Part shown: in pieces, positions 1-64,000 of the stretch
Layout of the letters: the number at the start of each line of letters is the position of its first letter
How positions within the stretch are numbered: position 1 is the stretch's first letter
DNA from: an uncultured Clostridium sp.
GTDB lineage: Bacteria; Bacillota; Clostridia; Lachnospirales; Lachnospiraceae
NCBI GenBank assembly: GCA_945915475.1
Contig: CAMEFI010000008.1
Span: 1-64,000 of the forward strand
DNA: 64,000 nt
Direction: 5' to 3'
The notes under the pieces: generated by a model
What the model was told of the DNA's origin: nothing
The model's input: the letters and a program-made list of their open reading frames with translations, nothing else
Database searches by the model: none
Translations under genes and position numbers: made by a program

Positions 1-55
1 GTAGAGCACCTGACTTTTAATCAGGTTGTCGGGGGTTCGAATCCCCCGTGCTTCA
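1..55 (+). tRNA. tRNA-Lys(UUU), 5' end cut by the window edge
   Basis: The window opens inside the D-arm. The anticodon arm CCTGA-CTTTTAA-TCAGG (8-24) gives anticodon TTT. The T-arm GGGGG-TTCGAAT-CCCCC is intact, and the 3' acceptor strand GTGCTTC plus discriminator A ends at 55. About 20 nt of the 5' side lie outside the window. Confidence 0.93.
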
Positions 56-92
56 CTGGAAAGAAGCAGTAATGCTTCTTTTCTTCTTTCAT

Positions 93-172
93 GCGGATGT
101 GGCGGAACTGGCAGACGCGCTAGACTTAGGATCTAGTGGGAGACCGTGCAGGTTCAATTCCTGTCATCCGCA
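93..172 (+). tRNA. tRNA-Leu(UAG)
   Basis: Acceptor strands GCGGATG (93-99) and CATCCGC (165-171) pair fully, and discriminator A is 172. The anticodon arm CTAGA-CTTAGGA-TCTAG reads UAG. A class II variable arm (TGGGAGACCG) and a normal T-arm follow. CCA is not encoded. The last 51 bases of this gene (122-172) are repeated exactly at 2984-3034, which marks it as the integration target of the island that follows. Confidence 0.96.
122..172 (+). repeat. Left attachment-site repeat (attL core), 51 bp
   Basis: These 51 bases, from the anticodon loop to the 3' end of tRNA-Leu, are identical to 2984-3034 in the same orientation. This is the usual footprint of a tyrosine recombinase that uses a tRNA 3' half and rebuilds the tRNA on insertion. 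Confidence 0.9.
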
Positions 173-192
173 TCAAGTGTAGTAAAATAAAG

Positions 193-226
193 GAATCCAA
201 GAGTTTTTATCTCTTGGATTCTTTTG
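193..226 (+). terminator. Rho-independent terminator after tRNA-Leu
   Basis: An 11-bp perfect stem GAATCCAAGAG / CTCTTGGATTC with a 7-nt loop is followed by TTTT. It ends the tRNA transcript just inside the left end of the island. Confidence 0.85.
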
Positions 227-238
227 CCTTTAAGATGG

Positions 239-262
239 TTGACATCAACCGTGACATCAACG
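239..262 (+). repeat. Left copy of tandem GACATCAAC motif, possible integrase arm site
   Basis: TTGACATCAACC is followed directly by GTGACATCAACG, so the 10-mer GACATCAAC(C/G) occurs twice with 12-bp periodicity. The same 24 bp with a single mismatch and the same orientation recur at 2861-2884 near the other island end. Paired direct repeats flanking att cores are typical arm-type sites of tyrosine integrases. That role is inferred. Confidence 0.55.
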
Positions 263-278
263 GGAAATAATTTGTATT

Positions 279-686
279 TTAGCGTTGAATTGTTCTTGTT
301 ACTTTTTGGAGTGTTTCAAATTTCTCGGGTTGTTCACTCTTTGATACACGTACAATTCTTGCACCTGTTTTGGACTGCATTTTTATTTTTTCGTCTATAT
401 CAGGACTGGTAACTGAGTCGAAAAGATTTTTATAGTGCACTGTTATTACTTCTAAATCTTCTTTGAGGTTGTATGTATCTTGAATCGGACTTTCTTTTTT
501 TTCTATATAATTATTTAAAGCAACCTCATCTAGTTCCATGTTTTTAAAAGCCCACCTGTTAGAACCTTTGTGGCTTGAAGTATCTCTGATATGATACTTA
601 CAATAGTCGTACCCCTTTAACCCCTTTATTAGCTTTATAAGCCTTGCGGTAGATATGACGGAAGTACCAAATGAGATTATAGCAGC
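279..686 (-). pseudogene. Unrecognised ORF relic in the island
   Basis: On the minus strand a frame stays open from just after a TAA near 687 down to the stop at 279. The only usual start in it is an ATG at 539, which has no Shine-Dalgarno sequence, while coding-like sequence continues upstream of that ATG (residues reading YDYCKYHIRD then SSHKGSNRWAFKN). This looks like the C-terminal end of a larger protein whose 5' part is gone. From ATG 539 it would be 86 aa, acidic at first and basic at the end. I recognise no family. It overlaps the promoter area of the DUF5688 gene on the other strand, so a chance open frame is also possible. Confidence 0.35.
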
Positions 687-705
687 TTAAAAGGAGAAAA
701 AGGAT

Positions 706-1626
706 ATGGGTATTGAAGAATTTTGTGGGAAAGTAATGGATCAATTGCGGAAAGCTGTACCTGCAGATACAGAAATCAGAATGCAGAAGGTATATAAGAA
801 CAATGGATTGTGTCTGTTTGGTATTGGGATTTGCTATGGTAATGAAATTTGCACACCGCAAATCTATATGAATGAATATTATCAAAGTTATCAGAACGGA
901 AAGAAGAGTATCGTTCAGATTGCAGAGGAAGTTATGAAATTGCGGAAAAGCATGGAACAGGAAAAGATAGAGCCGATTACTGATTTACAGTGGGGCAACA
1001 TAAAAGACAAATTATTCTGCCGACTGGTTAATTTGCAAATGAATCAGAAAAAAATTGAACACATACCACACAGGACATATTTGGACTTTGCAATTACCTG
1101 TAGGCTATTACATCTGGTGGATTGCAATGGGATGGCATCATCCGAAATAGGTTATGATGAATTAGAACTAATGGGGGTAACAGAAGAAGAACTGTTCAAC
1201 CAGGCATTGCTAAATACAGAGAGGCTGTTTCCTGTGGAGTTCAGACCGATGGTTTCTGTTTTGGAAAAGATTCTGCAGAACCAGAATGCACCAGACAGTC
1301 TGATAAAAGAGAGCTTGGATTTGGAAGAAATGCAGGAAAAGGTAAATATGTATGTACTATCCAATACAACAGGGGTAAACGGAGCCATGACCATTCTATA
1401 CGAAGATATATTAAAGCAGATTGCAATTCAGCTGAAAACAGAGATTTTGTATCTGCTGCCATCATCGGTGCATGAGTGGATTGTTCTGCCAGGTTGTGAC
1501 GATGTTGCATTTCTGAAAGATCTCGTAGAGAATGTAAATTATACAGAAGTGCCTGATATGGATGTGTTGTCTTACCATGTATATCGTTATGACAGGAGTA
1601 CGGACATGGTAGAAATTGCCGCTTAG
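706..1626 (+). CDS. DUF5688 family protein
   Basis: This is a 306-aa soluble protein with no signal peptide or membrane segment. The N-terminus (IEEFCGKVMDQL, then RMQKVYKNNGLCLFGIGI and PQIYMNEYY) matches the pattern I know as DUF5688, a family abundant in Lachnospiraceae and often carried on accessory DNA. The biochemical role is unknown. The start is supported by AAGGAGAAAAAGGAT just upstream. It is the first intact gene of the island at tRNA-Leu, and a hairpin terminator lies about 150 bp downstream, so it appears to be transcribed alone. Family assignment is from memory of conserved blocks. Confidence 0.8.
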   Translation: MGIEEFCGKVMDQLRKAVPADTEIRMQKVYKNNGLCLFGIGICYGNEICTPQIYMNEYYQSYQNGKKSIVQIAEEVMKLRKSMEQEKIEPITDLQWGNIKDKLFCRLVNLQMNQKKIEHIPHRTYLDFAITCRLLHLVDCNGMASSEIGYDELELMGVTEEELFNQALLNTERLFPVEFRPMVSVLEKILQNQNAPDSLIKESLDLEEMQEKVNMYVLSNTTGVNGAMTILYEDILKQIAIQLKTEILYLLPSSVHEWIVLPGCDDVAFLKDLVENVNYTEVPDMDVLSYHVYRYDRSTDMVEIAA

Positions 1627-1777
1627 AAATGGAAAACGGAAAGGCTGTGGCAATAACCATAGTCTTTCCAATGGTTAGAAGTGTCTGAAAAGGTGTACCT
1701 TTTCGGTCAATAGGAAAATGTTATATATCACAGGGAAAAAGAGTTCGTAAAGGTTGAGGTTAGTGTTTATGGATATA

Positions 1778-1811
1778 TCCGTAAAGCATGCCACCTTTAC
1801 GGACTTTTTTT
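1778..1811 (+). terminator. Rho-independent terminator after the DUF5688 gene
   Basis: The 9-bp perfect stem TCCGTAAAG / CTTTACGGA encloses an 8-nt loop and is followed by CTTTTTTT. Confidence 0.8.
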
Positions 1812-1904
1812 GGAATGGAAGATTGGTATAATAAAATGACAGTGATTGAAAAAAGAAAAGGATTATGATAGTATGATAATTAATAAAGCATTTGCGAAGG
1901 GCGG

Positions 1905-2705
1905 GTGAAACTGGAAGTGAGTCAGTTGAAAACAAAAGAACAAAAACGAGAATTATTGTTGCAACGGATTAAAGGTCTTCGCCTGCTGGATGATGATTTT
2001 ATGACAAAATGTTTTGAAGATAATATTGAATGTACCGAGTTATTATTGCATATTATAATAGGTAAATCAGATTTAAGAGTTAAAAGTGCCCGTACACAAT
2101 ATACTATAAAGAATCTACAAGGTCGTTCTGTTCGTTTGGATATTTTTGCAGAAGATAGTGCTGATAAAAAATATAATGTCGAGATACAAAGGGCAGATAA
2201 AGGAGCAGGAGCAAAAAGAGCCAGACATAATAGTAGTTTGATTGATGCGAACACTATTTTGCCAGGTGATGATGTAAATGAATTACCAGAAACGTATGTA
2301 ATATTTATTACGGAAAATGATGTATTTGGAAAGAATAAACCAATCTATCATATCAATCGAATGATTGAGGAAATTGGAGAGTCTTTTGACGATGGTTCAC
2401 ATATCATATATGTGAATGGTGCGTATCGGGATGATACACCATTGGGGAAACTGATGTATGATTTTTCTTGTACGAACCCTGCTGATATGAATTATAAAGT
2501 GTTAGCGGAGTGCACAAGGTATTTTAAAGAAGATAAGGAGGGCTTGGAATCTATGTGCAAAGTTGTAGAAGATATGATTAATGAAGAAGTAAAAGAGAGT
2601 AATATTGCAATTGCAATGCGTATGTTAGAGGATGGCAAGCTGTCCGTAGAAGAAATTGCGACATATGTTGGGTTGAGTGTTGAGGAAGTAAAAGAGCTTT
2701 CGTAA
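1905..2705 (+). CDS. PD-(D/E)XK nuclease family (Rpn-like) protein
   Basis: The protein has up to 266 aa. The N-terminal block LLDDDFMTKCFEDN and the nuclease signature LDIF...NVEIQ (Asp79, Glu93, Gln95) fit the PD-(D/E)XK 'transposase/Rpn' family (PF12784-like), whose better studied relatives are RecA-independent recombination-promoting nucleases. The C-terminal tail (MLEDGKLSVEEIATYVGLSVEEVKEL) forms a short helix-turn-helix-like segment common in Clostridial members. Start choice is uncertain: GTG 1905 has GGGCGG almost touching it, whereas TTG 1926 has GGAAGTGAG at a good distance and would give 259 aa. It lies on the tRNA-Leu island. Such proteins are frequent on mobile DNA, but nothing here shows that it moves the island. 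Confidence 0.82.
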   Translation: MKLEVSQLKTKEQKRELLLQRIKGLRLLDDDFMTKCFEDNIECTELLLHIIIGKSDLRVKSARTQYTIKNLQGRSVRLDIFAEDSADKKYNVEIQRADKGAGAKRARHNSSLIDANTILPGDDVNELPETYVIFITENDVFGKNKPIYHINRMIEEIGESFDDGSHIIYVNGAYRDDTPLGKLMYDFSCTNPADMNYKVLAECTRYFKEDKEGLESMCKVVEDMINEEVKESNIAIAMRMLEDGKLSVEEIATYVGLSVEEVKELS

Positions 2706-2860
2706 GAATAGAAAAACCTTAAAGTTGAAATTGTCTGTAGAAGAGAGTGAGATAATAGAAGAGTCTGTATTTAAATTGGCATATGATATAAAAATGGAAC
2801 ATGAAAGTTGAAATAAATGGATAACAACGGAAATGCTTTGAGAAGAAAATCTGACACACT

Positions 2861-2884
2861 TTGACATCAACCCTGACATCAACG
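2861..2884 (+). repeat. Right copy of tandem GACATCAAC motif
   Basis: TTGACATCAACC then CTGACATCAACG matches the left copy (239-262) at 23 of 24 positions in the same orientation. It lies about 100 bp inside the right 51-bp repeat. The region 2706-2983 around it has no supported gene; a weak echo of the upstream gene's 3' end (AAGTTGAAATTGTCTGTAGAAGAG) is visible at 2721-2744. Confidence 0.55.
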
Positions 2885-2983
2885 CCAAGGAAAATATATA
2901 TAAATTATTCAGTATGAATTATAAAAAATAACGCAAATTCAGCACTTTTAAGACGTACACAAAAGCAGTAGACATCTAATACC

Positions 2984-3034
2984 AGACTTAGGATCTAGTG
3001 GGAGACCGTGCAGGTTCAATTCCTGTCATCCGCA
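2984..3034 (+). repeat. Right attachment-site repeat (attR core), displaced tRNA-Leu 3' half
   Basis: This is an exact 51-bp copy of 122-172. It lacks the tRNA 5' half, so it is not a functional tRNA. It is probably the original 3' end of the tRNA gene, pushed away by island insertion, since a tRNA-type terminator follows at 3040-3077. Confidence 0.9.
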
Positions 3035-3039
3035 CTAGT

Positions 3040-3077
3040 AAAAAAGATCAAGACACAAAGTGCCTTGGTCTTTTTTA
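3040..3077 (+). terminator. Terminator, probably the original one of tRNA-Leu
   Basis: AAAAAGATCAAG pairs with CTTGGTCTTTTTT (one G-T pair) around an ACACAAAGTGC loop, ending in a T tract. Confidence 0.7.
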
Positions 3078-3096
3078 GTAGCGAAACGAACCCCTT

Positions 3097-3232
3097 GAAC
3101 CAGTCGGTTCAATGTCTTCGCTCCGCTCCGGTCGGCGCAAGGCTGAGGTCCACAGGACCTCATGCGCCCTGGCATCCACACTAGCTTTGAGAATGTCGGA
3201 GCCTTTGAATTACAAGGGTTCCGACGTTTTTT
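3097..3232 (+). other. Structured non-coding block with two hairpins and a terminator
   Basis: GAACC-AGTC-GGTTC (3097-3110) is followed by a two-tier hairpin: GGCGCA (3134-3139) with TGCGCC (3163-3168), and inside it GAGGTCC-ACA-GGACCTC (3145-3161). The block ends with a strong terminator, GTCGGAGCC with GGTTCCGAC, then GTTTTTT (3195-3232). No supported ORF is present. It could be a small RNA or read-through remnants of the old tRNA transcript. From 3233 to about 3570 I see no gene or clear signal. Confidence 0.45.
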
Positions 3233-3570
3233 CTTGATTAGATTATGAGCCCACACATCTAATGTTTATTTATCAAGTTTTACTAATGGAGTATCTATTA
3301 CTTTTTATGTATGGTTAAAAGTTACTTATCCTTTTGACAGTTTGTAAAAACTGTTCTGCTCCTTGATTGCGAGTTACACTTTCTGGTTCATGCAATGAGT
3401 TGTTCATTCAAATGCTTTCCCAAATGGAATAGAGGGTGCAGGTTTACACCCATTGCCTATCAAGAAATTGGTGGCATAAAGGCAAAATGCCGATAAATTT
3501 AGATTTCTATATGGTGTTAGAACTGAAGTAAACTGAAATTACTTTCGTTTTAATTTAATTTGGAAACTTA

Positions 3571-3599
3571 TTGACAATATAGGATATATCCTATACAAT
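3571..3599 (+). promoter_or_regulatory. Promoter of the DUF4160/DUF2442 pair with embedded 18-bp palindromic operator
   Basis: TTGACA (3571-3576), a 17-nt spacer and TACAAT (3594-3599) form a strong sigma-A promoter. The spacer contains the perfect 18-bp palindrome TATAGGATATATCCTATA (3578-3595), which reaches into the -10 box. A dimeric HTH repressor bound there would block RNA polymerase; the obvious candidate is the HTH protein encoded by the second gene. Confidence 0.75.
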
Positions 3600-3626
3600 T
3601 ATCTTAGAAATACAAAGGACATATCA

Positions 3627-3881
3627 ATGCCGGTTATATCAAGATTTCACGGAATAGTAATAAAGATGTACCTAAGACAGAAAGAACATAATCCACCACA
3701 TATTCATGCAATTTTTGGAGATTATATAGGTATGTTCTCGTTATCAGATGGAGAAATGTTTGAAGGCGATATCCCTTCTAAGGAACAAAAACTAATTAAG
3801 ACATTTGTTTTGAAATATGGAGAAGAATTATTAAAGATGTGGAATACACAGCAGTTTTCTACATTAGAACCGCTTGAATAA
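3627..3881 (+). CDS. DUF4160 family protein
   Basis: This small 84-aa protein has the DUF4160 hallmark HNPPHIHAIFGDY at residues 21-33 after an N-terminal strand (RFHGIVIKMYL). The family is commonly encoded directly before DUF2442 proteins, and such pairs have been listed as toxin-antitoxin-like modules; the activity is not established. AAAGGA lies 8 nt before the ATG. It is the first gene of a two-gene operon behind a palindrome-bearing promoter, with 18 bp to the next gene. A toxin role would be inference from context only. Confidence 0.82.
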   Translation: MPVISRFHGIVIKMYLRQKEHNPPHIHAIFGDYIGMFSLSDGEMFEGDIPSKEQKLIKTFVLKYGEELLKMWNTQQFSTLEPLE

Positions 3882-3899
3882 TAGAAAGGAGGGTGCAAT

Positions 3900-4367
3900 A
3901 TGACACACAAAATCGTATCTGTCAAACCAATGGAAAATTCTATTTTGCTTGTGGTTTTTCAAAATGGTATTGAAAAAAAATATGATATGCGTACTTTGTA
4001 TCCTGTTTTTCCACAATTTAAAGTGTTTGAAACGGATGTAAATCTATTTAATCATGTTCAAGTTGATACAGGTGGATACGGAATCTCTTGGAATGATAAT
4101 TTGGACTTGGACGCAGAAGATATATGGGAAGATGGTATAGAGACAGGCAATAAAAAAGAAGTAGATATTGTTGCAACCCTAGCAGAAAATTTGATTAAAG
4201 CAAGAAATATTGCAGGAATGACTCAAAAACAATTATCAGAATCTACTGGAATATATCAAGCAGACATAAGCAAAATAGAAAGAGGTCTTGCGAATCCATC
4301 TTTGTCTACATTAAAACGATTGGCAGATGGAATGGGATTGAAGTTACGGATTGAGTTTGAAAATTAA
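3900..4367 (+). CDS. DUF2442 domain fused to XRE-type HTH, predicted autoregulator
   Basis: The 155-aa protein has two parts. Residues 3-80 match DUF2442 (KPMENSILLVVFQNG, GYGISWNDNLDLDAEDIWEDG). Residues about 95-150 are a Cro/C1-type HTH (KARNIAGMTQKQLSESTG, ADISKIERGLANPSLSTLKRL). The fusion of DUF2442 with a DNA-binding domain behind DUF4160 resembles an antitoxin/repressor design: the HTH would bind the 18-bp palindrome in the shared promoter and the DUF2442 part would sense or hold the partner. GGAGGGTGCAAT precedes the ATG. The function as antitoxin is inferred; the domains are clear. Confidence 0.85.
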   Translation: MTHKIVSVKPMENSILLVVFQNGIEKKYDMRTLYPVFPQFKVFETDVNLFNHVQVDTGGYGISWNDNLDLDAEDIWEDGIETGNKKEVDIVATLAENLIKARNIAGMTQKQLSESTGIYQADISKIERGLANPSLSTLKRLADGMGLKLRIEFEN

Positions 4368-4457
4368 ATAGCAACAATCAACAAAAGCATTTGGAGAAGT
4401 ATAAAGTAGTATGATAAAATGGAAAGAAACTCTACTCTGTTAAATCCGAAGGTAAAT

Positions 4458-4492
4458 TTACGCAATTACGCAACATTACGCACTCATATAAT
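4458..4492 (+). promoter_or_regulatory. Triple TTACGCA repeat upstream of a -10 box, before dgt
   Basis: TTACGCAA occurs twice in tandem (4458-4465, 4466-4473), and TTACGCA occurs again at 4476-4482. TATAAT follows at 4487-4492. No good -35 box is present; the repeats occupy that position, which suggests an activator or repressor site. The -10 lies about 100 bp upstream of the likely dgt start. Confidence 0.4.
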
Positions 4493-4590
4493 ATTTTGAA
4501 AAATAAAAAAGGAAATCATGCATTTGTGTCGTATATTTAACAATGGACGGAAAAAACATCGTTTGTATGTGGGAGAAAGGAAGGAATACG

Positions 4591-5595
4591 ATGAACATTC
4601 GTGAGAAACTAGAAGCTTGGGAACATGAATATTTATGCGAATATGCGTCTTTTTCGGATCAATCCTTAGGGAGAGATGTTCCAGAGCCTATGTGCGATGT
4701 GAGAACCATTTATCAGCGGGATCGTGATCGGATTCTGCATAGTAAGTCCTTTCGACGTTTGAAACAGAAGACGCAGGTGTTTTTATCACCGGAAGGGGAT
4801 CATTATCGTACCCGGTTAACACATACATTAGAGGTGTCCCAGACTGCACGCACGATTGCAAGAGCACTTCGCCTGAATGAGGAGTTGACGGAAGCCATTG
4901 CTTTAGGACATGACTTGGGACATACACCGTTTGGGCATGCAGGGGAACGGGCATTGAATGAAGTATGTTCAAGAGGATTCCGACATAATGAGCAGAGTAT
5001 TCGTGTGGTGGAAAGGTTAGAGAAGAAAGGAAAGGGATTGAATCTGACAAAAGAAGTCAGAGATGGAATTCTTAATCATAAAACAACGGGTCACCCTTCT
5101 ACGTTGGAGGGTAAGATTGTACAACTTGCAGACAAGATTGCATATATCAATCACGATATTGACGATGCGATCAGAGGCGGTATTTTACAGGAATCAGATT
5201 TGCCGTTGTCCTGTACAGATTTGCTTGGTAAAAGTACAAGAGACCGGCTTAATACGATTATCCATGATGTGATTGCCAATAGTGAGGGAAAAGGAGATGT
5301 TGTGTGTTCTCCGGATATCCGTCAGGCTATGACGGGACTTCGTAGTTTTTTGTTTGATACAGTCTATACGAATCCTGTGGCAAAAGGAGAAGAAGGCAAG
5401 GCAAAACGTATGCTACAGGAGTTATTTGGTTATTATAGTTCTCATCCGGAGATGATGCCGGAAGAGTATTTAGAGGCGATTGAATCCGGACAGGAACGGG
5501 AAGTGGTGGTGTGCGATTATATCGCAGGAATGACAGACAATTATGCTGTTTTGAAGTTCCAGGAAGCATTTGAACCCAGTGGATGGAAAAGATAG
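4591..5595 (+). CDS. dgt: dGTP triphosphohydrolase-like HD protein
   Basis: This HD-superfamily enzyme is predicted to hydrolyse dGTP (or other dNTPs) to the nucleoside and triphosphate, influencing dNTP pools. From ATG 4591 it has 334 aa, usual for the Firmicute subfamily. Metal ligands are visible: His78 (THTLEVSQ), His107-Asp108 (GHDLGHTPFGH) and Asp181 (ADKIAYINHD). SRSFRRLK-type and RTRLTHT motifs bind the nucleotide. The frame extends upstream to 4543, but GAAAGGAAGG directly before 4591 marks the start. The stop is 10 bp before dnaG, and the dgt-dnaG-rpoD order is widespread in Clostridia, so the genes are likely cotranscribed. Confidence 0.93.
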   Translation: MNIREKLEAWEHEYLCEYASFSDQSLGRDVPEPMCDVRTIYQRDRDRILHSKSFRRLKQKTQVFLSPEGDHYRTRLTHTLEVSQTARTIARALRLNEELTEAIALGHDLGHTPFGHAGERALNEVCSRGFRHNEQSIRVVERLEKKGKGLNLTKEVRDGILNHKTTGHPSTLEGKIVQLADKIAYINHDIDDAIRGGILQESDLPLSCTDLLGKSTRDRLNTIIHDVIANSEGKGDVVCSPDIRQAMTGLRSFLFDTVYTNPVAKGEEGKAKRMLQELFGYYSSHPEMMPEEYLEAIESGQEREVVVCDYIAGMTDNYAVLKFQEAFEPSGWKR

Positions 5596-5605
5596 GTGAT
5601 AGAAG

Positions 5606-7378
5606 ATGTACTATTCTGATGAGATAATTGAAGAGGTACGTTCGCGAAATGATATTGTAGATGTGATCAGCAGTTATGTTAATTTGAAGAAAAAAGGAAA
5701 TTCCTATTCTGCCTGTTGCCCGTTTCATCATGAGAAGACGCCATCTTTTCATGTGAGCAGAGAGAAGCAGATGTATCATTGCTTTGGCTGTGGAGTCGGT
5801 GGTAATGTCTATACGTTTTTGATGGAACATGAGAATTACTCATTTCCGGAGGCAGTGGAAGCTTTAGCACAGAGAGCAGGAATTAAGCTGCCAGAACAAA
5901 GTATGACACCGGAAGCAAAGAAACAGGCGGATCAGCGAAGCCGTATGAAGGATATGAACCGGTTAGCGGCTGGATATTTTCATTATCTGTTACGAACAGA
6001 TCATGGAACACATGCATTAGAATATCTTACGGACAGGGGACTTACAGAAGAGACCATTAATAAGTTTGCACTTGGTTTTTCGGATGTATATAGAGATGAT
6101 CTGTACAAATATCTGAAAAGCAAAGGCTACAAGGATGAAGAGATGAAGAATGCAGGACTGGTTCGGTTTGATGAGAAATATGGACCTTCCGATCAGTTTT
6201 GGAACAGGGTTATGTATCCGATTGTAGATGTAAACAATCGTGTGATAGGATTTGGTGGACGTGTCATGGGAGATGGAAAACCAAAGTATATCAATACCCA
6301 GGAGACAATGGTATTTGATAAAAGCCGGAATCTCTATGGATTGAATCTTGCTAAGAAGAGTAAAAGAAGCGGAATTATTTTTTGTGAAGGCTACATGGAT
6401 GTTATATCCATGCATCAGGCTGGATTTGATAATGCAGTGGCATCCCTTGGAACGGCATTGACACCGGGGCAGGTGAATTTGATTAAAAGATATACGGATC
6501 ATGTATATCTTGCTTATGACAGTGACGAAGCGGGAACGAAGGCAGCACTTCGTGCATTAGATATTATGAGAGAGTTTGAAATGCCGGCAAGAGTGATTTC
6601 CCTAAAACCCTATAAAGATCCTGATGAGTTGATTCAGGCAGAGGGAACAGAGAGCTTTGAGCGAAGGATTGAGCAGGCACAAAGTGGAATTATGTTTGAA
6701 ATCAGCATTTTGGAACATAATTATAACCAGGAAGATCCACAGGAGAGAACACAGTTTCAACAGGAAGCTGCCAAAAGACTTTGCCAGATTACAGATCCGT
6801 TAGAGCGGAATAATTATGTAGAAAGCGTAGCTAAGAAATATGGAATTGATAAGGACAGCTTGAAAGAAACAGTGACAAAGTATGGAGTTTCAGGTGTGGC
6901 AAGGGTAGATTCTTCTGTATTTCGTGAACGAACAACACGAAGATCGGCAGAGGAAGAAAAACAGCAAAAACAGTTAAAGGCAGAACGCCTGTTGATTACG
7001 TGGTTGATCAATGAGAATACATTGTTTGATAAAGTGAAGAATGTTGTCTCTGCGGATGATTTTCTAGACCCGGTATATCATGCTGTGGTAAGCGAGCTTT
7101 ACCAACAATTTGAGAAGGAAGGAAAGGTAACTCCGGCAGCCATCATGAATCATTATCAGAGCAAAGAGGAACATGAGAAGATATCCTCTATCATGCAACA
7201 GGATTTTGATATTCCGGTAGCACCGGAGGAACAATCGGTTGTCATTACAGACCTTGTAAAAAGCATCAAACACAGAAGCTTGCAACACCAGCTGGAGAAG
7301 GCAAAAGGAGATCTTGCACGAACGGGACAATTGATGATGGAAAAAGCAAAAATTGACCAGTTGCAGATTCAAATTTAA
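5606..7378 (+). CDS. dnaG: DNA primase
   Basis: This enzyme synthesises RNA primers at the replication fork and works with the DnaB helicase. At 590 aa it has normal length. The N-terminal CHC2 zinc finger is intact (Cys38, His41, Cys59, Cys62, spaced C-x2-H-x17-C-x2-C). The catalytic core with TOPRIM motifs follows: CEGYMDVIS with the key Glu and AYDSDEAG with the metal-binding Asp residues. The C-terminal third (from about residue 450) is the helicase-interaction region. It sits 10 bp after dgt and 62 bp before rpoD, the classical macromolecular-synthesis grouping of replication and transcription initiation genes. Confidence 0.98.
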   Translation: MYYSDEIIEEVRSRNDIVDVISSYVNLKKKGNSYSACCPFHHEKTPSFHVSREKQMYHCFGCGVGGNVYTFLMEHENYSFPEAVEALAQRAGIKLPEQSMTPEAKKQADQRSRMKDMNRLAAGYFHYLLRTDHGTHALEYLTDRGLTEETINKFALGFSDVYRDDLYKYLKSKGYKDEEMKNAGLVRFDEKYGPSDQFWNRVMYPIVDVNNRVIGFGGRVMGDGKPKYINTQETMVFDKSRNLYGLNLAKKSKRSGIIFCEGYMDVISMHQAGFDNAVASLGTALTPGQVNLIKRYTDHVYLAYDSDEAGTKAALRALDIMREFEMPARVISLKPYKDPDELIQAEGTESFERRIEQAQSGIMFEISILEHNYNQEDPQERTQFQQEAAKRLCQITDPLERNNYVESVAKKYGIDKDSLKETVTKYGVSGVARVDSSVFRERTTRRSAEEEKQQKQLKAERLLITWLINENTLFDKVKNVVSADDFLDPVYHAVVSELYQQFEKEGKVTPAAIMNHYQSKEEHEKISSIMQQDFDIPVAPEEQSVVITDLVKSIKHRSLQHQLEKAKGDLARTGQLMMEKAKIDQLQIQI

Positions 7379-7440
7379 TTTTGATAGATACACATGAATA
7401 TACAAGAATGCAGATGACATTCTGAAGGAAGGATGGAAAA

Positions 7441-8661
7441 ATGGAAGAACAAAAAAATGTTACACAGGATGCACAGTTTCAGGAGAAGTTACAGGAACTT
7501 TTGGCAATTGCCAAAAAGAAGAAAAATGTAATTGAAGATACTGAGATTATTGCGTGCTTTGCACCAAGCAGTGTGGAATTAACAACGGAAAGAATGGTTG
7601 AGATATTTGATTTCCTGGAGTCAAATAAGGTTGATGTGCTGACCATTTCCGATGTGGATGAGGAACCGGATGAGGACGCATTATTAGATGTGGATGGCGA
7701 AGAAGAGATCGAAGTTGAGAAGATTGATCTATCCGTTCCGGAAGGTACGAATATTGAGGATCCGGTTCGTATGTATTTGAAGGAGATTGGTAAAGTGCCA
7801 CTTCTAAATGCGGAAGAAGAGATTGAGTTAGCCAAACAGATGGAAGCTGGCGATATGGCAAAAAGTCAGTTGGAAGAAGGCGGAGAGGAACTAGATGAAG
7901 AGACAAGGAATCAGCTTCAGGATCTGATTAATCAGGGAGATTATGCCAAGAAGAAACTGGCAGAGGCCAATCTTCGTCTGGTTGTCAGTATTGCGAAGCG
8001 TTATGTTGGTAGAGGAATGCTGTTTCTTGATCTGATTCAGGAGGGTAACCTTGGTTTGATTAAGGCCGTAGAGAAGTTTGATTACCGGAAAGGATATAAG
8101 TTTTCTACTTATGCAACATGGTGGATTCGTCAGGCCATTACAAGAGCCATTGCGGATCAGGCAAGAACCATTCGTATTCCGGTGCATATGGTGGAGACGA
8201 TTAACAAATTAATACGTGTTTCAAGACAGTTGTTGCAGGAATTAGGCCGGGAACCTACACCGGAGGAGATTGCTGCAGAGATGGATATTCCGGTAGAAAG
8301 AGTGCGCGAGATCCTGAAGATTTCACAGGAGCCTGTATCTCTGGAAACTCCAATTGGTGAAGAGGAGGATAGCCACTTAGGTGATTTCATTCAGGATGAT
8401 AATGTTCCGGTTCCGGCAGATGCGGCAGCATTTACTTTGTTGAAAGAACAGCTGGTTGAGGTATTATCTACATTGACAGAGCGAGAACAGAAGGTATTGC
8501 GTCTTCGGTTTGGTTTAGATGATGGACGGGCAAGAACGTTAGAGGAAGTTGGTAAGGTATTTAACGTAACGAGAGAGCGTATTCGTCAGATTGAAGCAAA
8601 GGCACTTAGAAAATTAAGACATCCAAGTCGAAGCAGAAAGCTTCGGGATTATCTGGAGTAA
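7441..8661 (+). CDS. rpoD: Primary sigma factor RpoD/SigA
   Basis: This housekeeping sigma factor directs RNA polymerase to TTGACA/TATAAT promoters like those seen across this window. The 406 aa include region 1.1 (about 12-70), an acidic linker, region 1.2 ([19 protein letters not shown], 104-122), region 2 with the -10 recognition helix ([20 protein letters not shown] and [12 protein letters not shown], 197-233), region 3 and region 4.2 ([20 protein letters not shown]). The length is typical for Clostridia, which lack the long non-conserved insert of E. coli sigma-70. GAAGGAAGGATGG precedes the ATG. trmK begins within 10 bp of the stop. Confidence 0.98.
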
Positions 8662-8670
8662 GAGATTGTG

Positions 8671-9426
8671 ATGAAAGAATTGAGTTTATCAAAGCGAATG
8701 GAGGCTGTGGTGAAAATGATTTCACCGCAGTCCTTTGCTATTGCGGATGTTGGTTGTGATCATGCTTATGTTGCAATTGCGCTGTGTCAGCGACAACTTG
8801 CAAAAAAGGTAATCGCCATGGATGTAAGAAGGGGACCACTTGCAATTGCAAAGAATAATGTTGTGCAATATGGTCTTGGTGAAGAAATAGAGTTACGCCT
8901 TGGGGATGGCTTGGAAGAACTCCAACCGGGAGAAGTTGACACAATTATCATTGCAGGAATGGGCGGTTTGCTTATGCGTGGAATTTTGGAGCGGGGATAT
9001 TCCATTTGGACAGAGGACTGTCATCCGGTACTGGTTCTTCAACCGCAGTCTGATATTGGACAATTACGGCATTTTCTCTATGAAAAGGGCTATATGATTG
9101 AGAAAGAAAAGATGCTGTTAGAGGAAGGTAAGTATTATACCGTTATGCGAGCAATATATGATGATAGTGATTGTGAAGTAGATGATTCTGAAGCTGCATG
9201 GACTTATGGTGCATGTAATCTTCGCAATCGGGATGCAATCCTGCTGCAATATCTGAAAAAAGAAAGTTGTACTTTGCATCAGATTCAGACAAATTTAGAA
9301 GAAGTGATCAATCGGGCAAATGAAGAACAACGGGAAGTGCCGGTTAAGACTTTGACGCGTTTTAGAGAAGTACAACAGCAAATCCGAATAAATACACTGG
9401 CACAGAAATATTATCAAATAAAATAA
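8671..9426 (+). CDS. trmK: tRNA (adenine-22-N1)-methyltransferase TrmK
   Basis: This SAM-dependent enzyme makes m1A22 in bacterial tRNAs. The 251-aa protein has the SAM-binding motif DVGCDHAYVAIAL (26-38), an acidic loop (AMDVRRGPLAIAK) and the catalytic-region motif IIAGMGGLLM (93-102), all characteristic of the TrmK/YqfN family. A C-terminal coiled helical segment follows (about 195-245). Starts GTG 8668 and ATG 8671 are adjacent and differ by one residue. It sits between rpoD and the Nif3-like gene, the same order as B. subtilis sigA-yqfN-yqfO, and its stop overlaps the next ribosome site. Confidence 0.93.
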   Translation: MKELSLSKRMEAVVKMISPQSFAIADVGCDHAYVAIALCQRQLAKKVIAMDVRRGPLAIAKNNVVQYGLGEEIELRLGDGLEELQPGEVDTIIIAGMGGLLMRGILERGYSIWTEDCHPVLVLQPQSDIGQLRHFLYEKGYMIEKEKMLLEEGKYYTVMRAIYDDSDCEVDDSEAAWTYGACNLRNRDAILLQYLKKESCTLHQIQTNLEEVINRANEEQREVPVKTLTRFREVQQQIRINTLAQKYYQIK

Positions 9427-9440
9427 TGGAGGTGTTATAT

Positions 9441-10241
9441 GTGAAATGCGCACAGATTATAGAAGCCTTAGAGATGCTTTCGCCCCGGGAATATGCCTGT
9501 GACTGGGATAATGTTGGTCTTTTGGTTGGACGCAGAGATAAAGAAGTGAAGAAAATCATGATTGCGTTAGATGCAACCCACGAAGTAATAAAACGTGCCG
9601 TGGCGGAAAAGACTGATATGTTGATTACTCATCATCCAATGATATTTTCTGCTATCAAACAGGTAAATGACGATAATTTTATTACAGAGAAAGTATTAAT
9701 GTTAGCAGAGAATGGGATCAGTTACTATGCCATGCATACCAATTTTGATATTGTGGGTGGAATGGCGCAGTTGGCCTGTGGTCCCCAATATATGAATTTA
9801 TCTGAGACAGCACCAATCTCCTGTGAACCGGGACAGACACAGGGGCTTGGCAGATATGGAAGATTGCCAATACCAATGACAGCGATGCAGGTGGCAGAGC
9901 AGGTGAAAAAATGTTTTGGAATTCCATTTGTTATGCTATATCAGTCGCCGGAGCTGACAGACAAAGTATACGACCGGATTGCAGTGCTGCCGGGTTCCGG
10001 GAAGAGCGAGATGAAAAAGGTAGTACGTGATGGGTACGAGCTGTATCTTACGGGAGATTACACACATCATGAAGGGATAGATGCGATGGATATGGGTCTT
10101 ACGGTATTAGATGCCACTCATTATGGATTGGAACATATTTTCATCCATTTTATAAAGGATTATCTTACAGAAACTTTTAAAACGGAAGCATTTCATATAA
10201 TAGAAGCAGACACGGGATTGCCGGTAAAGGTGATAACATGA
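9441..10241 (+). CDS. Nif3-like dinuclear metal-centre protein (YqfO/GTP cyclohydrolase-1-type-2 family)
   Basis: This conserved cytosolic hexameric protein binds two metal ions; its cellular reaction is not firmly known. Metal-ligand motifs are present: ITHHPMIF (His-His), the DWDNVGLLVG opening, and THYGLEH near the C-terminus with a glutamate following. The preferred start is GTG 9441, because GGAGGT at 9428-9433 is 7 nt upstream; ATG 9426 would sit before that ribosome site. It is about 266 aa and lacks the PII-like insert of some homologues. It is coupled to trmK upstream, and its TGA overlaps the first ATG of the next ORF. Confidence 0.88.
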   Translation: MKCAQIIEALEMLSPREYACDWDNVGLLVGRRDKEVKKIMIALDATHEVIKRAVAEKTDMLITHHPMIFSAIKQVNDDNFITEKVLMLAENGISYYAMHTNFDIVGGMAQLACGPQYMNLSETAPISCEPGQTQGLGRYGRLPIPMTAMQVAEQVKKCFGIPFVMLYQSPELTDKVYDRIAVLPGSGKSEMKKVVRDGYELYLTGDYTHHEGIDAMDMGLTVLDATHYGLEHIFIHFIKDYLTETFKTEAFHIIEADTGLPVKVIT

Positions 10242-10255
10242 AGGAGGATATGAAT

Positions 10256-11914
10256 ATGATGCAGATTACAGTAGATGGGGTAAAACATACAGTAGAAGAG
10301 GGAACAACGTTAGAGGCAGTTGCCAGGGAATATGGGGTTTGTGAAAATGGCGAGATTGTACTGGCTTATCAGAACCGGCATCTTTGTGAATTATTTAAGC
10401 CGGTTATGGCAAATGCCAATATTACATTTGTGTCAACCGCAGATAAAATTGGAATTGAGACCTACAGACGAAGCATGATCCTCATGATGATGAAAGCATT
10501 TCGTGATGTGTTGAAACGGGATGGGGCAACGGGGAGAATTCGTGTGTTGTTTTCCCTGAGCAAAGGATTATACTGTGAGCTCGCGAGTCATCAGGTTACT
10601 TTGTCGCAGGAATTATTACAGAAAGTTTCTGACAGGATGCAGGAATTAGTGGACGCAGATGTTCCCATTGAAAAACATACATATAATGCCCATGATCTGG
10701 TAAAACGGTTTTCCAAGCAGGGACGTAAGGATAAAGTCCAGCTATTCCGTTATAGAAGAGCTTCGAATGCCAATGCCTATCTTTTAGAGGATTTTGAAGA
10801 TTATTATTATGGATTTATGGTGCCATCAACAGGCTATCTTAAATATTTTGCGCTTTATGCATATGAGGATGGATTTGTCCTGCAGATGCCGGCAAGAAAG
10901 AATCCGCTCGTAGTACCGGAATTCAAGCCGCAGAATAAATTGTTTCAGGTACTGAAGCAGTCAGACGACTGGGGAGTTATGTTGAATGTAGATACAGTGG
11001 GAGGATTAAATGATGTCATTGCGGCAGGAGAGATCGGAGATCTGATGCTTGTACAGGAGGCCTTGCAAGAGAAAAAAATTGCGGAGATTGCAGAAGCGAT
11101 CAAACAACAGGATAAGAAATTTGTGTTGATTGCGGGGCCGAGTTCTTCAGGAAAGACATCTTTTTCCCATCGGTTAAGTATTCAGTTGCGGGCACTTGGT
11201 ATGCATCCGCATCCGATTGCTCTGGATAATTATTTTGTGGATCGGAAATATACTCCGAAGGATGCAGAGGGAAATTTAGATTTTGAGTGTATTGAAGCGC
11301 TGGATGTGAAACAATTTAATGAAGATATGCTGCATTTGTTACAGGGAGAGGAAGTTCGGATGCCGACATTTAATTTTCTGATTGGAGAGCGGGAATACAG
11401 AGGTGACAGTTTGCAGCTCCATGAAAATGACGTATTGGTCATCGAAGGAATTCATGGTCTGAATCCCGAAGTATCCAAGCAGCTTCCGGATGAAAGTAAA
11501 TTCAAGATATACATTAGTGCACTGACCCAGTTAAATGTAGATGAACACAATCGGATTGCAACAACTGATGGACGCTTGATCCGGCGAATTGTCAGGGATG
11601 CCAGAACGAGAGGGCATAATGCACAAAAAACAATTGGTATGTGGGATTCGGTAAGAAGAGGAGAGGAGAAAAATATCTTCCCTTTCCAGGAGGAAGCGGA
11701 TGCAATGTTTAATTCAGCATTGATCTATGAGTTGAGTGTGATTAAACCATATGTTGAGCCGTTGTTGTTCGCGATTCCGAAAGATGCACCAGAATATCAG
11801 GAAGCAAAGAGATTATTAAAATTCTTAGATTATTTTCTTGCAGTCGGTTCCGAATCCATACCGAATAATAGTATTTTAAGAGAGTTTGTGGGTGGTAGCT
11901 GCTTCCCTGTATAA
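10256..11914 (+). CDS. TGS-domain nucleoside (uridine-type) kinase
   Basis: This multidomain protein has about 552 aa. An N-terminal TGS-like ubiquitin fold (MQITVDGVKHTVEEGTTLEAVA) is followed by a region with HTYNAHDLV resembling the second additional domain of threonyl-tRNA synthetase. The C-terminal half is a phosphoribulokinase/uridine-kinase fold with Walker A GPSSSGKTSF (about 294-303), ALDNYFVDRKYTP and a conserved VIEGIHGLNP block. This architecture is common in Clostridia and annotated as nucleoside kinase; the true substrate is uncertain. Four in-frame ATGs occur at 10238-10259; GGAGG at 10243-10247 favours 10256. It overlaps the Nif3 gene region and probably ends this operon. Confidence 0.88.
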   Translation: MMQITVDGVKHTVEEGTTLEAVAREYGVCENGEIVLAYQNRHLCELFKPVMANANITFVSTADKIGIETYRRSMILMMMKAFRDVLKRDGATGRIRVLFSLSKGLYCELASHQVTLSQELLQKVSDRMQELVDADVPIEKHTYNAHDLVKRFSKQGRKDKVQLFRYRRASNANAYLLEDFEDYYYGFMVPSTGYLKYFALYAYEDGFVLQMPARKNPLVVPEFKPQNKLFQVLKQSDDWGVMLNVDTVGGLNDVIAAGEIGDLMLVQEALQEKKIAEIAEAIKQQDKKFVLIAGPSSSGKTSFSHRLSIQLRALGMHPHPIALDNYFVDRKYTPKDAEGNLDFECIEALDVKQFNEDMLHLLQGEEVRMPTFNFLIGEREYRGDSLQLHENDVLVIEGIHGLNPEVSKQLPDESKFKIYISALTQLNVDEHNRIATTDGRLIRRIVRDARTRGHNAQKTIGMWDSVRRGEEKNIFPFQEEADAMFNSALIYELSVIKPYVEPLLFAIPKDAPEYQEAKRLLKFLDYFLAVGSESIPNNSILREFVGGSCFPV

Positions 11915-12060
11915 TACACGGTTTCCTATATTATTTGCGAACTCTTATGTACTAAAAGAACCAATTTATGGGAATATTTATCCTAAACTGTCGAGAACTG
12001 TACAAAAAGAGTATAATTGTGAAAAAATTATAAAAAAAAACGAAATAATTGTGCAATATA

Positions 12061-12089
12061 GTGACAAAATAAAATGGCTGTGTTATAAT
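12061..12089 (+). promoter_or_regulatory. Extended -10 promoter of the 239-aa hypothetical gene
   Basis: GTGACA (12061-12066), a 17-nt spacer and TATAAT (12084-12089) with an upstream TG (TGTTATAAT) form a convincing sigma-A promoter 36 bp before the start codon. The preceding gap (11915-12060) is AT-rich and shows nothing else. Confidence 0.7.
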
Positions 12090-12124
12090 ATGATTAGCTA
12101 AAAATATTAAAGGAGGGCTGTTTT

Positions 12125-12844
12125 ATGAGTGTATCAGGACAAAAGTTTGATCTACCCCAGATGAAGGCGTATTTTGAGACACAGATACCAAATGTCAGAT
12201 TACTAAGCGATATGACCCTTAGCGAAACAGACTTTAAAAGCTTAGGCGCTAAGCTCAAGTCAGCCTTCGCATTTACAGATTGTAAAGATGGTATTGATGA
12301 TATTATGATCTGTTACCTGGTGTATTGGGTGTACGCGCTAATCTACTGGAATGAGGATACAGGAATTCACGATGAACTGACAGATTTCTGTGCAAGCTTG
12401 CCACAGTATCAGATTCGACATCATTTAGAAATGCTGGTAGATACATTTGCAGACTACAATATTGATAAGTTTGGTTATCAGAATAAGAATGTAGAGGAGT
12501 TAGCGTCTGTTCTGATTGCCAGACACGCAGGAATACCGAATGATGAGAAGTATCAGGTGTTTGAATTGATTGATGATTATAGGAATCAGAATGTATCGGT
12601 AGACACGATGGTAGATGATATTTATGCGCACCTGCCATATAAGAGTCAGTACATATTCTCTCTACTGGATAAGAGTTCCAGACAGGAAATCATTTGGGAG
12701 ATTCGGACATTGATGGCAGAGATATGTTCGAAGTCGTATACAAGAGAGGAATTGTTACAACGCTATCCGCATACATCCATTAGTTTGATTGATTATTGTT
12801 TCTATTGGCAAGAGGGAAAAGCATTGCTTTCACAGGCAAAGTAG
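12125..12844 (+). CDS. Hypothetical protein, conserved-looking, unknown function
   Basis: This 239-aa soluble protein is rich in acidic and aromatic residues, with no signal peptide, no membrane span and no motif I recognise. It appears largely helical. A tyrosine/tryptophan-rich stretch (MICYLVYWVYALIYW) near residues 60-75 is the most distinctive part. An excellent ribosome site (AAAGGAGGGCTG), an extended -10 promoter and a strong terminator show that it is a real, independently transcribed gene. It lies between the kinase gene and rnpB. No function can be assigned. Confidence 0.75.
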   Translation: MSVSGQKFDLPQMKAYFETQIPNVRLLSDMTLSETDFKSLGAKLKSAFAFTDCKDGIDDIMICYLVYWVYALIYWNEDTGIHDELTDFCASLPQYQIRHHLEMLVDTFADYNIDKFGYQNKNVEELASVLIARHAGIPNDEKYQVFELIDDYRNQNVSVDTMVDDIYAHLPYKSQYIFSLLDKSSRQEIIWEIRTLMAEICSKSYTREELLQRYPHTSISLIDYCFYWQEGKALLSQAK

Positions 12845-12883
12845 ATTATAGAATATGATGATTGTATAGTCTTCTATAGAAAA

Positions 12884-12937
12884 GGGACCATTGTAGCAGG
12901 GAATTATGTACATTTCCTGCTACAATGGTTCTTTTTT
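12884..12937 (+). terminator. Strong terminator, possibly bidirectional
   Basis: A 14-bp perfect stem ACCATTGTAGCAGG / CCTGCTACAATGGT is followed by TCTTTTTT. On the minus strand the stem is followed by CCCTTTTCT, so it may also stop transcription of rnpB, which converges on it. Confidence 0.9.
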
Positions 12938-12987
12938 ACTCATTCCACATATGACAAAAGTCTTATGCGATTGGCGTCATTTATGAA

Positions 12988-13331
12988 GGACTTGGTCGAT
13001 AAGCCGGGTTATGTCGTTGAATGATCATCTATCTAGACCTGCCGTTACCGACAGGTTCAAGCAACCTACCCGAAAACGTGACGGGCCGCCACATTGTTTT
13101 CTGTTCGGTCTTGCTTCGAGTGGGGTTTACAGAGCCTGTTTTGTTACCAAAACAGCGGTGAGCTCTTACCTCACCTTTCCACCCTTACCAGTTGCCTGGC
13201 GGTATATTTCTGTTGCACTAGCCTGGGAGTCGCCTCCACCGGACGTTATCCGGCACCCTGCCCTATGAAGCCCGGACTTTCCTCACCTGCAGCCTTTCGT
13301 TTCTGCAGCCGCGATCATTTGACCAAGTCGG
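12988..13331 (-). ncRNA. rnpB: RNase P RNA
   Basis: This is the catalytic RNA of RNase P, which trims tRNA 5' leaders. Read on the minus strand it has the conserved GAGGAAAGTCCGGGCTTC block near the 5' end, AGGGTGCCGGATAACG, the GAAACG-rich P-loop region, and the 3' conserved segment ending in CCGGCTTATCGACC. The ends pair as P1 (CGACTTGGTC with GACCAAGTC). The size of about 344 nt fits. Several ORFs can be read through this stretch but they are artefacts. Confidence 0.95.
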
Positions 13332-13336
13332 ACTTG

Positions 13337-13365
13337 ATTGTAGCACACAACAGATTATTCTTCAA
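13337..13365 (-). promoter_or_regulatory. rnpB promoter
   Basis: On the minus strand TTGAAG, a 17-nt spacer and TACAAT place the transcription start at about 13330, exactly at the predicted RNA 5' end. The -35 box overlaps the last codon and stop of the AP2-like gene upstream. Confidence 0.75.
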
Positions 13366-14174
13366 TCATTTTTTTGCAGCATGTCTTTTTTGAAATGTTC
13401 AATTTTGGGAGAAATTACAACTTTCTGGTAAGTATCCAGATACTCTTTTGAAGTATAGGTACTGATATAATTTTTCAGATATCTTTTGGTGATTCCCCTT
13501 GCGTTGAGACAATTTGCTGCCTTATTATAGGCAATGGCGGCAGTGATTGCATCCGGGTAACGCCCCACAAGATAATTACCGTTCACATGAATGGAACATT
13601 CGTAAAGCGGAGGTGTGTGATTTGCAAGGCAGGTTACTCCCATATAGTGGTTAATGATGCGTATATTCTCATATCGGAAATCCATCTCGTTGTGGTTGAC
13701 AAAGATATAATCGATGCCTTTTTTGGCATAACTATGGATGCCATAACGGGAAAGAATACTGTATTGACTTCCGTAGTCGCATACGAAATAGTATCCGCCA
13801 CGGCATTGTATCTGGTGTGTGGCATAGAAGAACAGATCTTCCCGGTCGAAGATAAAGTATTGCTCTGGATTTAAGTAATAGTAGAAAAAGGATTTGTGCA
13901 GATATATGGGGGTCTTAAAATATAATCCGCTGTCTCTTAAGTTGATCAGACTGACAAACTTAGAAAAAGATAATACAAGTTCAGAAGAATAGTCGGATAT
14001 TTCATATTGGTGTCCACGAAGAATAGAACAGGCAAGGTGATAAGCCGCTGATGCGTTATCGGGAGAGGAAAAGCTTCCCAGACTGATATGTTTTGACGCT
14101 ACCGTGATAGAACTGCGGTAATAGGGCTCTCCGTTTTTCTTTTTTGCAGAGGTTACTCCGGGATATCCATTCAT
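13362..14174 (-). CDS. AP2-like DNA-binding protein with degenerate HNH core
   Basis: This 270-aa protein has a symmetric design. Residues 5-54 (GVTSAKKKNGEPYYRSSI..., LGSFSSPDNASAAYHLA) and 178-228 (GVTCLANHTPPLYECSIHV, GRYPDAITAAIAYNKAA) are two AP2/ERF-like domains. Between them, residues 146-174 (NHNEMDFRYENIRIIN) align with the HNH homing-endonuclease pattern DHxNxxxLDNRxxNLR, but the catalytic His is Tyr and DNR has become DFR. It therefore looks like a homing-endonuclease derivative that kept DNA binding and lost cleavage, perhaps a regulator. AGAAGGAGATGATC precedes the ATG. It is encoded just upstream of rnpB on the same strand. Confidence 0.72.
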   Translation of the reverse strand: MNGYPGVTSAKKKNGEPYYRSSITVASKHISLGSFSSPDNASAAYHLACSILRGHQYEISDYSSELVLSFSKFVSLINLRDSGLYFKTPIYLHKSFFYYYLNPEQYFIFDREDLFFYATHQIQCRGGYYFVCDYGSQYSILSRYGIHSYAKKGIDYIFVNHNEMDFRYENIRIINHYMGVTCLANHTPPLYECSIHVNGNYLVGRYPDAITAAIAYNKAANCLNARGITKRYLKNYISTYTSKEYLDTYQKVVISPKIEHFKKDMLQKND

Positions 14175-14217
14175 GAAAGATCATCTCCTTCTAAAAAATA
14201 TAACATACATATATCAC

Positions 14218-14245
14218 ATTATACGAAAAGTTGGGAAAAGTTCAA
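14218..14245 (-). promoter_or_regulatory. Promoter of the AP2-like gene
   Basis: On the minus strand TTGAAC, a 16-nt spacer and TATAAT lie about 45 bp before the ATG. The rest of the gap to 14448 holds no supported gene. Confidence 0.65.
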
Positions 14246-14448
14246 GCACAGATTGTTTGCATTCCGTTGCGCTAACCGTTCCGATGAGCCTCTAATCGCC
14301 AAAATTGTGTTCAGCAAAGGCTTCCACGATTTTCAGAGTTTCATCTACACAGCGCAAAAGTCATTTAACTAATCCATTTTTGTGCAATATGCCATCCAAG
14401 TTTTTGAAAATGGGCGTTTGACACCCTAATCTTACAAGGTAAAAAAGC

Positions 14449-14477
14449 TTGACCTTTTTTTGAAGAAAACATATAAT
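14449..14477 (+). promoter_or_regulatory. Promoter of the 3D-domain protein gene
   Basis: TTGACC (14449-14454), a 17-nt spacer and TATAAT (14472-14477). A small AAGGT...ACCTTTTTTT hairpin-like sequence overlaps the -35 region. Confidence 0.65.
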
Positions 14478-14575
14478 CTAGATACATATGTCATATGGGT
14501 GACATACAATTGGTTGTAGCAAGAATAAAAGGAATTCGGTTGAAGGACTGATAGAGTGAAGAAGGCGGGTTGGGG

Positions 14576-15469
14576 ATGAAGAACAGAATACAGATGAAGA
14601 CGCTGGTTGGAATTATCGTTTTAGTATTCTTTGCGTTCCTGATAGGAATATTTGGATATCGGGTTGTGGTGACAGCCGGAGAACTGCCAGGCAAGTTAAG
14701 CAGCGTATCGGTAGCGGCTTCTAACGAGAATTATATTGTTCCCACATTACAACGGGTACAGAAAGTCAGCTATGACACTATGAGATATGGGTATATGGAT
14801 GATTTGATGCTTGCCCGGATGAATGCACTGGACGAACATTATGATTCCCAGCGTCTAGAAGAGATTCGTGCAATCAATAACCTGACAGCTATGAGCGAGA
14901 AGACGGCGGATCGTCTTGCCTATGAGAAAGCAAAGGCAGAGAAAGAAGAGGCAGAAAAAGCAGCACTTCTTGCGCAGAAGATGGCGGAACAGGCCAAGCA
15001 GGAGAAATTGCGTCAGATTGCCATGCAGATTGAAAATGGTGGCGATACAGCCGGAGACAATGCTACCACCGGACGTGTACCGGTTGATACATGGGATAGC
15101 AGTGATACAGGAACCGGAGCCACTGCTTCGAAGGGTGGCAAAGCTGGCGAGCCTGTATATGCATCTACACATGGTGAGAAACTTGGTAAGTTTGTTATTA
15201 CAGCATACTGTACCTGCCGTATTTGTTGTGGAGTATATTCGGGAAGGAATCGGACTGCAAGCGGAACGGTTCCCACATCGAATCGTACCATTGCAGTGGA
15301 TACAAGTGTAATCCCATTTGGCACAAAGGTGGTAATCAATGGTCAGGTTTATGTGGCGGAAGACCGGGGCGGTGCGATTAAAGGTAACCGTATTGATATG
15401 TTTTTTATGACGCATAAAGAGGCAGTTCGATGGGGAAGAAGAACCATGGAAGTGTACCTGGCAGAATAG
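14576..15469 (+). CDS. Membrane-anchored 3D-domain protein (predicted wall-active enzyme)
   Basis: The 297-aa protein has an uncleaved-looking N-terminal membrane segment (about 9-27). A central alanine/glutamate/lysine-rich coiled coil (about 95-150) and a Gly/Thr linker follow, then a C-terminal 3D (Asp-Asp-Asp) domain. The domain shows KFVITAYCTCRICCG, IAVDTSVIPFGT, AEDRGG and NRIDMFF, with the three aspartates at about 242, 263 and 274. 3D domains occur in Rpf/Sps-like and MltA-like lytic transglycosylases, so it probably acts on peptidoglycan outside the membrane. The start could also be TTG 14570. It has its own promoter and stands 71 bp before thrC. Confidence 0.85.
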   Translation: MKNRIQMKTLVGIIVLVFFAFLIGIFGYRVVVTAGELPGKLSSVSVAASNENYIVPTLQRVQKVSYDTMRYGYMDDLMLARMNALDEHYDSQRLEEIRAINNLTAMSEKTADRLAYEKAKAEKEEAEKAALLAQKMAEQAKQEKLRQIAMQIENGGDTAGDNATTGRVPVDTWDSSDTGTGATASKGGKAGEPVYASTHGEKLGKFVITAYCTCRICCGVYSGRNRTASGTVPTSNRTIAVDTSVIPFGTKVVINGQVYVAEDRGGAIKGNRIDMFFMTHKEAVRWGRRTMEVYLAE

Positions 15470-15540
15470 AAGTAGTGAATAATATGGAATCGTCATGCAG
15501 ATGAATCCATTGAATAAATATGTGAAAAGAGGATAAAGGA

Positions 15541-17028
15541 ATGGCAGTAACTTACAAGAGTACAAGAAACAGCAAGGAAACCGCAACTGCATCACAGGCA
15601 ATTCTGAAAGGATTAGCAGAGAATGGTGGATTATTTGTTCCAGATACGATTCCTGCATTGGATGTAGATTTGAATGATTTAGCAAAGATGAGTTATCAGG
15701 AAGTTGCCTATGAAGTAATGAGCAGAATGCTTACGGATTTTACGGAGGAAGAGTTAAAGTATTGTATCAACAGTGCATATGATAAGAAATTTGACACTCC
15801 ATTGATAGCTCCCCTTGTTAAGAAGGCAGATGCTTATTATCTGGAGTTGTTCCATGGCTCTACCATTGCATTTAAGGATATGGCACTCTCTATACTTCCA
15901 TACCTGTTGGTAACGTCTGCAAAGAAGAATCAGATTAAGAATGATATTGTTATCCTGACTGCAACGTCAGGAGATACCGGTAAGGCAGCATTGGCTGGAT
16001 TTGCGGATGTACCGGGGACCAAGATTATTGTATTTTATCCCAAAAATGGTGTAAGTCCGATCCAGGAGAAACAGATGGTTACTCAGAAGGGGAAGAATAC
16101 ATCTGTTGTGGGAATTATTGGTAACTTTGATGATGCCCAGACAGGTGTAAAGAATATGTTCAATGACAAGGAACTTGCAAAGGAGATGGATGCAAAGGGA
16201 TATCAGTTCTCGTCTGCCAACTCCATTAATATCGGGCGTCTGGTTCCACAGATGGTATATTATGTATATGCTTATACCCGTTTGATTGCAAATGGTGAAA
16301 TCAAAGCAGGTGATAAGATCAATGTGGTTGTTCCCACAGGTAATTTTGGTAATATTCTTGCGGCATATTATGCAAAAGAGATGGGACTTCCCATTGCAAA
16401 ATTCATATGTGCTTCTAATGAGAATAAGGTATTATATGATTTCTTTGAGACAGGTGTTTATGATAAAAACCGCGAGTTTATTTTGACAACTTCTCCATCT
16501 ATGGACATTTTGATTTCCAGCAACTTAGAGCGGTTAATCTATCGTATTGCAGGAGATGATGCACAGAAGAATGGGGAACTTATGAAAGCACTGAGTTCCA
16601 ATGGTAAATATGAGATTACACCGGAGATGAAGGCCAGACTTTCTGAGTTTTATGGTAATTATGCAAGTGAGGAGGAGACAGCACAGACCATTAAGAAAGT
16701 GTATGAGTCAGATAATTATATTATGGATACACATACAGCTGTAGCAGCAACTGTATATGGCAAGTATGTAGCAGCAACCGCTGATAAGACACCGACCGTT
16801 ATTGCATCCACTGCAAGTCCGTACAAATTTACAAGAAGTGTTATGGAAGCAATTGATGAGAAATATGCTTCACAATCCGACTTTGAATTAGTGGATGAAC
16901 TGAATAAGATTTCGAATGTTGCAATTCCACAGGCAATCGAGGATATCCGCAGTGCAGCTGTATTACATGATACCGTATGTGATAAGAGCGAGATGGAACA
17001 GGTTGTCCGCAAGATTTTGGCGCTGTAA
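15541..17028 (+). CDS. thrC: Threonine synthase
   Basis: This PLP enzyme converts O-phosphohomoserine to threonine. The 495-aa protein belongs to the longer class with the N-terminal extension (YKSTRNSKETATASQAIL). The PLP lysine is Lys112 in HGSTIAFKDMALS, and the phosphate-binding loop is TATSGDTGKAALAG. AGAGGATAAAGG precedes the start. No promoter or T-box is evident in the 71-bp gap from the 3D-protein gene, so it may be read through from upstream. No other threonine-pathway gene is nearby. Confidence 0.96.
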   Translation: MAVTYKSTRNSKETATASQAILKGLAENGGLFVPDTIPALDVDLNDLAKMSYQEVAYEVMSRMLTDFTEEELKYCINSAYDKKFDTPLIAPLVKKADAYYLELFHGSTIAFKDMALSILPYLLVTSAKKNQIKNDIVILTATSGDTGKAALAGFADVPGTKIIVFYPKNGVSPIQEKQMVTQKGKNTSVVGIIGNFDDAQTGVKNMFNDKELAKEMDAKGYQFSSANSINIGRLVPQMVYYVYAYTRLIANGEIKAGDKINVVVPTGNFGNILAAYYAKEMGLPIAKFICASNENKVLYDFFETGVYDKNREFILTTSPSMDILISSNLERLIYRIAGDDAQKNGELMKALSSNGKYEITPEMKARLSEFYGNYASEEETAQTIKKVYESDNYIMDTHTAVAATVYGKYVAATADKTPTVIASTASPYKFTRSVMEAIDEKYASQSDFELVDELNKISNVAIPQAIEDIRSAAVLHDTVCDKSEMEQVVRKILAL

Positions 17029-17070
17029 TCACAACACATAACAGCGTTGTTGACAATAATATAAAAATAA

Positions 17071-17178
17071 GACAGTTCATTAGTACCATCCTGTCTATAA
17101 ACAAAACTAGGGCTGATAGAATAAGGAGAATGCAATGACAGGACACTTATGCTCAGACCGGGCATGAGTGTCCGTTTT
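17071..17178 (+). promoter_or_regulatory. preQ1-I riboswitch with transcription attenuator
   Basis: The aptamer is 17071-17110. P1 is GACAG (17071-17075) with CTGTC (17091-17095); the loop contains TTAGTACC; and the A-rich tail TATAAACAAAACTAG supplies CTA (17107-17109), which pairs with TAG in the loop as a pseudoknot. This closely follows the known preQ1-I pattern. A 12-bp terminator, GGACACTTATGC (17141-17152) with GCATGAGTGTCC (17162-17173) then GTTTTTG, lies downstream. TCCTGTC (17089-17095), the P1 3' strand, can instead pair with GACAGGA (17137-17143), breaking the terminator base. Ligand would thus stabilise P1 and cause termination. It controls the queuosine-precursor genes that follow. 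No clear promoter was found; TTGACA at 17050-17055 has no matching -10. Confidence 0.85.
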
Positions 17179-17231
17179 TGCTTTATGGAAGTAGGGTGTC
17201 AATATAAGACAGTAGAAAGGAAAAGAAATTC

Positions 17232-17651
17232 ATGTATACGTTACAGACAAATGCAAGTTTTGACAGTGCGCATTTTTTGAAAGGATATGAGGGAAAATGC
17301 AGTAATATTCATGGACACCGTTGGAAGATTGAGGTGACGGTGGCGGCAGAGGAATTGTGTGACGAAGGACAGATCCGGGGAATGGTTGTTGATTTTGGAA
17401 CTCTTAAGGACGATTTGAAACAATTAGCAGATGGTCTGGACCATTGCCTTATTATAGAAGAAGGCAGTCTTAAGGAGAAGACAAAGGAAGCGCTATTAGA
17501 GGAGAATTTCCAAATTGTGGAATTTCCGTTCCGGCCGACAGCAGAGAATCTGGCGGAGTATATCTATGATGAGTTGGAAGCTATGGAGTATCAGGTTGTG
17601 CTGGTGAAAGTGTATGAGACACCGAATAATTGCGCAGGATATAGCAGATAA
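17232..17651 (+). CDS. queD: 6-carboxy-5,6,7,8-tetrahydropterin synthase
   Basis: This is the second step to preQ0/queuosine: it converts 7,8-dihydroneopterin triphosphate to carboxytetrahydropterin. The 139-aa protein has zinc ligands His14, His27 and His29 (FDSAH, NIHGHRW) and the catalytic Cys23. The conserved DFGTLKD, DHCLI, PTAENLAEYIYDEL and YETPNNCAGY blocks are present. It is the first gene after the preQ1 riboswitch, with AGAAAGGAAAAG before the ATG, and is followed 21 bp later by queE. Confidence 0.96.
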   Translation: MYTLQTNASFDSAHFLKGYEGKCSNIHGHRWKIEVTVAAEELCDEGQIRGMVVDFGTLKDDLKQLADGLDHCLIIEEGSLKEKTKEALLEENFQIVEFPFRPTAENLAEYIYDELEAMEYQVVLVKVYETPNNCAGYSR

Positions 17652-17672
17652 GCAGGAAAGGGTGAAAAGAAA

Positions 17673-18350
17673 ATGTCACAATTTCATGTGGTAGAGCAGT
17701 TTGTCAGTATCAACGGGGAAGGCAGGCGGGCAGGGCAGTTAGCATTGTTTATTCGATTCGCAGGCTGCAATCTATGCTGCGAATATTGCGATACAAAGTG
17801 GGCAAATGAGACAGGAGTTGCGTATGAGGGTTATACGGCACAGGAGTTAGTTACATTGATCAGGCAGAAGGGATGTACAAATGTGACCTTAACCGGAGGA
17901 GAGCCGCTTTTACAGCCGGATATGAAAGAACTGCTTACACTTCTTAGAAAAGAAACAGATATTTTTGTAGAGATTGAAACAAATGGAAGTGTTGACATTT
18001 TGCCATATCTCACCAGTGAAGACGATGACAATGTTACATTTACATTAGATTATAAGACGGCAGTGAGTGGAATGGAGAATAAAATGTATCTGCCCAACTA
18101 TGAATATATGCGGGAAAAGGATACTGTTAAGTTTGTGGTAGGAAGCAGGAAAGATTTGGATACTGCAAAACGAATCATAAAACGGTATCATTTGGTTGAG
18201 CGTGGGTGTGGCATTTATTTGAGTCCGTGCTTTGGTAAAATAGAGCCGTCTGAGATTGTGGACTATGTAGTGCAGAATCGGATGAATGGTGTAAATGTGC
18301 AGTTACAGCTGCATAAGTTTATATGGGACCCGGACAAACGGGGCGTATAG
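17673..18350 (+). CDS. queE: 7-carboxy-7-deazaguanine synthase (radical SAM)
   Basis: This radical-SAM ring contraction enzyme of preQ0 synthesis has 225 aa. The FeS motif [15 protein letters not shown] supplies Cys32, Cys36 and Cys39 (C-x3-C-x2-C). The SAM-binding [10 protein letters not shown] and the N-terminal [18 protein letters not shown] substrate loop are intact. It is the second gene of the riboswitch-controlled operon and is immediately followed by folE, whose upstream frame overlaps its 3' end. Confidence 0.96.
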
Positions 18351-18364
18351 AAATGGAGGATACT

Positions 18365-18943
18365 ATGGCAATTGACCAGGAAGCAATAAAAGAGCATATT
18401 AGAGGGATTTTGGTTGCATTAGGCGATGATCCGGACAGAGAAGGATTAAGAGAGACACCAGACCGGGTGGCTCGGATGTATGCAGAAGTGTTTGAGGGAA
18501 TGAATTATACGAATGATGAGATTGCACAAATGTATGCCAAAAGTTTTGAGGTGCCGGAGGAAGGCAATAATGATATGGTGGTAGTCAAAGATATTGAGGT
18601 CTTTAGCTATTGCGAACATCATATGGCGCTGATGTATGACATGAAGGTAACCGTTGCATATATTCCGAATCAGCGTGTCATTGGGCTTAGTAAGATTGCC
18701 CGAATTGCAGATATGGTGGCAAAACGGTTACAGTTGCAGGAACGCATTGGAACAGATATTGCGGATGTCATCAGTAAAGCAACCGGTTCGGATGATGTGG
18801 CAGTGTATATTGAGGGGAATCATAGCTGTATGACGGCAAGGGGAATTAAAAAACCATCTGCGAAGACAGTGACAACAACTTTCAGGGGACGATTTGAAAC
18901 GGATCTTACATTACAGAATAAACTTTTATTAATGTTAAAATAA
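18365..18943 (+). CDS. folE: GTP cyclohydrolase I
   Basis: This enzyme makes 7,8-dihydroneopterin triphosphate from GTP, the QueD substrate and also the entry to folate. From ATG 18365 it has 192 aa; GGAGGA 7 nt upstream sets the start although the frame opens at 18323. Zinc ligands are Cys83, His86 and Cys155 within SYCEHHMAL and [11 protein letters not shown], and the [18 protein letters not shown] helix is conserved. Its place between queE and queC behind a preQ1 riboswitch suggests a copy dedicated to the queuosine pathway. Confidence 0.96.
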
Positions 18944-18961
18944 ACATGGAGGAAAGAAAAT

Positions 18962-19636
18962 ATGAACATGAACACAAGAAATAAAGAGGCAGCTTTAGTT
19001 GTATTCAGTGGAGGACAGGATAGTACAACCTGCCTGTTGTGGGCACTTGACCGGTATAAGGAAGTGGTAGCTATATCCTTTGATTATGGACAAAAACACA
19101 AGGCAGAATTGGATTGTGCAAAAGAGATTACCGGGAAGCTTGGGGTAGAGTGGCATGTGATGGATATGGAATTACTGAACCAGTTAGCACCGAATTCCCT
19201 TACCAGAAGTGATATTGCCGTAGATGAGAATGCGCCGGTTGAGGGTGCTCCGAATAGCGTTGTGGATGGCAGAAATATGTTGTTTTTAACCTTTGCGGCA
19301 GTTTTTGCAAAACAAAGAGGTATTACGGATCTGGTAACAGGTGTTTCCCAAAGTGATTTTTCAGGATACCCGGATTGCAGAGATGTATTCATCAAATCTC
19401 TGAATGCAACTTTGAATCTTGCCATGGATTATACATTTTGCATTGAGACACCCCTTATGTGGATTGATAAGGCAGATACATGGAAATTGGCAGATGATCT
19501 GGGAGGGCTTGATCTGGTACACAATATGACCCTTACCTGTTATAATGGAGTGAAGGGTGATGGATGTGGACACTGTCCAAGTTGTAAGCTTAGAAGAAAG
19601 GGCTATGAGGAATTTTTGGAGCGTTACAAGAAATAA
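18962..19636 (+). CDS. queC: 7-cyano-7-deazaguanine (preQ0) synthase
   Basis: This ATP-dependent enzyme turns carboxydeazaguanine into preQ0. The 224-aa protein has the PP-loop [12 protein letters not shown] (16-27) and a C-terminal zinc site [17 protein letters not shown] plus an upstream Cys (LTCYNG). GGAGGAAAGAAAAT precedes the ATG. It is the last gene of queD-queE-folE-queC. No queF or tgt is in the window, so completion to preQ1 and tRNA insertion is encoded elsewhere. Confidence 0.96.
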
Positions 19637-19649
19637 AATGAATTTCATT

Positions 19650-19678
19650 TTGATTCCACAGGCATTTTATATTATAAT
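19650..19678 (+). promoter_or_regulatory. Promoter of the cysD operon
   Basis: TTGATT (19650-19655), a 17-nt spacer and TATAAT (19673-19678) stand 33 bp before cysD. This separates the sulfation operon from queC. Confidence 0.7.
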
Positions 19679-19710
19679 ATATAGATATGAATCAATGAAG
19701 GAGAAGACAT

Positions 19711-20604
19711 ATGGATCATTTGGAAGAATTAGAAGCAGAAGCAATGTACATCATGCGTGAAGTCGTTGCGGAATGTGAGAAACCAGTAATGTTATATTCG
19801 ATCGGAAAAGATTCTTCAGTTATGTTACATCTTGCACTGAAGGCGTTTTATCCGGAGAAACCGCCATTTCCATTCTTACACGTGAATACCACATGGAAAT
19901 TCAAAGAGATGATAGCCTTTCGTGACAAGACAGCGAAAGAACTTGGTATTGAGATGTTAGAATATATCAATGAAGAAGGTGTTCGGCAGGGCGTGAATCC
20001 TTTTGATTATGGTGCGGCTTATACGGATATTATGAAGACACAGGCATTAAAACAGGCACTTAACAAGTACGGATTTACAGCTGCGTTTGGTGGCGGACGC
20101 CGGGATGAAGAGAAATCGCGGGCGAAAGAACGTGTATTTTCTTTTCGCGATGTGAACCAGGCATGGGATCCGAAGAATCAGAGACCTGAGCTTTGGGATC
20201 TATACAATACACAGATTAATAAGGGAGAAAGTATCCGTGTATTCCCACTGTCAAACTGGACAGAGAAAGATATCTGGCAATATATTAAAAAGGAGAATAT
20301 TCCTATCGTATCTCTGTATTATGCTGCAGTTCGGCCGGTAGTAGAACGGGATGGTAATTTGATTATGGTAGATGACGACCGTATGAAGCTGCGACCGGGT
20401 GAGAAGGTTGAGAATAAGATGGTGCGGTTCCGCACCCTTGGATGTTATCCATTGTCAGGAGCTGTTGAGTCAAATGCAACGACTCTTGATGAGATTATTG
20501 ACGAGACATTAGCTTCCGTTGAATCGGAGCGGACAAGCCGTGTCATTGATTCGGATGGTGGTAGCGCAAGTATGGAGAGAAGAAAGAGAGAGGGATATTT
20601 TTAG
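19711..20604 (+). CDS. cysD: Sulfate adenylyltransferase small subunit
   Basis: With CysN this forms ATP sulfurylase, making adenosine 5'-phosphosulfate (APS) from sulfate and ATP. The 297-aa protein has the PP-loop-type [18 protein letters not shown] and the family blocks [37 protein letters not shown] and [26 protein letters not shown] precedes the ATG. cysN begins 2 bp after its stop. No cysH or sulfite reductase is present, so in this operon APS seems destined for PAPS rather than for assimilation. Confidence 0.96.
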
Positions 20605-20605
20605 T

Positions 20606-22435
20606 ATGAATGACAAACTCCTTAAATTCATTACCTGTGGTAGTGTAGATGATGGAAAGTCCACTTTGATTGGACATTTATTGTATGATGCAAAGTTAAT
20701 CTTTGCAGATCAGGAAAGAGCACTGGAATTAGATTCTAAAGTTGGTTCTAGAGATGGTAAGATTGATTACTCCCTTCTTCTTGATGGTCTGATGGCAGAG
20801 AGGGAACAGGGAATTACCATTGATGTGGCATATCGGTATTTTTCTACGGACAACCGAAGCTTTATTGTAGCGGATACTCCGGGACATGAGGAATATACAA
20901 GAAATATGGCGGTAGGAGCATCCTTTGCTTCATTGGCTGTCATATTAGTGGATGCAAGCCAGGGTGTGTTATTACAGACGAAACGGCACTCTCGGATCTG
21001 TGCATTGATGGGAATCAAGCATTTTGTATTTGCAGTGAATAAGATGGATTTGATTCATTATGACCAGCAGAAGTTTTTAAAGATTCAGAAGAATATTAAG
21101 ATGCTGATGGCTGAATTTGATTATGAGTCCCTTTGCATTATCCCTGTATCAGCAACAGAAGGTGACAATATTGTGAAGAAATCCGCCCATATGCATTGGT
21201 ACAATGGTACAACATTACTGTCGTATCTAGAGCAGATTGATGTATCTGAGAAAGATGAGAATATGCAGTTTACCATGCCGATCCAGAGAGTGTGTCGACC
21301 GGATCATACATTCCGGGGATTTCAGGGAACCATTGCATCCGGCAGTGTCAGTGTAGGCGATGAGATTATGGTTATGCCAAGTGGAGAGAAGGCTGTTGTC
21401 ACCGGCATTTTGCAGGGCGATAAGAAAGTAGATAAGAGCAGTAAAGGTTATGCAGTAACGGTACAGCTAGATACGGAGATTGATATATCAAGAGGATGCG
21501 TATTGCAGGAGCCGGATGCGCACTTAGAAGCGGGTACTTTATTTGTTGGATCATTGCTTTGGATGGATGAGAAGAGTCTGGCAGCAGGACGGAACTTCTG
21601 GTTGAAACTGGGCACACAGTTAGTACCGGCTACCGTTATGAAGATCAAATACAAAATTGACGTCAATACCGGTGCAGAGGTGAATGCAGATGAGATTTAT
21701 AAGAATGAAATTGCAGTCTGTGAGATATCTGCGGGTAGTAAGATTGTGTTTGACCGCTTCTCCAACAACCGTAAGATGGGTGCATTTATCTTAATTGATC
21801 GTGTAAGTCATGCAACGGCAGCAGGCGGTGTTGTTATGCATCCACTTTCCAGAGGGAATAACCTGAAATGGCAGGAGTTAGATATTACAAGAGAGATCCG
21901 TGAGAACCAGTTGCAACAGAAGGCTGCCACTATTTGGCTGACAGGACTATCCGGTGCCGGTAAGTCTACGATTGCCAATGAGTTAGAGAAGCGTCTGTGC
22001 TCCATGGGCAAGCATACGATGTTGTTGGATGGTGATAATGTTCGTATGGGTCTGAATAAGAATTTAGGGTTTAAGGAGACGGATCGTACAGAGAATATCC
22101 GAAGAGTTGCGGAAGTATCCAAATTGATGAATGATGCAGGCTTAATTGTGCTTACATCCTTTATTTCACCATATCAGATGGACCGGAGAATGGCCCGGGA
22201 AATCGTGGGCGACTGCTTCATTGAGATATATGTAAGTACTCCGTTAGAGGAGTGTGAACGCCGGGATGTGAAAGGTTTGTATAAGAAGGCAAAGGCAGGT
22301 CAGATTCCAAACTTTACCGGAATTTCCAGTCCGTATGAGGAACCGGAACATCCGGAGATCACAGTTGATACTACGAATCATAGTGTAAATGAATGCGTGG
22401 ACCTTATTATGAAACAGCTAGAAGAATATCTCTAA
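20606..22435 (+). CDS. cysN: Bifunctional sulfate adenylyltransferase GTPase subunit / APS kinase (CysN-CysC)
   Basis: This fusion of about 609 aa resembles NodQ. The N-terminal EF-Tu-like GTPase has G1 CGSVDDGKSTL (11-21), G3 DTPGHE (90-95) and G4 NKMD, and drives the CysD reaction. From about residue 430 the APS kinase domain begins with P-loop WLTGLSGAGKST and LDGDNVRMGLNKNLGF, phosphorylating APS to PAPS. The true start is ATG 20606; the frame opens earlier inside cysD, but GAGAGAGGG and homology favour the internal ATG. The CysD/CysNC pair therefore makes PAPS, the universal sulfate donor, directly ahead of a sulfotransferase gene. Confidence 0.96.
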   Translation: MNDKLLKFITCGSVDDGKSTLIGHLLYDAKLIFADQERALELDSKVGSRDGKIDYSLLLDGLMAEREQGITIDVAYRYFSTDNRSFIVADTPGHEEYTRNMAVGASFASLAVILVDASQGVLLQTKRHSRICALMGIKHFVFAVNKMDLIHYDQQKFLKIQKNIKMLMAEFDYESLCIIPVSATEGDNIVKKSAHMHWYNGTTLLSYLEQIDVSEKDENMQFTMPIQRVCRPDHTFRGFQGTIASGSVSVGDEIMVMPSGEKAVVTGILQGDKKVDKSSKGYAVTVQLDTEIDISRGCVLQEPDAHLEAGTLFVGSLLWMDEKSLAAGRNFWLKLGTQLVPATVMKIKYKIDVNTGAEVNADEIYKNEIAVCEISAGSKIVFDRFSNNRKMGAFILIDRVSHATAAGGVVMHPLSRGNNLKWQELDITREIRENQLQQKAATIWLTGLSGAGKSTIANELEKRLCSMGKHTMLLDGDNVRMGLNKNLGFKETDRTENIRRVAEVSKLMNDAGLIVLTSFISPYQMDRRMAREIVGDCFIEIYVSTPLEECERRDVKGLYKKAKAGQIPNFTGISSPYEEPEHPEITVDTTNHSVNECVDLIMKQLEEYL

Positions 22436-22480
22436 TAGACAATTACCGTAATACATCTATATATAAAGGAGAAAGACCAG

Positions 22481-23617
22481 ATGAAGACTTTGTATTTGCA
22501 TATAGGAACGCCTAAGACAGCAACGACAGCCATTCAATTATTTTGTTATGAGAATCGAGAAGTGTTAGAGCGTCATGGGTATTATTATCCTATGTTTGAA
22601 TATGAATTTCCCAATGTTCAGAAATACCGTAATGGTCATTTTCTGGTATGTCGTGTATTGGATGAAAATCGAAAACGAATTCCGGAGCAGCAGGAGGCTT
22701 TAACAAGAAAGGTAATTGGAGAACTGTTAGATGTTTTTGAGCAGCATGATACGGTGATTCTGTCAGATGAAGGTATTTGGAATCGGGGATTTTTTGAAGA
22801 TACGCATTGCTGGAGCAAAATAAAAGAAGAACTTGTGCAGCGGGATATTGTGGTAAAGGTAATCGTATATTTTCGCAGACAGGATGACTTTTTGTTCTCA
22901 TGGTGGAATCAGCAGGTAAAAGAAGGAATGCTGGGTTCTTCTGTTATGGACTGGGATGAAGTGACGGAAAAGCTGCCATATATTAAATTGGATTATTATG
23001 GGTATTTAGAGCAGATTGCAGAATATGTTGGTAAGGAGAATATTATCGTTCGAATATTTGATCGTCAGCAATTTGTCGGTGGAAGCATTCAAAGTGATTT
23101 TCTTCATGCAATTGGCCTTTCCATGACAGATGAGTATAATATGGCAGATGCAATTCAGAATCTTAGTCTCAACAAAAATGACATCGAAATCAAACGGGTG
23201 CTGAATACAATACCCGGCTTGGAGAAAAGCGACAACAATCTTTTTCGTAAGGTTGTCTCTGAGATGTCCGGCGAAACTACAGATGATAAGAACGTCAGTA
23301 TGTTTTCGAAAGAGGAAGACCAGATGTTTATGCAGCAATATGAAGAGGGGAATAACAGGATTGCAAAAGAGTATCTGCATGTGGATACCCCAATGTTCCC
23401 GCCGGTTGAAGGCTCTATAGAGAAGTGGAATGTGGACAATGAACAGATGATCCGTGATGTCATTCGTTTCTTTGGCACAACAACCATTCATTTAATGAGA
23501 AAGAACGAAGAACTGAACCGGGAATTGCAGGTACAGAAACAACATATTCATAATATCCGTTTCAAAATGCAGCATCCGGTGAAAGCAATGTTGAACAAAA
23601 TAAAGCGTAAGGAATAG
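22481..23617 (+). CDS. PAPS-dependent sulfotransferase family protein
   Basis: The 378-aa protein opens with LHIGTPKTATTAIQ (6-19), the 5'-phosphosulfate-binding loop of sulfotransferases, and carries VIVYFRRQDDFLFSWWNQ around residue 128, which fits the 3'-phosphate-binding region. The C-terminal helical tail is basic. No signal peptide is seen, so it should act in the cytoplasm on a sugar or lipid-linked glycan intermediate. Spacing of 45 bp after cysNC with AAAGGAGAAAG suggests one operon, closed by a terminator at 23624. The acceptor is unknown; the downstream surface-polymer locus is the natural candidate. Confidence 0.85.
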   Translation: MKTLYLHIGTPKTATTAIQLFCYENREVLERHGYYYPMFEYEFPNVQKYRNGHFLVCRVLDENRKRIPEQQEALTRKVIGELLDVFEQHDTVILSDEGIWNRGFFEDTHCWSKIKEELVQRDIVVKVIVYFRRQDDFLFSWWNQQVKEGMLGSSVMDWDEVTEKLPYIKLDYYGYLEQIAEYVGKENIIVRIFDRQQFVGGSIQSDFLHAIGLSMTDEYNMADAIQNLSLNKNDIEIKRVLNTIPGLEKSDNNLFRKVVSEMSGETTDDKNVSMFSKEEDQMFMQQYEEGNNRIAKEYLHVDTPMFPPVEGSIEKWNVDNEQMIRDVIRFFGTTTIHLMRKNEELNRELQVQKQHIHNIRFKMQHPVKAMLNKIKRKE

Positions 23618-23623
23618 GGAAGG

Positions 23624-23681
23624 GAGATTGTCATACCAGATTGAGGTTACAAATTTCAGATGGTAACGACAGTCTCTTTTT
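23624..23681 (+). terminator. Terminator of the cysD-cysNC-sulfotransferase operon
   Basis: GAGATTGTC pairs with GACAGTCTC, extended by TACCA/TGGTA, followed by TTTTT. Confidence 0.8.
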
Positions 23682-23690
23682 ACATTTCCC

Positions 23691-23720
23691 TTGCAATGTA
23701 TATCCGTATTGAGGTATAAT
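23691..23720 (+). promoter_or_regulatory. Promoter of galE
   Basis: TTGCAA (23691-23696), an 18-nt spacer and TATAAT (23715-23720), 70 bp before the start codon. Confidence 0.6.
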
Positions 23721-23790
23721 AAACCAATGTTTAGATGGGAAATTTTACACTTTTATAGATTATTAGCAGACATTTAGGAGGAATTTTATT

Positions 23791-24816
23791 ATGACAATAT
23801 TGGTAACAGGTGGTGCAGGGTTTATTGCCAGTCATACAAATGTGGAATTGTTAAATGCAGGTTATGATGTGGTTGTTATGGATAATCTTTGTAATTCCAG
23901 TAAGGAGTCTGTTGCGAGAGTAGAGAAGATCACAGGAAAGAAAATCAAATTCTATGAGGCCGACATGAGAAATGTTTCAGACTTGGAGCCAATCTTTGCT
24001 GAGAATACAATTGATGTGATCATACATTTTGCCGGACTGAAGGCGGTGGGTGAATCCTGTGAGAAACCATACGAGTATTATGAGAATAATATAAGTGGAA
24101 CATTAAACATTATCCGGATGATGAAGAAATATAATGTGAAAAAGATGGTATTTTCATCTTCTGCTACGGTGTATGGCAATCCGGAGCGGATTCCCATTAC
24201 AGAGGAATGTAAGGTTGGTGGAGTGACGAACCCATATGGAAGAACAAAATTGATGCTAGAGGAGATTCTTACAGATATTCAGAAGGCAGACCCTACATTT
24301 GATATTGCACTGTTGCGTTATTTTAACCCGATTGGTGCTCATGAAAGTGGATTGATCGGGGAGGCTCCCAATGGAATTCCCAATAATCTGTTGCCATATG
24401 TGGCAAAGGTCGCTGCCGGTGTATTAGAGAAAGTAAATGTGTTTGGCGATGATTATGATACACCGGATGGAACAGGAGTCCGGGATTATATTCATGTGGT
24501 GGACCTTGCAAAAGGGCATGTATGCGCAGTGAAGAAGCTGTTAGAGCATCCGGGGCTTGTGATATATAATTTAGGAACGGGCATTGGATATTCTGTGTTG
24601 GACATTATCCATAATTTTGAGAAGGCGTGTGGTAAGAAAATTCCATATGTAATCGCACCAAGAAGAGCAGGGGATATCGCAACCTGTTATTCCGACCCTT
24701 CTAAGGCAGAAAAAGAGCTTGGGTGGAAAGCAGAATATGGGATAGACCGGATGTGTGAGGATGCATGGAGATGGCAATCTATGAATCCGAATGGTTATGA
24801 TATTGTTACGAAATAA
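23791..24816 (+). CDS. galE: UDP-glucose 4-epimerase
   Basis: This enzyme interconverts UDP-glucose and UDP-galactose for surface-glycan synthesis and galactose use. The 341-aa SDR protein has the NAD-binding GGAGFIASH (7-15), the catalytic SSSATVYG (Ser/Thr around 124-126) and Tyr149-x3-Lys153 (YGRTK). The substrate-loop LRYFNPIGAHESGLIGE and the C-terminal GDIATCYSDPSKAEKELGW are typical. AGGAGGAATTTT precedes the ATG. The lipid-kinase gene is translationally close (SD inside the gap). Confidence 0.95.
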   Translation: MTILVTGGAGFIASHTNVELLNAGYDVVVMDNLCNSSKESVARVEKITGKKIKFYEADMRNVSDLEPIFAENTIDVIIHFAGLKAVGESCEKPYEYYENNISGTLNIIRMMKKYNVKKMVFSSSATVYGNPERIPITEECKVGGVTNPYGRTKLMLEEILTDIQKADPTFDIALLRYFNPIGAHESGLIGEAPNGIPNNLLPYVAKVAAGVLEKVNVFGDDYDTPDGTGVRDYIHVVDLAKGHVCAVKKLLEHPGLVIYNLGTGIGYSVLDIIHNFEKACGKKIPYVIAPRRAGDIATCYSDPSKAEKELGWKAEYGIDRMCEDAWRWQSMNPNGYDIVTK

Positions 24817-24839
24817 TGTTTCGGGAGGAAGGGAACGCT

Positions 24840-25724
24840 ATGAAGAATTTGTTGTTTATTGTGAATCCTTCAGCTGGGAGAAAGCATATAAAAGGCAAAT
24901 TATTTGATATAGTAGATCTGTTTGTAAAAGCAGACTATAACGTGCGGGTATATCCGACTCAGGCAAAGGAGGATGCAACCCGGATCGTAGGTGAAGAGGG
25001 GTGGCTTTATGATCTGATTGTCTGTGCAGGCGGAGATGGTACATTGGATGAAGTGGTTTCCGGTTGTATGAAATGCGGATGTGATACACCCATTGGGTAC
25101 ATACCCTCTGGTACTACGAATGATTTCGCAAGGAGTCTCGGAATTCCGAAGGATCCGATTCGGGCGGCCAAGCGGATTGTAAAATATCAGCCACAACCAA
25201 TTGACATCGGCTCTTTCAATGGCGATTGCTTTGTGTATGTGGCAGCGTTTGGTGCATTTAGTGCAGTGAGTTATTCCACTCCACAGGAGTATAAGAATCA
25301 TTTAGGACATATGGCTTATATTCTAGAGGGCATTCGAAGCGTACCGAGTCTCACATCTTATCATATGAAAGTGGAATATGATGGTAATGTCATTGAAGAT
25401 GATTTTATCATCGGAATGATAACGAATTCCCTGACAGTCGGCGGTTTCCCGAATCCAAATTCTAAGATTGCCAAGTTAGATGATGGAATGTTTGAGGCAC
25501 TATTAGTCAAATATCCTACGAATCCAATTGATTTGCAGGCAACGGTTACGGCATATCTGATGGGTGAATTTAATCCGGAATATATGTATCAGTTTAAGGC
25601 AAGGAAAATATGTGTGGACAGTTTAGAGACTGTGGCATGGACATTAGATGGTGAATTCGGTGGTAATGTTACATATGCAGAGATTCAGAATATGCAGCAT
25701 GCAATCAACATCATTAAGAAGTAA
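24840..25724 (+). CDS. Diacylglycerol/lipid kinase family protein
   Basis: This DagK/YegS-type enzyme is predicted to phosphorylate a lipid such as diacylglycerol, which would recycle lipid from envelope polymer synthesis. The 294-aa protein starts FIVNPSAGRKH, with the nucleotide-binding loop VCAGGDGTLDEVVSG and IPSGTTNDFARSLGIP. The frame opens at 24816, but GGGAGGAAGG before ATG 24840 sets the start. It lies between galE and glmM. Confidence 0.9.
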   Translation: MKNLLFIVNPSAGRKHIKGKLFDIVDLFVKADYNVRVYPTQAKEDATRIVGEEGWLYDLIVCAGGDGTLDEVVSGCMKCGCDTPIGYIPSGTTNDFARSLGIPKDPIRAAKRIVKYQPQPIDIGSFNGDCFVYVAAFGAFSAVSYSTPQEYKNHLGHMAYILEGIRSVPSLTSYHMKVEYDGNVIEDDFIIGMITNSLTVGGFPNPNSKIAKLDDGMFEALLVKYPTNPIDLQATVTAYLMGEFNPEYMYQFKARKICVDSLETVAWTLDGEFGGNVTYAEIQNMQHAINIIKK

Positions 25725-25778
25725 CATGAGACAAGAATAATGAATATCAAAGAATAATAGAACAAAGGGGAATCAATC

Positions 25779-27131
25779 ATGGGTAAATATTTTGGAACAG
25801 ATGGTTTCAGAGGCGAAGCAAATGTAGATTTAACAGTGGAGCATGCGTATAAGGTAGGAAGATATCTTGGATATTATTATGGTAAGAATCATGAGGATGG
25901 CAAGGCAAGTATCGTAATCGGAAAGGATACCAGACGTTCCTCTTATATGTTTGAGTATTCATTGGTTGCAGGACTTACGGCAAGTGGTGCGGATGTATAT
26001 CTGATGCATGTAACGCCAACACCTAGTGTTTCTTATATTGTACGGTTGGATGAGTTTGATTGCGGAATCATGATTTCCGCAAGTCATAATCCATATTATG
26101 ATAATGGAATCAAGGTAATCAACGGACAGGGGTATAAGTTAGAGGCGGATGTAGAAGCTGAGATTGAAGCATATATTGATGGAGAAATCGGCGAGATACC
26201 ATTTGCTAAGAGAGAGCAGATTGGTAAGACTGTGGATTATGCAATGGGACGTAATCGCTATATCGGCTATTTGATGACGCTGGCGACCAGATCTTATAAG
26301 AATATGCGGGTGGGATTGGACTGTGCCAATGGTGCTTCTTCTACTGTAGCAAAAGCTGTATTTGAAGCTCTGGGTGCCAAGACCTATGTGATTAATAATG
26401 AGCCGGATGGAACCAATATTAACAATCACTGCGGTTCTACACATATTGAGCAGTTACAGAAACTGGTCGTTGACAAACAGTTGGATATTGGGTTTGCTTA
26501 CGATGGAGATGCAGACCGGTGCCTTGCCGTTGACGAGACTGGAGAAGTGATTGATGGGGATAAGATTCTATATGCATGTGGCTGTTATCTGTCTGAACGT
26601 GGAGAACTCAATAACAATACGGTTGTGACTACGATTATGTCCAATCTGGGATTATATAAGGCATTGGATAAGAAAGGAATTTCTTACGAGAAAACAGCAG
26701 TTGGAGATAAATATGTCTTTGAGAATATGATGGAAAATGGTCATTCCCTTGGGGGAGAGCAGAGTGGTCATATCATTTTCAGCAAATATGCCACAACAGG
26801 AGATGGCGTGCTTACTTCCATCAAGTTAATGGAGGTCATTTTAGAGAAGAAGGTGAAGGCGTCGGATCTGTTCCGGGGTTTGAAGATTTATCCACAGTTA
26901 TTACAGAATGTTAAGGTCAAGAGCAAACCGGAAGCAAAGGCAGATCCGGATGTTATTGCAGCGGTAGAGAAAGTGGAAAAGGCATTGGGGGATGATGGTA
27001 GAATTCTGCTTCGTGAAAGTGGAACAGAGCCGGTTATCCGTGTTATGGTAGAAGCTGCAACGGATGAACTTTGCAAACAATATGTAGATGAGGTAGTTCA
27101 GGTGATTAAGGCCAAAGGGCATGAAGCATAA
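25779..27131 (+). CDS. glmM: Phosphoglucosamine mutase
   Basis: This enzyme converts glucosamine-6-P to glucosamine-1-P, between GlmS (also in this window) and GlmU in UDP-GlcNAc synthesis. The 450-aa protein has N-terminal KYFGTDGFRGEAN, the phosphoserine motif MISASHNPYYDNG (Ser102), the metal loop AYDGDADRCLAVDE and a C-terminal phosphate-binding RESGTEPVIRVMVEA. AAAGGGGAATCA precedes the ATG. The GH25 gene follows by 14 bp. Confidence 0.96.
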   Translation: MGKYFGTDGFRGEANVDLTVEHAYKVGRYLGYYYGKNHEDGKASIVIGKDTRRSSYMFEYSLVAGLTASGADVYLMHVTPTPSVSYIVRLDEFDCGIMISASHNPYYDNGIKVINGQGYKLEADVEAEIEAYIDGEIGEIPFAKREQIGKTVDYAMGRNRYIGYLMTLATRSYKNMRVGLDCANGASSTVAKAVFEALGAKTYVINNEPDGTNINNHCGSTHIEQLQKLVVDKQLDIGFAYDGDADRCLAVDETGEVIDGDKILYACGCYLSERGELNNNTVVTTIMSNLGLYKALDKKGISYEKTAVGDKYVFENMMENGHSLGGEQSGHIIFSKYATTGDGVLTSIKLMEVILEKKVKASDLFRGLKIYPQLLQNVKVKSKPEAKADPDVIAAVEKVEKALGDDGRILLRESGTEPVIRVMVEAATDELCKQYVDEVVQVIKAKGHEA

Positions 27132-27145
27132 GAACGGAGATAAGG

Positions 27146-28654
27146 ATGAGAGTACAAGATACATACAGAAATACATGTAGAATAGGATTTCTTGCGTTGG
27201 CAGTTGCATGCCTGCTTGGAGGGTTCTCATTGAAGGCACATGCTGAGAAGAATGGCTGGGACAATGGTTACTACTATGAAGATGGTGAGAAAGTAACGGA
27301 TGACTGGGTCAAAACAGGTGGTAAGAGATATTATGTAGATGAGAATGGTAAGAAGTTAGTCGGCTGGCATCGAATCGGTTCTTCTTATTATTTCTTTAAT
27401 CAGAAAGGAAATAATTATCAATCCGGTAAGCCTATTGGTGCGCAGATTACGAAATTGAGTGATGGTGCCATTACCATGGGTATAGATGTGTCAACATGGC
27501 AGGGAAATGTGAACTGGAAGAAGGTAAAGGCTTCCGGCGTGCATTTTGTTATGATGCGGGTTGGATATGGAAAGGGAAGATATGGATCAAAGAATTGTAC
27601 ATTGGATAACCGTTTTAAGACCTATGTCAAGGGAGCGGTAGATGCAGGAATTCCCATTGGTATCTATTTCTATTCCTATGCAACTACGGAAGAAGAGGCA
27701 TTGGAGGAAGCAGAATTTACAATTGAACAGCTGGAAGGAATTCCAGTGAGTTTTCCGGTTGCGTATGATGTGGAGGATGCACATATTCTTAATAAGACGA
27801 CGAATGAACTGCGTACTTCCATGGTAAAAACATATATGGATACCATTGCAGCAGCGGGATATTATCCGATGTTTTACAGTAATCAGAACTGGTATAATAA
27901 TTATTTGGAATCTGATGAGTTAGAGGATTATGATTTCTGGTATGCAAGATATACCAATCAGGAACCGGATATTGAAGAGTATCCATATACGATCTGGCAG
28001 GCAACTTCCACACAAAAGATGAAGGGAATTCCGGATAATACGGTGGATATTGACTTCCTCTATAAAGATTACAGCAAGATTATTGAAACCAGGACAACAG
28101 CGCTTAAGTATGGCTGGCATAAAGAGGGACTTAACTGGCAATATTATTATCAGGGCAAACGGAAGTCTGATGGATGGATGACGTTAGCCGGGAAGACGTA
28201 TTATCTGGATAGTCAGGGTGCAGCAGAAGGCTGGCAGACCATTGATAATAACCACTATTATTTCAATAGTAAAGGTGTTATGCAGACGGGAATTGTTCGT
28301 ATTGGATGGAATCGGTATTTGTTTGATGAAAATGGAATTTTACAGATGACTACAGACAAACCGGGTATTACCATCGATGAAGATGGAGTGTGCCATATCA
28401 AAAAGGGCTGGTATAAGAACAAAAAGGGCAAATATTTCTATCGGAACAGTAATGGTTCCATTGCTAAGAATAAGTGGATATCCACAAAGGGAAAGAAGTA
28501 CTATGTCGGCAGTAATGGTTTACGAGTGACAGGATTTCGTACGATCAAAAAGAAGAAGTATTATTTTAACAGTAAGGGTGAAATGGTACGGGGCAAGAGT
28601 ATAGTTATCAATGGCCGAAAATATACCTTTAAGCAAAATGGGCAGTTGAAATAA
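27146..28654 (+). CDS. Secreted GH25 muramidase with cell-wall-binding repeats on both sides
   Basis: The 502-aa protein has a signal peptide (about 1-33, ending near KAHA). One pair of YYF/GW repeats (about 37-90) is followed by a glycoside hydrolase family 25 domain (about 110-315) with GIDVSTWQGNVNW, FPVAYDVEDAH and IWQATST. A C-terminal array of repeats (WMTLAGKTYYLDSQG, WQTIDNNHYYFNSKG and others) ends in a lysine-rich set. GH25 enzymes cleave the MurNAc-GlcNAc bond. The repeats resemble CW_binding/choline-binding modules and should dock to wall polymers. Placement between glmM and the polymer locus fits a remodelling role. Confidence 0.92.
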   Translation: MRVQDTYRNTCRIGFLALAVACLLGGFSLKAHAEKNGWDNGYYYEDGEKVTDDWVKTGGKRYYVDENGKKLVGWHRIGSSYYFFNQKGNNYQSGKPIGAQITKLSDGAITMGIDVSTWQGNVNWKKVKASGVHFVMMRVGYGKGRYGSKNCTLDNRFKTYVKGAVDAGIPIGIYFYSYATTEEEALEEAEFTIEQLEGIPVSFPVAYDVEDAHILNKTTNELRTSMVKTYMDTIAAAGYYPMFYSNQNWYNNYLESDELEDYDFWYARYTNQEPDIEEYPYTIWQATSTQKMKGIPDNTVDIDFLYKDYSKIIETRTTALKYGWHKEGLNWQYYYQGKRKSDGWMTLAGKTYYLDSQGAAEGWQTIDNNHYYFNSKGVMQTGIVRIGWNRYLFDENGILQMTTDKPGITIDEDGVCHIKKGWYKNKKGKYFYRNSNGSIAKNKWISTKGKKYYVGSNGLRVTGFRTIKKKKYYFNSKGEMVRGKSIVINGRKYTFKQNGQLK

Positions 28655-28683
28655 TCTGTGCAGGAGATGGAGAATACGTTGTT

Positions 28684-30051
28684 ATGAAGAAGAGAGAGAA
28701 ATTTAAGCGTTTAATCAATTTTTTAGAGGGCTTTGTAATCTTAGCGGCCCATACACTGGTCTTCGCTTTTGTGTGGTATGGCTCTTATGTAAAACAGTTA
28801 GAGATACCATTTTTCCGACGTGGTGACTGGGCAGTGATTGGTGTATATGCGTTGATTCTTTTCCTGCTGACACATCTGTATGGAGGATTTAAGATTGGTT
28901 ATTTGCGGTTAATGGATGTATTGTATTCGCAGATATTATCCTTGATATGTGCAAATGTTGTAGCATACGTACAGGTTGTACTGATCAGTAGGGAATATCT
29001 GAGTTCTGTTCCACTTCTCAAGATGACAGTTGTTCAGATTTGTATTATTTTGCTGTGGGTATTTATATGTAAATTGATCTATGCAGCTTTATATCCACCA
29101 AGACAGATGCTGCTTGTCTGTTATGACAGAGATCCGGATGATATGATCAATAAGATGAGCTCCCGTCAGGACAAATATGAGATTTGCGATATTGCAGATC
29201 TGAATCAGGAGACTTTAGATGGTGTCTGCGATATGGTGAATGAATATGAGGCAGTTCTGATCTACGATATTCCGGCATATGAGCGTAATATTATTTTGAA
29301 ACGATGCTTTACAGAAGGTGTCAGAACTTATGTTACACCGAAGATATCAGATATATTGCTAAGAGGTGCAGATAATATTCATCTGTTTGATACGCCGTTG
29401 TATCTGTCCAGAAACCAGGGACTGTCAGCTGACCAGCTAATGTTCAAGCGATTGTTGGACTTAGCTGTATGTCTGCCTGTATCTGTATTGTTGATGCCGC
29501 TTTTTCTGGTGATTGCATTTCTAATCAAGATATACGATGGAGGTCCTGTTTTATATAAGCAGCCAAGACTTACCGTGGATGGTAAGGTGTTTAACATATA
29601 TAAGTTCCGAAGTATGCGGATGGATTCTGAGAAGGAAGGAGCACAGCTTGCCAGGAAGAATGATGATCGTATTACACCGGTGGGACGTGTGCTTCGTGCA
29701 TTGCATTTTGATGAGTTTCCACAGCTTATTAATATTATCAAAGGAGATATGTCATTAGTTGGCCCGAGACCGGAACGGCCGGAGATTGCAGCACAATACA
29801 AAGAGATTATTCCGGAGTTTGATTTTCGCCTTAAGGTAAAGGCAGGACTTACCGGGTACGCGCAGGTATATGGCAAGTATAATACAACTCCGTATGATAA
29901 GTTGAAGTTAGACCTTACGTATATTGAGAATTATTCATTCTGGTTAGATATTAAGCTGATGTTCCTGACATTTAAGATTCTGTTTCAGAAGGAGAATACA
30001 GAGGGAATTGATGCAAACCAGGTGACAGCGGTGAAAGAAAAGAAGGAGTAG
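28684..30051 (+). CDS. Polyprenyl-phosphate sugar-1-phosphate transferase (WbaP/CpsE-like)
   Basis: The enzyme is predicted to start polymer synthesis by moving a hexose-1-phosphate onto undecaprenyl phosphate. The 455-aa protein has four N-terminal membrane spans, a degenerate nucleotide-binding-like middle, another span near 265 and the catalytic domain with KQPRLTVDGKVFNIYKFRSMR, LHFDEFPQLINIIKGDMSLVGPRPERPE and KAGLTGYAQVYGKYNT. These are the family signature motifs. It opens the main glycopolymer locus and is followed 5 bp later by a CDP-polyol phosphotransferase. Sugar specificity cannot be read. Confidence 0.93.
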   Translation: MKKREKFKRLINFLEGFVILAAHTLVFAFVWYGSYVKQLEIPFFRRGDWAVIGVYALILFLLTHLYGGFKIGYLRLMDVLYSQILSLICANVVAYVQVVLISREYLSSVPLLKMTVVQICIILLWVFICKLIYAALYPPRQMLLVCYDRDPDDMINKMSSRQDKYEICDIADLNQETLDGVCDMVNEYEAVLIYDIPAYERNIILKRCFTEGVRTYVTPKISDILLRGADNIHLFDTPLYLSRNQGLSADQLMFKRLLDLAVCLPVSVLLMPLFLVIAFLIKIYDGGPVLYKQPRLTVDGKVFNIYKFRSMRMDSEKEGAQLARKNDDRITPVGRVLRALHFDEFPQLINIIKGDMSLVGPRPERPEIAAQYKEIIPEFDFRLKVKAGLTGYAQVYGKYNTTPYDKLKLDLTYIENYSFWLDIKLMFLTFKILFQKENTEGIDANQVTAVKEKKE

Positions 30052-30056
30052 TGTAG

Positions 30057-31229
30057 ATGAACCGGACTGGGATAAAGGTGATATTTTCGGAATTGGTTCG
30101 TGTAGCTACGCTGCCGTTTCGATTGCTTCCGGTTAAGAAGAACCGGATTCTGTTTACAGGGCTTACGGGTGGTCATGTATATGATTATTCCTGTAATCCA
30201 AAGTATATATATGAATATTTACGGGATTACGCCAAAGGGCAATATGAATTTGTCTGGGCAGTGAGTGACAAAGAAAAATACCGTTTTTTGCAGGAAGAAG
30301 GTGTGAAATTAGTTCGACATTTTACACTTTCTTCTATTCCTATGTTATTGACTGCAAAGGTTATTGTTACCAATGGTTCCTATGTACCCTGGTTTCCATT
30401 TCGAAAGAAACAATGTGTGATCAACACATGGCATGGTGGTGGAGCATATAAAAAAGTGGAGATGGAGACGGATAAGACGGATTGGGCGGCAAAACGGATG
30501 ACATCCTTTTGTGCAAACAATATGGATCTGTTCGTTGCAAGCTGCAGGGTACAGGAGGAACAAATGATCCGGACAACCTATGGATATCAGGGGGAAGTGC
30601 TTCGTAAAGGAACTCCCCGTAATGACAGACTGGTGAATCACGACACAGAGCAGATGGCTCGAAAGGTGAGAGAGGTATGTCAGATTCCGGCAGATGCAAA
30701 GATACTGCTTTACGCGCCAACTTACAGGTATGGAACAGTACCGGCAATACTTGATTGCGATTCCCTGCTGGAACAGCTAGGAGGAAAGTGGGTATTTTTG
30801 AACCGCTATCACCGATATCAGACGGAGGATATGAATGTCCGGGTAGTGGGAACAAAGATGATAGATGTCATGGATTATCCGGATATGCAGGAATTGTTAG
30901 CGGCAGCTGATGTGTTAGTAACAGACTATTCATCATGTGTATGGGATTATTCTTTTCTGAAAAGACCATGTATTCTTTTTGTTCCGGATAAGGAAGAATA
31001 TATACGCAAGACGGGATTTTATGTGGAACCGGATCAATGGCCGTTTCCACAGGCAGCATCACAGCAGGAATTGTGTTCCTTGATTCAGGCATTAGAAGAG
31101 AATGCTGTCAGAAAAGAAGAATATATAAAGGATATAGAACGGCATTTGCAGGAACTTGGCAGCTATGAAAGCGGGCAGGCTACGGAAGCAATTGCAGTGT
31201 GGATAAAAAAGAGGATGGAAGAGTGTTAG
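30057..31229 (+). CDS. CDP-glycerol/CDP-ribitol phosphotransferase family protein (first copy)
   Basis: The 390-aa protein belongs to the TagB/TagF/TarF family (Glyphos_transf), which adds polyol-phosphate units from CDP-glycerol or CDP-ribitol to a lipid-linked acceptor on the cytoplasmic face. Key motifs are INTWHGGGAYKK, GTPRNDRLV, LLYAPTYRYG and LVTDYSSCVWDYSFL. An amphipathic N-terminus may dock the membrane. It follows the sugar transferase closely, so it may prime the first polyol unit. Donor identity is inferred to be CDP-ribitol because tarI/tarJ are present and tagD is not. Confidence 0.88.
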   Translation: MNRTGIKVIFSELVRVATLPFRLLPVKKNRILFTGLTGGHVYDYSCNPKYIYEYLRDYAKGQYEFVWAVSDKEKYRFLQEEGVKLVRHFTLSSIPMLLTAKVIVTNGSYVPWFPFRKKQCVINTWHGGGAYKKVEMETDKTDWAAKRMTSFCANNMDLFVASCRVQEEQMIRTTYGYQGEVLRKGTPRNDRLVNHDTEQMARKVREVCQIPADAKILLYAPTYRYGTVPAILDCDSLLEQLGGKWVFLNRYHRYQTEDMNVRVVGTKMIDVMDYPDMQELLAAADVLVTDYSSCVWDYSFLKRPCILFVPDKEEYIRKTGFYVEPDQWPFPQAASQQELCSLIQALEENAVRKEEYIKDIERHLQELGSYESGQATEAIAVWIKKRMEEC

Positions 31230-31252
31230 GTAATGAGTAGGGAGGCAGGGAT

Positions 31253-32434
31253 ATGCAGACAGCTGTTTCGGTGATTATACCGGTTCATAATGGTGCAGAT
31301 TATATTGAGGATACTGTGTCTTGTATTATGAAGCAGACATTTCAGGATATGGAAATTATTATCGTGGATGATGGTTCAACAGATGAGACTTCGCAGACCG
31401 TACACATGTTACAGGAGCAGGATTCCAGAATTTCTTATATCTATCAGGATAAGGCAAATGCGGGAGTTGCGAGAAACAAGGGAATGCAGGAGGCCAAGGG
31501 GGAGTATCTTCTTTTTTTAGATGGTGATGATCTGTTTGAACCTACATTAGTGGAAGTTATGTATAACCAGATTGTGAAAGATGAGGCAGACGTATGTGTT
31601 TGTGATGCTGACCAGTATGATACAGGAAGTGGACAATATTTGTCTAAACCGCAATATCTGCGTAAGAAATATCTGCCGGAGAAGATTCCGTTTTCCAGAA
31701 AAGAGATAGGAAATGCAATCTTATATTTTACAACGAGTGTTCCATGGAATAAGATGGTTCGTAAGACATTTATCGATGAACATCAGTTGTATTTTCAGGA
31801 TATTGAACGGGCGAATGATCAGTTTTTTTCTATTATGACATTAGTTTTAGCACAACGGATTACTATAGTGGATCGTGTGCTGGTACATTACCGGATTAAT
31901 CAGAAAGGCAATCTTACAACAGAGTTTTCTAAGACGCCTCTTTGCGCATTTGAGGCGATGCTGGCAACAAAAGAGGAATTAGAGCGAATGAGCTTGCTTC
32001 AGGATGAGAATGTGCGGTGTGCATTTGATAATAAGGTATTGAATTTAATGATATACAGTCTGAATATTCAGCGTTCCATAGATGCTTACAAAGAATTATA
32101 TGAAACATTAGTAAATGGGGGCTTTGAAAAGCTGGGGATGACAGTGAGAGAAGAGACATATTATTTTAACAAATTAGAGTATCAGAATCTGAAAAGCTTT
32201 CATGAACTTTCTTACGATCAGTTTCTCCTTATGAAGAATCGGGAATACCGGGATGCCATAGCAAGGAAAAATGCGGCATATAAGGATATGGTGGAGCAGA
32301 AGAATGCGGTGATTGAAGACTTGAAAGAAAAAGAAAAAGAATTAAAGGCAATCAAGAAAAAGAACTGGTATAAGAAGATAACAAAGTGGATTGCGAGATA
32401 TCACAAATTGATTGGCAAAGAAGATGAGTACTAA
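31253..32434 (+). CDS. Family 2 glycosyltransferase with C-terminal coiled coil
   Basis: The 393-aa protein has a GT-A fold domain: SVIIPVHNGADYIEDTV, IIVDDGSTDETSQT, ANAGVARNKGM and the metal-binding LFLDGDDLFEP (DxD). A middle helical region is followed by a highly charged coiled-coil tail (about 335-385, EDLKEKEKELKAIKKKNWYKKI) that may bind the membrane or a partner. It is encoded between two TagF-family genes with tight spacing, so it likely adds a sugar to the polymer backbone or linker. Confidence 0.9.
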   Translation: MQTAVSVIIPVHNGADYIEDTVSCIMKQTFQDMEIIIVDDGSTDETSQTVHMLQEQDSRISYIYQDKANAGVARNKGMQEAKGEYLLFLDGDDLFEPTLVEVMYNQIVKDEADVCVCDADQYDTGSGQYLSKPQYLRKKYLPEKIPFSRKEIGNAILYFTTSVPWNKMVRKTFIDEHQLYFQDIERANDQFFSIMTLVLAQRITIVDRVLVHYRINQKGNLTTEFSKTPLCAFEAMLATKEELERMSLLQDENVRCAFDNKVLNLMIYSLNIQRSIDAYKELYETLVNGGFEKLGMTVREETYYFNKLEYQNLKSFHELSYDQFLLMKNREYRDAIARKNAAYKDMVEQKNAVIEDLKEKEKELKAIKKKNWYKKITKWIARYHKLIGKEDEY

Positions 32435-32450
32435 GGGTTGAGGTGAAGAG

Positions 32451-34226
32451 ATGAAGTTAAATGCACAAACAGAAGTATTGGTTGACAAATTAGCCATTCG
32501 CCGGGATATTATGACAATTGGAGTATTGGTAAGGGATATGTCAGGCAATCCAGAATCCGTTGAGATTAAATTAGCGGTTAAGTTTGAAAACGAAAAAGAA
32601 ACCCGTATTCTTCCGCTTAGTGTGACGGATACAAGTTTTGATGAAAAAGGGAACTATATCGGATATGCCATTTTTGATTATGAGTTAGATGCCGTATTTT
32701 TCCGCAGTGATCTAAATAATTTTACCGTGACTGTACAGGCCTATGATGGAAACACATATCGGGATATTCTGGTGGAAGGGAATGATTTTAATCAGGTAAA
32801 AGATGAGAATGAATATGCCTGCAGCCTGAATCAGGGTGTGATCAACATAAAAAGGAAAAAGCCTGTGAAGATACCAAAGAACAATCCAATTCTGGCTGTT
32901 CTTATATTTTGTTACCGTGCGATGGAATTTATAATAGGAACTGCACTGATTCCACTTTTTCTGTTAGATGGTATTTATGTTCATTTTTTAGGGAAAAAAC
33001 GACGCTTTATGGAAAATACGTATGGCGGTGGACAATTAAAAAGGGCACTATTGTTTGCAAAATGGAGATATTCGTCTTTTTGCCGGCTTACTATGAATCG
33101 TGCTACGATTAAGAAGACTTTTTTGAACGTGGCAACTTCTGTGATGTCTGTATTTTTTAAGCAGGAATATATTTTGTTTGTTTCGTCAAGGAGAACGGAT
33201 CTTACAGGGAATATCGCTTATGTGAATGATGTTCTGCAGGAGAAAAATGCAAAGGTTTTGTTCTGGCTGGTACCGGGTAAGACAAAATATATGACATTTC
33301 GTAACTTCTGGCTGTTGGCGTATCGATTGGCACGAAGTAAAGTAGTAGTGGTTGATGATTTCACACCGGTATTAAATGAAGTCTGGGCCATGGAACATCG
33401 TATTTTAATTCAGCTATGGCATGCCTGTGGTGCCTTTAAGACATTTGGATTTACAAGGGTTGGGAAGGATGGTGGACCGAATCAGACAAGTACCAATCAC
33501 CGTTACTATAATTATGCCATTGTCAGCTCCTCAGAAATTCGACGCTTTTATGCAGAGGGGTTCGGTATTGATGTGAAGAATGTGAAGGCATTGGGAATTC
33601 CGAGAACGGATGATTTCTTTAAGGAATCTTATAAGACAGAGATCCGTGCCAGACTTTATAAAGATTATCCACAGCTTCAGAATAAGAAGGTGATATTGTT
33701 TGCACCAACTTTTCGAGGGAACGGAGCAGGAACGGCCCATTTTCCATTTGAGAAGTTCGATGTAAAGAAGATATTAGAAAAGCTTGGGGATGAGTATATG
33801 ATTATCATTAAGCATCATCCTTTTGTAGAGGCCAGACATCCTGTAGATTCTTCTGTAAAAGACAGAGTATTAGACTTGTCTTCGGAGTCTGAGATTAATG
33901 ATCTGCTCTTTATTACGGATCTTTTAATTACAGATTATTCTTCTGTTATTTTTGAGGCGTCCCTGTTGAATATTCCGATGTTGTTCTATGCATATGACCT
34001 GGAGGATTATGTTGTAAATAGAGATTTCTATTATCCATTTAAGAATTTTGTACCGGGTAAGATTGTGAGAAGTATGGATGATATTGTGGAAGCGATTGAA
34101 AAGGAAGATTATGAAGGTTGGAAAGTAGAGGCATTTAAGAATCGATTCTTTGACCAGCTTGATGGAAAATCTTCAGAACGTGTAGCTGATTTTATTATAA
34201 GCTTACTGGAGAAAGGAAAGAAATGA
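32451..34226 (+). CDS. CDP-polyol phosphotransferase (TagF/TarL-like, second copy)
   Basis: At 591 aa this is the longest of the three copies. An N-terminal beta-rich domain (about 1-130) resembles the accessory part of large Tar polymerases. It is followed by a hydrophobic segment (about 147-175) and the C-terminal transferase with IQLWHACGAFKTFGF, ALGIPRTDDFF, LFAPTFRGNG and LLITDYSSVIFEASLL. Catalytic histidines lie in WHACGAF and KHHPF. Length and layout suggest a chain-extending polymerase. Its stop overlaps the next ATG by 4 bp. Confidence 0.88.
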   Translation: MKLNAQTEVLVDKLAIRRDIMTIGVLVRDMSGNPESVEIKLAVKFENEKETRILPLSVTDTSFDEKGNYIGYAIFDYELDAVFFRSDLNNFTVTVQAYDGNTYRDILVEGNDFNQVKDENEYACSLNQGVINIKRKKPVKIPKNNPILAVLIFCYRAMEFIIGTALIPLFLLDGIYVHFLGKKRRFMENTYGGGQLKRALLFAKWRYSSFCRLTMNRATIKKTFLNVATSVMSVFFKQEYILFVSSRRTDLTGNIAYVNDVLQEKNAKVLFWLVPGKTKYMTFRNFWLLAYRLARSKVVVVDDFTPVLNEVWAMEHRILIQLWHACGAFKTFGFTRVGKDGGPNQTSTNHRYYNYAIVSSSEIRRFYAEGFGIDVKNVKALGIPRTDDFFKESYKTEIRARLYKDYPQLQNKKVILFAPTFRGNGAGTAHFPFEKFDVKKILEKLGDEYMIIIKHHPFVEARHPVDSSVKDRVLDLSSESEINDLLFITDLLITDYSSVIFEASLLNIPMLFYAYDLEDYVVNRDFYYPFKNFVPGKIVRSMDDIVEAIEKEDYEGWKVEAFKNRFFDQLDGKSSERVADFIISLLEKGKK

Positions 34227-36214
34227 AAACATCAGTACAAGAAAAGAAAAGAAGTATAACAGACCGGATTAGTGACCGGCAAATCTGTATTTTGCTATAT
34301 ATGATCTCTTTTTTAATGATGACGGCGCTGGGGAGTGTTTTAAGTGTTTCTTATATATTAGACGAGACAGGAACCGTGGCAAATGCTGCATATCTTGCCG
34401 GATATAACTGGCATAACTGGGTAACAAACACCGGCGGTTACTTCTATAAATATGGACAGGCACCGTTTTATGCATGGATATTCAAGTGTGTGAATAATCC
34501 ATATCTTATTTATAAGTTAATGATGATTGTAAATGGTGCATTTGTTGCGTTTGTTCCGGTGATGGCATACCGGATCTGTCGTCATCATTTACAACAGGAT
34601 AATAAGATGAAGTGTGCCATGCTTTCCTTTGTACTTATTTTTGTTCCGGCTACCGTGCTGTATTCTTTGTTTGCAAGAGCAGATGTGATGTTGATTGCTT
34701 TTGCGTGGATCACTCTTTATGTGTTGCTGCAGGCAGGAGATCAGACAAAGAAGAACCGGCAGATTTTGTATTCTGCTCTGGTTGCGTTTGTAAGTGTATA
34801 TATGTATATGTGTCATTCCCGGGGAATTGTCTTTGTCATTGCTGTGTTTATGGTGGTAGTGGCATGGCGTTTTTTTGCAAAAGAAAAAAATATCTGTTTT
34901 CCTTCTTATCTTGTAAGTTTGGTTGTCTGGCTGATGGTGGATAAGAAACTTACCCGTTTCTTCAAATCGAATATCTGGGGGACCGGGGCAAAGAAGAATA
35001 CTCTGGAGAACATGAATTATGACAAATACCGGAATCTGCTTACGTTAGATGGAATAAAAACGGTTTTGAATAATGTGACAGGCTGGATGTTCAGTACCTT
35101 TCTTGGTACATTTGGACTGGCAATTCTAGGATTGCTGTTTTCTATGGTGGTTATCGTGTTCTTTGTTGCAAAGAAGAAGAATATGACACCGAAAGAAGCG
35201 GTAATCAGTATGTATGCCGCTCTTTGCTATGGGGGAACCGTAGCACTTGGAGTGCTGTTTTCTTTTGGTTCTAATTATCGTTTTGTAACGGGACAGGAGA
35301 TTACAAGAGCAGACCGGTTTCTGTATAGCCGTTATATTGCGCCAACCTATGGGATTCTCATTTTTATAGCACTTTATTATCTGTTCTTCCGGACAGATTG
35401 TTTCCGATGGAAGACGAAAATGTTTACGTTACTTTTAGGAGGCGGGTTGATTGTATATTGCAGGACCTGGCTTGCCGGTTATGTGAATAAAGTAGAGTAT
35501 TCATGGAGAAATACCATTGATGCAGCTCTTTTTTTTGATACGGTACGATATGGCAACGATGCCAACGTATATAGCGGTGTCTCCCGGGCACTGCTGAAAG
35601 CCGCAGTACTTGCTTTCTTTATCCTGTTTGTATGTATTGTGATCAATCTGTGCAAAATAAAATATACCAAAACCATTCTTTTTGTGATTGCATGCTGTTT
35701 TGTTGTCAGCTTAAGGGTCAATTACAATAAGCTGCGTTTTTCCACGGATATAAGACCTATGGTTACAATTGGACCGGTCATCACATCCATGTATCAGTTA
35801 GAGACGGATACGGACATATCAGAAGAATATCGGGATGTGTATGTGGATAGTTCCATCACAAGAAAAAGAATGTTACAGATTGGTATGCCGCACTTTGATC
35901 TGCGGGTTAATCAGAGTGTGCAACCGGAAGATGTTGACAATATGTTTATTGTATCTAAGAGATATTCTGCCGGCAATGGCTGGATGGATGAGGATTGTTA
36001 CCGGCTTCCTGATTATGATATGGAAGACGGGGCGACCATTGTCCTGGTGAAGGGAGAAGAACTGAAGTCTGCTTTGGAGCAAAAAGGAATCAAAGTGGAA
36101 GCTCTTCCTGTAGATTATACGAATCGGACATTACCCGAAAGACCACTGGATTTGGAAAAAGATACGGAGCTGGTATTTGGTTACCAGAAAGCGGCCTTTT
36201 TCTATGGCAGATAA
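34223..36214 (+). CDS. Multi-pass membrane protein, possible GT-C-type transferase
   Basis: The 663-aa protein has about ten hydrophobic spans up to residue 500 and an extracellular-looking C-terminal part of about 150 aa. An acidic pair follows the first span (SYILDETGTVANAAYLAGYNW), as in GT-C enzymes where an Asp/Glu outside the first helix is catalytic. No firm family match is recognised. It is coupled to the TagF-like gene by an ATGA overlap and precedes the ABC exporter. It could add a lipid-phosphate-linked sugar to the polymer outside the membrane, or be a polymerase; both are inference. Confidence 0.65.
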   Translation: MKTSVQEKKRSITDRISDRQICILLYMISFLMMTALGSVLSVSYILDETGTVANAAYLAGYNWHNWVTNTGGYFYKYGQAPFYAWIFKCVNNPYLIYKLMMIVNGAFVAFVPVMAYRICRHHLQQDNKMKCAMLSFVLIFVPATVLYSLFARADVMLIAFAWITLYVLLQAGDQTKKNRQILYSALVAFVSVYMYMCHSRGIVFVIAVFMVVVAWRFFAKEKNICFPSYLVSLVVWLMVDKKLTRFFKSNIWGTGAKKNTLENMNYDKYRNLLTLDGIKTVLNNVTGWMFSTFLGTFGLAILGLLFSMVVIVFFVAKKKNMTPKEAVISMYAALCYGGTVALGVLFSFGSNYRFVTGQEITRADRFLYSRYIAPTYGILIFIALYYLFFRTDCFRWKTKMFTLLLGGGLIVYCRTWLAGYVNKVEYSWRNTIDAALFFDTVRYGNDANVYSGVSRALLKAAVLAFFILFVCIVINLCKIKYTKTILFVIACCFVVSLRVNYNKLRFSTDIRPMVTIGPVITSMYQLETDTDISEEYRDVYVDSSITRKRMLQIGMPHFDLRVNQSVQPEDVDNMFIVSKRYSAGNGWMDEDCYRLPDYDMEDGATIVLVKGEELKSALEQKGIKVEALPVDYTNRTLPERPLDLEKDTELVFGYQKAAFFYGR

Positions 36215-36221
36215 ACATAAC

Positions 36222-36250
36222 TTGTGAAGATGAATATTCTGTGATAGAAT
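36222..36250 (+). promoter_or_regulatory. Candidate internal promoter before the ABC exporter genes
   Basis: TTGTGA (36222-36227), a 17-nt spacer and TAGAAT (36245-36250), 25-28 bp before the start. It is weaker than consensus. Confidence 0.4.
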
Positions 36251-36277
36251 AAGGCGAATACATCGGGAGGCAATATG

Positions 36278-37063
36278 ATGAAGCGATTTATAAATGATGT
36301 TGTGAAGTATTACAACTATATGGTAAGAGCAGCGAAGTCTGCATTGAAGACGGAGGTAGCCAATTCCTATCTGAACTGGATCTGGTGGATTCTGGATCCG
36401 TTATTCTCTATGTTAACCTATTATTTGATCTTTGGCGTTATTTTTGATGGAAAAGAACAATACTTTGTAATATTTCTGTTTATTGGATTGACGATATGGA
36501 ATTTCTTTAATAAGAATGTTGTACAGAGTGTCAATATGATCAAGAGAAACAAGTCTATTGTTGCAAAGGTATATATTCCCAAATACATATTGCTAATCTC
36601 TAACATGATGATCAATGGGTTCAAGATGATGATTTCCTGGTTCATTGTTGTGCTGATGATGGTATGCTATCGGGTAGAGATATCATGGTATGTGCTTGCC
36701 TTTGTCCCAATCATGATCGTGCTTATCATTTTTACATTTGGATTCAGTGTACATTTGCTTCATTTTGGTGTATTTATCGAGGACCTTAACAATGTGATCA
36801 ATATTGCATTCAAGTTGTTATTTTACATGACGGGTATTATGTATAATATTGAGAAGAGAATTCATGTTCCGTGGGTTCGGGATGTGATGATATATGGCAA
36901 CCCCATTGCATTGCTCATTCATGATATGCGAAATGTATTGTTATATCAGACGGCACCATGTTGGGAAGGGATGGCTATATGGGCAGCAATTGGAATACTG
37001 TTAAGTGCAATAGGTATCAGACAGATCTACAAGAATGAGAATACTTATGTAAAGGTGATATAA
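36278..37063 (+). CDS. Polysaccharide/teichoic acid ABC exporter, permease (TagG-like)
   Basis: This ABC-2 membrane component of about 261 aa has six hydrophobic spans and the typical N-terminal YLNWIWWILDPLFSMLTYYLIFGVIF. With the ATPase that follows it would flip the finished lipid-linked polymer. Two ATGs (36275, 36278) follow GGGAGG; the second has better spacing. Its TAA overlaps the ATG of the ATPase gene. This type exports wall teichoic acids or O-antigen-like polymers. Confidence 0.92.
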   Translation: MKRFINDVVKYYNYMVRAAKSALKTEVANSYLNWIWWILDPLFSMLTYYLIFGVIFDGKEQYFVIFLFIGLTIWNFFNKNVVQSVNMIKRNKSIVAKVYIPKYILLISNMMINGFKMMISWFIVVLMMVCYRVEISWYVLAFVPIMIVLIIFTFGFSVHLLHFGVFIEDLNNVINIAFKLLFYMTGIMYNIEKRIHVPWVRDVMIYGNPIALLIHDMRNVLLYQTAPCWEGMAIWAAIGILLSAIGIRQIYKNENTYVKVI

Positions 37064-37863
37064 TGAAGAATAACGAATGGAATGAAGAATTGAATGATGA
37101 GATAGATGGAGAGAAGATTAGCAAGGAGATTGATGACCGGGATATTGCTATTGAAGTGAAGAATCTTTGTATTGGCTATAAGAATATCAAGGCATATTCT
37201 ATTAAGAAGAGTCTTCTTCGCCTGAAAAAGGTACAGGTGGAAGAATTTCAGGCTGTTAAGAATGTATCCTTTACGGTTCCCAAGGGCCAGATTATGGGGA
37301 TCATTGGTAAGAATGGTAGTGGTAAATCTACTATGTTGCGTGCAATTGCCGGAATCTTCAGTCCGGACAGTGGAACCATCGACCTGAAAGGGCATACGGT
37401 ATCCCTGCTATCCATTGGTGTCGGTTTTCAAAAAGAAGTAACAGGAAGAGAGAATATATTATTATCCGGAATGTTGTTAGGATTTTCAGAAGAAGAGATT
37501 CGTTCCAAGATGGATGAGATTATTGAATTTGCAGATTTGGGCAGATTTATTGATATGCCGGTTAAGACATATTCCAGTGGTATGTATTCTAAGTTGGCAT
37601 TTTCCATTACTGCCATTTTAGAGACCGAAATTATGCTCATCGATGAGGTGCTTAGTGTAGGAGATCAGAGATTTAAGAAGAAAAGTTTTCGAAAGATGAA
37701 GGAATTGATCTCCAATAAGGATCGTACTGTTGTGATTGTATCGCATAATATATCGACGCTGAGTTCGTTGTGTGACCGGGTTATGTGGATGCATGATGGA
37801 GAAATCATGAAAATTGGTCCAACGGATGAAGTATTAGAAGAATATCAGGAGTTTATGAAATAG
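37063..37863 (+). CDS. Polysaccharide/teichoic acid ABC exporter, ATPase (TagH-like)
   Basis: The 266-aa ATPase has Walker A GIIGKNGSGKSTMLR, signature motif TYSSGMYSKLAFS (degenerate LSGGQ as in this exporter class), Walker B IMLIDEVLSVGD and switch HNISTLSSLCD. An acidic N-terminal extension precedes IEVKNLCIGYKN. It lacks the long C-terminal carbohydrate-binding domain of some homologues, so export probably does not depend on a non-reducing-end cap. It is coupled on both sides, and the next gene starts at GTG overlapping its stop. Confidence 0.94.
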   Translation: MKNNEWNEELNDEIDGEKISKEIDDRDIAIEVKNLCIGYKNIKAYSIKKSLLRLKKVQVEEFQAVKNVSFTVPKGQIMGIIGKNGSGKSTMLRAIAGIFSPDSGTIDLKGHTVSLLSIGVGFQKEVTGRENILLSGMLLGFSEEEIRSKMDEIIEFADLGRFIDMPVKTYSSGMYSKLAFSITAILETEIMLIDEVLSVGDQRFKKKSFRKMKELISNKDRTVVIVSHNISTLSSLCDRVMWMHDGEIMKIGPTDEVLEEYQEFMK

Positions 37864-39023
37864 TGGTACGTAAGATTGTCAAATGGTTCGTATTTAAATG
37901 CATATATCCCTTTTGGTACTGGCTGACATCGAGAAGAGCCATTCGACGGAATAAAGTGATTTTTGTTGAGAACCATCAGGGGGCATTGACGGATAATTTC
38001 CGATTATTATATCAGGAGTTCCGGCAGAGAGGATATGATATACATGTGCATTATCTTAGGGTGGCACATTCCGGTTGGGGAACTATCATTCGGCGGTCTA
38101 TGCGCTTAATTGGAGATATGGCAACAGCGTCTGTTGTGTTTCTCAATGAGTCGAACAGTCTTTTTGGTGCCTTTACCCTTCGGAAAGGTACGCAGCTCAT
38201 TCAGGTATGGCATGCATGTGGAGCCTTTAAAAAATGGGGTTATAGTGTTGCAGACAAGGAATTTGGAGAGGATGCGAAGGAATTATCGAGATATTCCGGT
38301 CATCGTAACTATACATTAGTGCCGGTAAGTGGAAGGGATGTGTGTTTTGCGTATGAAGAGGCATTTGGGCTTCAGGGCAGGCATGTTGTAAAGCCACTTG
38401 GAGTCAGCAGGACAGATGTGTTCTTTGATGATGCATATAAACAAAAGGCATTTGAACATTTATATCAGTGGAGACCGGAGTGGAAGGGGAAGACAATTCT
38501 GTTATATCTCCCCACGTTTCGTGGTTCCATTAAGGAGGCAAAGGCCCCGGATGCTCTGGATTGGGAGATACTTGCCGGTCTGGATGAATCTTATGTGATG
38601 GTGATTCAGAATCATCCTTTTGTGACCTCCAAAATGGAGATACCAGCGGATTTGTCACACCGGGTTCTGGATATAACAGGAATGAGTGAACATGGGATGA
38701 CAACAGATGAATGGATGATCGTATCGGATATCTGTATTACGGATTATTCTTCTGTTGTATTTGACTATTCATTGCTGGAGAAACCGATTCTCTTTTTTGC
38801 CTATGACTTAGCGTCCTATTATGATGAGAGAGGTTTCTATTTTCCCTATGAGGATTTCGTTCCGGGACCGATTGTGTACAATACAGAAGAACTGGTGGAA
38901 CAGATTACCGGTATCACCGGATTTGATTATCATAAGCTGAATGCTTTTAAAGACAGATATATGAATGGGTGTGATGGAGCATCTACAAAACGAATCGTGA
39001 ATCGCATTTTAGAAACTGCATAG
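37863..39023 (+). CDS. CDP-polyol phosphotransferase (third copy)
   Basis: The 386-aa TagF/TarB-family protein starts at GTG 37863, overlapping the TAG of the ATPase gene. Motifs: IQVWHACGAFKKWGY, PLGVSRTDVFF, LYLPTFRGS, IQNHPFV and ICITDYSSVVFDYSLL. A basic, aromatic N-terminus (KWFVFKCIYPFWYWLTSRRAIRR) should bind the membrane. Position between the exporter and tarIJ ties it to polyol-phosphate transfer. The three copies probably differ in priming versus elongation. Confidence 0.88.
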   Translation: MVRKIVKWFVFKCIYPFWYWLTSRRAIRRNKVIFVENHQGALTDNFRLLYQEFRQRGYDIHVHYLRVAHSGWGTIIRRSMRLIGDMATASVVFLNESNSLFGAFTLRKGTQLIQVWHACGAFKKWGYSVADKEFGEDAKELSRYSGHRNYTLVPVSGRDVCFAYEEAFGLQGRHVVKPLGVSRTDVFFDDAYKQKAFEHLYQWRPEWKGKTILLYLPTFRGSIKEAKAPDALDWEILAGLDESYVMVIQNHPFVTSKMEIPADLSHRVLDITGMSEHGMTTDEWMIVSDICITDYSSVVFDYSLLEKPILFFAYDLASYYDERGFYFPYEDFVPGPIVYNTEELVEQITGITGFDYHKLNAFKDRYMNGCDGASTKRIVNRILETA

Positions 39024-39045
39024 ATGAAAACAGGAGGTAGCAGTG

Positions 39046-39762
39046 ATGGAAGGTAGTAATATTTATGGTGTTGTTCTTGCCGGAGGCAAGGGAACACGGA
39101 TGGGAAATGTAGAAAAGCCAAAACAGTTTATGGAGATTGGCGATAAGCCGATTATCGTACACACCATTGAAAAGTTTGTTGCGAATACGCAATTTGAGAA
39201 AGTTTTAGTGTTGTCTCCAAAACAGTGGATAAAACATACACAGGATCTGGTTCGCAAATATATTCCCAATAGTGAGCAGGTTGTAGTAATTGAAGGTGGA
39301 ACCACAAGAAATGAGACGATTATGAATGCCATTGCCTATATTGAGAAGGATGGCAGGTTGGATGAAGATACTATTATTGTCACCCATGATTCGGTTCGCC
39401 CCTTTGTGACACATCGGATTTTGGAGGAGAATATCCGTTATGCAAAAGAATTTGGTGCATGTGATACGGTGATTCCAGCGACAGACACCATTGTGGAGAG
39501 TACAGATCACCAGCTTATTACCTCTATTCCTGACCGGTCTACCATGTATCAGGGACAGACTCCACAATCATTTAAGGCAATGCATCTTAGAGATCTGTAT
39601 ACTTCTTTGTCTGCGAAGGAAAAGGAGATTCTTACAGATGCATGCAAGATACTCGTTATTAAGGGAGAGCAGGTTCATCTGGTCGATGGAGAAGTATCCA
39701 ATATTAAGATTACGTATCCGTATGACATGAGAGTTGCAGAAGCGTTGTTAGGAGGCATGTAG
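39046..39762 (+). CDS. tarI: Ribitol-5-phosphate cytidylyltransferase (IspD/TarI family)
   Basis: The enzyme makes CDP-ribitol from CTP and ribitol-5-phosphate. The 238-aa protein has the nucleotidyltransferase loop VLAGGKGTRMGNVEKPKQF, VTHDSVRPFVT, TIPATDTIVES and QTPQSFKAMHL. IspD, the isoprenoid enzyme, shares these features; the immediately following TarJ-type reductase makes TarI the better call. GGAGGT 7 nt before ATG 39046 sets the start (GTG 39043 is the alternative). The stop is 1 bp before tarJ. Confidence 0.88.
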   Translation: MEGSNIYGVVLAGGKGTRMGNVEKPKQFMEIGDKPIIVHTIEKFVANTQFEKVLVLSPKQWIKHTQDLVRKYIPNSEQVVVIEGGTTRNETIMNAIAYIEKDGRLDEDTIIVTHDSVRPFVTHRILEENIRYAKEFGACDTVIPATDTIVESTDHQLITSIPDRSTMYQGQTPQSFKAMHLRDLYTSLSAKEKEILTDACKILVIKGEQVHLVDGEVSNIKITYPYDMRVAEALLGGM

Positions 39763-39763
39763 A

Positions 39764-40789
39764 ATGTTAAACGCAGTATATCAGTTAAAACGCCCAAGAC
39801 AGTTCGAATTGGTGTACAAGGATATTACGTTTGATAAAGAGAATGCAATTGTAAGACCAACGCATCTGTCGATTTGTAATGCGGACCAGAGATATTATCA
39901 GGGAACCCGTTCCGAGGAAGTGCTTCGAAAGAAACTTCCAATGGCGCTAATTCATGAGGGCATTGGACAGGTAATCTATGATCCTTCCGGAGAATTCAAA
40001 GTGGGAGACAGAGTAGTAATGATTCCGAACCTTCCTAGTGAAAAGGATGAGATTATTGCTGAGAATTATTTGAGAAGTTCTAAGTTCCGGGCCAGTGGAA
40101 CGGATGGTTTTCTTCAGGAATATGTGCAGACAACACCAGACAGGTTAGTGAAGCTTCCGGATGGAATCAACTTAACGGTTGCAGCATTTACGGAATTTGT
40201 GAGTGTCGGTTTGCATGCAATTGGACGATTCATGGAGACAGCGCATGCAAGACGGAATCGGATTGGTGTATGGGGCGATGGCAACTTAGGTTATGTTACG
40301 TCTTTACTGCTTAAGACTATGTATCCGGAGATTGAAGTCTATGTAATGGGTGTGAATGAGTCAAAGCTTAACGATTTTACTTTTGCAGATGGCACGTACC
40401 AGATCAATGAGATTCCGGAGGATTTTTCCATGGATCATGCATTTGAATGTGTGGGAGGCAATGGTGCACATAAGGCAATCAATCAGATTATTGATTACAT
40501 TAATCCGGAGGGTACAATCGGAATCCTTGGTGTGTCTGAGGATCTGGCACCCATCAATACCCGTATGGTGTTAGAAAAGGGTCTTAAGATTGTGGGAAGC
40601 AGCAGAAGTGGCAGAGCAGATTATCTGAAACTTGTTACGCTTTATAAGGAGCATCCGGAAGTGATTGATTATCTGGAGAATATCGTGGGAGAACAGATTG
40701 TGATCCGTGAGATCAAGGATATTGCAAAAGCATTTGAGATGGATATTCATAAGCTGATTGGTAAGACAGTTATGATATGGGACAAATAA
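39764..40789 (+). CDS. tarJ: Ribulose-5-phosphate reductase (TarJ, zinc-type dehydrogenase)
   Basis: This enzyme reduces ribulose-5-phosphate with NADPH to ribitol-5-phosphate, the TarI substrate. The 341-aa medium-chain dehydrogenase has HLSICNADQRYYQGTR, LIHEGIGQV, DRVVMIPNLP and a Rossmann region beginning GVWGDGNLGYVTSLLL. Cys and His/Glu residues near the N-terminus fit a zinc site. It ends this transcription block and faces the reverse-oriented beta-helix gene across a hairpin. TarIJ presence implies ribitol phosphate in the surface polymer. Confidence 0.9.
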   Translation: MLNAVYQLKRPRQFELVYKDITFDKENAIVRPTHLSICNADQRYYQGTRSEEVLRKKLPMALIHEGIGQVIYDPSGEFKVGDRVVMIPNLPSEKDEIIAENYLRSSKFRASGTDGFLQEYVQTTPDRLVKLPDGINLTVAAFTEFVSVGLHAIGRFMETAHARRNRIGVWGDGNLGYVTSLLLKTMYPEIEVYVMGVNESKLNDFTFADGTYQINEIPEDFSMDHAFECVGGNGAHKAINQIIDYINPEGTIGILGVSEDLAPINTRMVLEKGLKIVGSSRSGRADYLKLVTLYKEHPEVIDYLENIVGEQIVIREIKDIAKAFEMDIHKLIGKTVMIWDK

Positions 40790-40814
40790 AATATATGGAG
40801 AGAACTCCAAAAAG

Positions 40815-40861
40815 CAATCGCTGTCAGCAACCGGGAAAATCCTTGTTGCCGACAGCGATTG
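40815..40861 (-). terminator. Convergent terminator between tarJ and the beta-helix gene
   Basis: CAATCGCTGTC pairs with GACAGCGATTG, extended by GCAAC/GTTGC. On the minus strand CTTTTT follows, so it ends the beta-helix transcript; it may also act on the tarJ side, where the tract is poorer. Confidence 0.75.
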
Positions 40862-40879
40862 TTATATATGGATATGTGA

Positions 40880-43129
40880 TTATTTGCTTATATAATAGGT
40901 CTGGTAGAATCGGTTGTTATATTTGTCTTTCCCATAGAAAGAAATCTTCTGATTCTTTTTCAGTTTCTTCTTCAGTTTCAAAGAATGCGTCTTTTTTACC
41001 TTTGTTATCTTATAAGTCTGTCCCCGGGTCTTCATGTTACCTGTTTTGATGGTGGGGGCAGTGAAGCTTAGAGGTTTGGTCTTCCGTTTGTATTTGGTAA
41101 TGGTGAACCTGACATTCGTGTGGGTAACATCATTGCCATCAAACATGAGATGATAGCCAGGGTTATTCTTAAATGTATTCTTTTTCACTGTAATCTTTGA
41201 TGACTGGCGGATCCATGCACCAAAAGAGTAACCATCCACTGTGTTCTTGTTTACTTTTAGATTCTTAGCACCCATCATAAAGATTCCGGTTACACATTTA
41301 CTTTGTGAGGTAGAGGAATTTCTGGTGATAGTATTATTCCGTATTGTAATATTCTCATATGGCACACCGGATAACACATGATGGGAACCGATTCCCCTCG
41401 GATAATCCGTAATGCTGCAATTCTCGATTACGATGTTCCGACAAGGTGTTTTATCTAAGTCAAAGCCGGGAGTCCATTCAGTATCGCCATTCTTATAGCA
41501 GATGTCTAATTGAACGGCTTCACTTGTATAATCATTGTTACCAAAGCGGAACCCGTCAAATGTACAATTCTGAATCTTACCATTCTGTATGCCGGCAAAC
41601 TCTAAGGCATGGGAACCATGGCAGTTACGGATGGTAGCATTGCTGATGGTAATATGATTTCCGTGACCGAAATAGATTAGGTTGGTGGATTTTGTTGAGT
41701 TCTGGATGTTACCACCATTCCAGATACCTCCGTTTACCGTAATATTCTGAGATAATGTATAATCAGGATAGCCGGTTGACCTGTGATTACTATCGCTGTT
41801 TTTCAGCATATTATTGGATAGACTGGAATCCATTCGGAAGATAGTAGCATTCGGATCTAAGTTCAAAGTGGTATTCGACTGGATAAATAATACATTACTT
41901 ATATAATAGGTCCCGGCAGGCACATTGATGACAACGGAGACACCGGCTCTTGCCTGATCAAGGGCTTTCTGCAATGCTGCAGTATCGTCAATGGTGTCCT
42001 GACCCAATGCACCAAAACTGTTGACATTATAGTAGTATGTATTTCCGATAATCGAATAGGCGCGGTCTGCTTCCACTAAACCTTTCATGGCGGCAATCAG
42101 AGCTTCTTTTGCAGCCCGGATCTGTTCTCTTACAGCATCTCCATCATCATATACACGCTGTGCATCTGCTAAGCATTGCTGGAAGACACTAAATGTTTCC
42201 GGTGTATAAGTTGTATAGATATCCGGTGGATAATTCTTTGCTTTTTCAAGTTGTTTGCCAAGTTCAATCCTGGTAACCCGGAGATCATTATCTGTGAAGT
42301 CAGCTAAAGTGTTCACATCCGATAAACGGTTGTCTACGGCTTCTAAGTCTTTTGCCAGGGTATCCGCAATGGTTGTGATCTCACCTATCTGTTCCCGGGT
42401 TAATGTGTGGTCTGCAGCAGCTTGTCTTATGCCTTTTGCACGGAGAGTGTACTCAAGCTGTTCTAAGTAGTTCTTAACAGGGAGAATGATCGTGGATGCA
42501 TTGTCTAAAGTTGTCTGATAATGATTATATACAGAAGGTTTGTATTTGGCTGCATTTTCTTCCGTTAATACATTCCTTTTGGTATTGATCAATTGTTCTA
42601 ATTCCGTAATCTTTGCCTGTAATATATCTTTGTCGATATCAATCTGAAGGATCTCTAATTTCAATGTGTCAATGGCGTCAGACTGTGCGTTTAACTGTTC
42701 AATCTGTGCATTGATATTGGCATAGAGTGTATCTAACTGTTCCTGTGTCAGTGATATGCCATCGGCTTCTGACAGGGCAGTAACGGTATCGTTATATACT
42801 CTCTGGGCAGCTGCAATCCGCTCAGATGTTATCTGGTTCGCTTCCCCATATTGTCTGTACTCACTATAATACATGGCACTGATCTCCAATACTTCAGAGT
42901 GAAGTTGTGCCAAAGTGTTCTGCATCTTGTTATCTAAATCAGCAATTGAATTGTTAAGCTCTTCGTTCCTGGCGTTCACCACGTCTTTGGTAATGGTTGT
43001 TTCTGTCGGCTCCTGCTGTTCACTTCCTGTTGTTGTATCTGCATACACGACAGGTGCAGGGGTTGTTGCCAACAGGCCGAATAATGCTGCACATAACACG
43101 GCATTGCGAGCATATCTTCCATATCCCAT
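40880..43129 (-). CDS. Secreted helical-repeat plus right-handed beta-helix (pectate-lyase-like) protein
   Basis: The protein has about 749 aa. A signal peptide ends near PVVYADTT. About residues 35-355 are long helices with FIVAR-like segments (YTPETFSVFQQCLADAQRVYDDGDAVREQIRAAKEAL-type pattern). From about 360 to 670 lies a pectate-lyase-superfamily beta-helix (NSFGALGQDTIDDTAALQKAL, INVPAGTYYISN, NGGIWNGGN, with repeated NITIRNNTI-type coils). The tail is lysine-rich. It probably binds or cleaves a surface polysaccharide. GGGAGG fits ATG 43129 better than ATG 43135. It is transcribed against the surrounding locus from its own promoter. Confidence 0.82.
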   Translation of the reverse strand: MGYGRYARNAVLCAALFGLLATTPAPVVYADTTTGSEQQEPTETTITKDVVNARNEELNNSIADLDNKMQNTLAQLHSEVLEISAMYYSEYRQYGEANQITSERIAAAQRVYNDTVTALSEADGISLTQEQLDTLYANINAQIEQLNAQSDAIDTLKLEILQIDIDKDILQAKITELEQLINTKRNVLTEENAAKYKPSVYNHYQTTLDNASTIILPVKNYLEQLEYTLRAKGIRQAAADHTLTREQIGEITTIADTLAKDLEAVDNRLSDVNTLADFTDNDLRVTRIELGKQLEKAKNYPPDIYTTYTPETFSVFQQCLADAQRVYDDGDAVREQIRAAKEALIAAMKGLVEADRAYSIIGNTYYYNVNSFGALGQDTIDDTAALQKALDQARAGVSVVINVPAGTYYISNVLFIQSNTTLNLDPNATIFRMDSSLSNNMLKNSDSNHRSTGYPDYTLSQNITVNGGIWNGGNIQNSTKSTNLIYFGHGNHITISNATIRNCHGSHALEFAGIQNGKIQNCTFDGFRFGNNDYTSEAVQLDICYKNGDTEWTPGFDLDKTPCRNIVIENCSITDYPRGIGSHHVLSGVPYENITIRNNTITRNSSTSQSKCVTGIFMMGAKNLKVNKNTVDGYSFGAWIRQSSKITVKKNTFKNNPGYHLMFDGNDVTHTNVRFTITKYKRKTKPLSFTAPTIKTGNMKTRGQTYKITKVKKTHSLKLKKKLKKNQKISFYGKDKYNNRFYQTYYISK

Positions 43130-43160
43130 AAACATATGCCTCCCTTTACATTATGAATAT

Positions 43161-43189
43161 AGTATACCATTAAATGAACAATCTGTAAA
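43161..43189 (-). promoter_or_regulatory. Promoter of the beta-helix gene
   Basis: On the minus strand TTTACA, a 17-nt spacer and TATACT lie about 30 bp before the start codon. Confidence 0.65.
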
Positions 43190-43222
43190 ACGTGTAAGCA
43201 GGCATTGATGCTTTTCTATTAG

Positions 43223-43250
43223 TTGACATCATGCCAAAATCCGATATAAT
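43223..43250 (+). promoter_or_regulatory. Promoter of the second half of the glycopolymer locus
   Basis: TTGACA (43223-43228), a 16-nt spacer and TATAAT (43245-43250) drive the GT2-to-flippase block and are divergent from the beta-helix promoter only 34 bp away. Confidence 0.75.
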
Positions 43251-43314
43251 ACTGTTAAGTTGGATATTTATGCGAATACGAGTTTTTAGCAGTAAGATAA
43301 AGGAGAAGGCGAAC

Positions 43315-44286
43315 ATGAAATTAATTATACAGATACCATGTTTGAATGAAGCGGAGACATTAGAGATAGCACTGAATGATCTTCCGAAACATATTGATGG
43401 AATTGATGAGATCGAATATCTCATTATCAATGACGGAAGTACAGATGATACAGTGGAGGTTGCAAAACGATGGGGCGTACAACACATTGTAACATTTAAG
43501 AAGAATAAAGGACTTGCGAAAGGATTTATGGCAGGTTTAGATGGCTGCCTCAGAGCCGGAGCAGATATTATTGTGAATACAGATGCAGATAATCAGTATT
43601 GCGGAGCAGATATTGAGAAACTGGTGCGGCCGATTTTAGAGGGCAAGGCAGATATTGTGATTGGGGAACGTCCCATTGATGAGACAGAGCATTTTTCGCC
43701 TTTAAAGAAAAAGCTGCAGCATATTGGAAGCTGGACGGTGCGGATAGCATCAAAGTCAGATATTCCGGATGCACCCAGTGGATTCCGTGCATATAGCAGG
43801 GATGCGGCGATGCAACTCAATGTGGTGAATCAGTATACGTATACATTAGAGACGATTATTCAGGCAGGACACGATAAGATACCGATGGAATCGGTGCCAA
43901 TCCGTACGAATCCGGAACTTCGAAAGTCCCGTCTGTTCCATAGTATGTTTGGGTATGTGAAGAAATCCATGGTTACAATCATACGTTCCTTTATGATGTA
44001 TAAGCCCCTTCGTTTCTTTGGCGGAATGGGAGCTGTGATCTTTCTGTTAGGTTTTATTTTAGGAATCCGCTATCTGGTATTCTTCTTTAGCGGTGGAGCA
44101 GCCGGACATATTCAGTCGCTCATTCTGGCTTCTACGCTGATGATGATGGGATGTATGACAGGCATTATCGGATTACAGGCAGATATCATATCTGCTAACC
44201 GTAAGATATTAGAAGATGTACAGTATCATGTCCGCAAGATGGATTATGACAGAGAAAAAGATAACAAGGAGCAACAGGAGCAATAG
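43315..44286 (+). CDS. Membrane-anchored family 2 glycosyltransferase (DPM1/GtrB-like)
   Basis: The 323-aa protein combines a GT-A domain (IIQIPCLNEAETLEIAL, LIINDGSTDDT, GLAKGFMAGLD, NTDADNQY) with two C-terminal membrane spans (about 235-300). This is the pattern of enzymes that make polyprenyl-phosphate-linked sugars. The frame extends upstream to 43231, but AAAGGAGAAGG before ATG 43315 sets the start. A lipid-linked sugar from it could feed a GT-C enzyme such as the 663-aa protein. Confidence 0.9.
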   Translation: MKLIIQIPCLNEAETLEIALNDLPKHIDGIDEIEYLIINDGSTDDTVEVAKRWGVQHIVTFKKNKGLAKGFMAGLDGCLRAGADIIVNTDADNQYCGADIEKLVRPILEGKADIVIGERPIDETEHFSPLKKKLQHIGSWTVRIASKSDIPDAPSGFRAYSRDAAMQLNVVNQYTYTLETIIQAGHDKIPMESVPIRTNPELRKSRLFHSMFGYVKKSMVTIIRSFMMYKPLRFFGGMGAVIFLLGFILGIRYLVFFFSGGAAGHIQSLILASTLMMMGCMTGIIGLQADIISANRKILEDVQYHVRKMDYDREKDNKEQQEQ

Positions 44287-44289
44287 AAC

Positions 44290-45267
44290 ATGGAGAATCC
44301 AGTCGTATCAATAATTGTGCCACATTTTAATACACCAGACTCGCTGGAGCATTTAGTACAAAGCATTCCGAAGAGGGAAGACATAGAGGTTATCATAGTA
44401 GATGATAACAGTACCAATGTTACCATAGAGGATGTAAGGAAACGTATGGAGCCATATCCCATGGTTTCCGTATATAGCAATGATTCCGGTAAAAAAGGGG
44501 CAGGAGCCAGTCGGAATATAGGTCTGAAGAAGGCAACCGGAACCTGGCTGCTATTTGCGGATGCAGATGATTTTTTTGTGGAGAATCTGTATGAGAAGCT
44601 AAAGCCTTACCTGGACAGTGAATATGATGCGGTATATTTTCCACCTACAAGTATGGATGTTGTGACGAGACAGCCCTCATCCCGGCATGTGATGTATAGT
44701 GAACTGGTACATGCTTATCATGACAAGCCCACGGAGCGGAATCTCACGGAAATGAAGTATCTGTTCTGTACACCCTGGTCGAAATTGATTCGACGTTCTA
44801 TATTTACAAAGAATAAGATTGCCTTTGATCCGGTTATGGTATCCAATGATATTATGGCTATGACCAAAAGTGCATATTGCTGTGAGAAGGTTGCCGCAGC
44901 TACCGATATCATTTATTGCGTAACCCGTGGAGGCAAGACTCTTACCTCTAAGAAGAATGATGCGAATTTTGATATGCGGATTCGTGTGCTGATCCGCAGA
45001 TATACATTTTTGAGGGATCATTTGAGTAAGAGACAGTTTCGTTATGCACATATTGACCGCCTGGCACTGGGTAAGTTGGTGGATGTAGTAATCGAAGGAT
45101 GGGGAATCCGCAAGTTTTTCTGGATTCTTCATATGTATCATAAAGCCGGTGTCCGTTATTTTGACCTTGGTCTGATGAATCCGGTTACTGTATGGCACAA
45201 GGCGAAGATTGAACTTGCATGGTGGGCTGATATTAAGAAACACCGGACACCTGACGAAGGGAAATGA
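44290..45267 (+). CDS. Family 2 glycosyltransferase
   Basis: The 325-aa enzyme has VSIIVPHFNTPDSLEHLVQS, VIIVDDNSTNVT, GAGASRNIGLKKATG and the DxD-type LLFADADDFF. It has no membrane spans. It starts 3 bp after the previous stop and overlaps the next gene by ATGA, so it is part of one translational series. Donor and acceptor sugars are unknown. Confidence 0.9.
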   Translation: MENPVVSIIVPHFNTPDSLEHLVQSIPKREDIEVIIVDDNSTNVTIEDVRKRMEPYPMVSVYSNDSGKKGAGASRNIGLKKATGTWLLFADADDFFVENLYEKLKPYLDSEYDAVYFPPTSMDVVTRQPSSRHVMYSELVHAYHDKPTERNLTEMKYLFCTPWSKLIRRSIFTKNKIAFDPVMVSNDIMAMTKSAYCCEKVAAATDIIYCVTRGGKTLTSKKNDANFDMRIRVLIRRYTFLRDHLSKRQFRYAHIDRLALGKLVDVVIEGWGIRKFFWILHMYHKAGVRYFDLGLMNPVTVWHKAKIELAWWADIKKHRTPDEGK

Positions 45268-46532
45268 TCGTTATGGAAAGAGTAGATTGTACTGTTAAGA
45301 ATGAATTATGCATCGGATGCGGAATCTGTAAGGCCGTATGTCCGGTGCATTGTATTGCGTATGAGGAAGTAAATGGTATCTATGCACCACAGATTGATGA
45401 AAAGACCTGTGTCAATTGTGGTGTATGTGCCGGGGTATGCCCGGGAATGGGGTTTGATTATACAAAATATTGCCGGAAAGAGGATGATTTCTGGTTTGGT
45501 AAACAGGAACGGCTATACAGTGCATGGACGAAGGATTCCGACAGACGTGCCACCGGGGTCAGTGGAGGTGTGGTAACAGAGCTTGTGCACCTTTTACTGG
45601 AAACAGGTGAGTTTGACAGTGCATTTTTAGTGGATACCCATACTTATGGCAATCAGCCGGTCTTTACCGAGCAGATAACAGAGCCGGAGTCTCTTTTAAA
45701 GACATGCAAATCCAGATATCTGACTGTGTCCCAGGAAAAGGCCATCGCCTATATGCTTGCGCACCGGCAGGAACGTCTGGTTTTGGTGGGAACAAGCTGT
45801 TTTGTACAGGGCTTGATGAAGGTGATGGACCAATACCGGCTTTCCCGGGACCATTATGTTATAATTGGTCTTTTTTGTGATAAGACTATGACAATGGATG
45901 TCATTTCTTACTTTGATGAATATGCCAGACGTAAGGGCAAAGAGATGGAGAAGCTTTACTTCCGTACCAAAGAGGTGGGGGGATGGCCGGGAGGTGTCCG
46001 TATAGAAACGAAGGATCAACAGGTCATCGATCTTCCGAATACGGAGCGAATGAAGGTAAAAGAGTATTTCCAGCCGGAACGATGTCTGTACTGCTTGGAT
46101 AAATTAAATCAGTTTGCGGATATTTCCGTGGGTGATAATTACACAGGGGAGCATTCTGACAAAGGGGGAAGTAACAGTGTTGTTATCCGGACGAAGCAAG
46201 GACTTGCAATCTGGGAGAAATATAAGGAGCATTTTGTATATGAGGAGACCACGAAAGAGCAGATAGCAAAGAGCCAGCATTTAGAAAAGCGAAAGCAGAA
46301 TCTGGCGTTTGCTGCCTGTAAAGAGGAGATAACAGGGAGTATCATCAATCAGGTGGACGGTCTGGTGAACCGGGAAGTCTGTGATGAAAAGATGCAGAAA
46401 CAGTATCGCAAACGGTTGTCAAAGATTGCTGTTGGACAGCAGTTTAAAAAGCATCCGGGACGATTATACCGGAGACTGTTACCGAAAACAATAAAAAACC
46501 GGATTCGGAGAATCCTTTCAAAGAACCATTAA
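45264..46532 (+). CDS. 4Fe-4S ferredoxin / coenzyme F420 hydrogenase beta-subunit (FrhB) family protein
   Basis: The 422-aa protein starts with two ferredoxin-type clusters, CIGCGICKAVCP and CVNCGVCAGVCP, followed by FrhB N- and C-domains (SGGVVTELVHLLLETG, TSCFVQGL, IGLFCD, YCLDKLNQFADISVGD). Relatives are often encoded next to polysaccharide pyruvyl transferases, as here, and probably transfer electrons to a flavin to modify a sugar or nucleotide. This bacterial group is not expected to make F420, so the FrhB name reflects fold only. The start at 45264 overlaps the upstream TGA; ATG 45273 is possible. Confidence 0.88.
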   Translation: MIVMERVDCTVKNELCIGCGICKAVCPVHCIAYEEVNGIYAPQIDEKTCVNCGVCAGVCPGMGFDYTKYCRKEDDFWFGKQERLYSAWTKDSDRRATGVSGGVVTELVHLLLETGEFDSAFLVDTHTYGNQPVFTEQITEPESLLKTCKSRYLTVSQEKAIAYMLAHRQERLVLVGTSCFVQGLMKVMDQYRLSRDHYVIIGLFCDKTMTMDVISYFDEYARRKGKEMEKLYFRTKEVGGWPGGVRIETKDQQVIDLPNTERMKVKEYFQPERCLYCLDKLNQFADISVGDNYTGEHSDKGGSNSVVIRTKQGLAIWEKYKEHFVYEETTKEQIAKSQHLEKRKQNLAFAACKEEITGSIINQVDGLVNREVCDEKMQKQYRKRLSKIAVGQQFKKHPGRLYRRLLPKTIKNRIRRILSKNH

Positions 46533-46546
46533 GGCAGGGGTGTGTT

Positions 46547-47791
46547 ATGGCAAAGAAGATATTGATCACGGGAGCAAATTATAATAATAAAGGGGCTCAG
46601 TCCATGTTGTTTATTACAATTGATGAGCTGAAAAAGAGAATCCCGGATTGTGACATCTATTTTGGATGTGGGCTGATGGATCCTAAGGTGGAGCATGGGG
46701 CATTTAAACAGATCTGCTATTCCAGAGAGGGCAGATATATTGCTGTGGGTGGAAGAAAGGCAGTCTTTAATTATGGTGTGGCAGTTGCAAAAGCGTTGAT
46801 TGCCATATGCAAAGGAAAGAAAGCACCCTATCTGTTCCGTTTCATGGATGTCAGAAAATATACGCCGCAGATGGATCTGATCATTGATGTGAGCGGTTTT
46901 ACATTGGGAGATAAATGGTCCAGAAGGACGAATGAGAATTTTCTGAATGTAATCCGATTGGCAAAGAGATATGATATTCCGATGTTTGTGATGCCACAGT
47001 CTTTCGGACCATTTGCATTTCCGGATAAACTTAAGGATCTGAAGAAGGAGATTGCAAAGTTACTGGCTTATCCCAAGGTTGTGTTTGCAAGGGAGAAGGA
47101 AGGATATGATTTCCTCACAAAGGATTTTGGACTCACGAATGTAGAGCTTTCCAGTGATCTGGTATTACAGAATACAGGGGTGGACCTTAACAATATCTTT
47201 ACGGTAATTCCGAAGCTTCATGTGCCGCAGATTACGACTTCCGGTAATGTTGCAGTGATTCCGAATTCGCAGTGTTTCCGGCATGGAGAGGAAGAAAGAA
47301 TTCTTGAGATCTATAGACAATTGCTCGATGTTTTGTTGAAGGCTGGCAGAAACGTGTATGTTTTTCAACATTCCGGAGAGGATTTCCCTTATTGTAAAAA
47401 GATCGTGGAACAGTATGGGGAACATGAACGGCTGCATTTGCTGCAGCAGAATTTATCCTGCCTGGAGTATGATGTATTTGTGAGACAATTTGATTGTATT
47501 ATCTGTTCCAGATTCCATGGGATTGTCCATGCCTATCGGAATCATGTTCCGGTTCTTGCACTTGGATGGGCAGTCAAATACCGGGAACTTACTGCATTAG
47601 TGGGGCAGTCTCGTTATATATACGATATTACTGCGCCGGATTGTGACGTACAGGGTATGAAAGCGGCGCTTTCGCATATGCTGGAACATATAGAAGAAGA
47701 GCAACAGACAATAGAAGAGTGTGTTCAAAAGATTCAGGCAGATAACTGTTTTTCATGTATATCAGAATGGGTGAAAGAAGAAAATGAGTAG
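46547..47791 (+). CDS. Polysaccharide pyruvyl transferase family protein
   Basis: The 414-aa CsaB/WcaK-type enzyme is predicted to attach ketal pyruvate from PEP to a sugar. It has KKILITGANYNNKGAQSML, a central IIDVSGFTLGDKW, MPQSFGPF and the C-terminal CSRFHGIVHAYRNHVPVLALGW, all typical. Pyruvylation adds negative charge and can anchor proteins with matching wall-binding domains. It follows the FrhB-type gene by 14 bp and overlaps the flippase gene. Confidence 0.9.
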   Translation: MAKKILITGANYNNKGAQSMLFITIDELKKRIPDCDIYFGCGLMDPKVEHGAFKQICYSREGRYIAVGGRKAVFNYGVAVAKALIAICKGKKAPYLFRFMDVRKYTPQMDLIIDVSGFTLGDKWSRRTNENFLNVIRLAKRYDIPMFVMPQSFGPFAFPDKLKDLKKEIAKLLAYPKVVFAREKEGYDFLTKDFGLTNVELSSDLVLQNTGVDLNNIFTVIPKLHVPQITTSGNVAVIPNSQCFRHGEEERILEIYRQLLDVLLKAGRNVYVFQHSGEDFPYCKKIVEQYGEHERLHLLQQNLSCLEYDVFVRQFDCIICSRFHGIVHAYRNHVPVLALGWAVKYRELTALVGQSRYIYDITAPDCDVQGMKAALSHMLEHIEEEQQTIEECVQKIQADNCFSCISEWVKEENE

Positions 47792-49205
47792 AGAAACATC
47801 ACTTGCAAAAAATACATTTATCATGGCAATTGGAACAATCCTTCCGAAACTGGCATTGTTTATTACGTTACCTGTTATTACCGGTCAGCTTACCAAGGCA
47901 GAATATGGTACGTATGATCTCATTACAACGCTTGTATCCCTGTTCCTTCCGGTTGCCACTTTACAGGTACAGACAGCAGCATTCCGTTTTCTGATTGATT
48001 GTAAAGAGGATGAGAGAGGCAAGAAAAAGGTAATAACAAATGTGGTTGTGTTTGTACTGATCTCATCCCTGATTGCATTATCAATCCTGTTTCTGGCACT
48101 GTTCAAATTGTCCCTGTTAGTCCGCACCTTGATCTGTATCTATTTTTTTGCAGATATTATCCTGATGACATTGCTTCAGGTGGTGAGGGGATTGTCCATG
48201 CCGAAGCTTTATGCCACATGCACATCTGTGCAGCCTATTGCCAACATGGTGCTGGTGGTTATATTGGTTTTGTTTGCACAGGGGGGCCTGGTTGGAGCGT
48301 TGATATCCATGACGGCGGCCACTTTTCTTGCCATGGTGATCGTAATCCTGCGTGCCCATATCTTCTCCTATCTGGATCTGAAACTGTTATCAAAAGATAA
48401 AATGAAAGAAATGGTGGGATATGCATGGCCCATGATTCCCAATTCCCTGTCTTTGTGGCTGCTTAACTTCTCAGACCGGTTAGTGCTTCGTCAGTTTATG
48501 GGAATTGAGGCAGTTGCCGTATATGCAGCAGCCAATAAGGTTCCCTCTATGTATTCCCTTGCCAACAGTGCATTTACCCTTGCATGGCAGGAAAATGCAG
48601 CTATTAATGCAAAGGATGAAGATGTGTCTGCTTATTATGGCAGTATGTTTGATAATATTTTGCGGATTCTATCGGGAATTATGGCATTGTTGATTGCAGC
48701 AACACCGGTACTTTTCCGGATTCTGATTCGTGGAGATTATTCAGATGCTTACCGGCAGATGCCAATCCTTTTGATGGCAATGTTCTTTTCTTCCATGTCT
48801 TCTTTTTTGGGTGGAATCTATATCGCACATAAGAAGACGAAGAATGTGGGCGGAACGACAATTATTGCAGCGGTAGTAAATGTCGTTATTGATCTGGTAT
48901 GTGTCCGTTTCCTTGGTATCTATGCAGCATCCCTTTCTACGTTGTGTGCATATATGTTTTTGGCACTCTACCGGATGTGGAATGTTCAGAAATTCCAGCC
49001 AATCCGTTATCGTTATGGGAAAATGATACAGTATCTTTCCGTTCTTGTTATACTGTGTGTAATGGCATGGATCAATACATGGTATTTGCAATGCCTGAAT
49101 GCAGGAATTGCGGTTGTATTTGCAGTGTGGATTAACCGGAAACTGGTGAAGAATACTTTGGCAATGTTATTAAAGAAAGTGAGAAAAGGGAAAAAACATG
49201 AGTGA
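47784..49205 (+). CDS. Oligosaccharide flippase (Wzx family)
   Basis: The 473-aa protein has about 12-14 hydrophobic spans and the MATE/MVF-like N-terminus NTFIMAIGTILPKLALFITLPVITGQLTKAEYGTYDLI-type pattern of polysaccharide flippases. It would move undecaprenyl-PP-linked repeat units across the membrane. The locus also has a TagGH ABC exporter, so two export routes coexist. The basic C-terminus (KKVRKGKKHE) is cytoplasmic. It overlaps both neighbours by a few bases. Confidence 0.92.
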   Translation: MSRETSLAKNTFIMAIGTILPKLALFITLPVITGQLTKAEYGTYDLITTLVSLFLPVATLQVQTAAFRFLIDCKEDERGKKKVITNVVVFVLISSLIALSILFLALFKLSLLVRTLICIYFFADIILMTLLQVVRGLSMPKLYATCTSVQPIANMVLVVILVLFAQGGLVGALISMTAATFLAMVIVILRAHIFSYLDLKLLSKDKMKEMVGYAWPMIPNSLSLWLLNFSDRLVLRQFMGIEAVAVYAAANKVPSMYSLANSAFTLAWQENAAINAKDEDVSAYYGSMFDNILRILSGIMALLIAATPVLFRILIRGDYSDAYRQMPILLMAMFFSSMSSFLGGIYIAHKKTKNVGGTTIIAAVVNVVIDLVCVRFLGIYAASLSTLCAYMFLALYRMWNVQKFQPIRYRYGKMIQYLSVLVILCVMAWINTWYLQCLNAGIAVVFAVWINRKLVKNTLAMLLKKVRKGKKHE

Positions 49206-49941
49206 TGTTTTAGTGACGGTTGTAATGCCCGCTTATAATTGTGAAAGGTATATTGGCGATGCTGTGGCATCCGTGCTGCGGCAGAATGTTCCACTGGAAC
49301 TGATTGTTGTAGAAGATAATTCTTCTGACGGAACGCAGAAGATTATGGAACAATTTGCAAAGGATGAAAGGGTTACTTATATTCATAATGAAAAGAATTT
49401 AGGCGTATCGGAAAGCAGGAATACCGGAATTCGTATGGCCAGGGGAAAATATATTGCCTTTTTAGATGCAGATGATTATTGGACAGATGATAAGTTAGAG
49501 AAGCAGGTTGCGCTAATGGAAGCAAAGCAGGCGGTATTATCTTCTGTTGCCAGAGAACTGATGGATGAAAACGGGGTATGCTCCGGTAAAATGATACCGA
49601 TTCAGAGCGAAATCACATATAAGGATCTGTTAAAGAGCAATACTATCAATACGTCCGGGTCTATGATACGGACAGAGGTTGCGAAGGAATTTCAGATGGG
49701 GCAGGATCAGTTGCATGAGGATTATATTCTGTGGCTTAAGGTTTTAAAAAAATATGGCATGGCGTATGGCATCAACGAACCATTATTAAAATACCGGGTG
49801 ATGAAAAGCTCCAAATCCGGGGATAAGTTCAAATCTGCAAAAATGACATGGGGTGTGTATCGGTATATGGGACTTTCCTTTCCCCAGTGCCTCTATTATT
49901 TTGTACAATATGCGGTTGCAGGCTTCCGGAAATATCATTAA
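49198..49941 (+). CDS. Family 2 glycosyltransferase
   Basis: The 247-aa, single-domain enzyme has VTVVMPAYNCERYIGDAV, IVVEDNSSDGTQKI, GVSESRNTGIRMARG and the DxD motif FLDADDYWTDDK. It is short for the family and ends soon after the acceptor domain. It is the last gene of the polymer locus; about 170 bp of AT-rich sequence without a clear terminator separates it from glmS. Confidence 0.9.
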   Translation: MSDVLVTVVMPAYNCERYIGDAVASVLRQNVPLELIVVEDNSSDGTQKIMEQFAKDERVTYIHNEKNLGVSESRNTGIRMARGKYIAFLDADDYWTDDKLEKQVALMEAKQAVLSSVARELMDENGVCSGKMIPIQSEITYKDLLKSNTINTSGSMIRTEVAKEFQMGQDQLHEDYILWLKVLKKYGMAYGINEPLLKYRVMKSSKSGDKFKSAKMTWGVYRYMGLSFPQCLYYFVQYAVAGFRKYH

Positions 49942-49979
49942 ATTTCATGTCCTTTCATAAAATCTTAATAAAACGTATA

Positions 49980-50008
49980 TTGTAAAATGTCTGTTAAGGT
50001 GTTATAAT
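49980..50008 (+). promoter_or_regulatory. Promoter of glmS
   Basis: TTGTAA (49980-49985), a 17-nt spacer and TGTTATAAT (TATAAT at 50003-50008). I found no glmS ribozyme in the 102-bp leader. Confidence 0.65.
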
Positions 50009-50109
50009 TTTGCTAGTTTTGTAGTAAATTAGTGTTTTTATGGAATAGAATTATTTATAAAACCAGCAGTTATGAAATGGAAAGTATCGGAATATAAGGA
50101 GGACACAGT

Positions 50110-51936
50110 ATGTGTGGAATTGTAGGATATGTTGGCAAGGAACAGGCTGCACCGATTCTGTTAGATGGGTTAGCCAAACTTGAATACAGAGGATATGATT
50201 CAGCGGGTGTTGCCGTATATGATGGAAGCAATATAGAGATTGTGAAGGCCAAGGGAAGATTACAGGCGTTACGGGATCTTACAGGAGATGGTAAGAATTT
50301 AACCGGCACCATCGGTATTGGACACACGAGATGGGCAACCCATGGAGAACCGTCTGTAACCAATGCACATCCGCATTTTAATGAGAAGAAGACAATTGCA
50401 GTGGTACATAATGGTATTATCGAGAATTATCAGCCTTTGAAGGAGAAGATGCTTTCAAAGGGATATCATTTTGCCTCTGAGACGGATACAGAAGTGGTAG
50501 CACATTTACTGGATTACTATTATGATGGGAATCCACTTCGTGCCATTGAGAAGGTGATGCACAGAGTACAGGGCTCCTATGCTTTGGGCATTCTCTTTAA
50601 AGATTTTCCGGATAAGATGTATGCGGTAAGAAAGGACTCTCCGTTAGTGGTTGGAGCATCCGATGCAGGTAACTTTATCGCATCTGATGTGCCGGCAATT
50701 CTCAAATATACAAGAGATGTGTATTTCATTGAGAATGGAGAGATATGTGAGTTATCGGGAGAGGGAATTCAGTTCTTTAATGAGGACCTGGAGTCTATTC
50801 ACAAAGAGACGAAGACGATTGAATGGGATATTGAAGCCGCAGAGAAGGGTGGATATGAACATTTCATGTTGAAGGAGATTTATGAACAGCCCAAGGCTGT
50901 TTTAGATACGATCAGTCCTCGGATTAAGGGGGATGAGATTGTCATTGACGAGCTTAACATGACAGAAGAAGAGATTAAGGGATTACGCCGAATCTATATT
51001 GTAGGATGTGGTTCTGCTTATCATGTTGGGGTGACAGGAAGATATGTGATAGAGAAATTAACCAGGATTCCGGTGGAAGTGGATATTGCTTCCGAGTTCC
51101 GGTACAGAGATCCGATTATGGAACCGGATTCCATGACGATTATCATCAGCCAGTCAGGAGAGACGGCAGATTCCCTGGCAGCACTTCGAAAAGCACAGGA
51201 GTTAGGCTCGAAAGTGTTAGGAATTGTCAATGTGGTGGGTTCTACCATTGCAAGAGAGGCAGACAATGTATTATATACCTGGGCAGGACCGGAGATTTCC
51301 GTTGCCACAACGAAGGCGTACAGTACACAGCTTTCTGCACTTTACCTGCTTGCCATGTTATTTGGTAAGACACGCCAGACCATTTCGGATGAAGAGTATG
51401 CCGAGATGCTGAAAGAGTTAAAAAGTCTTCCGGATAAGATTTCGGAGATTTTAGGGGATAAAGAGAGAATTCAATGGTTTGCAAGCAAATATGCAAATGC
51501 CAAAGATGTGTTCTTCTTAGGAAGAGGTGTTGACTATGCAACATCCATGGAGGGTTCACTGAAACTCAAAGAGATTTCTTATATTCATTCAGAAGCCTAT
51601 GCGGCCGGTGAATTGAAGCATGGAACCATTTCACTGATTGAAGACGGCATCTTGACCGTAGCAGTTGTGACACAACCGGATCTGTATGAGAAGATGATCA
51701 GTAACATTGTTGAGGTACGAACCAGAGGTGGATATATCTTTACATTAACAAACAAGGGTAATTGTGTAATGGAAGATAATTCTGATTTTACGGTTTATAT
51801 TCCAAAGACACATCCTTGCTTCACACCATCTCTTGCAGTGATTCCATTGCAGTTATTTGGATATTATGTGTCCGTGGCAAAAGGATTGGATGTTGATAAG
51901 CCTAGAAACCTTGCAAAGTCTGTTACGGTAGAATAG
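50110..51936 (+). CDS. glmS: Glutamine-fructose-6-phosphate aminotransferase
   Basis: This enzyme makes glucosamine-6-phosphate, the first committed step to UDP-GlcNAc. The 608-aa protein has the N-terminal nucleophile Cys (MCGIVGYVG), class II amidotransferase loops (GIGHTRWATHGEP, VHNGIIENY), two SIS sugar-isomerase domains (ISQSGETADSLAALR, LKLKEISYIHSEAYAAGELKHG) and the C-terminal DKPRNLAKSVTVE. AAGGAGGACACAGT precedes the ATG. It supplies precursors for the wall and the adjacent polymer locus. Confidence 0.97.
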   Translation: MCGIVGYVGKEQAAPILLDGLAKLEYRGYDSAGVAVYDGSNIEIVKAKGRLQALRDLTGDGKNLTGTIGIGHTRWATHGEPSVTNAHPHFNEKKTIAVVHNGIIENYQPLKEKMLSKGYHFASETDTEVVAHLLDYYYDGNPLRAIEKVMHRVQGSYALGILFKDFPDKMYAVRKDSPLVVGASDAGNFIASDVPAILKYTRDVYFIENGEICELSGEGIQFFNEDLESIHKETKTIEWDIEAAEKGGYEHFMLKEIYEQPKAVLDTISPRIKGDEIVIDELNMTEEEIKGLRRIYIVGCGSAYHVGVTGRYVIEKLTRIPVEVDIASEFRYRDPIMEPDSMTIIISQSGETADSLAALRKAQELGSKVLGIVNVVGSTIAREADNVLYTWAGPEISVATTKAYSTQLSALYLLAMLFGKTRQTISDEEYAEMLKELKSLPDKISEILGDKERIQWFASKYANAKDVFFLGRGVDYATSMEGSLKLKEISYIHSEAYAAGELKHGTISLIEDGILTVAVVTQPDLYEKMISNIVEVRTRGGYIFTLTNKGNCVMEDNSDFTVYIPKTHPCFTPSLAVIPLQLFGYYVSVAKGLDVDKPRNLAKSVTVE

Positions 51937-51970
51937 TTTCAGAAGAAACATATTAGGAGGATTTAGTTTC

Positions 51971-53089
51971 ATGAGTAAGAAGAGAAAGAAGAGTAAGAAT
52001 AAGAAGTTAGGACTTATTCTATTCGCTGAAATACTGGTATTTGTTGGTCTGGTTGCAGGATACGGCTGGTATTATGTGAATCATTCGTTGGATTTGATGG
52101 CGCAGGACACAACAGACAAGGAAGAGATTGATGTCAGTGATGCGGTTACGGATACCATGAAGGAGAAATACCGTACCATTGCATTATTCGGTCTGGATAC
52201 AAGAGAGAACGCGGATATGACCAAAGAAGGAGTGGCACACAGTGATGCAGTTATTATTGCTTGTATCAATAACGAGACCAAGGAAGTGAAACTTGCATCG
52301 GTATATCGTGACTGCTTCCTGGAGATGGCACGGTCCACACCGTCTACCCAGAAATATACACATGCTTATTTCTTAGGCGGACCGACATGTGCGGTTGAGA
52401 CACTTAACAAGAATTTGGATTTGAATATTAAGGATTATGTTTCTGTTAATTTTGAAGCACTTGCAAAAGCCATTGATGCGTTAGGTGGAGTTACCATCAA
52501 TGTGAAGGAGAAAGAGCTGAATAATCTGAATAAGAACCTGCAGGAACAAGTGCAGGTAACCGGTATTTATTCAGATGGGGTATGGTCAGCCGGTGAGCAG
52601 ACCCTGAATGGCACACAGGCTACGGCATATGCACGAATCCGTAAGGTTGGTAACGGAGATTTTGAAAGAACACAGAGACAACGTGCAGTGATTGCAGCGA
52701 TGGTGAAGAAGGCGAAGGAATCAGATCTTTCTACTTTGAATTCTGTGATCAATGAAGTATTTCCAATGGTTGCAACCAATATGAGCAATAGCGAGATACT
52801 GGATCTGGCAAAAGATATTTTCAGTTATAATTTGGGTGATAACATTGGTTTCCCACTTTCCAATGAGACACCAACGCTTGGTTCAAAGGGTAGCGTGGTT
52901 GTTCCGGCAAACCTGCTCAGTAATGTAGAGAATCTGCATGAATTCCTTTATCCGGATGATACCGAATATACACCTTCTGCAGAGGTGAGACGGATCAGTG
53001 ATGCGATTACAAATGAGACAGGAATTGGTGATGAGTTTACGGATGATAAGAAGACAGAAGCACCAACTTCCACAAACTCTGATAACTAA
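51971..53089 (+). CDS. LytR-CpsA-Psr (LCP) family glycopolymer ligase
   Basis: The 372-aa protein has a basic cytoplasmic start (SKKRKKSKNKK), one membrane span (about 13-33) and an external LCP domain with IALFGLDTRENADMTKEG, SDAVIIACINNETKEVKLASVYRD and ARIRKVGNGDFERTQRQRAVI. These arginine/aspartate motifs bind the pyrophosphate-lipid. LCP enzymes move wall teichoic acid or capsule from undecaprenyl pyrophosphate to peptidoglycan. The gene follows glmS by 34 bp and ends at a terminator. It is the natural final step for the polymer made upstream. Confidence 0.93.
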   Translation: MSKKRKKSKNKKLGLILFAEILVFVGLVAGYGWYYVNHSLDLMAQDTTDKEEIDVSDAVTDTMKEKYRTIALFGLDTRENADMTKEGVAHSDAVIIACINNETKEVKLASVYRDCFLEMARSTPSTQKYTHAYFLGGPTCAVETLNKNLDLNIKDYVSVNFEALAKAIDALGGVTINVKEKELNNLNKNLQEQVQVTGIYSDGVWSAGEQTLNGTQATAYARIRKVGNGDFERTQRQRAVIAAMVKKAKESDLSTLNSVINEVFPMVATNMSNSEILDLAKDIFSYNLGDNIGFPLSNETPTLGSKGSVVVPANLLSNVENLHEFLYPDDTEYTPSAEVRRISDAITNETGIGDEFTDDKKTEAPTSTNSDN

Positions 53090-53112
53090 ATCAGACAGAT
53101 AACAGATGAGAC

Positions 53113-53147
53113 AGGAACTTTATTTGCAAAGGTAAAGTTCCTTTTTC
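53113..53147 (+). terminator. Terminator after the LCP gene
   Basis: AGGAACTTTA pairs with TAAAGTTCCT around TTTGCAAAGG, followed by TTTTC. Confidence 0.85.
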
Positions 53148-53170
53148 TTACTATGACAGGAGGGAATGGA

Positions 53171-54565
53171 ATGAAACGGAAAATGTGGATGATTGCCGGC
53201 GGATTCATTGTTGCAGGCAGCTTGGGATTATCGGGTATGTTAATGAATCCCAACACGGTATATGCACAGGAAACGGCAGACATGACAAATGATAATCAGG
53301 AAGAGGTACCGGAGAAGGTAGAAGTGGAGCAGGTGACGATCCAGGGGGAAAAGACGTTATACCTGCGTTGCAAGAATGGTCAGGTACAGTATACCCAGAC
53401 AGATCTTGTGGCAGTATTTGCACCAGAGAATGCAACCGGTAAGCAGATTAAGACATGGACAAGCAGTAATCCTGAGGTTGCCTGGGTTGATATCAACGGG
53501 AGAGTAGAGGCCAGAATGCCCGGTCAGACTGTGATTACAGCAATTACAGGCAATGGGATACAGGGGAATATTACCATTCGTGTAATCTATGATGGTGTGA
53601 TATACACATCGGATCATAAGGAAGTATATTATGAGAATGGAACTCTTTTGACAAATCGCTTTTATGTGATAGATGGTCAGACCTACTATTTGGGACAGGA
53701 TGGTACCAAATTAACAGGCTGGCAGAATATAGGGGGTAAACGGTATTATTTTAATGAAAGTGGAGTTATGTTAACCGGATGGCAAACGATAGTAGGGCAG
53801 CATTTTTACTTTAATGCAGATGGTGTTATGCTTACCGGTTTACAGAATATAGAAGGACAGACCTATTACTTTAATGAAAATGGAGTTATGTTAACTGGCT
53901 GGCATACAATTAATGGAAAGCAGTATTGCTTTAATGATCAGGGAAGGATGATATCGGTAGGCTGGCTTACTGTGAATGGAAGACAGTATTATTTTGATGT
54001 AAATGGTACAATGACAACAGGATGGCAGGTGATTAACCAGAGACGTTACTATTTTGATGCTGACGGCGGAATGGTTACCGGCTGGAAAACAATATCCGGG
54101 AAGAAATATTATTTCAATAAAGAAGGAGCCTTGTTGGCATCCGGGTGGATTACAGATGGTGGAAAACGGTACTATTTAGATGCAAATGGACAATGTAAGA
54201 CCGGTTTTCAGACAATATCCGGGAAAAAATATTATTTTAACAAGAAGGGGGAAATGACCACAGGGTTCCGCACAATTGGGAAGAAAAAATATTATTTTGG
54301 GAAAAAAGGAGTCATGGCAACCGGTTTTAGGAAGATCTCCGGAAAGACGTATTACTTTAATAAGAAAGGCGTTATGTTAACCGGTTGGCAGAAGATTCAG
54401 AAGAAAACCTATTACTTCAATAAGAAGGGAGTCATGGCAACCGGCTGGAGAACCATGGATGGTAAGCATTATTACTTTGATAACAAGGGGGTTATGTTTA
54501 CCGGATTACATACAATTCATGGAGTATCATACTATTTTTCACCGGATGGACATTTGGCACTGTGA
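53171..54565 (+). CDS. Secreted protein with Ig-like domain and long cell-wall-binding repeat array
   Basis: The protein has about 464 aa, with a signal peptide (MKRKMWMIAGGFIVAG...VYA). A bacterial Ig-like (BIG2) domain at about 40-140 has KTWTSSNPEVAWVDINGRVEA. About 14 tandem repeats of about 20 aa follow (GWQNIGGKRYYFNESGVMLT type), grading to lysine-rich ones. No catalytic domain is visible, so it is likely an adhesin or scaffold bound to wall polymer. GGAGGGAATGG sets ATG 53171; the frame opens at 53153. It lies 14 bp before the GH5 gene. Confidence 0.88.
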   Translation: MKRKMWMIAGGFIVAGSLGLSGMLMNPNTVYAQETADMTNDNQEEVPEKVEVEQVTIQGEKTLYLRCKNGQVQYTQTDLVAVFAPENATGKQIKTWTSSNPEVAWVDINGRVEARMPGQTVITAITGNGIQGNITIRVIYDGVIYTSDHKEVYYENGTLLTNRFYVIDGQTYYLGQDGTKLTGWQNIGGKRYYFNESGVMLTGWQTIVGQHFYFNADGVMLTGLQNIEGQTYYFNENGVMLTGWHTINGKQYCFNDQGRMISVGWLTVNGRQYYFDVNGTMTTGWQVINQRRYYFDADGGMVTGWKTISGKKYYFNKEGALLASGWITDGGKRYYLDANGQCKTGFQTISGKKYYFNKKGEMTTGFRTIGKKKYYFGKKGVMATGFRKISGKTYYFNKKGVMLTGWQKIQKKTYYFNKKGVMATGWRTMDGKHYYFDNKGVMFTGLHTIHGVSYYFSPDGHLAL

Positions 54566-54578
54566 AAGGAGAACAGGG

Positions 54579-55913
54579 ATGAATAATAGAAGATGGGGCG
54601 TTGTGGTTTGCACATTGATCTGTATGATGGGTATAGCCTTTTGCGGAATGCATGTATCTGCGAAAGGGGTTGCGGATTATGGAGCACTTAAGGTAGAAGG
54701 AACACAGCTTGTAAGCCAGAAAACAGGAGAGAAGGTTGTGTTACGGGGTGTCAGTACCCATGGAATTAACTGGGATGTAGGATATCCTTATATTTCCAAG
54801 GCAGCATTTCAGACGTTACGGGATCAGTATGCAGTAAATGCAATCCGGCTTGCTATGTACACAACGGAATACTATGGATATTGTGATAAGGCAGGGGCAG
54901 CAGAAAGTCAAAGTACGGTTCAGGCAACCCTTAAGAGCCGGATTGAGACCGGTGTAACGGCAGCAACAGAGCTTGGAATGTATGTGATTATTGACTGGCA
55001 TGTGTTGAATGATCAGAATCCGAACCGATATAAGGATGAGGCGAAGGCTTTCTTTAAGGAAATGTCAGGAAAATATGCGAATCAGGACAATGTGATCTAT
55101 GAGATTTGTAATGAGCCTAATGGAGGAACGAGCTGGGACGATATTACAAGCTATGCAAATGCTGTGATACCGGTTATCCGGGCCAACGATCCGGATGCGA
55201 TTGTAATCGTGGGAACACCTACCTGGTCGCAGGATGTGGATGTGGCTGCGAATAAGCCGCTTTCTTATGATAATGTATTATATGCATTGCATTTCTATTC
55301 GGCAACTCATAAAGATAGTTACCGGGAAAAGCTGAAGACAGCACTTTCAAAAGGATTACCTGTTATTGTGTCTGAGTTTGGAGTATCAGAGGCAAGTGGA
55401 TCTGGAAATATTGATACAGGTGAAGCAAAAAAATGGCTGGATCTGTTAGATGAGAATGGTATCAGTTATTTTGCATGGAGTCTTAGTAATAAGGCAGAAT
55501 CGGCTTCGCTGTTAAAGGCAGGTACGAATAAAAAGAGTGGATGGACAAAAAATGATCTGTCAACAGCGGGCAAATGGATTCTTTCCCAGTATCCGCTTCG
55601 TAGTGGCGAATGGAAGACGCAATCCTCCGGGACACTTTCCAAGGTAAAGGGAGTTAAGCTTAAACGAAGTGGTTCTAAGAAGATGAAAGTGAAGTTTACG
55701 AAAGTAGCAGGTGCACAGGGATATCAGATCACATATAGTACCAGTAAGAACTTTACAAAGGCAAAGAAAAAGATTGTTTATAAGAATCGTACTACCATTC
55801 CGGGTCTTAAGAGCGGAAAGACGTATTATGTGAAAGTACGGGCGTTTCAGAAAAAAGAGGGAACACGGATATATGGTGCATTCAGCTCTTCGAAAAAGCT
55901 AAAGGTAAAATAA
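54579..55913 (+). CDS. Secreted glycoside hydrolase family 5 (endoglucanase-like)
   Basis: The 444-aa protein has a signal peptide (ending near MHVSAKG) and a GH5 barrel (about 35-325): VLRGVSTHGINW, VIIDWHVLNDQNPNRY, the acid/base Glu in YEICNEPNG, ALHFYSATH and the nucleophile Glu in PVIVSEFGVSEASG. A C-terminal fibronectin-III-like domain (about 345-440) is lysine-rich. GH5 members cut beta-1,4-glucans. AAAGGAGAACAGGG before ATG 54579 sets the start though the frame opens at 54459 within the previous gene. The target could be dietary glucan or the cell's own polymer. Confidence 0.9.
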   Translation: MNNRRWGVVVCTLICMMGIAFCGMHVSAKGVADYGALKVEGTQLVSQKTGEKVVLRGVSTHGINWDVGYPYISKAAFQTLRDQYAVNAIRLAMYTTEYYGYCDKAGAAESQSTVQATLKSRIETGVTAATELGMYVIIDWHVLNDQNPNRYKDEAKAFFKEMSGKYANQDNVIYEICNEPNGGTSWDDITSYANAVIPVIRANDPDAIVIVGTPTWSQDVDVAANKPLSYDNVLYALHFYSATHKDSYREKLKTALSKGLPVIVSEFGVSEASGSGNIDTGEAKKWLDLLDENGISYFAWSLSNKAESASLLKAGTNKKSGWTKNDLSTAGKWILSQYPLRSGEWKTQSSGTLSKVKGVKLKRSGSKKMKVKFTKVAGAQGYQITYSTSKNFTKAKKKIVYKNRTTIPGLKSGKTYYVKVRAFQKKEGTRIYGAFSSSKKLKVK

Positions 55914-55922
55914 TAGAGGGGC

Positions 55923-55951
55923 TTGCAAAGTGCATAAATTGGTAATATAAT
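55923..55951 (+). promoter_or_regulatory. Promoter of the L,D-transpeptidase gene
   Basis: TTGCAA (55923-55928), a 17-nt spacer and TATAAT (55946-55951). Confidence 0.65.
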
Positions 55952-56013
55952 ATCAAATTGTGAAAAGATGGCAACGATAGAATTAAGAGAATGTGTGAAA
56001 TGGAGACAGAATC

Positions 56014-57138
56014 ATGAGAAGATTACCGAATAAGAATCAGCTTTTAATGGCATTGATCCTGGGCGGAGTATTATGGACAGGAGTATCAGTCCATGCAGAA
56101 ACAACGGTTATACAATCAAAGCCGGCAACATCTGAGGAGACAACAATTCCGGCACAGCAGACCACAACCGAGACAGATGGAACAGTGAAAAATGGTTGGG
56201 ATGCCTCAAAGCAGGAATATTACAAGGATGGTGTAAAGGCAAAAGGTTTTAACTGGGTTGAAGACAGCTTATACTATTTTGATTCAAAGGGAAAGCTTTA
56301 CACGAAAACCGGATTTCGGGAGATTCAGGGGGATACATATTATATCCAGGATGATTACTCCGTGGCTACCGGTGTATGCAAGGTAGATGATGAAGCATAT
56401 TATTTTGATACAGAGACCGGTGTGATGGCAGAAGAGACCGGTGTTGTAAAGCTGAATGGCAATTACTATAATTTTGATGAAGATTCCGTATTGCAGAGTG
56501 GATGGTATCGCAATTCTAAGAATAAGAGATATTATTTTAGCCCTGAGACCTATGCAGCTTTGACCAATTGGAATTATGTTGGCAAATATAAGTATTATTT
56601 CAAGAAGAACGGACAATTAGTTCAGGATGTCAGAAAGATATTGACCAAGAAACAGAAGGAATCATATACCATCCGGGTTAACCGGAAGGGAAGCTGTGTA
56701 ACCGTATATGCGAAAGATGGTAAGCAGGGATATACAATACCGGTTGTTGCTTTTGTATGTTCGGCCGGTAATCATACTCCGAAGGGAACATTTAAGATTA
56801 AGGATAAGCTTCGCTGGCATGAACTGGATGGACCATCATGGGGCCAGTGGTGTGAACATCTGACTACAGAGATTCTATTCCATTCTGTATATTATGATAG
56901 AGAACGGGATAATAAGTCATTGAATGTAAAAGCTTATAACAAGCTGGGTACGGTGGCATCTCATGGATGTATCCGGTTAACGGCAGGAGATGCAAAATGG
57001 ATCTATGATAATTGTGATATTGGAACAAAGGTTACCATTTATGATAATGCGAAGGTTCCCGGACCTTTTGATAAACCAAAGGCCAAGAAGTTGAGTTCGA
57101 ATCATACATGGGATCCTACAGATCCGGCTTTCAAATAG
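56014..57138 (+). CDS. Secreted L,D-transpeptidase (YkuD) with N-terminal wall-binding repeats
   Basis: The 374-aa protein has a signal peptide (ending near VHAET), a Thr/Glu-rich linker, and five to six YYF/YYKDG repeats (about 60-205). A YkuD catalytic domain (about 215-345) has FVCSAGNHTPKGTFKI, EILFHSVYYD and the Cys-containing SHGCIRLTAGDAKWIYD motif. It is predicted to form 3-3 peptidoglycan cross-links or attach proteins, anchored by its repeats. It has its own promoter and a strong terminator, so it is monocistronic. Confidence 0.93.
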   Translation: MRRLPNKNQLLMALILGGVLWTGVSVHAETTVIQSKPATSEETTIPAQQTTTETDGTVKNGWDASKQEYYKDGVKAKGFNWVEDSLYYFDSKGKLYTKTGFREIQGDTYYIQDDYSVATGVCKVDDEAYYFDTETGVMAEETGVVKLNGNYYNFDEDSVLQSGWYRNSKNKRYYFSPETYAALTNWNYVGKYKYYFKKNGQLVQDVRKILTKKQKESYTIRVNRKGSCVTVYAKDGKQGYTIPVVAFVCSAGNHTPKGTFKIKDKLRWHELDGPSWGQWCEHLTTEILFHSVYYDRERDNKSLNVKAYNKLGTVASHGCIRLTAGDAKWIYDNCDIGTKVTIYDNAKVPGPFDKPKAKKLSSNHTWDPTDPAFK

Positions 57139-57195
57139 ATGAAATAACGTCTGTTTACACGATAAATTCTATATATAGTGAGTTAATTTTAATGT

Positions 57196-57239
57196 AAAAC
57201 GAACAATTGTCTGATTATTAGACAATTGTTCGTTTTTTT
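57196..57239 (+). terminator. Strong terminator after the L,D-transpeptidase gene
   Basis: The 15-bp perfect stem AACGAACAATTGTCT / AGACAATTGTTCGTT is followed by TTTTT. Confidence 0.92.
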
Positions 57240-57280
57240 ACTATTTACAAAAGAGGGAAATGATTGTAATATAACATCAG

Positions 57281-57308
57281 TTGAAATGCAGTATATATAC
57301 ATTATAAT
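57281..57308 (+). promoter_or_regulatory. Candidate promoter of gltBD
   Basis: TTGAAA (57281-57286), a 16-nt spacer and TATAAT (57303-57308), about 72 bp before the gltB ATG in a very AT-rich leader. Confidence 0.55.
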
Positions 57309-57380
57309 ATACAAGTTATATTCTAATAACGTACTGTATGATAATAATATTGAAGTTATAGTATCAGGAAGGAGAAAGTG

Positions 57381-60300
57381 ATGGAACAAAGAATTGATGA
57401 AGCTACAAAACGGGAAACCGGTCTTTACCATTCTGAGTTTGAGCATGACAATTGTGGTATTGGTGCAGTTGTGAATATCAAGGGCAAGAAGAGTCATGCA
57501 ACCGTCAATAATGCTTTGACCATTGTTGAAAAGCTGGAGCACAGAGCCGGAAAAGATGCAGAGGGAAAGACTGGAGATGGTGTGGGTATCCTTTTACAGA
57601 TTTCACACAAATTCTTCAGCAAGGCAGTTGCGTCATTAGGCGTTGACCTTGGAGATGAGAGAGACTACGGTATTGGTATGTTTTTCTTTCCACAGGATGA
57701 ATTAAAACGGAACCAGGCAAAGAAGATGTTTGAGGTTATTGTGGAAAAAGAGGGAATGGAGTTCCTTTGCTGGAGAGAAGTTCCTACAAAGCCGGAAATC
57801 TTAGGTAAAAAGGCTGTAGATGTCATGCCGTGTATCATGCAGGCATTTGTAAAACGTCCGGAAGATGTTGAGAAGGGTCTTGATTTTGACCGGAAATTAT
57901 ATATTGTAAGAAGAGTATTCGAGCAGTCTAATGATGATTCCTATGTGGTTTCTTTATCTTCGAGAACAATTGTATACAAAGGAATGTTCTTAGTACATGA
58001 GCTTCGTCTTTTCTTCGCAGATCTGCATGACGAGGATTATGAATCTGCCATTGCATTGGTACATTCCCGTTTCTCTACGAATACAACACCAAGCTGGTTG
58101 CGTGCCCATCCGTATCGTTATCTCGTACATAACGGCGAGATTAACACAATCCGTGGTAATGCGGATAAAATGCATGCAAGAGAGGAATCCATGGAGTCAG
58201 AGCATTTCAGAGGTGAGATGCATAAGCTGACACCGGTTGTAGATCCGGATGGTTCCGATTCGGCAAGATTGGATAATACATTAGAGTTTTTGATGATGAG
58301 TGGCATGCCACTTCCACTGGCAGTTATGATTACAATCCCGGAACCATGGGAGAATAACCGGTATATGTCACAGAAGAAGAAAGATTTCTATCAGTATTAT
58401 GCCACAATGATGGAGCCATGGGATGGCCCGGCTTCAATCCTGTTCACAGATGGAGATATCATGGGGGCGGTACTTGACCGAAATGGTCTTCGTCCATCCC
58501 GCTACATGATTACGGATGATGATAACTTAATTCTTTCTTCTGAGGTTGGGGTGTTAGATATTGACCCAAGTCATATTGTAATGAAAGAAAGACTGCATCC
58601 CGGTAAGATGCTCTTAGTAGATACCATTCAGGGGAAAGTGATATCCGATGAGGAATTAAAAGAGCAATATGCCGGTGCACAGCCTTATGGTGAATGGTTA
58701 GATTCCAATCTTGTGTATCTTAAGGATTTGAAGATTCCCAATAAGAAGGTAGAAGAACATACAAAGGAAGAGCGTGCAAAGTTACAGCGTGCATTTGGTT
58801 ATACCTATGAAGATATGAATACCATTCTTCCAATGGCACAGAATGGTACGGAAGCGATTCAGGCAATGGGAACAGATACCCCGCTTGCAGTTCTTTCGGA
58901 TAAGAAACAGCCGTTGTTTAACTACTTTAAGCAGTTGTTTGCACAGGTTACAAACCCACCGATTGATGCGATCCGTGAGGAGGTTGTTACTTCTACTTCT
59001 GTATATCTCGGAGCAGGAGGCAACTTGTTAGAAGAAAAGCCGGAGAACTGCCGGATGCTTAAGATTATGGATCCGATTCTTACCAATCTTGACCTTCTGA
59101 AGATTCGGAACATGAATGTAGAGGGACTCAAAGTGGGTGAGGTTCCTATTACCTATTATAAGAATACATCCTTAGAAAAAGCAATTGACCGTCTTTTTGT
59201 AGAGGCGGATCGTCTGTACCGGGATGGTGTGAATATATTGATTTTGACAGACCGTGGTGTGGATGAGAATCACGTGGCAATTCCATCCTTGTTAGCAGTA
59301 TCTGCAATGTCCCAGCATTTGGTACGGACGAAGAAGAAGACATCTGTTGCCCTGATTCTCGAAAGTGCAGAACCAAGATGTGTTCATCATTTTGCCACGT
59401 TGTTAGGTTATGGTGCTTCGGCTATTAATCCATATCTTGCACAGGAATCTATTCATGAACTGATTGAGACAAACCGTCTGGACAAGGATTATTATGCAGC
59501 AGTTAATGATTATAATTCTGCCATCATTCACGGTATTGTTAAGATTGCATCTAAGATGGGTATTTCTACGATTCAGTCATACCAGAGTTCTCAGATCTTT
59601 GAAGCGATTGGTATTAATAAGTCAGTGGTAGACCGCTATTTTACGAATACGGTAAGCCGTGTAGAGGGTATTGATATTAATGATATTGAGAAACAGGTTG
59701 ATGAGCTGCATTCGGCTGCATTTGATCCATTAGGACTTGACATGAATCTGGAATTGGAGTCAAGCGGAAGTCATAAATACCGCAGTGGCAAGGAAGAACA
59801 TCTGTATAATCCACAGACGATTCATCTGTTACAGCAGGCAACTAAAGTGGGCGATTACAATATGTTTAAACAGTACTCTAAGATGATCAATGAGGAAATG
59901 GATGCGGTCAACTTAAGAGGTCTGATGGAGTTCAACTATCCGGAAAAAGGAATTCCGATTGAGGAAGTGGAACCGGCTGATTCCATTGTAAAGCGTTTCA
60001 AGACAGGGGCTATGTCCTATGGTTCCATTTCACAGGAAGCACATGAGACACTGGCAATTGCCATGAATATGCTTGGAGGTAAGTCAAATTCCGGTGAAGG
60101 TGGAGAAGACTTAGAGCGTCTTACAGTTGGGGCCGACGGCAAGAATCGTTGTTCTGCCATCAAGCAGGTTGCATCCGGACGTTTTGGAGTTACTTCAAAG
60201 TATTTAACAAGTGCAAAAGAGATTCAGATTAAGATGGCACAGGGAGCAAAACCTGGTGAGGGTGGACATTTACCGGGCGGAAAGGTATATCCGTGGATTG

Positions 60301-61925
60301 CCAAGACCCGTCATTCAACACCTGGTGTAGGTCTGATTTCACCGCCACCTCATCATGATATCTATTCCATTGAGGATTTGGCACAGTTAATATATGATTG
60401 TAAAAATGCAAACACAGACGCAAGAATTTCTGTCAAGCTGGTATCAGAAGCAGGTATTGGTACCGTTGCTGCCGGTGTTGCAAAGGCTGGTGCCCAGGTT
60501 ATTCTGGTATCCGGTTATGATGGTGGTACCGGTGCTGCACCTGGTAACTCTATCTACAACGCAGGTCTTCCTTGGGAACTTGGACTTGCTGAGACACATC
60601 AGACACTGATTATGAATGATCTTCGTAACAAGGTTATATTAGAGACAGATGGTAAATTGATGACCGGACGTGATGTTGCGATTGCAGCAATGCTTGGTGC
60701 GGAGGAATTTGGATTTGCTACAGCTCCATTGGTAACAATGGGATGTGTCATGATGCGTGTATGTAATCTGGATACCTGTCCGGTGGGTATTGCAACCCAG
60801 AATCCGGAACTTAGAAAGCGTTTCAAAGGTAAACCGGAATATGTAGTGAACTTCATGGTATTTATCGCAGAAGAGCTTAGAGAGTATATGGCACGCCTTG
60901 GTGTGCGTACGGTAGATGAGTTAGTAGGACGTACGGATCTGTTAAAAGCCGGTCCGGAAGCAGCTGAGAAGAAAGTAGATCTGTCTGCGATTCTGAATAA
61001 CCCATATGTGGATAGTCCACAGAACAAGATTGCATACGATAAGAAGAATGTGTATGATTTCGAACTTGAAAATACAGTTGATGAGAAGATCTTACTCAAG
61101 ACATTTAAGGATGCTCTTGCAAAGGGACAAAAGAAGAGCGTGGAGATTGATGTCAAGAATACAGACCGTTCTGTTGGTACGATATTTGGGTCTGAGATTA
61201 CAAAGAAATATTACAATACTCTCGAAGAAGATACCTTTACGGTAAAATGTAATGGTTCCGGTGGACAGAGCTTTGGTGCATTTATTCCGAAGGGACTTAC
61301 CTTGGAATTGGTGGGAGACAGCAATGACTACTTCGGAAAGGGACTTTCCGGTGGTAAATTGATCGTATATCCGCCAAAGACAATTCCGTATAAGGCAGAG
61401 GATAACATTATTATCGGTAATGTTGCACTGTATGGAGCAACATCCGGCAAGGCATATATTAACGGAGTTGCAGGAGAACGATTTGCGGTTCGTAATTCCG
61501 GTGCTACGGCTGTTTGTGAGGGTGTTGGTGATCATGGATGTGAGTATATGACTGGTGGTCGTGTTGTTATTCTTGGAAATACCGGTAAGAACTTTGCTGC
61601 CGGTATGAGTGGTGGTATTGCTTATGTTCTGGATATGAACAGTGACCTGTATATGAAGCTTAACAAGGAAATGGTTTCCATTGAGCAGGTATCTGACAAG
61701 TATGATGTTTTAGAGTTGAAGGAAATCATTAAAGAACATGTTGCGTATACCAATTCCGAAAGAGGAAAGGAGATTCTTGATAATTTTGGAGAGTATCTTC
61801 CAAAATTCAAGAAGATCATACCTCATGATTATAAGAAGATGATGAACATGATTGTGCAGATGGAGGAGAAGGGACTTTCTTCCGAACAGGCACAGATTGA
61901 AGCGTTTTATGCAACAAAACATTAG
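57381..61925 (+). CDS. gltB: Glutamate synthase (NADPH) large subunit
   Basis: This subunit takes the amide from glutamine and makes glutamate from 2-oxoglutarate. The protein has about 1514 aa. Cys25 (HDNCGIGAV) would become the N-terminal nucleophile after removal of a 24-residue propeptide. The class II amidotransferase domain, central domain, FMN-binding synthase domain (GGKSNSGEGGED, HHDIYSIEDLAQLI) and 3Fe-4S motif CVMMRVCNLDTCPVG (C-x5-C-x4-C) follow, then the C-terminal beta-helix GXGXG domain (GVGDHGCEYMTGG). GGAAGGAGAAAGTG favours ATG 57381. gltD follows by 15 bp. Confidence 0.97.
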   Translation: MEQRIDEATKRETGLYHSEFEHDNCGIGAVVNIKGKKSHATVNNALTIVEKLEHRAGKDAEGKTGDGVGILLQISHKFFSKAVASLGVDLGDERDYGIGMFFFPQDELKRNQAKKMFEVIVEKEGMEFLCWREVPTKPEILGKKAVDVMPCIMQAFVKRPEDVEKGLDFDRKLYIVRRVFEQSNDDSYVVSLSSRTIVYKGMFLVHELRLFFADLHDEDYESAIALVHSRFSTNTTPSWLRAHPYRYLVHNGEINTIRGNADKMHAREESMESEHFRGEMHKLTPVVDPDGSDSARLDNTLEFLMMSGMPLPLAVMITIPEPWENNRYMSQKKKDFYQYYATMMEPWDGPASILFTDGDIMGAVLDRNGLRPSRYMITDDDNLILSSEVGVLDIDPSHIVMKERLHPGKMLLVDTIQGKVISDEELKEQYAGAQPYGEWLDSNLVYLKDLKIPNKKVEEHTKEERAKLQRAFGYTYEDMNTILPMAQNGTEAIQAMGTDTPLAVLSDKKQPLFNYFKQLFAQVTNPPIDAIREEVVTSTSVYLGAGGNLLEEKPENCRMLKIMDPILTNLDLLKIRNMNVEGLKVGEVPITYYKNTSLEKAIDRLFVEADRLYRDGVNILILTDRGVDENHVAIPSLLAVSAMSQHLVRTKKKTSVALILESAEPRCVHHFATLLGYGASAINPYLAQESIHELIETNRLDKDYYAAVNDYNSAIIHGIVKIASKMGISTIQSYQSSQIFEAIGINKSVVDRYFTNTVSRVEGIDINDIEKQVDELHSAAFDPLGLDMNLELESSGSHKYRSGKEEHLYNPQTIHLLQQATKVGDYNMFKQYSKMINEEMDAVNLRGLMEFNYPEKGIPIEEVEPADSIVKRFKTGAMSYGSISQEAHETLAIAMNMLGGKSNSGEGGEDLERLTVGADGKNRCSAIKQVASGRFGVTSKYLTSAKEIQIKMAQGAKPGEGGHLPGGKVYPWIAKTRHSTPGVGLISPPPHHDIYSIEDLAQLIYDCKNANTDARISVKLVSEAGIGTVAAGVAKAGAQVILVSGYDGGTGAAPGNSIYNAGLPWELGLAETHQTLIMNDLRNKVILETDGKLMTGRDVAIAAMLGAEEFGFATAPLVTMGCVMMRVCNLDTCPVGIATQNPELRKRFKGKPEYVVNFMVFIAEELREYMARLGVRTVDELVGRTDLLKAGPEAAEKKVDLSAILNNPYVDSPQNKIAYDKKNVYDFELENTVDEKILLKTFKDALAKGQKKSVEIDVKNTDRSVGTIFGSEITKKYYNTLEEDTFTVKCNGSGGQSFGAFIPKGLTLELVGDSNDYFGKGLSGGKLIVYPPKTIPYKAEDNIIIGNVALYGATSGKAYINGVAGERFAVRNSGATAVCEGVGDHGCEYMTGGRVVILGNTGKNFAAGMSGGIAYVLDMNSDLYMKLNKEMVSIEQVSDKYDVLELKEIIKEHVAYTNSERGKEILDNFGEYLPKFKKIIPHDYKKMMNMIVQMEEKGLSSEQAQIEAFYATKH

Positions 61926-61940
61926 AAAGGAGCTCAGAGC

Positions 61941-63500
61941 ATGGGAAAGAAAACAGGCTTTTTGGAATATGAGAGAGAGACAAGCAAAGAAATCGATCCG
62001 AAAGAGCGTATCAAGAACTTTAATGAGTTTCATGTACCACTTTCAAGTGAAAAACAACGTAAGCAGGCAGCCCGTTGTATGGAGTGCGGAGTTCCATTTT
62101 GTCAGTCCGGAATGATGATTGGAGGTATGGCAAGCGGATGTCCCCTTAACAACCTGATTCCGGAATGGAACGACTGTGTATATCATGGAAACTGGGAAGA
62201 AGCATATGCGCGTTTGAAAAAAACAAATAATTTTCCGGAATTTACATCAAGGGTATGTCCTTCTCCGTGTGAAGCAGCATGTACCTGTAATCTGAATGGA
62301 TTACCGGTATCGAATAAGGAAAATGAGAGAAGCATTATTGAGTCGGCTTATAAGAACGGGCTGGCTGCCCCTTCTGTGCCAAGTGTGCGTACCGGCAAGA
62401 AGATTGCAGTCATTGGCTCCGGACCTTCCGGACTTGCAGCTGCTGACCAGTTGAATAAAAGAGGACATTCCGTTACCGTATTTGAGAAGAGTGACCGGGT
62501 AGGCGGGCTTTTGATGTATGGTATTCCGAATATGAAATTAGAAAAACAGATTATTGACCGTAAGATTGAAGTGATGAAAGCGGAAGGCGTGGAATTTGTT
62601 ACCAATGCCAATGTGGGAGCTACAAAAGCAGCAATGGCACCGATGGTTGCTAAGGATGATGCAATGGGTGAATATCTGACAAATCCGGATGAGAAGATTG
62701 TAAAAGCAGATAGCATTCTGAAGGAATATGACAGCGTGATCCTTGCCTGCGGCGCATCCAATCCACGGAATATTAAGGCAAAAGGCAGAGAAGCAAAAGG
62801 AATCTACTATGCAGTTGACTTTTTGAAGACAACAACGAAAAGTCTCCTGAATTCGGATTTCAAGGATAAGAAATTTGTCAGTGCAAAGGGTAAGAATGTA
62901 CTTGTCATTGGTGGTGGTGATACCGGTAATGATTGTGTTGGTACATCCATCCGTCAGGGCTGCAAGAGTATCGTACAGCTTGAAATGATGCCAAAACCTC
63001 CTGTATGCAGGGCAGAGAGTAATCCATGGCCGGAATGGCCGAAGATCCTTAAGACGGACTATGGCCAGGAAGAAGCCATTGCAGTATTTGGACAGGATCC
63101 GCGGATCTATGAGACCACAGTTAAAGAATTCATTAAAGACAAGGATGGCAATGTGGTAAAGGCAAAATGTGTCAAACTTGACTGGAAGAAAGATCCGAAG
63201 ACGGGACGCATGAATATGTCTGAGATCGAAGGCAGTGAGTATGAGGTGCCTTGCGATATCGTGCTGATTGCAGCGGGCTTCTTAGGTTCCCAGGAATATG
63301 TTGCCAAAGCATTTGGCGTGGAGCTGAATGAGAGAACCAATGTGAAGACAGAAGCCGGATGTTACGAAACCAATGTGCCGAAGGTGTTTGTTGCAGGGGA
63401 TATGCACAGAGGCCAGTCTCTGGTGGTATGGGCAATCCGGGAAGGCCGGGAGGTTGCCAGAGCAGTGGATACCGCACTGATGGGATATTCGAATCTGTAA
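61941..63500 (+). CDS. gltD: Glutamate synthase (NADPH) small subunit
   Basis: This subunit passes electrons from NADPH through FAD and FeS clusters to GltB. The 519-aa protein has the N-terminal FeS cysteine sets (RCMECGVPFC, CPSPCEAACTCNLNG), the FAD loop IGSGPSGLAAADQLNKRG with RVGGLLMYGIPNMKLEK, and the NADPH loop VIGGGDTGNDCVGTSIRQG. The C-terminal FAD site is VFVAGDMHRGQSLVVWAIREGREVA. GAAAGGAGCTC precedes the ATG. The length is slightly above the common 460-490 aa because of a loop near residues 230-260. Confidence 0.96.
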   Translation: MGKKTGFLEYERETSKEIDPKERIKNFNEFHVPLSSEKQRKQAARCMECGVPFCQSGMMIGGMASGCPLNNLIPEWNDCVYHGNWEEAYARLKKTNNFPEFTSRVCPSPCEAACTCNLNGLPVSNKENERSIIESAYKNGLAAPSVPSVRTGKKIAVIGSGPSGLAAADQLNKRGHSVTVFEKSDRVGGLLMYGIPNMKLEKQIIDRKIEVMKAEGVEFVTNANVGATKAAMAPMVAKDDAMGEYLTNPDEKIVKADSILKEYDSVILACGASNPRNIKAKGREAKGIYYAVDFLKTTTKSLLNSDFKDKKFVSAKGKNVLVIGGGDTGNDCVGTSIRQGCKSIVQLEMMPKPPVCRAESNPWPEWPKILKTDYGQEEAIAVFGQDPRIYETTVKEFIKDKDGNVVKAKCVKLDWKKDPKTGRMNMSEIEGSEYEVPCDIVLIAAGFLGSQEYVAKAFGVELNERTNVKTEAGCYETNVPKVFVAGDMHRGQSLVVWAIREGREVARAVDTALMGYSNL

Positions 63501-63538
63501 GAATACGGCAATACAATATTTAATTTGAATGTTATGAA

Positions 63539-63578
63539 AAACAGTTGTCATGTGTATACCTGTGACAACTGTTTTTTT
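63539..63578 (+). terminator. Terminator of gltBD
   Basis: AAACAGTTGTCA pairs with TGACAACTGTTT, followed by TTTT. Confidence 0.9.
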
Positions 63579-63640
63579 CTTGCATTAAAAAATGACAACA
63601 AAATAATAATAAAAAGACAAGTGTTTTTTTAGAAAGAATA

Positions 63641-63649
63641 TGTTATACT
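63641..63649 (+). promoter_or_regulatory. Candidate extended -10 box of the last gene
   Basis: TGTTATACT (TG plus TATACT at 63644-63649) lies about 105 bp before the ATG at 63755; no good -35 is present. Confidence 0.35.
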
Positions 63650-63754
63650 AAATGCAATAGGATTATTGAAAAGAATGTTGAAGCTAAGTAGACAAAGGTT
63701 AGTGACCATGATAAAATTAATTGCAGTATATTTGTGTGATTATTAGAGAAAGAT

Positions 63755-64000
63755 ATGGAAGAACAATCAAAAGAAAAAGAAGAGTTAATTGATAATAGAA
63801 TAAAAAGGATATTTCCTGATTATTTTAGTAAATATAATGTGCCACCTAAAGAAGCAAGAGAAGAGAGTCTTGAGGTATATCGGGCTTGTCGGACGAATAA
63901 ATTGGAAAGAGCTTCTTTTTTGCCAACTTATGAAGAACATGGATTTCAATTTATACAGGAAGATGAGAAGAATGACCCAAGTACATTTTCTTTATCTGTC
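63755..64000 (+). CDS. Unrecognised protein, 3' end beyond the window
   Basis: An open frame starts at ATG 63755, with AGAGAAAGAT just before it, and runs to the window edge (82 codons seen). The visible part is charged and soluble (MEEQSKEKEELIDNRIKRIF, then DYFSKYNVPPKEAREESLEV). There is no signal peptide. Family and full length are unknown. It follows the gltBD terminator, so it is a separate transcription unit. Confidence 0.55.
   Translation, partial: MEEQSKEKEELIDNRIKRIFPDYFSKYNVPPKEAREESLEVYRACRTNKLERASFLPTYEEHGFQFIQEDEKNDPSTFSLSV

Follow-up and report, generated by a model that had tools for sequence, protein, structure and literature searches.

In rhizobia, the nodP-nodQ-nodH genes bring together CysD, a CysN-CysC fusion and a sulfotransferase, which serve a secreted glycan. 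A second system of this type is found in the gut anaerobe Bacteroides, in which BT_0412 is proposed to import sulfate and BT_0413-0415 to complete the synthesis of PAPS, and BT_0416 sulfates cholesterol (PMC9417993). Sulfated polysaccharides have been described as uncommon in bacteria other than cyanobacteria (PMC13390465). Two further cases concern polysaccharide sulfotransferases: the wps-1 cluster of the Gram-positive Actinoplanes missouriensis, whose sulfated product is given as awaiting verification (PMC13390465), includes predicted examples, and the fermentative anaerobe Pontiella sulfatireligans carries putative glycosaminoglycan sulfotransferases (PMC7356697).

We have analysed a stretch of 64,000 nucleotides (the window; positions 1-64,000 of contig CAMEFI010000008.1, assembly GCA_945915475.1) from an uncultured Clostridium sp. 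of the Lachnospiraceae, whose genome is 97.87% complete. It includes an operon (19711-23617) of three co-directional genes on the + strand, separated by 1 and 45 bases: cysD, the sulfate adenylyltransferase small subunit (19711..20604), cysNC, an ATP-sulfurylase GTPase subunit fused to APS kinase (20606..22435), and a gene for a predicted PAPS-dependent sulfotransferase with a basic C-terminal tail (22481..23617). The first two were recognised in the first-pass annotation and are clearly present. CysD scores 482 bits with TIGR02039 (cut-off 396.6) and 502.8 bits with NF009214 (cut-off 413); CysNC scores 851.5 bits with NF004035 (cut-off 715) and matches PF01583 at 4e-68. CysD and the CysN-APS kinase fusion, which define a CysDNC complex, thus both exceed curated cut-offs. 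The start given for cysNC in the list of open reading frames (TTG, 20519) is mechanical; the likely start is the ATG at 20606, one base past the cysD stop, giving a protein of 609 aa.

The three genes had also been proposed to share a promoter and a terminator, of which the terminator is probable. A probable intrinsic-terminator hairpin with a U-tract lies at the end of the operon (23619..23681, + strand; -32.2 kcal/mol), and none of 200 shuffles equals its fold (z -5.9, computed on the folded stretch 23610-23690). A simple terminator scan of the window, which returned 5 sites with 5.0 expected, does not include it. The promoter is only a candidate: a possible sigma-70-type promoter (TTGATT-17-TATAAT, 10/12 for the hexamer pair) occurs at 19650..19678 on the + strand, but promoter-like sites in the window are not commoner than in shuffles (23 versus 25.9, sd 5.6).

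The architecture is aptly compared with nodP-nodQ-nodH, since CysD, a CysN-CysC fusion and a sulfotransferase are grouped in both, although the host here belongs to the Lachnospiraceae and no nodulation genes occur among the window proteins scanned. BT_0411-BT_0416 resembles it as a gut anaerobe locus in which sulfate activation genes adjoin a sulfotransferase and a proposed sulfate importer, and differs in phylum, in having the PAPS steps distributed over BT_0413-0415 and in its acceptor, cholesterol (PMC9417993). The wps-1 cluster is that of an actinomycete and is a Wzx/Wzy cluster whose sulfotransferases belong to other families (PMC13390465), while Pontiella is a marine member of the Verrucomicrobiota with PF13469 sulfotransferases, in which a sulfated exopolymer was detected (PMC7356697). 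Among the matches listed in our literature search, no paper on a cassette of this kind in Lachnospiraceae was found by title or start of abstract.

The third gene had been described simply as sulfotransferase-like, and structure prediction agrees, giving its product a sulfotransferase fold. The protein matches no Pfam or NCBIfam family at 1e-3; no Pfam sulfotransferase model reaches its cut-off, nor does any family appear at 0.1. In the family, PF00685 picks up 17 of 72 sequences at an E-value of at most 0.1, the lowest being 7.7e-5. The PAPS site, whose motifs and spacing we take to be those of SULT1E1, comprises a K-T-x-T 5'-phosphosulfate loop and a 3'-phosphate site formed by R and an S eight positions away; both are invariant in 25/25 aligned sequences and in 72/72 sequences of a set that was partly motif-selected. 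By positional analogy with His107 of SULT1E1, E97 is a candidate for the catalytic base. Two sequence searches of solved structures returned nothing in one case and, in the other, a sulfotransferase as the best match (E 0.28). Among enzymes of known function, those closest in fold act on polysaccharides (heparan-sulfate N-deacetylase/N-sulfotransferase and 3-O-sulfotransferases), although these are animal enzymes with 8-14% identity. The heparan 2-O-sulfotransferase has a fold score of 8.9, on a par with steroid SULTs: polysaccharide sulfotransferases are not all near in fold, and the substrate is not fixed by the fold. A tblastn search of plasmids retrieved 29 records; the matches listed (20 of 29) show 21.5-30.5% identity and come from alphaproteobacteria and two Gloeothece, most carrying no name and some being annotated as glycosyltransferase. 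Within the phylum, the profile matches 4 of 348 genomes, this one included, and the other three are distant matches from a single other genus. A testable enzyme family for which neither Pfam nor NCBIfam has a model is now named.

In a set of 250 Lachnospiraceae genomes, the sulfotransferase is present in 14, and 13 of these carry the fused CysNC, itself found in 26 (about one in ten; co-occurrence p=8e-14). The two genes are often adjacent in relatives. In Roseburia faecis M72 (L134), the sulfotransferase gene precedes a CysNC-type ORF of 212 aa, which is close to an APS kinase in size, and the long ChrA gene is present as well. This sulfotransferase family is absent from 13 of the 26 fused-CysNC genomes; other CysNC loci carry unrelated sulfotransferase families, and in at least 15 of the 26 genomes a sulfotransferase lies no more than a few genes away. 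The partners sought were missing at 7 of 25 CysNC loci (G159, G230, G103, G225, G248, G168 and G109), with two exceptions: a distant sulfotransferase 1.3 kb off in G109 and an arylsulfate sulfotransferase in G248. From the 13/14 co-occurrence, the frequent adjacency and the unrelated sulfotransferases at other CysNC loci, we conclude that the operon is a recurring sulfation cassette. If this is true, about one in ten of the sampled Lachnospiraceae genomes encode PAPS synthesis in fused form.

Beside the operon lies a polyol-phosphate (teichoic-type) polymer locus (28684..40789, + strand), a possible acceptor pathway. Pfam matches confirm this surface-polymer locus, which includes genes for a sugar-phosphate transferase, three CDP-glycerol-type glycerophosphotransferases, an ABC exporter, an IspD-like protein and a zinc-dehydrogenase; we presume that TagG/TagH, TarI and TarJ are among them. 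The first-pass annotation took this location to suggest a sulfated envelope glycan. The glycan itself is plausible, but its ground, the neighbouring locus, is weak. Polymer genes occur at 20 of 79 named sulfotransferase loci and 8 of 25 family CysNC loci compared with 8 of 41 control stretches, which were hand-picked rather than random and of which 20 lie on contigs bearing CysNC or the sulfotransferase; against these controls, the location argument fails when all polymer genes are taken together. An additional set of eight sulfotransferase loci, including two that overlap with named loci, is richer (4/8; 1.0 versus 0.32 gene per 10 kb). The sole over-represented family is CDP-glycerol glycerophosphotransferase, in 15 of 102 sulfotransferase or CysNC loci (overlaps removed) versus 1 of 41 controls (p=0.026, uncorrected for the nine families tested), and that one control (L205) shares its contig with the sulfotransferase of G171. 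The stretch examined in G188, a member of the same genus, has no scanned polymer genes, its contig stopping soon after the sulfotransferases with the downstream region unseen. A second copy of the sulfotransferase in the present genome (G000:C3) adjoins a ChrA-type gene and not a polymer locus.

CysD and CysN are common to assimilation, in which APS or PAPS would be reduced to sulfite and sulfide for cysteine. The earlier observation that no sulfate-reducing genes lie nearby can be extended to the whole genome in the case of sulfite reductase (PF01077, NIR_SIR), with 0 matches at E 0.001 compared with matches in 11 of 14 control genomes. The genome does encode a second PF01507 protein (contig C12, PRK13795-like), the only one besides CysD, but it is far below the CysH cut-off (TIGR00434, 53.0 versus 165.1 bits) and below each NCBIfam cut-off listed, so that the genome-wide cysH search suggested earlier yields none over cut-off. 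A NIR_SIR gene is present somewhere in 15 of the 26 fused-CysNC genomes and in 9 of the 14 sulfotransferase genomes, as assimilation would predict; its association, however, is with genomes in which CysN is matched but no fused CysNC exceeds the cut-off (20/23, one-sided p=7e-5) and not with the fused form (15/26, p=0.21). As there is neither NIR_SIR nor CysH, we reject assimilatory sulfate reduction for this genome, and consider it a most improbable explanation of the operon. That PAPS synthesis is dedicated to the sulfotransferase, as first suggested, is well supported by the lack of sulfite reductase, the fold, the presence of CysQ, the co-occurrence and adjacency, and the other sulfotransferase families near CysNC. 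The sulfate is probably used to decorate a molecule, perhaps a cell-surface sugar polymer, rather than for nutrition.

The main rival concerns the nature of that molecule. Sulfation of a small molecule (whether a sterol, bile acid, phenol or secreted metabolite), as by BT_0416 with cholesterol, would fit both the lack of polymer gene enrichment near the family as a whole and the existence of a cassette of the same kind in a gut bacterium, Bacteroides, whose BT_0411-0415 are read as PAPS genes (PMC9417993); we regard it as unlikely. Less likely again is that the sulfate goes to a lipid or glycolipid, or to a protein (on tyrosine, for instance), and not to a wall polymer or capsule. No conserved acceptor gene was found adjoining the family, and the positively charged C-terminal tail, present in 55 of 72 relatives, would suit a membrane lipid or glycolipid too. 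This tail is only a hint: basic C-terminal tails are also found in secreted proteins, and those of the polymer enzymes in the window are of mixed charge (GT2_a +7, Wzx +8, PS_pyruv -6). Against a lipid or protein, the characterised enzymes closest in fold work on polysaccharide, and capsule-type genes neighbour some other CysNC loci. From the fold, the other loci and the fast divergence together with polymer enzymes, we infer that a surface glycan is the best candidate, and an envelope carbohydrate is the acceptor that we moderately favour.

In the pathway that we propose, CysD and the CysN part would convert sulfate and ATP to APS, which the CysC part would phosphorylate to PAPS. The product of 22481-23617 would then pass the sulfuryl group of PAPS on to the acceptor. 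This is most likely a cell-envelope carbohydrate, either a teichoic-type or capsular polymer or a polymer precursor bound to the membrane. CysQ, whose gene lies in another part of the genome (G000:C30:30909-31640), would remove the PAP. The probable entry route for sulfate is a long ChrA-type transporter or SulP. PAPS-dependent sulfation by the operon, with catalysis predicted from sequence and fold, is highly probable; the scheme as a whole, including acceptor, CysQ and import route, is reasonably probable. It is a more tentative idea, with the balance slightly against it, that gut Lachnospiraceae use a sulfotransferase family without a Pfam or NCBIfam model to sulfate the teichoic-type or capsular polymers of their own envelope, with CysDNC and, in certain species, a sulfate importer of the ChrA type supplying the enzymes. 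If true, such cells would bear a sulfated coat resembling heparan or mucin, which could influence gut sulfate cycling and the binding of phages, lectins and the host. The cassette would also offer a direct route to ask whether such commensals copy host sulfated glycans.

The long ChrA-type gene (G000:C3:82841-84301) is the one adjoining the second sulfotransferase. Chromate transporters in general were rejected as a marker: PF02417 matches 168 of 250 genomes, and the association with CysN is confined to the long single-chain form, a CysN match being present in 18/18 genomes with this form versus 31/232 without it. The long form may import sulfate, a function thereby predicted for a subfamily now named after chromate; a literature search for chrA as a sulfate transporter returned no paper. 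It is not the sole candidate, since the genome also encodes a SulP protein (G000:C3:16128-17225); a sulfate ABC permease is matched only far below cut-off. Both the long ChrA form and SulP are missing from G188. Among the 26 fused-CysNC genomes, SulP is present in 8 and an ABC permease over cut-off in 11, and the ABC sulfate genes of G060, G111 and G135 are no more than about 5 kb from CysNC.

The first-pass annotation had treated cysD, a cysN-cysC fusion and a sulfotransferase-like gene as one unit, and the arrangement bears this out. The cysD gene (19711-20604) and the fusion (20606-22435; APS-kinase domain complete by Pfam) both score over curated cut-offs and, together with the predicted sulfotransferase gene of 378 codons (22481-23617), lie on the + strand, separated by 1 and then 45 bases. 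At the operon end, positions 23619-23681 form a predicted hairpin followed by a U-tract (-32.2 kcal/mol, z -5.9), a site absent from the list given by a simple terminator scan of the window. The product of 22481-23617 has no Pfam or NCBIfam match at 1e-3. The GC content of the operon (0.39-0.43) is similar to that of its neighbourhood (window, 0.41). On the 5' side is queD-queE-folE-queC and on the 3' side, in order, are epimerase, diacylglycerol-kinase-type and phosphoglucomutase-type genes (we read the epimerase gene as galE and the last as glmM), followed by a locus for a polyol-phosphate polymer and another polysaccharide locus. Within the teichoic-type locus, 34223-36214 encodes a 663-aa protein that has no Pfam match and, in NCBIfam, weakly resembles TIGR03663 (Agl23), at 20.5 bits and under the cut-off.

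This sulfation cassette is real and recurrent. Among 250 genomes of the same family, the sulfotransferase (counted at E 1e-10) is found in 14 and fused CysNC (over cut-off) in 26, with 13 genomes carrying both (p=8e-14). The lone sulfotransferase genome without fused CysNC (G171) has a separate APS kinase near by (PF01583, 220 bits). In 79 sulfotransferase-family loci from named records, the best-scoring listed matches of a larger set, a CysNC-type gene lies within the fetched stretch in 41 (full length, at least 590 aa, in 34 of these) and the sulfotransferase is immediately adjacent to CysD or CysNC on the same strand in 39. Without six overlapping loci, these figures are 37/73 and 35/73. 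The system is of a known kind and the variant is new, its sulfotransferase family being without a Pfam or NCBIfam model. A comparable Bacteroides cluster combines PAPS genes and a sulfotransferase, with cholesterol as acceptor (PMC9417993). Two other papers describe sulfated polysaccharides, inferred in Actinoplanes (PMC13390465) and detected in Pontiella (PMC7356697). Among the open-access literature matches listed, no paper concerns such a cassette in Lachnospiraceae.

A window-type sulfotransferase is present among the scanned neighbours of nine of the 26 fused-CysNC loci (our own and eight of the other 25), and in G109 a distant member of its family lies 1.3 kb from CysNC on the opposite strand. 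Five further loci include other Pfam sulfotransferases (PF00685 in G198, G028 and G060; PF13469 in G106; PF03567 in G184). A putative capsule-synthesis protein (PF10364) occurs at the loci of G111 and G022, and an arylsulfate sulfotransferase (PF05935, outside the set of sought partners) at that of G248. CysQ-like genes adjoin or lie near CysNC in G192 (over the CysQ cut-off), G111, G060, G184, G022 and G135. No sought partner was found at seven of the 25 loci (G159, G230, G103, G225, G248, G168 and G109), and none of 41 control stretches carries CysD, a CysQ-like gene, a long ChrA-type gene, a window-type sulfotransferase or another sought type.

On sequence evidence, PAPS in the window's own genome does not seem to be meant for reduction. 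The absence of sulfate-reducing genes, proposed for the vicinity of the operon, extends genome-wide for PF01077 (NIR_SIR), which we take to cover sulfite reductases: there is no match, while the same profile detects members in 11 of 14 control genomes. The search for cysH elsewhere in the genome likewise gave nothing over cut-off, the sole other PF01507 protein failing that for CysH. CysQ, the enzyme that clears PAP, exceeds its cut-off here, as it does in 2 of the 14 controls. Across the sample, NIR_SIR is present in 20 of the 23 genomes with a CysN match other than fused CysNC over cut-off and in 15 of the 26 with fused CysNC, against 121 of 250 overall; it goes with the first group and not with the fused form. 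The second PF01507 protein of the own genome, encoded on contig 12, is a PAPS-reductase-like protein of 587 aa with a ferredoxin-like C-terminus (L002; G000:C12:15850-16389), kin to PRK13795 models and below cut-off.

Of the 250 genomes, 18 encode a long single-chain ChrA-type protein (E 1e-25), and every one of these belongs to the 49 that have a CysN match (p=1e-14). The gene for this protein immediately adjoins sulfotransferase or cys genes in each of the 11 of the 79 named loci (best listed) that have it. Since the protein accompanies both CysN forms, its distribution suggests a candidate sulfate importer rather than a chromate exporter. In the own genome, where a SulP protein is a further importer candidate, such a gene (L005:12842-14305; G000:C3:82841-84301) lies immediately 5' of a second sulfotransferase (C3:84401-85549; 45% identical). 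The same fetched locus includes a 430-aa group-II-like reverse transcriptase (L005:11408-12700), under NCBIfam cut-offs and with weak Drt and retron matches.

For the acceptor, an envelope glycan, as the first-pass annotation had supposed from the neighbouring surface-polymer locus, is our best guess and not a result. That locus does exist downstream, but the argument from location is weakened: polymer genes are no denser around the sulfotransferase family than in control stretches, the second own copy sits outside any polymer locus, and the G188 stretch, whose contig stops soon after the cassette, contains no polymer gene. An excess of glycerophosphotransferase genes over controls has p=0.026, uncorrected. 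Proximity may also be mere inheritance, because a syntenic rabbit-gut locus (L116) preserves the window order from thrC through the polymer locus, except for galE (unlabelled there).

A surface-glycan acceptor is nevertheless favoured by the predicted fold class of the sulfotransferase and by capsule-type genes near the cassette (Wzx in G184; UDP-galactopyranose mutase and GT2 in G111). It is favoured too by tandem arrays of five diverged sulfotransferases each in two deer-derived Lachnospiraceae MAGs (L145 and L149), with polysaccharide pyruvyltransferase-, glycerophosphotransferase- and TarI-like genes on their 3' side. The comparison of L116 with the window also counts in favour. In this one genome pair, identity is 69-92% for ThrC, the que genes, CysD, CysNC, the kinase and GlmM, but only 43% for the sulfotransferase (L116:9911-11401), which is adjacent to CysD (92%) and CysNC (85%). 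The sulfotransferase thus diverges fast, at a level that falls among those of genes in the polymer locus (GT2_a 42%, GlyphosTr_a 60%, GlyphosTr_b 69%, Bac_transf 83%). The basic C-terminal tail (at least +4 over the last 30 residues in 55 of 72 family sequences) is a weak hint in the same direction.

Elsewhere, the arylsulfate sulfotransferase gene at L080:5616-7709 (PF05935) adjoins glycerophosphotransferase-like and TagD-like genes and CysD-CysNC. Immediately 3' of CysNC in L075 is a PEP phosphomutase with nucleotidyltransferase domains (L075:10713-12722), possibly part of a phosphonate-modified polymer locus with a PAPS supply of its own.
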